From: Afipia sp. 64-13
GTDB taxonomy: Bacteria > Pseudomonadota > Alphaproteobacteria > Rhizobiales > Xanthobacteraceae
Length of the DNA stretch: 39,474 bases
NCBI GenBank assembly: GCA_001897755.1
Contig: MKUJ01000017.1
Coordinates: 25,392 to 64,865, forward strand
Direction of reading: 5' to 3'
Each line of letters starts with the position of its first letter. The stretch's first letter is position 1. The notes under the pieces are model-generated. The model made no database searches and had not been told where the DNA came from. It saw only the letters and a program-made list of their open reading frames with translations. The translations under genes and the position numbers were made by a program. Positions 1 to 39,474 of the stretch are shown here, piece after piece.

Positions 1-104
1 ATATAGTGCCGGCCTGCCCCTTCTTCCCGGGAAAACTCCTAAACCGGCCCATCGCGCCCCGGTTCTGATTCCATCAGGCCGTAAAAGGCTTTAAGTGTGG
101 GGCC

Positions 105-1541
105 ATGATCGATACGGCATCTCACACCCCTTCCCCCATCCACATCGTCGGCGCAGGTCTCGCCGGCTGCGAGGCTGCCTGGCAACTCGCGAGCCGCGGC
201 GTGCGCGTGGTGCTGCACGAGATGCGGCCGGTGCGGATGACCGAGGCGCACCGCACCGAGAGCCTTGCCGAACTGGTCTGCTCCAATTCATTCCGGTCGG
301 ACGATGCGGCCAACAACGCGGTTGGCCTGCTGCATGCCGAACTGCGCAAGCTCAACTCGTTGATCATGCGCGCGGCGGATACCAACCAGGTTCCGGCAGG
401 CGGCGCGCTGGCGGTGGATCGCGAGGGGTTTGCCGCCACCGTCACCCGGGCCATTGCCGAGCATCCGCTGATCGAGATTCGGCGCGAGGAGATCGAGGGC
501 CTGCCGCCGGCGGAGTGGGACAACGTCATCATCGCCACGGGGCCACTGACCTCTCCTGCGCTGGCGAATGCGATCCGCGAGCTCAGCGGCGAGAACGCCC
601 TCGCTTTTTTCGACGCCATCGCGCCGATCGTGCATCGCGATTCCATCGACATGTCGGTGGCCTGGTTTCAATCGCGCTACGATAAGGTCGGTCCGGGCGG
701 TAACGGCGCCGACTACATCAACTGCCCGATGACGCGCGAGCAATACGAGGCCTTCGTTGCCGCGTTGATCGTAGGCGAAAAGACCGACTTCAAGGACTGG
801 GAGACCAGCACTCCGTATTTCGACGGCTGCCTGCCGATCGAGGTGATGGCGGAACGCGGTCCCGAAACGCTGCGGCACGGGCCGATGAAGCCGGTGGGTC
901 TCACCAATCAACATGACCCCACGGTGAAGCCTTACGCCATCGTCCAGCTTCGCCAGGACAACAAGCTCGGCACGCTCTACAACATCGTCGGCTTCCAGAC
1001 CAAGCTGAAGCACGGCGCGCAGACTCAGATCTTCCGCACTATTCCCGGCCTCACCTACGCCGAATTCGCACGGCTCGGCGGCCTGCACCGCAACACCTTT
1101 CTCAACTCGCCGAAGCTGCTCGACGCTCAACTGCGATTGCGCGCGCAGCCACGCCTGCGTTTCGCCGGACAGATGACCGGCTGCGAAGGCTATGTCGAAT
1201 CCGCCAGCATCGGCCTGCTCGCCGGCCTGTTCGCGGCCGCCGAAGCACGGCATGCCACGATGACTCCGCCGCCGGCGACGACCGCGCTCGGCGCGCTGCT
1301 CGGCCACATCACCGGCGGCCACATCGAAACGATCGATGCCGGGCCGCGCTCGTTCCAGCCGATGAACATCAATTTCGGACTGTTTCCCCCGCTCGCGACC
1401 GCGCCGACAAAAAAGCCGGATGGCACGCGGCTGCGCGGCACCGAGAAATCCGTCGCCAGGAAGCAGGCCATGAGCGCCCGCGCCTTCGCCGACCTCGATC
1501 GCTGGATCGCCGATCAGGTCCTTATGCCGGCCGCGGCCTGA
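105..1541 (+). CDS. trmFO: Methylenetetrahydrofolate--tRNA-(uracil-5-)-methyltransferase TrmFO
   Basis: This FAD enzyme of 478 residues makes ribothymidine at U54 of the tRNA T-loop, taking the carbon from methylene-tetrahydrofolate and not from SAM. The N-terminus has the dinucleotide-binding motif [11 protein letters not shown] (residues 17-27). It is followed by the family signatures HEMRP (38-42) and [11 protein letters not shown] (56-66). C59 and C242 (in FDGCLPIE) sit where the two functional cysteines of the family are expected, and GCEGYVES is near the C-terminus. Length is normal. The start at 105 leaves a short N-terminal extension before the FAD motif; no strong Shine-Dalgarno sequence is visible. 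A kinase-like gene follows 38 bp downstream on the same strand, so co-transcription is likely. Confidence 0.96.
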
Positions 1542-1579
1542 CTGATGCTGTCCTCGCCGATGCCGATCAGGACATTCCC

Positions 1580-2647
1580 ATGAGCCTGCCGAAACAGGAC
1601 GCGCAGGCGTTGGCCGCGAGCTGGACCGAGGGCGTGCTGCTCAAACGCGACGTCTTCTCGACAGTCGAACGCGGCCGCTTCCGCACGCCGAATGGCGAAG
1701 TCGATGCCGTGCTGCGCCGGCTCGATCAGGTGCCGTGGTGGTCCTATCCTTTGGCGCGGCATCTGTTTACGCGCGAGCGCCGCGCGCTTGCGCTCGCGCG
1801 CGAACTGCATGTCGGACCGGACCTGCTATGGGCCGGCGACAAGGCGCTGGTGCGCGGCTTCATCGACGGCGTCGCGCTGCATCTGGCCAAACCGGCCGGT
1901 GATGTCGCCTATTTCAAAAGCGCCAAGCGCGCACTGCTGCGGCTGCATCGCCTCGGCATCTGCCACAACGATCTTGCCAAGGAGCAGAACTGGTTGCGCG
2001 GCACCGACGGCCGCGCCTACCTCACTGACTTCCAGCTTGCGGTCTGCTTCCGCGACCGCAGCCGGCTGTTCCGCATCGCGGCGTATGAAGACCTGCGCCA
2101 CATGCTCAAGCACAAGCGCCGTTACGCGCCCGAGGCATTGACGCCGAAGGAAAAGGCGGTGCTGGCGAAAAAGTCCGGCTTCGCGCGACTCTGGCTCGCG
2201 ACCGGCAAGAAAGTCTACAAGGCGATCACACGCGGGGTATTCAACTTCACCGACCGCGAAGGTGGCGGGCGCCGGCTGGTCAACGATGCGCCGGTGCTGA
2301 TCGAAGCCTTGAAGAAGAACCCGGCGGTGCGGGATGCCGCGATCGTCGCCTTCGCCGATCGCCGCGCCGGCGTCGGCCTTTACGCCTTCGTGGAAGCTTC
2401 CGGCGATGTGGCCGAGGCTGATCTGCGCGCCGCCTTCGCCTTGGACCCGAAGCCGCCGGAGCATCTGCAAATTGTGCATGCTTTGCCGCGCGATGCGGCG
2501 GGCGAGATCAGAACCGAGATTCTGCAACTGGTGGCGATGAATCAAATCGACTTGATCGAGCCCTTGATGCGCAGCGATGCCGACCGCGCCTTCATGAAGG
2601 ACATTCTCGACCAGCGCAAAAACCTGCGCGACCGATTCAGCTTCTGA
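1580..2647 (+). CDS. Kinase-like protein with an acyl-CoA-synthetase C-terminal-lid-like tail
   Basis: This 355-residue protein has two parts. Residues about 15-180 look like a compact RIO/lipopolysaccharide-kinase type fold: the catalytic loop HNDLAKEQN (129-137) supplies the aspartate and asparagine, and DFQ (150-152) replaces the usual DFG. No clear glycine-rich loop is visible. Residues about 237-320 resemble the small C-terminal domain of adenylate-forming acyl-CoA synthetases: the pattern NPAVRDAAIVAF, then YAFVEASGDVAEADLRAAF, then LPRDAAGEIRTEIL matches that lid. The invariant catalytic lysine of the GK motif is replaced by E309, and there is no large adenylation domain. Substrate and role are unknown; the kinase assignment is fairly safe, the tail is inference. 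Its 3' end overlaps the convergent phytoene-synthase-like gene by 11 bp. Confidence 0.8.
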   Translation: MSLPKQDAQALAASWTEGVLLKRDVFSTVERGRFRTPNGEVDAVLRRLDQVPWWSYPLARHLFTRERRALALARELHVGPDLLWAGDKALVRGFIDGVALHLAKPAGDVAYFKSAKRALLRLHRLGICHNDLAKEQNWLRGTDGRAYLTDFQLAVCFRDRSRLFRIAAYEDLRHMLKHKRRYAPEALTPKEKAVLAKKSGFARLWLATGKKVYKAITRGVFNFTDREGGGRRLVNDAPVLIEALKKNPAVRDAAIVAFADRRAGVGLYAFVEASGDVAEADLRAAFALDPKPPEHLQIVHALPRDAAGEIRTEILQLVAMNQIDLIEPLMRSDADRAFMKDILDQRKNLRDRFSF

Positions 2648-3512
2648 ACGGTCTCGCGCGCGAGGCGCGCCACAGCGTCCACAGCGTGGCAAGACGCGAT
2701 GGCCCATCCACCGGCTTGAACAGATCGGCATTCGGCCGCGCGGCCCGCGTCAGGACACGACGGATCAGCGCCAGACGCAGAAACGCGGCATGCGCCCCTT
2801 CGGGCACGCTCGGCAGCAGATCGCCCGCCGAATCCAGATGCGACACGCCTTCCGCGCGCAGTTGCTCGATCACCTCATGCAGACCCGGTGTCATCCTGCC
2901 GGCAAAAATGTCGGCGGCCGCAACACCATGCTGATCCAGCAGATCGCGTGGCAGATAAAGCTGTCCGCGCGAGGCGTGCAGCGGCAACGACGTAATGACA
3001 TCGGCGAGGCCCTGGGCAATACCGGCATGATGCGCGACATGGTCGGCCTCCTCGGAGGCGCCCGCCAGAATCCGCGCACTCAGCGAGAACAGCGTCGACG
3101 AGGTATCGTTGCAATAGGATTCGAGCGCATCGAGTGTCGTCATCTGGTCGTCGTAGACATCGAAGATGCGTGCTTCGATCAATCGCAACAGCGCCGTCGC
3201 CGGAACATGATGATAAGCCATCGTCAGCAGCAGCTCCGCCGCGACGGGACTGCCCTCCGCGCCATTCTGCCCGCCGCCTTCCAACAGGTCGGTCCACCAT
3301 TGCAGCCGGATTTCGCCCGGCAGCGGCTGGCTGATCTGGTCGCGAACACGCGAGACCTCGACATTGAAGGCGTAGAGCGCCAGCAGCGCACGGCGTTTGT
3401 CCGGCGGCACGAACAGCGTTGCGGCGTAGCGCGGAAAATCGCGGTCGCGAACCAGTTCGGCGCAGAACGCGGCGTTGCCGCCGTCCTGCGATCTGTCCGA
3501 TGCTACGCTCAT
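2637..3512 (-). CDS. Squalene/phytoene synthase family protein, NDUFAF6-like
   Basis: The 291-residue product has the all-helical squalene/phytoene synthase fold but lacks the aspartate-rich motifs needed for prenyl diphosphate condensation. The first motif region reads FNVEVSRVRD (49-58), and the second reads GLADVITSLP followed by SRGQLYLPRD (168-190). This pattern is that of the mitochondrial complex I assembly factor NDUFAF6 and not of carotenoid or hopanoid enzymes, so a role in respiratory NADH dehydrogenase biogenesis is more likely than terpene synthesis. It overlaps the upstream NDUFAF3-like gene by 4 bp (ATGA), so the two are translationally coupled at the end of the yajC-secDF operon. 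Function is inferred from family and context. Confidence 0.85.
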   Translation of the reverse strand: MSVASDRSQDGGNAAFCAELVRDRDFPRYAATLFVPPDKRRALLALYAFNVEVSRVRDQISQPLPGEIRLQWWTDLLEGGGQNGAEGSPVAAELLLTMAYHHVPATALLRLIEARIFDVYDDQMTTLDALESYCNDTSSTLFSLSARILAGASEEADHVAHHAGIAQGLADVITSLPLHASRGQLYLPRDLLDQHGVAAADIFAGRMTPGLHEVIEQLRAEGVSHLDSAGDLLPSVPEGAHAAFLRLALIRRVLTRAARPNADLFKPVDGPSRLATLWTLWRASRARPFRS

Positions 3513-3883
3513 GGCACGGCTATCAGCGCTGCGGCGACACGGCGCCCCTCGCCCATCATGATATTGTAGGTCCGGATCGCAGCTCCTGTCTGCATCGGAT
3601 CAAGAACGATCCTGACCGCCCGCAGTTCCTCGCGCAAAGCGCGCGGCGGAATCCAGACCTCGAGACCCGTGCCGATAATCAAGGTATCGATCGCTTCGGC
3701 ACGCGCAAAAACCGGATCGAGCGAGAGCCGGTCGATGTCAGCCGGCTGCGTCACCGGCCACGCCCAGATGCCGTCCGGCAAACAAAGCAAGGAACCGCGA
3801 TGCGACATCTCGGCGAAGCGGAATCCGCCATTGCCGTAAGCCTCGATCGGCACGGCGTATGGAAGGTGCGGAGTCTCCGTCAA
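3509..3883 (-). CDS. Mth938-like domain (DUF498) protein, NDUFAF3 homologue
   Basis: This small protein of 124 residues has the Mth938-like fold. Recognisable stretches are YGNGGFRF near residue 16, LIIGTGLE in the middle, and TGAAIRTYNIMMGEGRRVAAALI at the C-terminus, whose A-x-R-T-YN element is characteristic of the family. The human relative NDUFAF3 assembles complex I. The gene lies 10 bp downstream of secF and overlaps the NDUFAF6-like gene by 4 bp. The placement next to membrane-protein insertion genes fits a role in building membrane complexes. No catalytic residues are known for the family; function is inferred. Confidence 0.88.
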   Translation of the reverse strand: MTETPHLPYAVPIEAYGNGGFRFAEMSHRGSLLCLPDGIWAWPVTQPADIDRLSLDPVFARAEAIDTLIIGTGLEVWIPPRALREELRAVRIVLDPMQTGAAIRTYNIMMGEGRRVAAALIAVP

Positions 3884-3892
3884 CCTGACGCT

Positions 3893-4894
3893 CTACGGCT
3901 TGGTCGGCTTGTCTTCACCGTGACGCGTCGCGCCGACACCGAGATAGATCAGCATCGGCGCCGCGATGAAGATCGAGGTGTAGGTGCCGACCAGCACCAC
4001 GCCGAACATCATGGTCGCGGTGAAGGAATGGATCGCCTTGCCGCCGAATAGCAGCAGCGCCAAGAGCGCCAGCGTCACCGTAACGTGGGTGATGATGGAG
4101 CGCGACAGCGTGGAGTTGATCGACGCATTGAGCAGATCCTCCATCGGCATCTTCTTGTAGCGCCGCAGCAGCTCGCGGATGCGGTCGTAGATCACCACCG
4201 TGTCGTTGAGCGAATAGCCCAGAATCGTCAGCAAGGCGGCGATACTGGTGAGGTCGAAATCGATCTGCGTCACCGACATGAAGCCGATGGTGAGCACGAT
4301 GTCGTGGACGTTGGCGACCATCGCGCCGAGCGCGAACTGCCATTCGAACCGGAACCAGAGATAGATCAGGATGCCGACGATGGCGAGCATCAGGCCGACC
4401 GTGCCGAACGCCAAAAGCTCGCCGGACACGCGCGGTCCGACCACCTCGACGCGGCGATATTCGATGCCCTCGCCCAGCGAGGAACGGACCTTCTGGATCG
4501 CCGCCTGCTGCGCGGCATCGCCGCCGGGTTGCTCGGCAATGCGGATCAGGACGTTGGACGGACCGCCGAACTGCTGAAGCTGGACGTCGCCAAGGCCAAG
4601 GCTGCCGAGTTGCGTGCGCAGCTTGGCGATATCGGCGGGGCCGGACTTCTCCTGGATCTCGAGCAGCATGCCGCCGCGGAAATCGATGCCGAAATTCAGG
4701 CCATGCACGAAATACAGCGTGATCGCGATGATGGTCAGCACCGCCGAGATCGGGAAGCTGAACCGGCGGAAGTCCATGAAATGGAAATTGGTGTTGTCGG
4801 GGACAATCCGCAGCGCGGGAATGACGCCGTAAACGCTCAGCACCGTCAGAACGACGATGAAGACCGCAAGCCCGATGATAATCGTCTGTGTCAC
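3893..4894 (-). CDS. secF: Protein translocase subunit SecF
   Basis: SecF pairs with SecD in the inner membrane and uses the proton gradient to help pull preproteins through SecYEG. The 333-residue product has an N-terminal transmembrane helix, the first periplasmic domain starting with the signature GIDFRGG, and then a block of further helices containing TIGFMSVTQIDFDLTSIAALL and GYSLNDTVVIYDRIRE, the conserved SecD/SecF core. The start chosen is GTG at 4894. It lies 13 bp after the secD stop, has a GAGGA Shine-Dalgarno sequence at suitable distance, and places the first membrane helix directly after the start. A longer in-frame reading back to 4957 would overlap secD and adds a non-membrane, cysteine- and arginine-containing stretch, so it was rejected. 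Confidence 0.95.
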   Translation of the reverse strand: MTQTIIIGLAVFIVVLTVLSVYGVIPALRIVPDNTNFHFMDFRRFSFPISAVLTIIAITLYFVHGLNFGIDFRGGMLLEIQEKSGPADIAKLRTQLGSLGLGDVQLQQFGGPSNVLIRIAEQPGGDAAQQAAIQKVRSSLGEGIEYRRVEVVGPRVSGELLAFGTVGLMLAIVGILIYLWFRFEWQFALGAMVANVHDIVLTIGFMSVTQIDFDLTSIAALLTILGYSLNDTVVIYDRIRELLRRYKKMPMEDLLNASINSTLSRSIITHVTVTLALLALLLFGGKAIHSFTATMMFGVVLVGTYTSIFIAAPMLIYLGVGATRHGEDKPTKP

Positions 4895-4907
4895 GACGGC
4901 AGCTTCC

Positions 4908-6506
4908 TCAAATCGGCACGGTTTTCGGCCGCTTCCAACGCACCCAGGTCGCAACAATGAGACGGGTGACCGTGAAGGCCGTGAACACCGTGGTGATGAT
5001 GCCGATTCCGAGCGTCACGGCGAAGCCGCGCACCGGGCCGGTGCCGATATAGAACAGCACCGCGGCGGCGATGAAAGTGGTGATGTTGGAGTCGAGAATG
5101 GTGGCAAGCGCGCGGCTGAATCCGGCATCGATCGCCGAGATTGCGTTGCGGCCGGCGCGCAGCTCCTCGCGAATGCGCTCGTAGATCAGCACGTTGGAGT
5201 CCACCGCGATGCCGACGGTCAGCACGATGCCGGCGATGCCCGGCAGCGTCAGCGTGGCATTGAGCAGCGACAGAACGCCGAAGATCATCGCGACGTTGAC
5301 CGCAACCGCGATATTGGCGAACAGGCCGAACAGACGATAGGTCAGCGTCATGAACACGATCACGAGGATCGAGCCGACATAGGACGCCAGCTCGCCGGCC
5401 GCGATCGAGTCCTGACCGAGACCGGGACCGACAGTGCGTTCCTCGATGATGGTCAGCGGCGCCGGCAGCGCGCCGGCACGCAGCAGGATCGCAAGATCGT
5501 TGGCCTGCTGCACGGTGAAATTGCCGGAGATCTGGCCAGAGCCGCCGGTGATCGGCTCCTGAATCACGGGCGCCGAGATCACCTCGTTATCGAGGATGAT
5601 CGCGAAAGGCTGCTTGACGTTCTCGGTGGTGGCGATGGCGAATTTGCGCGCACCCGAGGTATTGAACTTGAACGAGACGATCGGCTGGCCGTTGCGCTGG
5701 TCGAAGCCCGGCTGCGCGTCGGTGAGATCGGCGCCGGACACCAGCACCTGCTTCTTCACCACATAAGGCACATGCGGTGCTTCCATGCCGCGCAGGACTT
5801 CGGAGTCTGACGGCACCCGGCCCTGCAGCGCGTCTTCCGGCGACACCGTGGTGTCCACCATGCGGAAGTCCATCTTCGCCGTCTTGCCAAGAATTTCCTT
5901 CAGCCGCGTCGGATCCTGCAGACCCGGCACCTGCACCAGGACGCGGTCGAGACCCTGCCGCTGGATCAGCGGCTCCACGGTGCCGAGTTCGTTGACGCGC
6001 CTTTCAATGATCTGGATCGACTGCTCGACCGCCTGACGCAGCCGATCGTTGATCGCCGCCTGCGGCACGCTCAGCCGGATCAGGCCGCCGCCCGCATCGG
6101 ACACCTCGACGCTGCGCTGGCCGCTGCTGCCGAGCAGACCACCGAGGGGCTGCGACAATTCGCGGAGCTTGGAGAGCGCGGTCGCCTGATCGGCCTCCTT
6201 GACGCGCACCTCGACATTGTCGCCCTTCACGCCAAGGCCGGTGTAACCGATCTTGGCGTCACGCAAGGTGCGGCGAACGTCGTCACGGACCTGATCGAGC
6301 TTGTCTTTCTTGACCGAATTGGCGTCGACTTCGAGCAGGATGTGGGAGCCGCCCTGCAAATCGAGGCCCAGCACCAGGCGGCGCTGCGCCCAGTTCGGCC
6401 AGGTCTTCACAGTCGCCTCGGAGAAGAAGTTCGGAACGGCGCACAGGCACACCACGAACGCGGTGAGCACGACCGCGAGCGCTTTCCAGCGGGTGAAGTA
6501 CAGCAT
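4908..6506 (-). CDS. secD: Protein translocase subunit SecD
   Basis: This is the larger partner of SecF, 532 residues, which is normal for alphaproteobacteria. An N-terminal membrane helix is followed by LGLDLQGGSHILLEV, the SecD signature. Next come the large periplasmic P1 region and the conserved LDNEVISAPVI element. The C-terminal half carries the transmembrane core with GIVLTVGIAVDSNVLIYERIREE, which contains the conserved aspartate implicated in proton movement, and GFSRALATILDSNITT. It lies between yajC (43 bp upstream) and secF (13 bp downstream) in the usual yajC-secD-secF order. Confidence 0.97.
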   Translation of the reverse strand: MLYFTRWKALAVVLTAFVVCLCAVPNFFSEATVKTWPNWAQRRLVLGLDLQGGSHILLEVDANSVKKDKLDQVRDDVRRTLRDAKIGYTGLGVKGDNVEVRVKEADQATALSKLRELSQPLGGLLGSSGQRSVEVSDAGGGLIRLSVPQAAINDRLRQAVEQSIQIIERRVNELGTVEPLIQRQGLDRVLVQVPGLQDPTRLKEILGKTAKMDFRMVDTTVSPEDALQGRVPSDSEVLRGMEAPHVPYVVKKQVLVSGADLTDAQPGFDQRNGQPIVSFKFNTSGARKFAIATTENVKQPFAIILDNEVISAPVIQEPITGGSGQISGNFTVQQANDLAILLRAGALPAPLTIIEERTVGPGLGQDSIAAGELASYVGSILVIVFMTLTYRLFGLFANIAVAVNVAMIFGVLSLLNATLTLPGIAGIVLTVGIAVDSNVLIYERIREELRAGRNAISAIDAGFSRALATILDSNITTFIAAAVLFYIGTGPVRGFAVTLGIGIITTVFTAFTVTRLIVATWVRWKRPKTVPI

Positions 6507-6549
6507 CGAGAATACCCGTCAGGTCATTGATGTGCGGCGCCGGCGAACG

Positions 6550-6891
6550 TCAGCTCGCGGCGTCTTCCTTGGCCGGCTCGCCCTTGGTCCGGACGCCGGT
6601 GATCATCTGCCGCATCTGGCGGATCTTCACGCCATCCGAAATTTCCATTTCCACCTGATCGTCATCCACCACCTTGGTGACTTTGCCGACCAGACCGCCA
6701 TTGGTGATGATGGTGTCGCCGCGGCGGATGTTCTTCACCATCTCGGCATGGGACTTCACCTTCTTCTGCTGCGGACGCAGGATCAGGAAATACATGATCA
6801 CGAAAATCATCGCGAACGGCAGCAGCGACATCAGCATGGAGTTGGCGTCGCCGCCCGCGGCAGCCTGGGCGTAGGCAGGAGTAATGAACAT
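6550..6891 (-). CDS. yajC: Sec translocase accessory subunit YajC
   Basis: YajC is a single-span inner-membrane protein that co-purifies with SecDF. This 113-residue form begins MFITPAYAQAAAGG and has one hydrophobic helix (LLPFAMIFVIMYFLILRPQ). A basic cytosolic part follows with RRGDTIITNGGLVGKV, the most conserved part of the family. The ATG at 6891 is preferred over the in-frame TTG six bases upstream, because an AAGGA Shine-Dalgarno sequence sits 9 nt before the ATG but only 3 nt before the TTG. It is the first gene of the Sec operon and has a well-formed promoter and a leader hairpin upstream. Confidence 0.95.
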   Translation of the reverse strand: MFITPAYAQAAAGGDANSMLMSLLPFAMIFVIMYFLILRPQQKKVKSHAEMVKNIRRGDTIITNGGLVGKVTKVVDDDQVEMEISDGVKIRQMRQMITGVRTKGEPAKEDAAS

Positions 6892-6914
6892 CAGCAAGGG
6901 TCCTTAATGAGGGT

Positions 6915-6944
6915 GCCGCCGGCCGTTGAAAACACGCCGGCGGC
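6915..6944 (-). promoter_or_regulatory. Leader hairpin upstream of yajC-secDF
   Basis: A perfect 9-bp inverted repeat (GCCGCCGGC and GCCGGCGGC, 12-nt loop) lies in the predicted 5' untranslated region, about 9 nt before the yajC Shine-Dalgarno sequence. No U-run follows, so it is not a classical terminator. It could affect mRNA stability or translation of yajC. Confidence 0.45.
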
Positions 6945-6970
6945 AAGCCATTGGGGGCGAATTTGCGCGG

Positions 6971-6998
6971 ACTATAACGGCCAGCGCCCCAATTGCAA
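6971..6998 (-). promoter_or_regulatory. Probable sigma-70 promoter of yajC-secDF
   Basis: On the minus strand TTGCAA (6998-6993) and TATAGT (6976-6971) are separated by 16 bp. This would place the transcription start near 6964, about 70 nt before the yajC start. The -10 element matches five of six consensus bases. It is the best housekeeping promoter candidate seen in the window. Confidence 0.5.
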
Positions 6999-7087
6999 CG
7001 CCGCCCAGCCCCTCGTTTTCAACGACTTGCCGGCCTCCTCATGCCTCGCATAGGGTGCCCTCCAACGAAGTGGAACGAAGCCAGCCC

Positions 7088-8050
7088 ATGCCTAAAAAAG
7101 CCCGGAAAACACCCTCCCGCACCCCCGCCAAACCCGCCTCCCGGAAAGTCCGCAAGCCCGCGACAAAACGCACCGCCCCTCCCGCGAGCGGTGTCGAGGA
7201 GCGCATCGCGCGCGCGCTCGAGGCCATCGCGGCCGGCCTGCCCGGCTCGGCGGAGAAGCCGTCCACACCCGATTCCCTGGAATCGGCGGAGGCCTTCATC
7301 TGGCAGCCCAATGGCCGCCTCGTGCCGGTGCCGCGGGTCAGCCGGGTCGATCTCGGCCTGCTCAAGGGCGTCGACCGGATGCGCGACATCCTGATCGAGA
7401 ACACCGAGCGATTCGCCAAGGGCCTGCCCGCCAACAACGCGCTGCTCTGGGGCGCGCGCGGCATGGGCAAGTCCTCGCTGGTCAAGGCCGCGCATGCCAC
7501 CGTCAACGCCATGGTGAAAGGCCGGCTCAAGCTGATCGAAATTCACCGCGAGGATATCGAGACACTGCCGACCCTGATGGCACTGCTGCGGCAATCTGAC
7601 TTCCACGTCATCGTGTTCTGCGACGATCTGTCGTTCGACGGCAACGACGCCTCCTACAAGTCGCTCAAGGCCGTGCTCGAAGGTGGCATCGAGGGCCGAC
7701 CGGAGAACGTCATCCTGTACGCGACCTCCAATCGGCGACACCTGCTGGCGCGCGAGATGATCGAGAACGAGCGTTCGACCTCGATCAATCCCGGCGAAGC
7801 GGTCGAGGAAAAGGTCTCGCTATCGGATCGCTTCGGCCTATGGCTCGGGTTCCACAAATGCAGCCAGGACGAATATCTGGAAATGGTCCGGGGCTATTGC
7901 CGGCATTTCGGCGTGCCGATCTCGGACGACGAACTCGAACGCGAGGCGCTGGAATGGGCGACCACGCGCGGCTCGCGCTCGGGCCGCGTTGCCTGGCAAT
8001 TCGTGCAAGAGCTTGCCGGCCGGCTCGGGGTCAGGCTCGCCGGAAAGTAA
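7088..8050 (+). CDS. DUF815 family AAA+ ATP-binding protein
   Basis: This predicted P-loop ATPase has 320 residues. A lysine/proline/alanine-rich, probably disordered N-terminus is followed by the DUF815 core: the Walker A motif GARGMGKSS within ALLWGARGMGKSSLVKAA, a Walker B-like VIVFCDDLSFD, and the sensor-like stretch VILYATSNRRHL. The C-terminal lid contains FGLWLGFHKCSQDEYL. The family is widespread in bacteria and uncharacterised; no partner is evident from the context. The start at 7088 is chosen because the upstream in-frame extension is non-conserved in character and crosses the yajC promoter region. It is transcribed divergently from yajC-secDF. Confidence 0.88.
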   Translation: MPKKARKTPSRTPAKPASRKVRKPATKRTAPPASGVEERIARALEAIAAGLPGSAEKPSTPDSLESAEAFIWQPNGRLVPVPRVSRVDLGLLKGVDRMRDILIENTERFAKGLPANNALLWGARGMGKSSLVKAAHATVNAMVKGRLKLIEIHREDIETLPTLMALLRQSDFHVIVFCDDLSFDGNDASYKSLKAVLEGGIEGRPENVILYATSNRRHLLAREMIENERSTSINPGEAVEEKVSLSDRFGLWLGFHKCSQDEYLEMVRGYCRHFGVPISDDELEREALEWATTRGSRSGRVAWQFVQELAGRLGVRLAGK

Positions 8051-8060
8051 AGGCCGTCCG

Positions 8061-8297
8061 TCAGAGCACGCTGCCATAGGTGGCCAGCACCTGCTCCATC
8101 GGAATGCAGGTACGCTGACGCGCGCGGCCGTGGATCGCGCCTCGCACCCGCATCACCATGCCGGGCGGACAGGCATCGGTTTTCACCAGAACCGAAGCAT
8201 ACGGTGCCAGCATCAGCGGTTCGCGTTTCAGAAAGCGCTCGGCCGACGCGTGAGCGGGCAACATCACCACGAAAATCACCAAAGCCAGGATACGCAT
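8061..8297 (-). CDS. Small secreted protein of unknown function
   Basis: This predicted 78-residue product begins with a clear Sec signal peptide: MRIL, a hydrophobic core LALVIFVVMLP, and a likely signal peptidase cleavage after ASA. The mature part is about 56 residues, basic, and has two cysteines (in DACPPGM and RTCIPME) that could form one disulphide in the periplasm. I do not recognise the family. The start at 8297 puts the signal peptide directly at the N-terminus; only a weak purine-rich stretch (GAGAAAA) precedes it. It ends 10 bp from the convergent DUF815 gene and lies downstream of the nlpD-like gene beyond a terminator, so it probably has its own promoter. Confidence 0.6.
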   Translation of the reverse strand: MRILALVIFVVMLPAHASAERFLKREPLMLAPYASVLVKTDACPPGMVMRVRGAIHGRARQRTCIPMEQVLATYGSVL

Positions 8298-8423
8298 GGC
8301 ATTTTCTCGGGTCAGATCGGCGGGACAATCTGCTTCGGCAGATTTCGTTCCAGAGCGGATCAATAATCCGAAGCCATGACGGCCTGACGACCCTCCCGCC
8401 GGCGCGGCCGATGCCGGTCAGAA

Positions 8424-8452
8424 AAAATGCCCGGATCATCTCCGGGCATTTT
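8424..8452 (-). terminator. Intrinsic terminator after the nlpD-like gene
   Basis: A 12-bp perfect inverted repeat (AAAATGCCCGGA / TCCGGGCATTTT, 5-nt loop) is followed on the minus strand by a run of T. It lies about 35 bp beyond the stop of the gene at 8487-9815. Confidence 0.8.
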
Positions 8453-8486
8453 GCAGTCTTGATCAGTTAAACCGGCTGGCACCCGG

Positions 8487-9815
8487 TCATGCACCGTTGA
8501 GGAATTGAAGCGGGTCAACCGGAGACGAGCCCTTGCGGATCTCGAAGTGAAGCTGCGGCGAACCCACCTCTCCCGATTGACCCGATTTGGCAATCACCTG
8601 GCCGCGCTTGATCGTATCGCCGCGCTTCACCATCAGCTCACTCGCGTGGGCATACGCGGTGACATAACCGTTGGAGTGCCGCACCAGGACGAGATTGCCG
8701 TAACCCTTCAACTCATTACCGGAATAGGCCACCACGCCATCTTCCGCGGCCTTCACCGGCGTGCCTTCCGGCACAGCGACGTTGATGCCGTCATTCTGCT
8801 TGCCATTGGCCTTCGCGCCATAGGCCGTGATCACCCGGCCGCGCACCGGCCAGCGGAAGGTCGGCAGCGCATTGGTCGCCTCCGCCGATTTCACCGGGGA
8901 CTGCGTGGCCTCAATCTCCTTGGTCTCGGTCGCAAGGCGCGCCTTTTCCTTGTGAACCGGCTCGACGGCCGCGGTCACGACAGGCTTTGCGGGCATCGCC
9001 GGTGCCACCGCAGCAGGCGCGGTGGCGACGACTGGAGCCGCGGGAGCAGCGCCGGACGACGCGGGCACGTTGATCTTGCTGCCGAGCTTGAGTTGAGCCG
9101 TCACGGGCAGATTGTTGGCACGTGCAAGCTGCGCGACGCTGACATGATTGCGCCGGGCGATATTGTTGAGCGTGTCGCCATTGTTGACCACATGCACGCT
9201 GGACGGAAGTCCGGCCGCCGATCTGGTCGAGGGCGCGGCCGACAACGCCGGCGGCTGCATGCGGGCCGCCGCGTTCTGCTGACGCGGGATGATCAGGCTC
9301 TGGCCGGGCGAGAGCGCCCGCGGGCCATGATAGCCGTTGGCCTGCAGGATGGCCGAAGCCGGCACGTTGTAGCGGCGCGCGATGATCTCGAGCGTATCGC
9401 TGGTGCCGACGATGATCTTGGTGCCGCCCTCGCGGCTCCAGCCGGGTGGCGTCGCAGCAACAGAGCGCGGCGCGACGCTTGCCGTGGTCTCGATCGGCCG
9501 CGACGGCGGAGCGTAGGACGACATGCCGCGACCGCCACCGGACATCGCCGGCTGGCTGGGCTGCGACAGTGGCGCGGACACGATCGGCGCCGAAGTCGGC
9601 CGGGCGTATTGCGGCAATTCCCGCGGCTGATACTGGGCACGCGGGACCGAGCCCGTGGCCTCCGGAGCACCACGCGAGGTGAAGGGGTTGGAGAAATTGT
9701 CCGAGGAGAAGCGGGTCGATGTATCGGCGCTGCAACCACCGAAGGCCACCGAAACCAGCGCCAGAACCGCGATATGCGGGGTGCGGCGCAAGCCAAAATC
9801 GACAATACGGGACAT
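8487..9815 (-). CDS. nlpD: LysM/LytM lipoprotein, probable amidase activator (NlpD/DipM-like)
   Basis: This 442-residue envelope protein has a lipoprotein signal (lipobox VAFGGC, lipidated Cys28). Two LysM peptidoglycan-binding repeats follow (about 131-180 and 206-252), then a proline/alanine-rich linker and a C-terminal M23/LytM domain (about 333-440). The LytM zinc ligands are mostly lost: the HxGxD motif reads NDGIN and the HxH motif reads QLH in SPQLHFEIR. The domain is therefore probably non-catalytic and activates cell-separating amidases, as E. coli NlpD does. The order surE, pcm, nlpD is retained except for one inserted gene. A terminator follows. The symbol rests on architecture and synteny; DipM is the alternative name. 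Confidence 0.85.
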   Translation of the reverse strand: MSRIVDFGLRRTPHIAVLALVSVAFGGCSADTSTRFSSDNFSNPFTSRGAPEATGSVPRAQYQPRELPQYARPTSAPIVSAPLSQPSQPAMSGGGRGMSSYAPPSRPIETTASVAPRSVAATPPGWSREGGTKIIVGTSDTLEIIARRYNVPASAILQANGYHGPRALSPGQSLIIPRQQNAAARMQPPALSAAPSTRSAAGLPSSVHVVNNGDTLNNIARRNHVSVAQLARANNLPVTAQLKLGSKINVPASSGAAPAAPVVATAPAAVAPAMPAKPVVTAAVEPVHKEKARLATETKEIEATQSPVKSAEATNALPTFRWPVRGRVITAYGAKANGKQNDGINVAVPEGTPVKAAEDGVVAYSGNELKGYGNLVLVRHSNGYVTAYAHASELMVKRGDTIKRGQVIAKSGQSGEVGSPQLHFEIRKGSSPVDPLQFLNGA

Positions 9816-9867
9816 GGTTACTCACACAATACGCAACTGGTACTGATTTGAGTAAACACGTCCCTAG

Positions 9868-9882
9868 TAAATAACCCTTTAA
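9868..9882 (-). promoter_or_regulatory. Possible CtrA-like box upstream of nlpD-like gene
   Basis: On the minus strand TTAA-N7-TTTA lies 53 bp before the nlpD-like start. It is one mismatch from the alphaproteobacterial CtrA consensus TTAA-N7-TTAA. The gene acts in cell separation, which fits, but such AT-rich motifs occur by chance. Confidence 0.2.
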
Positions 9883-9931
9883 GCACCGGACCATGCCCTT
9901 GAAGATGTAAGGCAAGCTGGTTTCGCCGCCC

Positions 9932-10582
9932 TCAGAGCTCCCTGGCGATGCCGGGCAGCGCCGGCACGAACCGCACCTCCAGAAGGTCCTCCTGCTCGAA
10001 CCCGTCCGGAGTGCGCCGCACCCGGATCAGGACCTGAACCCCGTCCTGCGGGCCGACCGGCGCGATCAGAATGCCGCCCGGCTCCAGCAATTCTTTCAAC
10101 TGATCGGGAATGGCATCCATCGCCGCGGTGACGAGAATGCGGTCGAACGTGCCGGAGGCCGCCGGGATATCGAACCCGTCGCCGACAACGACCTCGACAT
10201 TCCTGCATCCAAGCCGCGCCAGACGCTTGCGCGCTGCGTCCGCCAGCGTACGGAACCGCTCGATCGTCACGACATCGCGGCACAACCGCGACAAGATCGC
10301 CGCCTGATAGCCCGAGCCGGTGCCGATCTCCAGGGCCCGATCGGTCGGGCGCAGCCGCAACTGCTCCGTCATATAAGCGACAACAAAAGGCTGGCTGATG
10401 GTCTGGCCGCAGGCGATCCCCAGCGCCGTGTCGCGATAGGCGGCATCGCGATCCGCTGGATCGACAAAGACATCGCGCGGCACGTCATCCATTGCCCGCA
10501 AAACGGCCTGATCGCTGATCCCGCGCTGCCGCAAACCGAGCTGGAAACTCATCTTCGCAGGCGGCTGGGGCGGATTTGGCAT
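9932..10582 (-). CDS. pcm: Protein-L-isoaspartate O-methyltransferase
   Basis: This SAM-dependent enzyme starts repair of isoaspartyl residues in aged proteins. The 216-residue product has the family motifs RRG-like [15 protein letters not shown] near the start, the [17 protein letters not shown] substrate loop, the SAM motif [12 protein letters not shown], and the later [10 protein letters not shown] and [12 protein letters not shown]. The ATG at 10582 is chosen because the family normally begins about ten residues before FQLGLRQRG; the frame is open further upstream to 10696, but that extension looks unconserved. No strong Shine-Dalgarno sequence is seen at either. It lies 116 bp upstream of the nlpD-like gene and is divergent from a response regulator gene. 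Confidence 0.93.
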
Positions 10583-10729
10583 CACGGGACGACTCGAGGC
10601 TTGCGGAAAGCAGGATGCCTGCCAGCTAAAATCGTTTGGAAGGAATGCGTCAACATCGATCCTGCCGGGAACCGGAACAGGTGACGAACGGATCAATTCA
10701 GCCTAGACTGCGCCCGCCGGGAACAGACG

Positions 10730-10745
10730 CCCCGGCCAAGCGGGG
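10730..10745 (+). promoter_or_regulatory. Hairpin covering the ribosome-binding site of the response regulator
   Basis: CCCCG (10730-10734) and CGGGG (10741-10745) form a 5-bp stem with a 6-nt loop. The 3' arm is the purine-rich sequence that would serve as Shine-Dalgarno for the ATG at 10751, so the site may be partly masked in the mRNA. Confidence 0.3.
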
Positions 10746-10750
10746 ATTGA

Positions 10751-11137
10751 ATGTCAGATCTGGGCAAGGCCGAACGGGGTCCGCGTTCGGTTTTTCTGGT
10801 TGAAGACGAAGTCATGATTCGGATGATGGTATCCGACATGCTCGAGGAACTCGGCTATCACGTCGCCGCCGAAGCCGGCGACATCGATGAAGCCGTGCGT
10901 CTTGTCCAGTGCACCGATTTCGACATCGCCATTCTCGACGTCAACGTCAACGGCAAGGTGATTTCGCCGGTGGCGGAGGCCGTGCAACTGCGCAAGCGTC
11001 CATTCGTGTTCGCCACCGGCTACGGCGTGCAGGGCCTGCCGGAGAAATTCCGCGATCGTCCCGCGCTGCAGAAGCCGTTCCAGATGGACACGCTGGCGCG
11101 CATGATCGAGGACACGCTGCGCGGCGTGGCCGCCTGA
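10751..11137 (+). CDS. Single-domain response regulator
   Basis: This 128-residue protein consists of a receiver domain only. The acidic pocket is VEDE (17-20), the phosphoacceptor is D63 in IAILDVNVNG, and the later signalling residues are in FVFATGYG and LQKPF, with the invariant lysine. No output domain follows, so it must act through protein contacts, like CheY-type or phosphorelay receivers. No histidine kinase lies in the window. It is the only plus-strand gene inside the otherwise minus-strand surE-pcm-nlpD series and is divergent from pcm. It ends 34 bp from the convergent surE stop. Confidence 0.93.
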   Translation: MSDLGKAERGPRSVFLVEDEVMIRMMVSDMLEELGYHVAAEAGDIDEAVRLVQCTDFDIAILDVNVNGKVISPVAEAVQLRKRPFVFATGYGVQGLPEKFRDRPALQKPFQMDTLARMIEDTLRGVAA

Positions 11138-11171
11138 GCGCGGCCGCACGGCGTCCTCCGGTCACGCTCCG

Positions 11172-11948
11172 CTACGATGCGTTGAAAATGTTCGCGAGCC
11201 GTTCGGAGAACAGCATGTCGGTACGATCGAGCCGCAGCGGCGTCACCGACACGTAATTGCCTTCGAGCGCGGCGAGATCGGTGCCCTCGCCCGGCACATC
11301 TGGCACCGGAAACTTCTCGAAACCGATCCAGTAATACGGATTGCCGCGCCCGTCATAGTGACCGTCGATGCGCAGGAATCCCTGATTGCGCTTGCCCTGC
11401 CGCGTGACGACCACGCCCTTCACTTCATCGGGAGCGCAGGCCGGGAAGTTGACGTTGATCACCGTGTCGGTCGGCACGCCGATGGCCATCACCTTGCGGA
11501 TCACGTCGGCGCCGAAGGCGCGGGCGACATCCCACATCGGCTTGTCACGATTTTGCGGACCGCCGAATTCCTGCGACAGCGCAAAGGACGGCAGACCCAG
11601 AATGGTGCCTTCCAGCGCGCCGGCGATGGTGCCGGAATACACGACATCCTCCGCGACGTTGCGGCCTTTGTTGACACCGGACAGCACGAGGTTCGGCTGC
11701 TTGCGGCCGAGGACATGGCGCGATCCCATGATCACGCAATCGGTCGGCGTACCGCGCACCGCGAAATGACGCGGGCCGATCTCGCGCAGGCGCAGCGGAT
11801 CGTTCAGCGACAGCGAATGCGAGACGCCGGACTGATCGAGTTCGGGCGCCACGATCCAGATATCGTCGGACAACTGGCCGGCGATTTCCTCGATCACCTT
11901 GAGGCCTGGCGCATTTACGCCATCGTCGTTGGTACAGAGAATGCGCAT
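11172..11948 (-). CDS. surE: 5'-nucleotidase SurE
   Basis: This 258-residue metal-dependent nucleoside monophosphatase is of normal family length. The N-terminal LCTNDDGVNAPGL supplies the two metal-binding aspartates, SGVSHSLS the conserved serine region, and SGVNKGRNVAEDVVYSGT the asparagine ligand with the family signature. It lies downstream of serS on the same strand, separated by a palindromic repeat. The genes surE and pcm are neighbours in many proteobacteria, but here a receiver-domain gene on the other strand separates them. Confidence 0.97.
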   Translation of the reverse strand: MRILCTNDDGVNAPGLKVIEEIAGQLSDDIWIVAPELDQSGVSHSLSLNDPLRLREIGPRHFAVRGTPTDCVIMGSRHVLGRKQPNLVLSGVNKGRNVAEDVVYSGTIAGALEGTILGLPSFALSQEFGGPQNRDKPMWDVARAFGADVIRKVMAIGVPTDTVINVNFPACAPDEVKGVVVTRQGKRNQGFLRIDGHYDGRGNPYYWIGFEKFPVPDVPGEGTDLAALEGNYVSVTPLRLDRTDMLFSERLANIFNAS

Positions 11949-11967
11949 GTCCTGGCCTTACTCTCTC

Positions 11968-12058
11968 CGTCATGGCCGGGCTCCCGGCCATCGACGTCTT
12001 GTTATGTCCCGCGCGATTTATCAAGACGTGGATGCCCGGCATGAAGCCGGGCATGACG
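11968..12058. repeat. Nested palindromic intergenic repeat
   Basis: The serS-surE gap consists largely of inverted elements. An outer pair GTCATGGCCGGG / GCCCGGCATGAAGCCGGGCATGAC-type arm flanks an inner pair GACGTCTTG / CAAGACGTGGAT. The sequence style (GTCATGGCCGGG... and ...GATGCCCGG) is one I associate with dispersed repeats of Bradyrhizobium relatives. It may form a strong hairpin in the serS-surE mRNA. Confidence 0.6.
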
Positions 12059-12069
12059 CCGTTATTTTA

Positions 12070-13377
12070 TCAGCGGTCCCGCTCAATCACTTTCAGCCCG
12101 CCCATGTAGGCCTGCAGCAGGTCCGGCACCGCGATCGACCCGTCTTCCTGCTGATAGGTTTCCATCACCGCGATCAGCGCGCGGCCGACCGCCGTGCCCG
12201 AACCGTTCAGCGTGTGCACGAAGCGCGGCTTGTTGTCCGGTCCGCGATAGCGCGCATCCATGCGCCGCGCCTGGAAATCGCCGCACACCGAGCATGACGA
12301 AATCTCGCGGTACATGCCGCCCTCACCCTGCCCCGGCATCCAGACCTCGATGTCGTAGGTCTTTTGCGACGCAAAGCCCATGTCACCGGTGCACAGCGTC
12401 ACCACGCGGTAATGCAACCCGAGACGACGCAGCACTTCCTCGGCACAGGCCAGCATCCGCTCATGCTCGCGTTTGCTCTCCTCCGGCGTGGTGATCGACA
12501 CCAATTCGACCTTGGTAAACTGGTGCTGGCGGATCATGCCGCGGGTGTCGCGTCCCGCCGCGCCAGCTTCCGCGCGGAAGCACGGCGTCAGCGCGGTCAA
12601 CCGCATCGGCAATTCTTTTTCATCGAGGATGGATTCGCGAACGAGGTTGGTCAGCGGCACCTCGGCGGTGGGAATGAGCCAATATCCCTGCCCTTCCGCA
12701 TCCAGAGATCCGGCCGCGAATTGATCATCGCGAAACTTCGGCAGTTGCGCGGTGCCGAACATCGCATCGTCGCGCACCAACAGCGGCGGATTGACTTCGG
12801 TGTAGCCGTGCTCGCCGGTATGGACGTCGAGGAAGAACTGACCGATGGCGCGCTCCAGCCGTGCAAGCCCCTTCTTGAGAACCACGAAGCGCGCGCCCGA
12901 CAGCTTCGCGGCCGTCTCGAAATCCATGAAGCCGAGCCCTTCACCGAGCTCGACATGCTCCTTCGGCTTGAAAGCGTAGCTGCGGCGATCGCCGTATTCA
13001 TGGTGGATGACATTGCCATGCTCGTCGGCGCCGTCCGGCACCTCGGCAAGCGGCAGGTTCGGCACCTGCGCCAGCGCGGTCTTCAAATCTTCTTCGGCGC
13101 GCTTGGCCTCGGCTTCCAGTTGCGGCAGCCTGGTCTTGAGCTCGCCGACCTCCGCCATCAACGCATCGGCGCGGGCATTGTCCTTGGCCTTCTTCGCCTC
13201 GCCGATTTCCTTGGAGGCAGCGTTGCGCCGGGCCTGCGCCTGCTCGGCGGCGGCGATCGCCGTGCGCCGCTGCTCGTCGATTGCCAGCAGGCTCTTCGAC
13301 AACGCCTCAAGGCCGCGGCGGCCAAGCGCCTGGTCGAAAGCTTCCGGATTGTCGCGGATCCACCTGATATCGTGCAT
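12070..13377 (-). CDS. serS: Seryl-tRNA synthetase
   Basis: This class II synthetase of 435 residues charges tRNA-Ser. The N-terminal third is the long antiparallel coiled-coil arm, rich in alanine, lysine and glutamate (about 25-110), that contacts the tRNA variable arm. The catalytic core shows motif 2 ([21 protein letters not shown] region) and motif 3 ([18 protein letters not shown]). The start at 13377 gives the canonical [16 protein letters not shown]-terminus. It lies downstream of tatC behind an intergenic repeat and upstream of surE. Confidence 0.98.
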
Positions 13378-13435
13378 CTCAAATTCCTGTCAGGCCGGCG
13401 GGGCTCCGGCCATCAATGTTCAGGGCTGCGTTATA

Positions 13436-13479
13436 GCGTTTTCGAGCGGCGTGGGTATCGGTCCACGCGAAGAAAACGC
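13436..13479. repeat. Palindromic repeat between tatC and serS
   Basis: Outer arms GCGTTTTC (13436-13443) and GAAGAAAACGC (13469-13479) enclose inner arms CGTGG (13450-13454) and CCACG (13463-13467). The GCGTTTTCGAGCG...GAAGAAAACGC pattern resembles a dispersed element I know from Bradyrhizobium-group genomes. It could also lower read-through from tatC into serS. Confidence 0.55.
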
Positions 13480-13544
13480 ATGCGCAATACGAATAGGACC
13501 GCCGAATCGGCGATGGCCGTCACATCATAAAGCAGGCAGCCGGT

Positions 13545-14390
13545 TCATTCCGCTGCGGGGAGCGCCGGAGGCGGGCTCGGCGCTTCGGGCGGCGTCGGCG
13601 GGCTCGCCGGCGGATTGCCAGCGCTCGCCTGCGCGGCGGCCTTCTTCTCCACCATGCCGACGGCGATGATCGCGCCTTCATACAAAAGCAGCAGCGGGAT
13701 CGCGAGCGAGGCCTGGCTGATGACGTCCGGCGGCGTCAGCACCGCGGCGATCACAAAGGCAACGACGATGAAATAGCGGCGCTTCTCGCGAAGCTGCTTG
13801 GCGGTCAGGACGCCGATCCGCCCGAGCAGGGTCAGGATCACCGGCAACTGGAAGGCGATGCCGAAGGCGAAGATCAGCGACATCATCAGCGACAGATATT
13901 CGCCGACCTTGGGCAGCAGCGCGATCTGCGCGGTCTCGTCGCCGCCGACCTGCTGCATGCCGAGCGAGAAGCGGATCAGCATCGGCAGCACGACGAAATA
14001 GACCAGCAGCGCGCCGAGCACGAAGAAGAACGGAGTCGCGAGCAGATACGGCAGGAAGGCGTGGCGCTCGTGCTTGTAGAGGCCCGGCGCCACGAATTTA
14101 TAGATTTGCGTCGCCACGATCGGAAACGAGATGAAGCCCGCGCCGAACATCGCGAGCTTGAGCTGGGTGATGAAGTATTCCAGCAGCGCGGTATAGATGA
14201 ACTTCGAGTTTTCCGGCCCGGCGACCCAGACGAACGGCCACACCAGCACGTTGTAGATCTGCTTGGCGAAAACGAAGCAGAGAATGAACGCGAGCCCGAA
14301 CCCGAGCAGAGCCTTGATCAGCCGCGAGCGCAGCTCGATCAGGTGCTCCATCAAGGGCGCCTTGCTGGCCTCGATCTCGTCGGTGCTCAT
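13545..14390 (-). CDS. tatC: Sec-independent protein translocase TatC
   Basis: TatC is the six-span core receptor for twin-arginine signal peptides. The 281-residue product begins with the conserved [16 protein letters not shown], whose glutamate binds the twin arginine. Hydrophobic spans follow, with the family elements [16 protein letters not shown] and [20 protein letters not shown]. The C-terminus is a proline/alanine-rich cytosolic tail. It overlaps tatB by 4 bp (ATGA), showing translational coupling within tatABC. Confidence 0.97.
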
Positions 14391-14851
14391 GAGGCTTTGG
14401 CGTCCGGTGTTGCCGGGGCCGGCGCCGCGGGCGCCTCCGCCGGTTTCTCGACCATCAGGGCGTGAGCCTCACCTTCGGTGAAGGTGGACGAGGTCTCGGA
14501 AGTGGGCGCTGCCGCCGCAGATGCGGGCTCGGCCGAGGTGGCCGCCCCGCTGCCGGCGGGCTCGTCCATCTTCAGCATGTCCTCGGCATCCTTGGTGATC
14601 GAGGTGAGAAGATTGGTCGGGTTGAGGTCTTTGGCGGCGGCGGAGACATCGTCGAACTGCTTCTTGATGTCGGCCATCTCGGCCTCGCGCATCGCCTCGT
14701 TGAACTGGCCCTGGAAATCGGCCGCCATACGGCGCGCCTTGCCGATCCATTGCCCGACCGAGCGGAGCACGCCGGGCAATTCCTTCGGGCCGATGGCGAT
14801 CAGCGCCACAACGCCGATGACGACCAGTTCACTCCAGCCGATGTCGAACAT
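14387..14851 (-). CDS. tatB: Sec-independent protein translocase TatB
   Basis: This 154-residue partner of TatC has one N-terminal membrane helix ([26 protein letters not shown]). An amphipathic helix and a helical charged region ([25 protein letters not shown]) follow, then a low-complexity alanine/proline-rich tail. The MFDIGWSE start and the GPKELP hinge are typical TatB features and distinguish it from TatA. It lies 73 bp downstream of tatA and is coupled to tatC. Confidence 0.96.
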
Positions 14852-14924
14852 GGATCATTCCGCTCTGCGAGGGCAGCCCTCGCATTCGTCCGCTCAGTGC
14901 GAAGGCGAAAGCTGCGTTCGCAGC

Positions 14925-15158
14925 TCAGACAACCTTGCTGCCGACATCGGAGCGCGGCGCCGTCGAAGACTGGTTGTTCTCGATCGTACGCACCGGCTCG
15001 GACTTCTCGGCGGTCTTGTCGTCATCCGCCATGCCTTTCTTGAAGGCCTTGATGCCCTGCGCCACATCGCCCATCAGATCGGAAATCTTGCCGCGCCCAA
15101 ACAGCAGCAGGACGACCGCGATCACGACGATCCAGTGCCAAATGCTCATCGAACCCAT
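14925..15158 (-). CDS. tatA: Sec-independent protein translocase TatA
   Basis: This 77-residue pore-forming subunit of the Tat exporter has a single membrane helix ([20 protein letters not shown]) with the [12 protein letters not shown] hinge and an amphipathic helix ([11 protein letters not shown]). A charged tail follows. The ATG at 15158 is chosen because GGAGGA lies 7 nt upstream; the ATG at 15173 would overlap that Shine-Dalgarno sequence. It is the first gene of tatABC, with its own promoter candidate after scpB. Confidence 0.96.
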
Positions 15159-15206
15159 ACTGACGTCCTCCAACTCATAACCGGTCGCGCCGGCAATTCT
15201 GCCCTG

Positions 15207-15235
15207 AAACTAGGCGGCGCAGGTGTCAAAAACAA
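15207..15235 (-). promoter_or_regulatory. Possible promoter of tatABC
   Basis: On the minus strand TTGTTT (15235-15230) and TAGTTT (15212-15207) are 17 bp apart. A perfect TTGACA at 15229-15224 is an alternative -35 but lacks a well-spaced -10. The 173-bp scpB-tatA gap otherwise holds nothing recognisable. Confidence 0.35.
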
Positions 15236-15331
15236 GGACTTAAGCCAACACTGCGACAGGACAGCCCGATCCCTTGACCGGAACGTTAATGATCCGGCCG
15301 TCCGCCCGCAAAACCGCGATGCATCTCTGGT

Positions 15332-16048
15332 TCAGGTCTGTTCGCTTGTTTCAGGATCGGGAACAGGCGCCAGCGCCAGCTCGAGGTCGCCCGCCTCCAG
15401 CGGCTCCTCGTCCTCGCGCAGCGCCGGATCGTCCGACGGCACCGGAACGTTGAATCCGGTCGGCAGGCGGGAATCCAGCAGTCCCGCTCCTTTCAGCTCG
15501 TCGAGACCCGGCAGATCGCCCAGGGCTTCGAGCGAAAATTGCGACAGGAAGGCCTCGGTGGTGCCGAAGGTCAGAGGCCGACCCGGCGTCTTGCGCCGTC
15601 CGCGCGGACGGATCCAACCGGTCTCCAGCAACACGTCGAGCGTCCCCTTGGAGGTCACGACGCCGCGGATTTCCTCGATTTCCGCCCGCGTCACCGGCTG
15701 GTGATAGGCGATGATCGCCAGCACCTCGATCGCAGCGCGCGACAGCCGCCGCGTCTCGGTGCTCTCGCGGGTCATCAGCCACGCCAGATCGCCCGCGGTG
15801 CGGAAGGTCCATTTGCTGGCGACGCGCACCAGATTGACGCCGCGCATCGCGTAATCGGCCTGCAACTGCTCCAGCGCCGCTTTCACATCGACGCCATCGG
15901 GCAGCCGCTTGGCGAGCGCCGCCTGATCGAGCGGTTCGGTCGAGGCGAACAGCATCGCTTCGAGGAGACGCAATTCCTCCGGCCGCGCAGCGGGTTCCTG
16001 CGATCGGTCTTCAACCTCGACGGGCTTCTGCGCCAGACTGGTCGACAT
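15332..16048 (-). CDS. scpB: Segregation and condensation protein B
   Basis: ScpB is a winged-helix dimer that joins ScpA and the SMC ATPase to form bacterial condensin. The 238-residue product shows the two winged-helix domains: LRLLEAMLFASTEPLDQAALAKRL near the start, and LSRAAIEVLAIIAYHQPVTRAEIEEIRGV in the second, the most conserved part of the family. TGWIRPRGRRKTPGRPL and TTEAFLSQFSL follow. The acidic tail is normal. ATG 16048 is chosen because AAGGAG lies about 8 nt upstream; a GTG at 16069 is possible. It follows scpA directly. Confidence 0.95.
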   Translation of the reverse strand: MSTSLAQKPVEVEDRSQEPAARPEELRLLEAMLFASTEPLDQAALAKRLPDGVDVKAALEQLQADYAMRGVNLVRVASKWTFRTAGDLAWLMTRESTETRRLSRAAIEVLAIIAYHQPVTRAEIEEIRGVVTSKGTLDVLLETGWIRPRGRRKTPGRPLTFGTTEAFLSQFSLEALGDLPGLDELKGAGLLDSRLPTGFNVPVPSDDPALREDEEPLEAGDLELALAPVPDPETSEQT

Positions 16049-16069
16049 GGCTCGGTCTCCTTCTTCCAC

Positions 16070-16900
16070 TTACTCCACCGGCACCTGAGGCGTTTCCGCC
16101 TGGTCCGCTGCCGCATCGCCCGCATGCCTGCGGAAATAAATCGGCGCAAACGCCTGCTTCTGATGCAGATCGATCACGCCCTCGCGCACCAGTTCGAGCG
16201 CGGAGGCGAAACTTGACGCAAACACCGTCGCCTTTTGCGACGGGTCAATCACATAGTGGACGAGATAATCGTCGAGGCAGCTCCAGTCCTCGGCGACACC
16301 GACCAGCCGCTCCAGCGAGGCGCGGGCCTCGGCCAGCGACCACACCGTGCGCTTGGCCAGATGCACGTTCGCCAGCACGCGCTGCTGGCGCTGCACCGAA
16401 TAGGCGGTCAGCAGGTCGTAGAGCGTCGCGTTCCACTTTGGATGCCTGATCTGCGCAATTGCCTCCGGCAGGCCGCGCGGGAAGATGTCGCGCTTGAGCT
16501 GCGGGCGCGTCATCAGACGGTTCGCCGCCTCGCGGATCTGCTCGAGCCGTCGCAGCCGGTTGGCGAGCGCGGTCGCCATGTCCTCGGCGCTCGGCCCGTC
16601 CTGGGACGGCGGCTCCGGCAGTAGCAGGCGCGATTTGAGATAGGCCAGCCACGCCGCCATCACCAGATAGTCGGCGGCGAGCTCAAGCCGCAGCTTGCGG
16701 GCGGCCTCGATGAACACAAGGTACTGGTTGGCGAGCGCCAGAATGGAAATCTTGGCGAGATCGACTTTCTGCTGCCGCGCCAGAGCCAGCAGCAGGTCGA
16801 GCGGGCCTTCATAGCCCTCGACATCGACCACCAGCGCCGGTTCGTCCTCGGCGCGTTCGGCCGGCTGGCCGGTCTCAAACGACAGAATTTCCGCGCTCAT
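16070..16900 (-). CDS. scpA: Segregation and condensation protein A
   Basis: ScpA is the kleisin subunit that bridges SMC heads. The 276-residue product has the family start VVDVEGYEGPLDLLLALARQQKVDLAKISI and the helix AADYLVMAAWLAYLKSRLLLP. A winged-helix C-terminus (VREGVIDLHQKQAFAPIYFR) contacts SMC. The ATG at 16900 overlaps the nagZ stop by 4 bp (ATGA), so translation is coupled to nagZ. The frame is open upstream, but that part is antisense-like sequence inside nagZ. The nagZ-scpA-scpB order is common in alphaproteobacteria. Confidence 0.95.
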   Translation of the reverse strand: MSAEILSFETGQPAERAEDEPALVVDVEGYEGPLDLLLALARQQKVDLAKISILALANQYLVFIEAARKLRLELAADYLVMAAWLAYLKSRLLLPEPPSQDGPSAEDMATALANRLRRLEQIREAANRLMTRPQLKRDIFPRGLPEAIAQIRHPKWNATLYDLLTAYSVQRQQRVLANVHLAKRTVWSLAEARASLERLVGVAEDWSCLDDYLVHYVIDPSQKATVFASSFASALELVREGVIDLHQKQAFAPIYFRRHAGDAAADQAETPQVPVE

Positions 16901-17925
16901 GCGTTCAATCTTCCCGCTTGGTCGATCCATCGATCCAGTTCGGCGCGTCCCGCCTCCCGGTCGAACGGCTGGGGTGCCTTGCGCGAGGCCAGCGCCCGCT
17001 CCGCACGCGCCAGCGCCTCGCCGTTCAGCTCCGGAGTCCGGCTGACGACCTCCCGCATCTCGTCGAGCTTGCCGTTGCAATGAAGGACCATGTCGCAACC
17101 CGCCGCGACGATCGCCGCGGTGCGCTCGGCGATCGAGCCGCTCAATGCGTTCATGGACACGTCATCACTCATCAACAAACCCTGGAAGCCGATCGCACCG
17201 CGAATCACCTCCGTAATGATTGTCGCAGATGTGGTCGCCGGTTGGGCGGCATCGAGCGCGCTAAACACAACATGTGCGGTCATCGCCATCGGCAGGTCGG
17301 CAAGCCGCCGGAACGGCTCGAAATCGGTTTGGGCCAGTTCCTCGCGCGGCGTATCGACTGTCGGCAACCTGAGATGGCTATCGGCCGTGGCACGGCCATG
17401 GCCTGGAATATGTTTCAGAACCGGCAAAACGCCACCGTCCGATAGGCCCTCCGTGACAGCGCGGGCGATGACCGCCACCTGCTCCGCATGGGTGCCATAG
17501 GCGCGGTTCCCGATCACCGCATCGGCCCCCGGAACCGGAACGTCGGCCAGCGGCAGGCAGTCCACTGTGATTCCAAGTTCGGAGAGGTCGGCCGCGATCA
17601 GCCGGGAACTCAACCAGGCGGCCCGCAAGCCATCGGCCGGGTTGCGCTCATAGAGCGTTCCGAACACCGATCCCGGCGGATAGGCCGGCCAGTGCGGCGG
17701 ACCGAGCCGCTGCACCCGTCCGCCTTCCTGATCGATCAACACCGGGGCATCTGGGCGGCCCACGGTGTCGCGCAATTCCTCCACAAGCCGAGCAACTTGC
17801 GCGGGTGTGTCGACATTGCGCTTGAACAGGATGAAGCCCCACGGCCGCTGCTCGCGCAAGAAAGTCCGCTCGTCGTCGGTCAGAGCAAGGCCGGAGACGC
17901 CGGCGATGAAGGCACGGATGGTCAT
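16897..17925 (-). CDS. nagZ: Beta-N-acetylhexosaminidase NagZ
   Basis: This glycoside hydrolase family 3 enzyme of the cytosol removes GlcNAc from anhydro-muropeptides in cell-wall recycling. The 342-residue product contains LIDQEGGRVQRL (63-74) and the catalytic dyad loop KHIPGHGRATADSH (171-184). MSDDVSMNAL carries the nucleophilic aspartate. Single-domain length is normal for NagZ. It lies 56 bp downstream of the SPOR protein gene and is coupled to scpA. In many bacteria NagZ products also control beta-lactamase induction; no ampR or ampC is present here. Confidence 0.96.
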   Translation of the reverse strand: MTIRAFIAGVSGLALTDDERTFLREQRPWGFILFKRNVDTPAQVARLVEELRDTVGRPDAPVLIDQEGGRVQRLGPPHWPAYPPGSVFGTLYERNPADGLRAAWLSSRLIAADLSELGITVDCLPLADVPVPGADAVIGNRAYGTHAEQVAVIARAVTEGLSDGGVLPVLKHIPGHGRATADSHLRLPTVDTPREELAQTDFEPFRRLADLPMAMTAHVVFSALDAAQPATTSATIITEVIRGAIGFQGLLMSDDVSMNALSGSIAERTAAIVAAGCDMVLHCNGKLDEMREVVSRTPELNGEALARAERALASRKAPQPFDREAGRAELDRWIDQAGRLNA

Positions 17926-17981
17926 TCGGGGCGATTAGCCCGCGCACCCTTGAGGGTCAACCAAACTCCGGAAAACAGCCG

Positions 17982-19454
17982 TTAATTCCTTTGGACGATG
18001 CACTTCCCGCCGGCGGACTGCAGATTCACGCAGAACTGCGTCGCGTCGTCGTTGGTGCCGAACGGCCCCACCAGAGCGCGGTAATAGACGCCCTTGCTGC
18101 CAAGATCGGCCCGCCGAACCACGGCCGAACGCGAGCCGAGAATACCGGGATACTTGCCCTGCAGGACCTTGTAGGAGGTCAGCGCGTCATGCTCGGTCTT
18201 CTGCGACGAAAGCTGGACATAGGCTCCACTGGCCGGCGCGGAAACCGAAGGATTGACGGACGCCACGCGGGCACGCGGCGCGGGCTGGCCTGCCGGCGCA
18301 TCCTGCGGGGTCAGGGCCATCGGAGCATTCGACGGCGCGGGTGCGGTCCGGGAGGCGGCTGCCGCAGGCGGCGCCTGACGGGCCTGCGGCGCGGCGGCCG
18401 GCACCATCACATCGGGCTGATCGGGACGGATGCTCAAGGTGCGGATCTTGCGCGGCTCCTCCCCGCCGAGCGTGCCGTTGGCAACGCCCGGACCGGTCGG
18501 CCGGTTCGCCGGAGAGACGGCGGCCGTGGTCGGCGGCGAGGCATTCTGGGTCAAGGGCGGAAACACCACGCGCGGGCCGCTCTGACTCGTCACCTCGACC
18601 GGCTGCTCCTCGCGCGACACCATGCGCTCGGCGCCCTTCTCGCCGACCCGATCGTAAATCTGCTTGCCCTCGCCCGACTGGCTGTTCGCCGGCACGATCT
18701 TGTTCGGCCCGGCATCGGCCTTGATGATCGGCGGCTCGCCGCTGCGCGGCGATCCCACGAAGGAGCGATAGGCAAAGGCTCCCGCGGTGCCGAGCACGGC
18801 GAGCGCAAGCACAGCGCCAACAGTCATCATTCCGCCGCGGCGCTTCGCCGGAGGCTCGTCTTCATAACCTTCATCGGCATAGCCGTCGGCGGCGTAGCGC
18901 GGATCGTCGGCATAAGGCGGCTCGGGATACTGGTCCGCCGGAATCTGGCCGTACAGCACATCGTCGTAGCGCGCGCCGCCGGTATCGTAACCGCCCTGCT
19001 CGAAACGCTGCGGGGCCGCGTAAGGATCGCCATAATGCGCCGACTGATCGTAGCGCGGCGACAACGCCGGATCGGTATGCTGAAAGCCGCCGGAACGGGT
19101 GTCGTAATGGCCCTGCTGGCCATAATCCGGTTGGCCGTAATCCGTCTGCTCGGTGCGCTGTGCCACATTCCGCATCCATGCCGGCGGACCGGGCGGCGGC
19201 TCGTCCGCGGCCGGCTCGTTGCCGGTGTCGTCGGCATAGCGCGGCCGCTCGCTGCGCGGCAGCACCGGCGCGGCTCGCTGCGGCGCGCTTTTGTGTTCAA
19301 GACCGAAATTGGAGAACGGATCGGTCTGGCCAATCAGGCGCGCAAGCTCGGCAAGCGGGTCGTTCTCTTCCGGCGACGGCGCATGAGCGCTACGCCCGTG
19401 ATCTTCGTAGGACCTGTTGTCGCGATATCGATCCGCCAGATACCGATCTGCCAT
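17982..19454 (-). CDS. SPOR-domain inner-membrane protein
   Basis: This 490-residue probable cell-division-site protein has a long acidic, tyrosine/proline/glutamine-rich cytosolic part (1-205). One membrane helix follows (about 209-229, MMTVGAVLALAVLGTAGAFAY), then a proline/alanine-rich periplasmic linker and a C-terminal SPOR domain (about 405-490, from AYVQLSSQKTEHDA to the end). SPOR domains bind glycan strands stripped of stem peptides at septa. The start at 19454 gives MADRYLADRYRD, which has a GGGGA ribosome-binding site about 9 nt upstream; an in-frame start at 19490 lacks one. The argS-SPOR-nagZ order is a standard alphaproteobacterial arrangement. It has no better family name. Confidence 0.9.
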   Translation of the reverse strand: MADRYLADRYRDNRSYEDHGRSAHAPSPEENDPLAELARLIGQTDPFSNFGLEHKSAPQRAAPVLPRSERPRYADDTGNEPAADEPPPGPPAWMRNVAQRTEQTDYGQPDYGQQGHYDTRSGGFQHTDPALSPRYDQSAHYGDPYAAPQRFEQGGYDTGGARYDDVLYGQIPADQYPEPPYADDPRYAADGYADEGYEDEPPAKRRGGMMTVGAVLALAVLGTAGAFAYRSFVGSPRSGEPPIIKADAGPNKIVPANSQSGEGKQIYDRVGEKGAERMVSREEQPVEVTSQSGPRVVFPPLTQNASPPTTAAVSPANRPTGPGVANGTLGGEEPRKIRTLSIRPDQPDVMVPAAAPQARQAPPAAAASRTAPAPSNAPMALTPQDAPAGQPAPRARVASVNPSVSAPASGAYVQLSSQKTEHDALTSYKVLQGKYPGILGSRSAVVRRADLGSKGVYYRALVGPFGTNDDATQFCVNLQSAGGKCIVQRN

Positions 19455-19549
19455 GTGTCTGCATCCCCTTCGGGAACGGGCGCTCGACATCCTATCGAAA
19501 CAACCGCCACTTGCAGCCGCCGCATCTTCCCGTGCAGACGGCTTATCCC

Positions 19550-21346
19550 CTACCGCATCTCGTCCGGAGCATGCACACCAAGAACGGCGAGGCCGGATGC
19601 CAGAACCGAGACGACGCCCTGAACCAAAGCCAGACGCGCAATCGTAATTTCTGCATCATTCTGGATAATGAAGCGTAAATGAGGCATGTCGCGGCCCTTG
19701 GTCCAGAGCGCGTGAAATTCGCTGGCCAGATCATAGAGATAGAACGCAATCCGGTGCGGTTCATGGGCCAGGGCGGCCGCTTCCAGCATCCGCGGATAAA
19801 GCGCGAGCTGGCGGATCAGCGATAGCTCCACCGGATCGTCGAGGCGCTCCACCGCGGCCTGCCGCAGAAACGCGATCCGCGCCGCCGCCTCTTCCGGCAG
19901 CGATGGAACCACCTCGCGGGCATTCCTGAAAATCGAATGACCGCGGGCGTGACCGTACTGCACGTAGAACACCGGGTTGTCCTTCGACTGCTCCAGCACC
20001 TTGGCAAGGTCGAAGTCGAGCACCGCGTCATTCTTGCGGAACAGCATCATGAAACGCACGGCGTCGGAACCGACCTCGTCCACCACTTCGCGCAACGTGA
20101 CGAAATCGCCTGCGCGTTTGGACATCTTCACCGGCTCGCCGCCACGCAGCAGCTTGACGAGTTGCACGATCTTGACGTCGAGCTCGCCCTCGCCGCCGGT
20201 GACGGCCTTGATCGCCGCCTGCACGCGCTTGATGTAGCCGCCGTGATCGGCGCCCCACACATCGACCATGTTGTGGAAGCCGCGGTCGAACTTGGTCTTG
20301 TGATAGGCGATGTCGGACGCGAAGTAGGTGTAGGAGCCGTCCGACTTCTTCAGCGGCCGGTCCACATCGTCGCCAAAGGCGGTGGCGCGGAACAACGTCT
20401 GCTCGCGATCCTCGTAATCTTCGACCGGCGCGCCTTTCGGCGGCGGCAGGCGGCCTTCATAGACATCGCCCTTGGCGCGCAATCCGGCGATGGTGGCGCT
20501 GACGCGATCCTCGCCGGCGGTCAGCGAACGCTCGGAGAAAAATACATCGTGCCGGATGTTGAGGGCGGCGAGATCGCCCTTGATCATGTCCATCATCATC
20601 GCGATGGCGGTGGCGCGCACCACCGGAAGCCATTCGGCCTCCTGCTGCTTCAGCAGTTTGTCGCCATGCTCTTTGGCCAGAGCCTCGCCCACCGGCTTGA
20701 GATAATCGCCGGGATAAAGCCCGTCGGGAATTTCGCCGATCGCCTCGCCGAGGGCCTCGCGGTAACGCAGGAACGCAGACCGCGCCAGGACATCGACCTG
20801 CGCGCCGGCATCGTTGATGTAATATTCGCGCGTGACGTCATAGCCCGCGAACGCCAGCAAGCTCGCCAGCGCATCGCCGAACACCGCGCCGCGACAATGA
20901 CCGACATGCATCGGCCCGGTCGGATTGGCGGAGACGTATTCGACGTTGACCTTCTCGCCCGCACCGATCGTGACGCGGCCATAGGCATCGGCGTCGCGCA
21001 GCACAGCGCGCAGCGCGTTCGCCCATGCCGCCGGCTTGAGCACGAGATTGATGAAGCCCGGCCCGGCGACATCGACGCGGGCCACCAGGTCGTCGGCGCG
21101 CAGTTTGATCGCAAGGGCTTCGGCCAGATCGCGCGGCTTGGCCTTGGCGTCCTTCGCCAGCACCATCGCGGCGTTGGTCGCCATGTCGCCATGGCTCGGA
21201 TCGCGCGGCAATTCCACCACGACGCGCGACAGATCGGCGTTCTTCGGCAGTACCCCTTCATCCATCAGCACGCGGCAGGCGGCGCCGACCCGCGCCAGCA
21301 TGTCCGCGAAAAGATGCAGGGATGAAGGGTGTGAAACTGTCGACAT
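19550..21346 (-). CDS. argS: Arginyl-tRNA synthetase
   Basis: This class I synthetase of 598 residues shows the N-terminal tRNA-binding domain ([20 protein letters not shown]), the HIGH-type motif as HVGH in [14 protein letters not shown], and a KMSKS-type loop as KMSKRAGDF. The C-terminal DALR anticodon-binding domain ends in [16 protein letters not shown], the usual ArgS terminus. Length is normal. It lies 47 bp downstream of the dGTPase-like gene and 95 bp upstream of the SPOR gene. Confidence 0.98.
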
Positions 21347-21393
21347 GGGATGCCTTGAAAGGGGTTCCGGGAGCCGCCCGGCTGGGGGGCCGC

Positions 21394-22602
21394 CTAACGC
21401 AAATCGGGGGTCGAGTCAAAGAGCCGCGCATGCTCGATCATGGCGTAGCCATCGGTCATGCCGGCGATGAAATCGCCGATCCGGCGCACCCGGTCGGTCT
21501 CGGTCTCGTCGTTCTCGTGCGGTCCCCATTCGGGAGGAAGATCGTCCGGCCGCTCGCGGTAGCGGGTGAACAGATCGGTAACGATGCTCTCGGCATCGCG
21601 CATCACCCGCATCACCCGCTCATGGCGGTACATATGCTCCCAGAGGAATGACTTGATCGCCGTCTCCGCCCCGGCCGCCTCCGGCGGAAACGCCACCAGC
21701 GCATGGTCGAGATGGCGGACATCGTCGGCCGACTGCGGCCTGGCGCGGGCCACCCGCCGCCCGGTCTCCTGACAGACCTCCTCGATCCAGTGCGAGATCA
21801 GTTCCCGCACCAGCTCGGCGGTGCGGCGCGCATCCTCCAGCGCCGGATAACGGTCGGAGATCCGCCGGTTGATGGCGGAGATCAGCGGCACCACATTGAG
21901 ATCGTCGCGGGTGAACAGGCCGGCGCGCAAGCCATCGTCGATATCGTGGGTGTTGTAGGCGATGTCGTCGGAAATCGCGGCGACCTGCGCCTCGACCGAG
22001 GCGAAGGTGGCGAGATCGAGATCGTGCTGCGCGACATAGTCCGCGATCCCGATCGGCACGCCCTGCTCCGCATAACGCGCGGTCGGATGGCCCGCCGCAT
22101 CGATCAAGGGACCGTTATGCTTGACGATGCCCTCCAGCGTTTCCCAGGTCAGGTTGAGGCCGTCGAATTCCGGATAGCGCCGCTCCAGCAGCGTCACCAC
22201 GCGCAGCGACTGGGCATTGTGATCGAAGCCGCCGAAATCCCGCAGGCAGCGGTCCAGCGCCCGCTCGCCAGCATGGCCGAAGGGCGGATGCCCGAGATCG
22301 TGCGCCAGCGCCAACGCTTCGGTAAGATCCTCATCGACACCGAGCCGCCGCGCCAGCGAACGGGCGATCTGCGCCACCTCCAGCGAGTGGCTGAGGCGGG
22401 TGCGATAATGGTCGCCCTCGTGGAACACGAAGACCTGGGTCTTGTGCTTGAGCCGCCGGAAGGCGGTGGAATGGATGACGCGGTCGCAATCACGCCGGAA
22501 GTCGCTGCGATACGGGCTGCCCGGCTCGGGGAAGCGGCGGCCTCGGCTGCGGGCGGGATCGCAGCCATAGGGTACTGGCGGCGCCGCCATTCCAACCGAC
22601 AT
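21394..22602 (-). CDS. dgt: Deoxyguanosinetriphosphate triphosphohydrolase-like HD protein
   Basis: This HD-superfamily enzyme is expected to split dNTPs into deoxynucleoside and triphosphate. The 402-residue product has [14 protein letters not shown] (45-58) and the metal ligands in [13 protein letters not shown] (H72) and [16 protein letters not shown] (H101, D102). The late aspartate lies in [15 protein letters not shown]. It belongs to the shorter dGTPase-like group and not to the E. coli Dgt group, so nucleotide preference is uncertain. An AAAGGA ribosome-binding site precedes the start. It is divergent from erpA. Confidence 0.93.
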
Positions 22603-22625
22603 CGCGATTCAATCCTTTTGGATGT

Positions 22626-22639
22626 TTGATTCTGGTCAA
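22626..22639. promoter_or_regulatory. FNR/FixK-type binding palindrome between dgt and erpA
   Basis: TTGAT-TCTG-GTCAA fits the FNR/FixK consensus TTGA(T/C)-N4-(A/G)TCAA. It lies 60 bp before the erpA start and 24 bp before the dgt start. It overlaps the -35 hexamer of the erpA promoter candidate, a placement more suited to repression than activation. Confidence 0.45.
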
Positions 22640-22654
22640 ATCAGTACTTAACTA
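22626..22654 (+). promoter_or_regulatory. Possible promoter of erpA
   Basis: TTGATT (22626-22631) and TAACTA (22649-22654) are separated by 17 bp, giving a transcription start near 22661. Matches are moderate. Confidence 0.35.
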
Positions 22655-22698
22655 TGCCCGAGCGGGCGCTCAAACCCGACTCGGTACGGAGGCCATCC

Positions 22699-23043
22699 AT
22701 GACCACATCCGACACGCTTGCAAGTGTCACCATCTCGGAGCGGGCTGCCCGGCGGATCGGAGAAATCCTGAAAAGCGAGGGCGACGGCGCCAAGCTGCGG
22801 ATCAGTGTCGAGGGCGGCGGTTGCTCCGGTTTCCAGTACAAGTTCGATGTCGACCGCGCCCAGACCGAGGACGATATCGTGATCGAGCGCGACAACGCGG
22901 TGGTGCTGGTCGACTCCGCCTCCGCGCCGTTCCTCGCCGGCTCCGAGGTCGATTTCGTCGATGACCTGATCGGCGCGTCGTTCCGCGTAGTCAATCCGAA
23001 CGCGACCGCATCCTGCGGCTGCGGCACCAGCTTCTCGGTCTAG
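22699..23043 (+). CDS. erpA: Iron-sulfur cluster insertion protein ErpA
   Basis: This A-type Fe-S carrier of 114 residues delivers clusters to apo-enzymes. The three cluster cysteines are C42 in GGGCSGFQY and C106 and C108 in the C-terminal CGCGTSF. The fold signature ISERAARRIGEIL is at the N-terminus. The ATG at 22699 has GGAGG 7 nt upstream and starts the usual MTT...VTISERA; an upstream in-frame ATG at 22654 lacks this. Members of this family (ErpA, IscA, SufA) are hard to separate by sequence; the stand-alone locus next to xthA and dgt favours ErpA. Confidence 0.92.
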   Translation: MTTSDTLASVTISERAARRIGEILKSEGDGAKLRISVEGGGCSGFQYKFDVDRAQTEDDIVIERDNAVVLVDSASAPFLAGSEVDFVDDLIGASFRVVNPNATASCGCGTSFSV

Positions 23044-23064
23044 TTCTTCCCGCTTTTTGTAAGA

Positions 23065-23081
23065 CGCGGGCTTGACCCGCG
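23065..23081. repeat. GC-rich hairpin between erpA and xthA
   Basis: CGCGGG-CTTGA-CCCGCG is a perfect 6-bp stem 22 bp after the erpA stop. No T-run follows on the plus strand, so termination is doubtful. It resembles other short palindromes of this window. Confidence 0.4.
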
Positions 23082-23151
23082 CGGGCGTCGAGAGAACAAG
23101 GTCTCGATGAGCAGCCGCGACCCAGCGGCGACGACACCGGATAATCCACTC

Positions 23152-23937
23152 ATGCGCATCGCCACCTGGAACGTGAACTCGATCCGCCAGCGGCTGGATC
23201 ACCTGCTGACGTGGCTGCAAGAACGCCAGCCGGATATCGTCTGCCTGCAGGAGATCAAATGCCTCGACGAGGCGTTTCCGCGCGAGCCGATCGAGGCGCT
23301 CGGCTACAACGTCGTCACCCACGGCCAGAAAACCTTCAACGGCGTCGCATTGCTGTCGAAATATCCGTTCGACGAAACCCGCCCTCGCCTGCACGGCGAT
23401 CCGGAAGACGAACACGCGCGGTTTCTCGAAGGCGTGGTCTCGCACCGCGCGGGCACCTTCCGCATCGCCTGCCTTTATTTGCCGAATGGCAATCCGGTCG
23501 ATACCGAAAAGTATCCCTACAAACTGAAATGGATGGACCGGCTGCGCGCCTATGCGCAGGAGCGCCTCGCGATGGAGGAGCCTTTCGTGCTCGCCGGCGA
23601 TTTCAACGTCATCCCGACCCCGGACGACGTCTACAATCCGCAAGCCTGGATCAATGACGCGCTGTTCCTGCCGCAGACCCGGCAGCGTTTCCAGAGCCTG
23701 CTCAATCTCGGACTGACCGACGCTTTCCGCGCCGTCTCCGACACCCCGCATCAATATACGTTCTGGGATTATCAGGCCGGCGCCTGGCCGAAGAACAACG
23801 GCATCCGCATCGACCACTTGCTGCTGTCACCGCAGGCCAGCGACCGCCTCATCGATGTCGGCATCGACCGTCATGTGCGCGGCTGGGAGAAGGCGTCGGA
23901 TCACGTGCCGGTGTGGGCGGATCTGGAGTTCGCCTGA
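23152..23937 (+). CDS. xthA: Exodeoxyribonuclease III
   Basis: This AP endonuclease/3'-5' exonuclease of base-excision repair has 261 residues. Active-site elements of the exonuclease-endonuclease-phosphatase fold are present: MRIATWNVNSIRQR at the start, CLQEIKC (metal-binding E34), LAGDFNVIPTPDDVYNP, RIDHLLLSP, and the C-terminal SDHVPVWADLEF with the catalytic histidine. The start at 23152 matches the family N-terminus; an in-frame ATG at 23107 with an AAGG upstream would add 15 residues and cannot be excluded. It lies 108 bp downstream of erpA. Confidence 0.94.
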   Translation: MRIATWNVNSIRQRLDHLLTWLQERQPDIVCLQEIKCLDEAFPREPIEALGYNVVTHGQKTFNGVALLSKYPFDETRPRLHGDPEDEHARFLEGVVSHRAGTFRIACLYLPNGNPVDTEKYPYKLKWMDRLRAYAQERLAMEEPFVLAGDFNVIPTPDDVYNPQAWINDALFLPQTRQRFQSLLNLGLTDAFRAVSDTPHQYTFWDYQAGAWPKNNGIRIDHLLLSPQASDRLIDVGIDRHVRGWEKASDHVPVWADLEFA

Positions 23938-24268
23938 ATGGCCTACCCCTCATCCTGAGTACCTGACCGGAAATACAGGCTGCGTTTTCAGGATGTTTTC
24001 CGTCATCGACGGAAATTTTTCCTCCCATCGTCCCGGCGCAGGCCGGGACCCATCAGCACAGGCCTTTCGGGAAGAATACCGGGCCTGCCATGCCCAAATC
24101 ATCGACCGGGATTATGGGTCCCGGCCTGCGCCGGGACGACCCTTTTCCGGTCAGACTCCGAGGAGCGCGTCTTGCGCGCGTCACGACTTCTCATGGCTCG
24201 AGACGTCGCTTCGCTCCTCCTCACCATGAGGAGTTGGATTGTCCGGTCGGTCCGGCCGCCTCGCCTGC
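23938..24268. other. Non-coding, repeat-rich gap between xthA and the Sel1-repeat gene
   Basis: No gene is supported here. The 331 bp hold CTCATCCTGAG-like and CACCATGAGGAG-like fragments, a 25-bp inverted repeat (annotated separately), and GAGGAGCGCGTCTTGCGCGCGTC. All resemble dispersed intergenic repeats of Bradyrhizobium relatives. The two flanking genes converge here. Confidence 0.6.
24028..24139. repeat. Perfect 25-bp inverted repeat pair
   Basis: Positions 24028-24052 and 24115-24139 are exact reverse complements (arm begins TCGTCCCGGCGCAGGCC), separated by 62 bp. Each arm is itself partly palindromic. In RNA from either strand this would form a long hairpin between the convergent xthA and Sel1 genes and could end or protect both transcripts. 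Confidence 0.85.
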
Positions 24269-25114
24269 TTAGTCCCGGCGGCCCTGCACCCAGCGCTGCA
24301 ACAGCTGAAGCGCCATCGCACGGTCGTCCTCGGAGGCCTTGGCCATCGCGGTGTTATAGCTGTCGTGGATCCAGGTCTCTTCGGGGCTCGCGCTTTCTTG
24401 CGCCAGCGTCAGCCACATCAGGCCGCGCGCGGCCTGGCGCTGCAGATGATCGCCGTTGAACAGCATCTTGCCGAGCAAGGCCTGCGCCTGGTGCTGGCCC
24501 TTCTGCGCGGCAAGACCCAGCCAGCGCACGCCGTATTTGGTGTCGCGCGACGTGCCGACGCCGTTGAGATACATCCGGGCGAGATTGTACTGCGCCTCGG
24601 CGTTGCCGAAGTAGGACGCGGCGTAGGAGAACATCTCGCGCGCCCGCTCCGGATCGGCCTTGATCCGGGTATTGGCGATGCCCGCCGAATAATAACGGCC
24701 GAGCGCGACAAACGCGTTGGCGACGATCGAGGCCTGCGGCGCCGAGGGGCTGTCCTCGGCGTGCTGGTTGGCGATCTTGCTGAAATATTCGAAGGCGCGA
24801 AGGTCATCGCGCGGCACGTTGACGCCGGTGGCGTACATGCGGCCGAGCTTCCACTGCGCAGCGGCGTGACCGTCTTCCGCGGCGTATTGCAGCGCCGTCA
24901 GCGAGGCCGACTCCGGAATGTTCGGAATATTGGCCGGCGGCACGATCTTCTTGACCACGGCGACGCCGCCGGTCGGCGCGGCGACAACGGCGAGCGGCGC
25001 CGCCCCGCTCTGGGGATCCGCATCCGCGGTCCCGTCGAACGCGCCAGACGGCCTTGTCGCGAAAATCGCAACCGTGACGCACGCAAAAGCAACGATACGC
25101 CTAGATGTCCGCAT
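24269..25114 (-). CDS. Secreted Sel1-repeat (TPR-like) protein
   Basis: This 281-residue protein has an N-terminal signal peptide ([25 protein letters not shown]) and several Sel1-type helical repeats. [20 protein letters not shown] begins near residue 107, a degenerate repeat around [10 protein letters not shown] follows, then [19 protein letters not shown] and [17 protein letters not shown]. Such repeats act as protein-interaction scaffolds in the periplasm. The start at 25114 overlaps the 3' end of ilvD by 14 bp, in a different frame, so it is probably translated from the ilvD mRNA. It has no obvious link with branched-chain amino acids. Confidence 0.85.
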
Positions 25115-26825
25115 AACAGTTCTTCTCGCCCGCGCTGCCCGGATGGGTGACGGCGCCCTTGACCGCCGGTCCCACTTGCTGCGCGTATTTCCAGAGGACG
25201 CCCGACCCCGCCGCGTTTTCACGCGGCTTCCAGCTCTTTTTCCGTTCCGCCAATTCGGCGTCGGTCAATTTGACATTGAGTGTGCCGTTCTCGGCATCGA
25301 GTTCGATGATGTCGCCGTCGCGAAGCAGCCCGATCGGGCCGCCCACGGCAGCCTCGGGGCCGACATGGCCGACGCAGAATCCGCGCGTCGCGCCGGAAAA
25401 ACGGCCATCGGTGATGAGGGCAACCTTGGAGCCCATGCCCTGCCCGTAGAGCGCGGCGGTGGTGGCGAGCATCTCGCGCATGCCGGGACCACCCTTCGGT
25501 CCCTCATAGCGGATGACGATGACGTCGCCTTCCTTGTAGGTTCGCTTGTTCACGGCCTCGAACGCATCTTCTTCGCAATCGAAGCAGCGCGCGGGTCCGG
25601 TGAACTTCAGGACCGACATGCCGGCGACTTTCACGATCGCCCCCTCCGGCGCGAGATTGCCTTTGAGACCGACGACGCCGCCGGTCACGGTGATCGGCTT
25701 GTCGGCGGGCCGCACCACGTCCTGATGCGGATTCCATTTCACGCTTTTCAGATTCTCGGCCATCGTACGTCCGGTGACGGTCAGACAATCACCGTGCAGA
25801 TAGCCGTGATCGAGCAACGTCTTCATCAGCAGCGGTATGCCGCCAGCCTCGAACATATCTTTGGCCACATAACGACCGCCGGGCTTCAAATCCGCGACAT
25901 AAGGTGTCTTTTTGAAGATTTCGGCGACGTCGAACAGATCGAATTCAATACCGCACTCATGCGCGATTGCCGGCAGATGCAGCGCGGCGTTGGTCGAGCC
26001 ACCCGAGGCGGCGACCACGGCGGCGGCGTTCTCAAGCGCCTTGCGGGTGACGATGTCGCGCGGCCGGATGTTGGAGGCGATCAGCTCCATCACCTTCTCG
26101 CCGGCGGCCGTGCAAAAGGCATCTCGGATTTCGTAAGGAGCTGGCGCGCCAGCGGAATAAGGCAGCGCAAGGCCGATCGCCTCGGACACCGTGGCCATGG
26201 TGTTGGCGGTGAACTGCGCGCCGCAGGCACCGGCCGACGGACAGGCGACGCGCTCGATTTCGTCGAGGTCCTCATCAGACATGTCGCCGACCGAGTGCTT
26301 ACCGACCGCCTCGAACATGTCCTGCACGGTGATCTGCTGGCCGCGGAAATTGCCGGGCAGGATCGAGCCGCCATAGATGAAGATCGACGGCACGTTGAGG
26401 CGGCACATCGCCATCATCATGCCGGGCAGCGACTTGTCGCAGCCGGCCAGACCGATCAGGGCGTCATAAGAATGCCCGCGGATGGTCAATTCCACTGAAT
26501 CCGCAATGGTTTCGCGCGACGGCAGCGACGAGCGCATGCCCTCGTGGCCCATCGCGATGCCATCGGTCACGGTGATGGTGCAGAACTCGCGCGGCGTCCC
26601 GCCGCCAGCGGCGACGCCCTTTTTCACCGCCTGAGCCTGGCGCATCAGCGAGATGTTGCACGGCGCGGCTTCGTTCCAGCACGAGGCAACGCCCACGAAA
26701 GGCTGGTGAATCTGCTCCGTGGAGAGACCCATGGCATAGAGGTAGGAGCGATGGGGCGCGCGCGCCGGCCCCTCCGTCACGTGACGGCTGGGCAATCGCG
26801 ACTTGATGTTGGTCTTTACGTCCAT
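25101..26825 (-). CDS. ilvD: Dihydroxy-acid dehydratase
   Basis: This Fe-S lyase is the third step of valine/isoleucine synthesis. The 574-residue product has the three cluster cysteines at C49 (VASCWNEA), C129 ([11 protein letters not shown]) and C201 ([10 protein letters not shown]). The C-terminus has [22 protein letters not shown]. Length matches the family. The ATG at 26825 has AGAGG about 6 nt upstream and gives [19 protein letters not shown]; the frame is open further upstream, but that part is cysteine-rich and not family-like. It sits alone without other ilv genes. Confidence 0.97.
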
Positions 26826-27303
26826 CGTGAACCTCTGCCGGTCTCGGGAGAAGCTTCCAAAACCCCTCGGAAAGAAGGGTTTTCCGCGATCTCCACAGCA
26901 TGCACGGCATTTCAACTACGGAGATACGATGCATGGAGGCGTGTGGCTAAATCGCGGCGCGTGCAAGGGCTACATGCGGCCACGGTTAAATGTTCAGGAA
27001 CTGTGGCGAGCCAGCAACATCCGTTGCAGCCGTGCCACCATCCCCCGGACACCTGCGGCGGAGGAAGGACCAAGCGGCGGCCGCGCGCGGCAACGTGAAA
27101 TCAATATGAACTCAGTATTACGGCAACCTTTCCTGTCATGTTGGAAGCTCCCGACAGGGGCCGATGCGTCCGGCCAGGATGATCGCCGCATGGTGCAGCG
27201 CAAACCGCCGCCCTCGAAGACCACGGACAGGTCCGGCCACGGATCGAAACCGCCGGGACAGACCGAGAGGCACACCCCGCCCGGTCTTGTCTCCGGTCGA
27301 GAC
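26826..27303. other. Non-coding gap between the regulator-amidase fusion and ilvD
   Basis: These 478 bp should hold the 3' end of the fusion transcript and the ilvD promoter and leader. I see no convincing gene: a 93-codon minus-strand frame (26994-27275) lacks a ribosome-binding site and any recognisable motif. A hairpin near the ilvD start is annotated separately. A weak inverted repeat GGTCT / AGACC lies just after the fusion gene's stop. Confidence 0.5.
26859..26883 (-). promoter_or_regulatory. Hairpin in the ilvD leader
   Basis: On the minus strand AAAACCC and GGGTTTT form a 7-bp stem with an 11-nt loop, 34 nt before the ilvD ATG. An alternative pairing CCCTT/GAGGG followed by GTTTT looks terminator-like. 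Attenuation of ilvD is possible but unproven; no leader peptide rich in branched-chain residues is evident. Confidence 0.3.
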
Positions 27304-29622
27304 CTAGTCTGCCCCGAACACGCTCTTGGGCAGGATGGCGTGCACCGCCCAGTTGCCGTCCACCACCTGCGAGACGCCGAAATCGACCGCCACCGAAATC
27401 AGGGTGATCGCCTCGTCCTCGGACAGGCCGCGCGTCGCCATCAAGAAGCGGCGGATCTTCCGGAAGGCGTCCTTCATCGCCAGGTCGAGCGACGAGGAAC
27501 GGTAGACCTCGCTCTGAGCCTTCTCGCCAAGCTCGGCGAGATAGTCGGGATGGCTGAATCCGAACAGGATCCATTCGGTCCCGGTCTCGATCAGCGGATA
27601 GGCCAGATCGACCAGCGGGCTTCCCGCGAGACGGTCCTTCTTGTGCAGAACGATGTCGAACACGCCGGTCAGCGAGCATTCGATCGCGGTGCCGTCGAGT
27701 TCGGAATCGCCCTGCGTCGCATGCGGGTCGCCGACCGAAATCAACGCGCCCGGCACCGAGACCGGCAGGAAGATCTTCGCGCCTTTCGCCAGCCGCCAAT
27801 TGTCGAGATTGCCGCCGAAATAGGCCGGCGGCACCGAATCGATCAGTCCCGCCTCGCGCGGCGCGCAGCCGATCACGCCGAAATGCGGCCGCAGCGGAAT
27901 GCTGACGCCATCGAGAATGTCGTTCACCCGGGTGACGGTGGCGTGATCGACCGGAATGCCCGGATAATCGATGGTCGGATGCACCTGACCGAACGGATCG
28001 GTCTGCGGCGTCCAGCGGAAACTGTAGAGCGCCCTGGCGAAGGGCGGCGCGGCATCGAACATGCACTCGTAGATCGTCACGACCTCGCGCTGTTTCGGCT
28101 CGGTCATCAGTTCCTGATAATGCAGGCCCCACCACGCCGCGGCGTTGGAGCCGAAGCAGCGCCCGGCAAACTCCGGACTGGCGCTGCGCCGGGGAATAAT
28201 GTCGCGAATGCCGATCTCGACCACGTCGCCGGGCATCGCGCCGATCACCGCGATCGGACCGGTCATGATATGGACGCCGAAGCCCTCGCCCGCGCCGCGC
28301 CCGTAGATCGACGCATCCATCGGGCCCGCACCGCGCCGATCCACGGCCTTTTCGTCCTTGGTCCAGTGGAACACGGCTTCGGCGCCGGGATCGCCCGCGA
28401 TCATCTTCTCATGATCGTCGGAGGCGTGTTGGGTCAGCGTCTCGATCGTCACCGTGTCGCCGGAGTTGATCACCGCGACCGGCGGCAGGTTCTGGCTGAA
28501 ATAACCCCAGTGCACGGTCTTGTCGTTGGCCGGGATGTAATGGGTCTGACTTCCTCCCTCCACCGCGGCCGAGCCATCGGAGGCCAGCAGCGGCGGCGCT
28601 TCCACCGGACTGCTTTCCGATGCGCGTGGCGGGCGGCCGCGATGCTGGGCTTCCACCGCGCTGTTCTCGATCTTGCGGATATTGAGACGGTAGTCGCGCG
28701 GCGACATGCCGTATTTGTCGCGAAACACCCGGCTGAAATGCGCGGCGTCGGTAAATCCCCAGCGGAAGGCGATGCTGGAGACCGACGTGGAATCGTCATC
28801 GGGCTTGGCGAGTTCGCCGCGGCAGCGCTCGAGACGCCGCTCGCGGATGTAGCGCGTGAAGTTTCCGTTCGCCGACTCGAACAGCTTCTGCAGATATCGC
28901 GGCGAGACGCGCTGCGCCTTCGCTACTTCGGCAAGGCTGAGATTGCTGTCGCCGAGCCGCGTCTCGATGAACTGGCAGATGCGATGCAGGATCGCCGCCT
29001 GACTCGACGAGGTGCCGCCGGTGTCGCTGCGCTGGTTGAGCGTGGCGACGATCAGATCCGAAATGGCGATCTCGATGGCGGACAGCTCGTCGTCGTCCAG
29101 TTCCTGCAACGAATCCGACACCGAGCGAAGAAGCTGCGACAGCACGTGACCGAGCCCGCTGTCGCCCGCGATTGGCAGAACCCGAAACGCCTGCGGCGGC
29201 AACATCCGCCGGCTGAACGCGATGCTCGGCAGGCGAAGCCAGACCTGACGGAACGATCCGTCGCAGACCAGATCGAAATCCACCCCGGCCGGAAAGATGG
29301 CGAAATCGCCGACCGCGAGTGCGTGCGCCTGCTGATCGTTCTGCAGCAGCGCCTTGCCTTCGAGATGCAGCACGACCAGCATCGCGCCGTCGTCCTGCCC
29401 CAGCGAACGGAAGCGCTGTGATCTTGCGGATACAATGGAAAACGATCCGCCAAGCGGCGACAGACGGTGATGGGAATGGGCGCGCAGATCCTCCTGGCCG
29501 GATTCCGCGCTCAGGCCGGCGCGCTCGATCGCCGCGCGCCATGCGGTTTCGCGCAAGGTGGACGGATAGTCATCACTCGCGAAGTGCCATGACTGCACGG
29601 CGTCTTTCCCCATCGGCCGCAT
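27304..29622 (-). CDS. AraC-family regulator fused to an acetamidase/formamidase domain
   Basis: This single 772-residue frame has no internal stop. Residues about 40-195 resemble the AraC-binding-2 sensor/dimerisation domain (FSIVSARSQRF, LVVLHLEGKA, VGDFAIFPAG). Residues about 208-316 form a complete AraC DNA-binding domain: first helix-turn-helix LSLAEVAKAQRVSPRYLQKL, then SSIAFRWGFTDAAHFSRVFR and GMSPRDYR. A serine/proline linker (about 317-360) leads to a full FmdA/AmdA amidase domain (361-772) with GVHIMTGPI, PHFGVIGCAP, GGNLDNW and the core GDPHATQGDSE (D632, H634, D639, E641). ATG 29622 is chosen because a TTG twelve bases upstream overlaps the predicted -10; ATG 29613 is also possible. 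It probably regulates the amide operon next to it; whether the amidase part is catalytic or a sensor is unknown. Confidence 0.92.
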   Translation of the reverse strand: MRPMGKDAVQSWHFASDDYPSTLRETAWRAAIERAGLSAESGQEDLRAHSHHRLSPLGGSFSIVSARSQRFRSLGQDDGAMLVVLHLEGKALLQNDQQAHALAVGDFAIFPAGVDFDLVCDGSFRQVWLRLPSIAFSRRMLPPQAFRVLPIAGDSGLGHVLSQLLRSVSDSLQELDDDELSAIEIAISDLIVATLNQRSDTGGTSSSQAAILHRICQFIETRLGDSNLSLAEVAKAQRVSPRYLQKLFESANGNFTRYIRERRLERCRGELAKPDDDSTSVSSIAFRWGFTDAAHFSRVFRDKYGMSPRDYRLNIRKIENSAVEAQHRGRPPRASESSPVEAPPLLASDGSAAVEGGSQTHYIPANDKTVHWGYFSQNLPPVAVINSGDTVTIETLTQHASDDHEKMIAGDPGAEAVFHWTKDEKAVDRRGAGPMDASIYGRGAGEGFGVHIMTGPIAVIGAMPGDVVEIGIRDIIPRRSASPEFAGRCFGSNAAAWWGLHYQELMTEPKQREVVTIYECMFDAAPPFARALYSFRWTPQTDPFGQVHPTIDYPGIPVDHATVTRVNDILDGVSIPLRPHFGVIGCAPREAGLIDSVPPAYFGGNLDNWRLAKGAKIFLPVSVPGALISVGDPHATQGDSELDGTAIECSLTGVFDIVLHKKDRLAGSPLVDLAYPLIETGTEWILFGFSHPDYLAELGEKAQSEVYRSSSLDLAMKDAFRKIRRFLMATRGLSEDEAITLISVAVDFGVSQVVDGNWAVHAILPKSVFGAD

Positions 29623-29632
29623 TCCATACTGC

Positions 29633-29661
29633 AATTATGACAACTCTACACCTTTTCTCAA
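29633..29661 (-). promoter_or_regulatory. Probable promoter of the regulator-amidase fusion gene
   Basis: TTGAGA (29661-29656) and ATAATT (29638-29633) on the minus strand are 17 bp apart. The implied transcription start is within a few bases of the ATG at 29622, so the mRNA would have almost no leader. No good Shine-Dalgarno sequence precedes any start here, which agrees. Confidence 0.45.
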
Positions 29662-29718
29662 ACCAATGCTCTGGCCCCGTTTTTCCGGGCCATTCGGACC
29701 ATGGCGGAATCCGAATAA

Positions 29719-29744
29719 AGGGGAGGAAACACGTGTCCTCCCCT
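29719..29744 (-). terminator. Intrinsic terminator after fmdA
   Basis: AGGGGAGGA and TCCTCCCCT form a 9-bp perfect stem with an 8-nt loop, 22 bp beyond the fmdA stop. On the minus strand the stem is followed by TTTATTCGG. It separates the amidase operon from the fusion gene, which then needs its own promoter. Confidence 0.75.
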
Positions 29745-29765
29745 CTGTTCGTCATCGGTGTCCGA

Positions 29766-30821
29766 TTACGGTCGGCGCAGATCGCGTCGCACCGCCATGT
29801 GCGCGCCCTTCACGCCGTCCACCACCTGGGTGACGCGCAGGTCGCCCGCGATAGAGCAGATCGAGTAGGCTTCCTCGCGCGAGATGCCCCATTTGCGCTG
29901 AAGCAGGCCGATGGTTTCCAGCACGCACTCGCGCACCGCCTCGTCGAGGTCTTCGCTGAAGCCGTGACAAATCCACTCGCGGGGGGTCTCCAGCACCGGG
30001 TTCTTGCCGGCGCTGCCCTTGTGCAGGATGAGCTGGATAGTGGCGTTGACATGCGCCTCGATGGCGGTGCCGTTCACCTCGCCGTCGCCTTCGGCGAAGT
30101 GGGTGTCGCCCGCCCAGAACAACGCACCCTCGCGGTGCACCGGATAGAACATGCTGGTGCCGGCGATGAACTCGCGGTTGTCGACGTTGCCGCCATGCAC
30201 GCCCGGAGGCACGGTGCTGATCTTGCCGTCGGCCGCCGGACACACGCCCGCGGTGCCGAAATGCAGGCGCAGCGGCACCACGACGTTCTCCAGCGCCGGC
30301 TTGCGCTTCTTCGGATCGGGCGGCGTGATCATGCCGGGATACGGCTTCTCCGGCGTGTCGTATTCATAGGTGAACACGGCGCGGGCGAGCTGCGATTCAA
30401 CGTCGGCTTCGTAAATGAAGACGTGTTCCTTCTTGCCGAATTCTTCATGCAGCAAGCCCCAGCTCGCGATGAAGTTGACGCCGTACTTGATGCGCGGCTC
30501 CATGTGCAGCACGCGGCATTCCAGCGTGTCGCCGAGCTCGGCGCCCTCGACATAGATCGGGCCGGTCAGGATGTGCACGCCGGGGGTGCGGCTCTCCGGC
30601 GGCACCTTCTCGTAAATCTCGCGGATCGCATCGTCCATCAGCAAGTCGGGCGCGTCGCCGGCATGGTGGGCAAGGCACTCGATGTTGACGATATCGCCGG
30701 AATTGACGTGCAGAACCGGATCGATTGCACCGTCAAACGCACCCCACTGAATGGTTTCCAGCGTCGCCTTCAGCTCGTGAAGCTGCGGCGCGGTTCTATC
30801 CTTGGTCACGGTCTTGAGCAT
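29766..30821 (-). CDS. fmdA: Acetamidase/formamidase family protein
   Basis: This stand-alone FmdA/AmdA amidase of 351 residues is expected to hydrolyse a small aliphatic amide such as formamide or acetamide to the acid and ammonia. Family elements are VNSGDIVNIE (39-48), GVHILTGPI (81-89), LRLHFGTAGVCPA, GGNVDN (210-215) and the core AGDTHFAEGDGEVNGTAIE (D239, H241, D246, E248). It is shorter than the roughly 410-residue fused copy and only moderately similar to it. AAGGAG lies 9 nt before the ATG. It sits 19 bp after the second XapX gene, so it belongs to the xapX-xapX-fmdA operon. Exact substrate cannot be read from sequence; the symbol is by family. Confidence 0.9.
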   Translation of the reverse strand: MLKTVTKDRTAPQLHELKATLETIQWGAFDGAIDPVLHVNSGDIVNIECLAHHAGDAPDLLMDDAIREIYEKVPPESRTPGVHILTGPIYVEGAELGDTLECRVLHMEPRIKYGVNFIASWGLLHEEFGKKEHVFIYEADVESQLARAVFTYEYDTPEKPYPGMITPPDPKKRKPALENVVVPLRLHFGTAGVCPAADGKISTVPPGVHGGNVDNREFIAGTSMFYPVHREGALFWAGDTHFAEGDGEVNGTAIEAHVNATIQLILHKGSAGKNPVLETPREWICHGFSEDLDEAVRECVLETIGLLQRKWGISREEAYSICSIAGDLRVTQVVDGVKGAHMAVRRDLRRP

Positions 30822-30840
30822 GAGAACAATCTCCTTGGGA

Positions 30841-31035
30841 TCAGAATACGAAAGTCAGTTGGTGGCGCATCGCGGCGACAGCGACCAAACCGATGAAGGT
30901 GCCGATAATGGCGAAGATGCCGCCGAGCACGTTCGGCGCCGGGATCGGCGCATTCACCGCCGTGTAGAGAACTCCGGTGACGAGACCGACGATGGAAGCC
31001 TGCAACTCAACGAGGCCAAGGCTGATCTGAAGCAT
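30841..31035 (-). CDS. XapX (DUF1427) small membrane protein, copy 2
   Basis: This 64-residue protein has two predicted membrane helices around the XapX signature GLVTGVLYTAVNAPIPAPNV. The second half, LGGIFAIIGTFIGLVAVAA, is the second helix. Only a few residues protrude, so it must work as an oligomer or with a partner. The start at 31035 has GGGAGA about 7 nt upstream. It is 25 bp from the preceding paralogue and 19 bp from fmdA. XapX proteins are uncharacterised; a role in amide or ammonia passage is inferred only from the operon. Confidence 0.85.
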   Translation of the reverse strand: MLQISLGLVELQASIVGLVTGVLYTAVNAPIPAPNVLGGIFAIIGTFIGLVAVAAMRHQLTFVF

Positions 31036-31060
31036 GTGTTTTCTCCCGAATTTTCGATGG

Positions 31061-31285
31061 TTAGATTTCGGCCCGCGCGGAGCGAGAGTTCGGCCGCCCG
31101 AAGGTGATCTGCTTGCGGACAAGCTTGACGATCACGTAGCCGGCGAAGGTGAAGATGATCGCGAGAATGCCGCCGAGCACGTTCGGCGCCGGGATCGGCA
31201 GGTTCAGCAGCGAGTACAGGAATCCGGTGACAAGCCCGACGACAAGGGCAACGAGCTCGTTACGGCCGACGTAAAGATATTCCAT
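31061..31285 (-). CDS. XapX (DUF1427) small membrane protein, copy 1
   Basis: This 74-residue paralogue of the next gene shares GLVTG-LY--LN-PIPAPNVLGGI with it almost residue for residue. The two DNA copies are nearly identical over that stretch (around 30928-30957 and 31168-31197). There are two membrane helices, with a basic C-terminal tail (KLVRKQITFGRPNSRSARAE) absent from copy 2. GAGGAGGA lies 5 nt before the ATG at 31285, a very strong ribosome-binding site. It is the first full gene of the xapX-xapX-fmdA operon. Function unknown. Confidence 0.86.
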   Translation of the reverse strand: MEYLYVGRNELVALVVGLVTGFLYSLLNLPIPAPNVLGGILAIIFTFAGYVIVKLVRKQITFGRPNSRSARAEI

Positions 31286-31349
31286 GTGTTTCCTCCTCAT
31301 TGACACGGGTTGAATGCGTCTTCACTTGCGCCGGACAAACGTCTCCCTG

Positions 31350-31367
31350 CCGCGGGAATCCCCACGG
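31350..31367 (-). promoter_or_regulatory. Leader hairpin upstream of xapX copy 1
   Basis: On the minus strand CCGTGGG-GATT-CCCGCGG forms a 7-bp stem (one G-U pair) with a 4-nt loop, 65 nt before the xapX ATG and about 92 nt after the leader ORF stop. It may be part of a structured leader RNA. Confidence 0.4.
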
Positions 31368-31459
31368 TTGTCGCATCATCAAGGATCTGAGCAGTCCGGC
31401 CGCTCCGCCCGTCAGCGATTCAAAATCGGATCGGGAGCGAGTGGCGACGTGCGATCGCG

Positions 31460-31492
31460 TTAGGTGCGATCAATCACGATTGTTTGGGTCAT
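31460..31492 (-). CDS. Putative leader peptide of the XapX-amidase operon
   Basis: This is a 10-codon frame, MTQTIVIDRT, ending in TAA. It is notable because GGAGGA lies 4 nt before its ATG, as strong a ribosome-binding site as any in the window. It lies in the predicted 5' leader of the xapX-xapX-fmdA mRNA, 174 nt before xapX. It is too short to match any family. Regulation by its translation is plausible, but it could also be chance. Confidence 0.45.
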   Translation of the reverse strand: MTQTIVIDRT

Positions 31493-31521
31493 GTTGTCCT
31501 CCGACGTTTCTTATGACGTGA

Positions 31522-31549
31522 AGCTTAGCGAGCGTTTCGACGACTGCAA
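31522..31549 (-). promoter_or_regulatory. Possible promoter of the XapX-amidase operon
   Basis: On the minus strand TTGCAG (31549-31544) and TAAGCT (31527-31522) are 16 bp apart. The implied transcription start near 31515 would include the leader ORF. The -10 is a poor match, as expected for a promoter needing an activator. Confidence 0.3.
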
Positions 31550-31576
31550 TGTGGAACGGCGCGGACAGTCATGTGC

Positions 31577-31605
31577 GCGCGCAACCGCATCGCGTTGCGC
31601 GCAAC
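31577..31605 (-). promoter_or_regulatory. Direct repeats, candidate AraC-type operator
   Basis: The 9-mer GTTGCGCGC (minus strand) occurs twice, at 31605-31597 and 31585-31577, exactly 20 bp apart. The first copy is also part of the palindrome GTTGCGCGCAAC. The repeats end 27 bp before the putative -35. Spacing of about two helical turns is usual for AraC-family sites, so the neighbouring fusion regulator is the natural candidate to bind here. Confidence 0.35.
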
Positions 31606-31867
31606 GAAAATAAACTCGTGATTTCAATATTCTGCCGGGAAGAAAAACGCGCGCGCGGTGCGATAGACGGCGCGTGCGTGTGCATATGGTCAAGTTTTTC
31701 GGCGCGTGCGGTCAACGGCCGAAGCCGGATCAACACACGCGAACGCCGGTTCCGGCGCGTTATCGCCGCCGAAAGGCTACAGAGTCGTTCGAAACCGGAT
31801 CGCCACAGGAAAATTCGACGAGGGGAAAGAGAAAGAAAGAGACACGCGGACGCGCGCCTCTCTCCAT

Positions 31868-33289
31868 TCACATGTTGAGCGTGCGACCGTAGGCGTCGAG
31901 CACCGCTTCCTTCATCATCTCCGACAGCGTCGGATGCGGGAAGATGGTGTGCATCAACTCTTCCTCGGTGGTCTCAAGATTCATCGCCACCACATAACCC
32001 TGGATCAATTCGGTAACTTCCGCGCCGACCATGTGGGCGCCGAGAAGCTGTCCGGTCTTCTTGTCGAAGATCACCTTGATCAAGCCCTGATCCTCGCCGA
32101 GCGCGATCGCCTTGCCGTTGCCGGCGAACGGGAAGCGGCCGACGCGGATGTCCTTGCCCGCCTCTTTCGCCTTCGCTTCGGTGAGACCGACGGAGGCCAC
32201 CTGCGGATGGCAATAGGTGCAGCCCGGAATCATCTGCTTGTCCATCGGATGCACATGCAGACCCTTGATCGCCTCGATGCAGATCACGCCCTCATGCTCG
32301 GCCTTGTGCGCCAGCATCGGCGGACCGGCGACATCGCCGATGGCATAGATGCCCGGCACGTTGGTCTTGCCGTAGCCGTCGATCACGATGCAGCCGCGAT
32401 CGGTCTTCACGCCAAGTTTCTCAAGTCCGAGATTTTCGATGTTGCCGACCACGCCGACCGCCGAGATCACGCGATCGGCGGTGATCTGCTCAAGCTTGCC
32501 GCCGCCGAGATCGATGGTCGCGGTGACGCTGTCGGCCTTCTTGTCGAGCTTGGTGACTTTCGCGCCGGTGAGAATGCGGATGCCCTGCTTCTCGAACTGC
32601 TTGCGCGCGAGGCCCGCAATCTCTGCGTCCTCGACGGGCAGGATCTGCGGCAGCACCTCGACCACCGTCACCTCCGCGCCCATGGTGCGATAGAACGAGG
32701 CGAACTCGATGCCGATCGCGCCGGAGCCGACGACGAGCAGCGACTTCGGCATCGTCTGCGGCACCATCGCCTCGAAATAGGTCCACACCAGCTTCTTGTC
32801 CGGCTCCAGACCCGGCAGCACGCGCGGCCGCGCGCCGGTGGCGACGATGATGTGCTTGGCCTGATAGGTCCCTGCCCCGAGCGTACCCTTCGGCGCCTCG
32901 ACCGAACCCGCCTTCACCGTGATCTTGCCGGGCGCGTCGATGCTCGCCTCGCCCCAGATCACGGTGATCTTGTTTTTCTTCATCAGGAAGCCAACGCCGT
33001 CATTGAGGCGCTTGGAGACGCCGCGCGAGCGCGCGACCACGGCCTTGGGGTCGTAGCCGATCTTCTCGGCGGTGAGGCCGTAATCCTTGGCGTGCTGCAT
33101 GTAGTGATAGATTTCCGCCGAACGCAGCAGCGCCTTGGTCGGGATGCAGCCCCAGTTGAGGCAGATGCCGCCGAGATGCTGCTTCTCGATGATCGCGGTC
33201 TTGAAGCCGAGCTGCGCGGCGCGGATGGCGGTGACATAACCGCCCGGCCCCGATCCGATCACGACAACGTCGAACGATGTATCAGCCAT
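31868..33289 (-). CDS. lpdA: Dihydrolipoyl dehydrogenase (E3)
   Basis: This flavoprotein of 473 residues reoxidises the lipoyl groups of the pyruvate dehydrogenase complex. The FAD motif VIGSGPGGYVTAIRA is at 10-24. The redox-active disulphide lies in GGICLNWGCIPTKALL (C43, C48), NAD binding in VVGSGAIGIEFASFY, and the catalytic His-Glu pair in FPHPTLSEMMKEA near the end. The ATG at 33289 starts the usual MADTSFDVVVIG. It is last in the pdh operon, after a small membrane-protein gene. Being next to pdhABC it most likely serves that complex. Confidence 0.96.
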   Translation of the reverse strand: MADTSFDVVVIGSGPGGYVTAIRAAQLGFKTAIIEKQHLGGICLNWGCIPTKALLRSAEIYHYMQHAKDYGLTAEKIGYDPKAVVARSRGVSKRLNDGVGFLMKKNKITVIWGEASIDAPGKITVKAGSVEAPKGTLGAGTYQAKHIIVATGARPRVLPGLEPDKKLVWTYFEAMVPQTMPKSLLVVGSGAIGIEFASFYRTMGAEVTVVEVLPQILPVEDAEIAGLARKQFEKQGIRILTGAKVTKLDKKADSVTATIDLGGGKLEQITADRVISAVGVVGNIENLGLEKLGVKTDRGCIVIDGYGKTNVPGIYAIGDVAGPPMLAHKAEHEGVICIEAIKGLHVHPMDKQMIPGCTYCHPQVASVGLTEAKAKEAGKDIRVGRFPFAGNGKAIALGEDQGLIKVIFDKKTGQLLGAHMVGAEVTELIQGYVVAMNLETTEEELMHTIFPHPTLSEMMKEAVLDAYGRTLNM

Positions 33290-33388
33290 GATTGCCAACC
33301 TGCTTCCGTTTGATTGCCTTCCCCTTCCCTTGCGGGAGAGGAAAAACACACATCTTCCTACCGCTCAGGCCGAGGCCTCAGCACTCCG

Positions 33389-33802
33389 TCACGCCGCGGC
33401 TTTCTCGCGACCGCTGAGAAAGCGCCGCACCATCCACCATAGCGAAACCACGACGGCCCAGAACGGCAGCGCAAGCTGCAGCGCCTTCGTGAGAACGAAT
33501 TTCTTCTCCGCGCCGGGCGATGCGTCCGCCGCGAGGCCGACGATGATCAGCACCACCGGGATCAGCAGCAACAGCCGCACCGAATAGAACATCGCCTCCC
33601 GCCAGCGCGACCGCGTCGCCGCGACGCCAAACACGCCCATGCCGAGAAGCGCGTAAAACGGCATCAGGGCAAGCTGCTGGGTATCGCCGAGACCGCACGC
33701 TCCGCTCACGCAGGCCGCGAGCGCCGACAGCACCAGCGTCGCCACGCCCCCGACCAGCATGGAGACGAGACCTGCGAGGATGATGGTGCCGAACAGCTTC
33801 AT
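33389..33802 (-). CDS. Unknown four-span membrane protein inside the pdh operon
   Basis: This 137-residue hydrophobic protein has about four predicted membrane helices: from LFGTIILAGLVSMLVGGVAT, LALMPFYALLGMGVFGVAA, VRLLLLIPVVLIIVGLAA, and LALPFWAVVVSLWWMVRRF. Two cysteines (ACVSGACG) lie in the first loop. The C-terminus is basic (RRFLSGREKAAA) and probably cytosolic. It starts 25 bp after the pdhC stop and ends 99 bp before lpdA, so it is co-transcribed with the E2 and E3 genes. I do not recognise a family. Composition and codon use look like its neighbours. Confidence 0.8.
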   Translation of the reverse strand: MKLFGTIILAGLVSMLVGGVATLVLSALAACVSGACGLGDTQQLALMPFYALLGMGVFGVAATRSRWREAMFYSVRLLLLIPVVLIIVGLAADASPGAEKKFVLTKALQLALPFWAVVVSLWWMVRRFLSGREKAAA

Positions 33803-33827
33803 GGATATCCAGATGCGAGGCGCCGCC

Positions 33828-35180
33828 TCACACCACCATCATCACCGGATTTTCGATCAGCATCTTGAAGGCACTGAGGAGCTGCGCGCCGAGCGCGCCG
33901 TCCATCGCGCGATGATCGCAGGTCAGCGTCACCGTCATGATGGTGGCGATCTCGATCTTGCCATTCCGCACCACCGGACGCTCCTCGCTCATGCCGACGG
34001 CGAGAATGGTGGTCTGCGGCGGATTGATCACGGCGGTGAACTGCTTCATGCCGTACATGCCCAGATTGGACACCGCCGTGGAGCCGCCCTGATATTCGTC
34101 GGGCTTGAGCTTGCGCTCCTTGGCGCGCTTCGACAGATCGCGCATGTCGGCGGAAATTTGCGCCACCGATTTAGAATGCGCGTTGCGGATGATCGGCGTG
34201 ATCAGCCCGGTCGGGATCGACACCGCGACGCTGATGTCCGACACCTTGTGATGCAGCATGGCCTCGTCGGTCCATGTCACATTGGCGTCCGGAACGCGCT
34301 GCAAGGCCAGCGCCAGCGCCTTGATGACGAAATCGTTGATCGAGAGCTTGTAGGCCGGCTTGCCGTCCCCGCCCTTCGGCGCCAGCGCGTTGATCTCCTC
34401 GCGCGCCATGACCAGCTTGCCGATGTCGCAATCGGCGGTGAGGTAGTATTGCGGGATGTCGCGGTCCGACGCCGACAGACGCTGCGCGATCACCTTGCGC
34501 ATGTTGTCGTGCGGCACGGCCTCGTAGTTCTCGGGCTTGAACAGCGAGAGAATCTGCGCGTCCGACGGTCCGGGCGTGAAGGACGGCGCCGCCGCAGCCG
34601 TCGCCGCGGCAGGCTTCAGCCCCTTGCCGGACCTCGCGTCCGCGATGTCGCGCGCGACCACGCGGCCGTGCGGGCCCGAGCCGTTGACGCGCGACAGATC
34701 GATGCCCGCTTCCCTGGCGAGACGCCGCGCCAGCGGCGAGGAGAAGGTTCGCGCGCCATTGCTGGCCGCAGTGGGAGCCGCCGCTACCGGAGCGGCAGGT
34801 TGAGGTGCGGCCGGCTTGGCTTCGGGTGCCTTGGCGGGCGCAGGCGCAGCGGACGCCGCAGGCTTCGCCGGTTCGGGTGCCTTCGCGGCCGGCGCGGGGG
34901 CGCTGCCCGCCGCCGCGCTGGCGGCCTTGACGTCCTCGCCATCGGCGGCGAGCACCGCGATCATGGTATTGACCGGAACATCGGCGGTGCCGGCGGGCAC
35001 CAAGATCTTGGCGATGGTGCCTTCGTCGGTGGCTTCGACTTCCATCGTCGCCTTGTCGGTCTCGATCTCGGCGATCACGTCGCCGGATCTGACCTGGTCG
35101 CCCTCTTTCTTCAGCCACTTGGCGAGGTTGCCCTTCTCCATGGTGGGAGAAAGCGCGGGCATCAGAATATTGATGGGCAT
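33828..35180 (-). CDS. pdhC: Pyruvate dehydrogenase E2, dihydrolipoyllysine acetyltransferase
   Basis: This core enzyme of the complex transfers acetyl from lipoyl to CoA. The 450-residue protein has one N-terminal lipoyl domain (lipoylated K43 in [12 protein letters not shown]) and an alanine/proline-rich swinging linker (about 85-140). The peripheral-subunit-binding domain follows (FSSPLARRLAREAG...GRVVARDI), then the acyltransferase domain with the catalytic DHRAMDG (H423, D427). The lipoyl domain is nearly identical to that of PdhB. It starts 15 bp after pdhB. Confidence 0.97.
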   Translation of the reverse strand: MPINILMPALSPTMEKGNLAKWLKKEGDQVRSGDVIAEIETDKATMEVEATDEGTIAKILVPAGTADVPVNTMIAVLAADGEDVKAASAAAGSAPAPAAKAPEPAKPAASAAPAPAKAPEAKPAAPQPAAPVAAAPTAASNGARTFSSPLARRLAREAGIDLSRVNGSGPHGRVVARDIADARSGKGLKPAAATAAAAPSFTPGPSDAQILSLFKPENYEAVPHDNMRKVIAQRLSASDRDIPQYYLTADCDIGKLVMAREEINALAPKGGDGKPAYKLSINDFVIKALALALQRVPDANVTWTDEAMLHHKVSDISVAVSIPTGLITPIIRNAHSKSVAQISADMRDLSKRAKERKLKPDEYQGGSTAVSNLGMYGMKQFTAVINPPQTTILAVGMSEERPVVRNGKIEIATIMTVTLTCDHRAMDGALGAQLLSAFKMLIENPVMMVV

Positions 35181-35195
35181 GATCGGACCCTGTTC

Positions 35196-36596
<1,401 letters not shown>

Positions 36597-36657
36597 GATC
36601 GCTCCGGACCTGTCTTAAAAAAACGCGCCGCCTGATCGAGGCCGGCGGCGCGCCCGC

Positions 36658-37698
36658 TTATCGATAAATATCGGTGTAAAGCTCGGCGACGTCCGGCTCC
36701 GGATCGCGCTGGGCGAAATCGGCGGCTTCGTTGACGATCTCGCGCACGTCGGCGTCGATCGCCTTCAGATCGGCCTCGCTGACCTTCAATTCGAGCAGAC
36801 GGTTGCGCACCTGCTCGATCGGGTCGTGATCGAGACGCATCTTGTCGACTTCCTCGCGCGTGCGGTACTTCGCCGGGTCCGACATCGAGTGGCCGCGATA
36901 GCGGTAGGTCTGCATCTCGAGGATGTAGGGACCGTTGCCCTCGCGGCACCACTGCACCGCGCGCTCGGCGGCGGCGCGCACCGCGCGCACGTCCATGCCG
37001 TCGACCTGCTCGCCCGGAATGTTGAAGGCGAGACCACGCTTGGAGAAGTCGGTCTGCGCCGACGAGCGCGTCACCGAGGTGCCCATGGCGTAGCGGTTGT
37101 TCTCGACCACGAACACGACCGGCAGCTTCCACAGCTCGGCCATGTTGAAGCTCTCATAGACCTGGCCCTGATTGGCCGCGCCGTCGCCGAAATAAGCGAG
37201 GCTGACATGATCGTTGCCGCGATAGCGGTTGGCGAAGGCAAGGCCGGTGCCGATCGGCACCTGCGCGCCGACGATGCCGTGTCCGCCGTAGAAATTCTTT
37301 TCCTTGCTGAACATGTGCATCGAGCCACCCTTGCCTTTGGAGTAGCCCGAGCGGCGGCCGGTCAGTTCGGCCATCACGCCCTTGGGGTCCATGCCGCAAG
37401 CGAGCATGTGGCCGTGATCGCGATAGCTGGTGATGACCTGATCACCCTGCTTCAACGTCATCTGCATGCCGACGACGATGGCTTCCTGCCCGATATAGAG
37501 ATGGCAGAAGCCGCCGATCGCGCCCATGCCGTAAAGCTGGCCCGCCTTCTCCTCGAAGCGGCGGATCAGCAGCATGTCGCGAAGCGCCTTCAGCTCCTCG
37601 TCCTTGGTGAATTTCAGATTGGTGGGGCGGCTCGTGCCGTTCCCGGCATCCTGCGCGCCGCCTTTTTTAGCCAGCGCCGTATTTTTTCCAGATGGCAT
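36658..37698 (-). CDS. pdhA: Pyruvate dehydrogenase E1 alpha subunit
   Basis: This TPP-dependent decarboxylase subunit has 346 residues. The TPP/magnesium motif runs from GDGAANQGQ (171-179) to ENN (199-201). YRDHGHMLACG (92-102) and the phosphorylation-loop region YRYRGHSMSDPAKYR are typical of the eukaryote-like heterotetrameric E1. A lysine/glycine-rich N-terminal extension (1-28) precedes the core. It is first in the pdhA-pdhB-pdhC-membrane protein-lpdA operon. No strong ribosome-binding site is visible before the ATG. Confidence 0.97.
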   Translation of the reverse strand: MPSGKNTALAKKGGAQDAGNGTSRPTNLKFTKDEELKALRDMLLIRRFEEKAGQLYGMGAIGGFCHLYIGQEAIVVGMQMTLKQGDQVITSYRDHGHMLACGMDPKGVMAELTGRRSGYSKGKGGSMHMFSKEKNFYGGHGIVGAQVPIGTGLAFANRYRGNDHVSLAYFGDGAANQGQVYESFNMAELWKLPVVFVVENNRYAMGTSVTRSSAQTDFSKRGLAFNIPGEQVDGMDVRAVRAAAERAVQWCREGNGPYILEMQTYRYRGHSMSDPAKYRTREEVDKMRLDHDPIEQVRNRLLELKVSEADLKAIDADVREIVNEAADFAQRDPEPDVAELYTDIYR

Positions 37699-37852
37699 GA
37701 CATGTCCGGATGAGAGTGCCGATCCCCTTCTCTACTCCAACTCCCAGCGCCTTGAAAGCACTGCGTGACGCAGCGACGCCGCGCGGCGTTTTGCAGCGCA
37801 CCGGCGCGAAATTTATGCGATTGATTTGGACGGTTTTTGAAATTTACGAATT

Positions 37853-38170
37853 TCAGTTCGCCGGAAGCATGCGAACCAGATCGCGCGGACTTGCATAACC
37901 GAGCTGGAGACGCGCCTGTTCGTCGAGCATGTCCGGATCGACGCGGTCCGAGCGCAATGATGACACGCGCTGTTCGAGCTTGAGTCGCTCCGTCTTCAGC
38001 TCGGCAAGCTCGCCGGTCCGCGCCGCGATTTCCTGATCCAGATCGACGCGCGCATCGAGGCCGTAGCGGCCGGTGTAGGCATTGATGCCGAAATAGGCAA
38101 TGAAACCCGCCGCGATCGCATAGAGCGCGATGCAGGTCAGAACAGCCTTGAGTCGGGCGCGCGAAACCAT
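37853..38170 (-). CDS. ftsB: Septum formation initiator, FtsB/DivIC family
   Basis: This 105-residue bitopic division protein has a short cytosolic start (MVSRARLK), one membrane helix (AVLTCIALYAIAAGFIAYFGI), a coiled coil of heptad-like leucines (LDQEIAARTGELAELKTERLKLEQRV), and a C-terminal LDEQARLQLGYASPRDLV typical of FtsB. It works with FtsL and FtsQ at the septum. Its position between eno and pdhA is usual for alphaproteobacteria. A CtrA-like box lies 23 bp upstream. Confidence 0.92.
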   Translation of the reverse strand: MVSRARLKAVLTCIALYAIAAGFIAYFGINAYTGRYGLDARVDLDQEIAARTGELAELKTERLKLEQRVSSLRSDRVDPDMLDEQARLQLGYASPRDLVRMLPAN

Positions 38171-38192
38171 GCGCCACGATGCGACAACGCGG

Positions 38193-38207
38193 TTAATTCC
38201 TCGCTAA
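38193..38207 (-). promoter_or_regulatory. Possible CtrA box upstream of ftsB
   Basis: On the minus strand TTAG-N7-TTAA followed by CC lies 23 bp before the ftsB start. It differs by one base from TTAA-N7-TTAA, the binding motif of the cell-cycle regulator CtrA, which controls division genes in alphaproteobacteria. Confidence 0.3.
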
Positions 38208-38303
38208 CGATCGAGCCGTCTCGCTGTCCGGGGCAGTCTGCAGCATCCGATAGGATGATGCGGCAGGCGCGGCCGCTGCCGGTCCGCGCCGCCGGAACGG
38301 ACC

Positions 38304-38855
38304 TCAGCCCTTGTTGCGCTCGACGAAGGCGGCGAACTTCTCAATGTATTGCGTCATCACCGTTTTCAGCGCGTCCTTGACGAGATCGCCATTGGCGTCG
38401 AACGCATCGCCCACCTGGGTCAGATAGATTTCCGGCTGCTGCATGATCGGCCCGCAATAGCCGGGCAGGATCTGCTTGAGGTTCATCGCGGCACAGACGC
38501 CGCCGAGCGGACCCGGCGAGTTGCCGACGATGCCGATCGGCTTGCCGAGGAACGAGCTTTTGCCGGGCGGGCGCGAGGCGACGTCGATGGCGTTCTTGAG
38601 CACGCCGGGGATCGAGCGGTTGTATTCCGGCGTCACGAACAGCACCGCGTCCGCCTTCTGGATCTTCTCGCGAAACGCCACCCAGTCGGCCGGCGGATTG
38701 GCCTCGAGATCCTGATTGAAGAACGACAGCTCATGCAGGGTCGCGATGTCGAGCTTCAGGGACGCCGGCGCCAGTTTGGCGAAAGCCCTGGCGAGCTTGA
38801 GCGTGAACGCCTCCTTGCGCAGGCTGCCGACGATGACGAGGACTTGATGGGCCAT
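38304..38855 (-). CDS. NADPH-dependent FMN reductase family protein
   Basis: This flavodoxin-fold reductase of 183 residues has the FMN phosphate loop VGSLRKEAFTLKLARA (9-24) and the second flavin contact TPEYNRSIPGVLKNAIDVAS, with GNSPGPLGG in the third loop. Relatives reduce quinones, azo dyes or chromate with NAD(P)H. The natural substrate cannot be told from sequence. AAAGGA lies 6 nt before the ATG. It lies between eno and ftsB and has no clear functional link with either. Confidence 0.93.
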   Translation of the reverse strand: MAHQVLVIVGSLRKEAFTLKLARAFAKLAPASLKLDIATLHELSFFNQDLEANPPADWVAFREKIQKADAVLFVTPEYNRSIPGVLKNAIDVASRPPGKSSFLGKPIGIVGNSPGPLGGVCAAMNLKQILPGYCGPIMQQPEIYLTQVGDAFDANGDLVKDALKTVMTQYIEKFAAFVERNKG

Positions 38856-39023
38856 GGACGATCCTTTGGTGATGAAACAAGACGACGCGGCGCGAGGCTG
38901 CCCGATTCAGGTAGCCTCTCCGGAAACAAGATGCAAGTGCATGAATATTGGACAATGGTCGCCGGTTCGGACATACCGGCGACATCGCATCCGCGCCGCC
39001 TCTGCCCCGATGGCGGATACGAA

Positions 39024-39047
39024 TATGCCCGCGCGAACGCGGGCATA
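39024..39047 (-). terminator. Strong hairpin downstream of eno
   Basis: TATGCCCGCG-CGAA-CGCGGGCATA is a perfect 10-bp stem with a 4-nt loop, 55 bp after the eno stop. A second hairpin CCCGC-TAAA-GCGGG (39065-39078) lies closer to eno. Neither has a long T-run, so they may stabilise the eno 3' end or act with Rho. Confidence 0.5.
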
Positions 39048-39102
39048 GGCCGATGTCTTGCAGTCCCGCTAAAGCGGGCCCTGCCTTGCAAGCGGACCGG
39101 GC

Positions 39103-39474
<372 letters not shown>

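Follow-up and report, generated by a model that had tools for sequence, protein, structure and literature searches.

An AraC-type regulator joined to an FmdA-type amidase domain, and its recurrence beside separate amidase genes

Our analysis found that one gene of Afipia sp. 64-13 encodes, in a single polypeptide, an AraC-type regulator and a full-length amidase domain of the FmdA_AmdA family. This design, with a switch and an amidase in one protein, is present in many soil and plant-associated bacteria, and most of the loci that we compared also have a separate gene for an amidase of the same family. Both halves belong to known families, and no description of their combination was found in the open-licence literature, subscription journals lying largely outside that search. 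On balance, we consider it somewhat probable that the fusion regulates amide use locally and that its FmdA domain binds, and perhaps hydrolyses, the inducing amide. The evidence comes from the window (the whole stretch of 39,474 bases that was analysed), from samples of related genomes and from public sequence records.

The fused gene, its spread and its origin

The fusion occupies one uninterrupted frame of 772 codons, as the initial annotation of this DNA had described it without naming a strand; the frame lies on the minus strand, from an ATG at 29622 to a stop ending at 27304 (Table 1). The true start is probably the GTG at 29598, giving a protein of 764 residues, because three copies of the genus align from this GTG, behind a purine-rich site, and the ATG at 29622 is unconserved. 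A stop or sequencing error between residues 316 and 361 had been named as a possible weak point, and the frame is unbroken there.

The sensor-like N-domain, the two-HTH AraC domain and, after a linker, the full-length FmdA/AmdA domain, at first recognised from the letters alone, were recovered by Pfam and phmmer. AraC_binding_2 scores 46.9 bits (cut-off 27), HTH_18 74.1 bits (cut-off 33.6) and HTH_AraC 45.1 bits, also above its cut-off, so that the protein has the two-HTH DNA-binding domain of the AraC/XylS family. The FmdA_AmdA domain (PF03069) is matched in two stretches, the better at residues 596-769 with 96.6 bits (cut-off 27), and is thus full-length and above the gathering score; the same half aligns nearly end to end with PDB entry 3b9t (phmmer, E 5.5e-180). 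Its core motif, from G631 to E641, is kept as had been claimed. The protein falls below the curated cut-offs of two equivalogs, the FmdA formamidase (NF045496, 54 bits, cut-off 500) and FeaR (NF007243, 145.8 bits, cut-off 199). The AlphaFold model has a mean pLDDT of 77.9, with low confidence at the linker, and a pTM of 0.54, too low to read domain contacts from it. Its best fold match in the PDB is 3b9t, over 417 columns of the amidase part at 60% identity, and the first match outside the amidase family is the AraC regulator CuxR (5nla).

Table 1. Features of the window around the fused gene, in window coordinates
Feature	Position	Strand	Basis or remark
Fusion gene: AraC_binding_2, AraC HTH, linker, FmdA_AmdA	27304..29622	-	ORF, Pfam
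AraC_binding_2 N-terminal domain, residues 40-195	29038..29505	-	Pfam
HTH_18, two-helix-turn-helix DNA-binding domain, residues 234-312	28687..28923	-	Pfam
Linker, residues 316-357	28552..28677	-	Low model confidence at 321-356
FmdA_AmdA domain, residues 358-769; nearest PDB entry 3b9t	27316..28551	-	Pfam, phmmer, fold match
Core motif GDPHATQGDSE inside the amidase domain, residues 631-641	27700..27732	-	Translation, alignment
Separate amidase of the FmdA_AmdA family, 351 aa, standing alone as the next gene upstream of the fusion	29766..30821	-	ORF, Pfam
XapX-like small ORF, 64 aa, 60% identical to its neighbour	30841..31035	-	No Pfam match of its own
XapX/DUF1427-like small ORF, 74 aa	31061..31285	-	Pfam 23.2 bits, below cut-off of 27.1
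Predicted operator TCAAGTTTTTCGGCGCGTGCGGTCAACG, promoter region of the XapX-XapX-amidase operon	31690..31717	+	Matrix, pattern

The same frame is open at full length and without a stop in five of the 29 genomes of the genus, its own included (identities of 100, 95, 91, 53 and 53%), which excludes a chance frame. In the family, a single match spans both halves in at least 101 of 391 sampled genomes. Some matches in this sample are irregular: two have one internal stop each (G138, G267), one is partial in the amidase (G244) and three start at position 90-105 (G241, G311, G277). In a related genus, g23, no fewer than 15 genomes carry two different fused genes each (e.g. G274, G213, G159), as does one genome of another genus. 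Outside the family the fusion is rare. The phylum sample has it in eight of 398 genomes, of which one lies outside the family, and the class sample in four of 385, of which two do, the genome studied here being counted in both.

Among public records, one ORF spans both halves at each of the best 80 of 506 relatives, which are hence fused by selection. Among the sources of these named loci are Afipia, Bradyrhizobium, Tardiphaga, Rhodopseudomonas, Caballeronia, Paraburkholderia, Parvibaculum, Pseudomonas and Paraglaciecola, and they span the Alpha-, Beta- and Gammaproteobacteria. Plasmids carry the fusion too: in 15 of 17 matching records, an unbroken match covers 80% of the query or more. Where these records annotate the gene, some call it an amidase and others an AraC regulator, and since only one half is given the double nature of the protein is easily missed.

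Long antisense frames do occur in this high-GC DNA, which would agree with a sequencing or assembly artefact or with two genes joined by chance in a single strain. But the same joint is found in many separate assemblies and genera, and both halves are under purifying selection; we give such an artefact practically no credence, and the multi-genome survey led us to reject it together with a frameshift. Nor is the fusion limited to this genome with a broken amidase fold, an outcome that the initial annotation had allowed for. The Pfam search and the survey of genomes and neighbours that it had proposed gave the predicted domains, over their cut-offs, and an architecture that recurs beside separate FmdA genes.

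A FastTree phylogeny of 39 non-redundant amidase domains places all 19 fused ones in one clade (support 0.88), which is joined (0.92) to a clade of Tat-exported amidases (0.93). The sole further member of the fused clade, L161, looked unfused but is a fusion as well: its regulator half lies upstream, and only a run of N in the assembly breaks the linker. These groupings indicate that the fusion arose once, from the lineage to which the Tat-exported amidases also belong, and make those amidases, by sequence, the closest stand-alone relatives of the fused domain. One of them is encoded elsewhere in this genome (L002); it is 61% identical to the fused domain and has an RRSFLKSSF signal. Since the fused domain groups with exported enzymes, a domain of the exported branch would now reside in a cytoplasmic regulator.

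Neighbouring amidase genes and a predicted operator

In the window, two XapX/DUF1427-like ORFs, a separate amidase and the fusion follow one another on the same strand. The adjoining amidase had been assigned to the same family as the fused domain, rightly so, and is 39% identical to it. A separate FmdA gene lies within the fetched stretch at 75 of the 80 named loci: at 68 it is at most 300 bp from the fusion or overlaps its longest ORF, at six more it is less than 3 kb away (74 in total within 3 kb) and at one it is farther. At least some of the five remaining loci are at contig ends, and a few of the separate FmdA genes are distant relatives, with 28-30% identity (e.g. L068, L088). Five of the 17 plasmid records were inspected, all of which have a separate amidase gene within 5 kb; one of these plasmid fusions adjoins nitrile hydratase genes.

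The commonest layout has SBP_bac_3, ABC permease/ATPase, cytoplasmic amidase, fusion and RidA in succession; by sequence clusters, the permease/ATPase is found at 57 loci, the amidase at 54 and RidA at 28. In a second layout, which the window shares with Caballeronia, Paraglaciecola and others, the gene immediately upstream of the fusion encodes a more distantly related FmdA protein. The third pairs the fusion with a Tat-exported amidase gene that runs divergently from it (L151-L154, G582). In one genome of the genus (G014, loci L009/L066) the fusion comes directly after a lipoamide dehydrogenase gene, with neither the XapX-amidase operon nor an adjacent amidase. This copy is still under purifying selection, and the genome keeps an operator-like site before its Tat-exported amidase.

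The tandem XapX-like ORFs (30841-31285, minus strand) have the stretch PIPAPNVLGGI in common, and the pair might be an amide channel. At the loci searched (L066 onward), such genes were confined to this genome and Afipia birgiae; with these two occurrences, we rejected them as a general partner of the fusion. The open-licence literature yielded nothing useful on XapX or on FeaR sites. In the leader of the XapX-amidase operon, a mini-ORF of ten codons (MTQTIVIDRT, 31460-31492, minus strand) lies behind a GGAGGA-type site and is possibly a leader peptide; Afipia birgiae has a GTG-started version with TQTIVID.

Aligned promoter sites gave a candidate operator in which CAAG recurs in direct orientation after 22 bp (CAAG-N18-CAAG) and which has TTTGTGCG inside it. 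Direct repeats with a 22-bp spacing suit AraC proteins. The first pattern was drawn from 44 related promoters of ABC-amidase operons in the Bradyrhizobium group, which have a block with TTTTTGTRC in common, and from divergent loci inspected by eye. Searching the 80 loci with TTTTGTRC-N9-CAA gave 39 sites, spread over 38 of them, where ten shuffles averaged 0.7 (0-3); most of these sites are akin to one another and to the training set. In 16 further loci it gave six sites, against none in shuffles. A matrix of 11 sites had its top place in the expected promoter at 17 of 32 test loci, where 2.9 were expected; this set excludes eight loci with or close to training sites and includes near relatives of each other. 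A candidate for the two-part site of an AraC/XylS regulator is thus this 22-bp repeat upstream of many amidase genes, with 15 of the 32 test loci missed, four of them in unindexed promoters (judged afterwards) and 11 as true misses.

The top matrix place among the 39,474 bases of the window (score 18.7) is the site in Table 1, in a promoter that had not been counted as a target beforehand. It deviates from the core at two positions (TTTTTCGGC instead of TTTTTGTGC), and at L082 and L085 higher-scoring places (19.5 and 19.9) lie outside the expected promoters. With a longer matrix it ranks second, after a place at 31346 in the same leader, and first in L073 (Afipia birgiae).

The operator-like repeat goes with the presence of the fusion. 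Upstream of Tat-exported amidase genes, the matrix scored 20.0-32.6 at seven loci with the fusion next door, of which five (L151, L153, L154, L196, L129) belong to the training set and two (L152, L161) do not. It scored 12.3, 12.6 and 15.5 in three genomes with the fusion elsewhere (L002, L036, L162), which supplied no training sites and two of which (L002, L036) are near-identical. All 23 genomes in which searches that mostly scored two candidates per genome had found no fusion stayed at 10.1 or below, a small gap from the weakest positive; some of these genomes are incomplete, and one (G028) was also in the genus search.

A pattern built on this genome's own pair of sites, one before the XapX-amidase operon and one upstream of the Tat-exported amidase (G000, C3:13802-13827), was then searched with up to three mismatches allowed. 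It matched both amidase promoters and a single three-mismatch place in 3.6 Mb, while the reversed control had no match in the same 3.6 Mb. The two exact matches are true by construction, and it is therefore the absence of others, with the matches in two further genomes, that carries information. G001, which has the XapX operon and in which the genus search found no Tat-exported relative, has its sole match in the XapX promoter. G014 has its sole match in the Tat-amidase promoter, and one for the reversed control as well; the two genomes are close relatives, which limits the weight of both matches. The earlier proposal that one copy serves catalysis and the other control fits the separate FmdA gene at 75 of 80 loci and the operator-like repeat before many of them.

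Conservation and the possible role of the amidase half

Within the fusion, conservation is highest in the FmdA half. Over 2145 pairs from 66 loci with both genes, mean identity is 81% for the fused amidase, 71% for the HTH, 51% for the N-domain and 42% for the linker, against 87% for the separate amidase. Among 191 distant pairs the fused amidase stands at 76% and the separate one at 72%, but this subset was picked by low identity of the separate amidase, which favours the fusion, and the all-pairs figures are the fair ones. AraC_binding_2 is the fastest-evolving structured domain, and only ten of the 187 columns of the N-domain are at least 90% conserved in 96 fusions. Values of dN/dS against two relatives (comparison set: window, L066 and L073) were 0.045/0.083 for the N-domain, 0.069/0.051 for the HTH, 0.235/0.107 for the linker and 0.084/0.076 for the fused amidase domain; the structured domains thus span 0.045-0.084, and the separate amidase has 0.064. 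Within the otherwise unconserved linker, RG[WLR]P is kept in 95 of 96 fusions, as RGRP in the window (residues 328-331, 28630-28641, minus strand). Reading this motif as an AT-hook was rejected: 61 of the 96 have RGWP, 20 RGLP, 14 RGRP and one none.

Single residues were compared at 61 columns that are at least 90% constant in three groups of stand-alone proteins (13, 87 and 18 sequences), which omit the distant FmdA-like rows (L068, L069, L070, L088), rows shorter than 300 residues and those whose group was uncertain (L158 and two of L161). Fourteen of these columns, all polar, are kept in 119-120 of 120 fusions, sequences that are not all distinct (19 are left at an 82% identity cut). They are D402, H451, D466, E469, N605, D607, D632, H634, D639, E641, E648, Q752, D755 and H761, the invariant polar residues, candidate catalytic ones, of the FmdA_AmdA family. 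D389 (110 of 120) and R471 (106 of 120) are looser. Specific to the fusions are L619 in place of Y (120 of 120), Q398 in place of H (112 of 120) and A, T or S in place of G at 585 (106 of 120), where the window protein keeps G; the latter deviates from the constants at G471, S751 and A759. By itself L619 is no sign of lost activity, because 2f4l also has L there.

From what the sequences show, namely the joint itself, its single origin and conservation, the nearby separate amidases and the operator-like repeat, we infer the following mechanism. The two-HTH AraC domain would bind the CAAG-N18-CAAG repeat at the promoters of the separate FmdA-type amidase and of uptake genes, and the FmdA domain, now cytoplasmic, would serve as the ligand-binding sensor module. 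This role is suggested mainly by a contrast in conservation, the fused domain being almost as constrained as the separate enzyme and the classical sensor domain much less so, a pattern that agrees with the initial idea of an enzyme fold acting as a sensor or as a catalyst that removes the inducer. An amide in the old active site would switch the AraC part to activation, rather than repression. Slow hydrolysis of the bound amide, possible because the invariant residues are kept, may then let the fusion reset itself. We advance only tentatively, and with some doubt, the fuller version of a self-erasing switch, in which the operator-bound fusion would activate while the amide is bound, hydrolyse it and turn off. 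If true, the turnover rate of the built-in enzyme would determine how long the switch stays on.

Several observations count against this mechanism. The fused amidase keeps its candidate catalytic residues and may be no more than a second enzyme; over all pairs its conservation is slightly lower than that of the separate one (81% vs 87%); and AraC_binding_2 is still present and could be the sensor. The operator misses, the deviations of the window site, the reversed-control match and the lack of an adjacent amidase in G014, and the rarity outside the family also speak against it. The fusion might instead be bifunctional, an active amidase coupled to a regulator whose N-terminal AraC_binding_2 domain does the sensing, an arrangement that would hold enzyme and switch in a fixed ratio. 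The 14 polar residues, a dN/dS of the amidase domain (0.076-0.084) like that of the separate enzyme and an N-domain that Pfam still recognises would all agree with this. Yet a second enzyme would be redundant at the 75 of 80 loci with a separate amidase, few columns of the N-domain are conserved, and L619 and Q398 are changes at otherwise constant positions; we find such a tethered enzyme unlikely.

FmdA proteins form oligomers. Together with candidate sites that are 22-bp direct repeats, this could suit an FmdA domain that is mainly an oligomerisation or scaffold module, pairing AraC parts on the repeats with no role for a ligand. A scaffold, however, has no need of the strict polar core (D632, H634, D639, E641, E648 and others), and we hold this to be quite improbable. 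Slightly more improbable still is that AraC_binding_2 is the sole sensor and the FmdA domain a passenger, at most degrading some cytoplasmic amide. FeaR-type regulators do sense through their N-terminal AraC_binding_2 domain, and the regulator half resembles FeaR, if below the cut-off (145.8 of 199 bits), but the N-domain is the least conserved part of the fusion apart from the linker.

Significance and relation to known systems

The fusion represents a widespread type of regulator, without a name in the literature searched, with a predicted operator and predicted targets, namely genes for FmdA amidases that come with an ABC importer or carry a Tat signal. It also offers a clean system for studying how an enzyme fold may become a sensor, in which the fused domain and its exported and cytoplasmic relatives can be compared side by side.

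Each half has close counterparts. The protein of 3b9t, from Methylobacillus flagellatus and named 'Twin-arginine translocation pathway signal protein', matches the fused domain over nearly its full length at 60% identity. Unlike the stand-alone FmdA_AmdA proteins, the fused domain is joined to an AraC regulator, and where its stand-alone relatives have Y and H it has L619 and mostly Q398. FeaR and other AraC_binding_2 regulators have the N-domain and the two-HTH domain in the same order as the fusion; unlike FeaR, the fusion stays below the curated cut-off and continues for about 440 further residues with the enzyme domain. CuxR and AraC structures of the ToxT/Rns type match the regulator half only, by fold or by sequence, and none of these matches is listed as an amidase fusion.

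DNA binding is joined to a metabolite-binding or catalytic fold in PutA, in Ada and in AraC proteins with GATase1-like or substrate-binding-protein domains, such as Btr; to our knowledge, none of these uses an FmdA domain. Enzymes that regulate the genes of their own pathway are called trigger enzymes, on which the open-licence literature gave general papers only, and they combine catalysis and DNA binding in one protein. With both activities putative, the architecture of the fusion fits this class.
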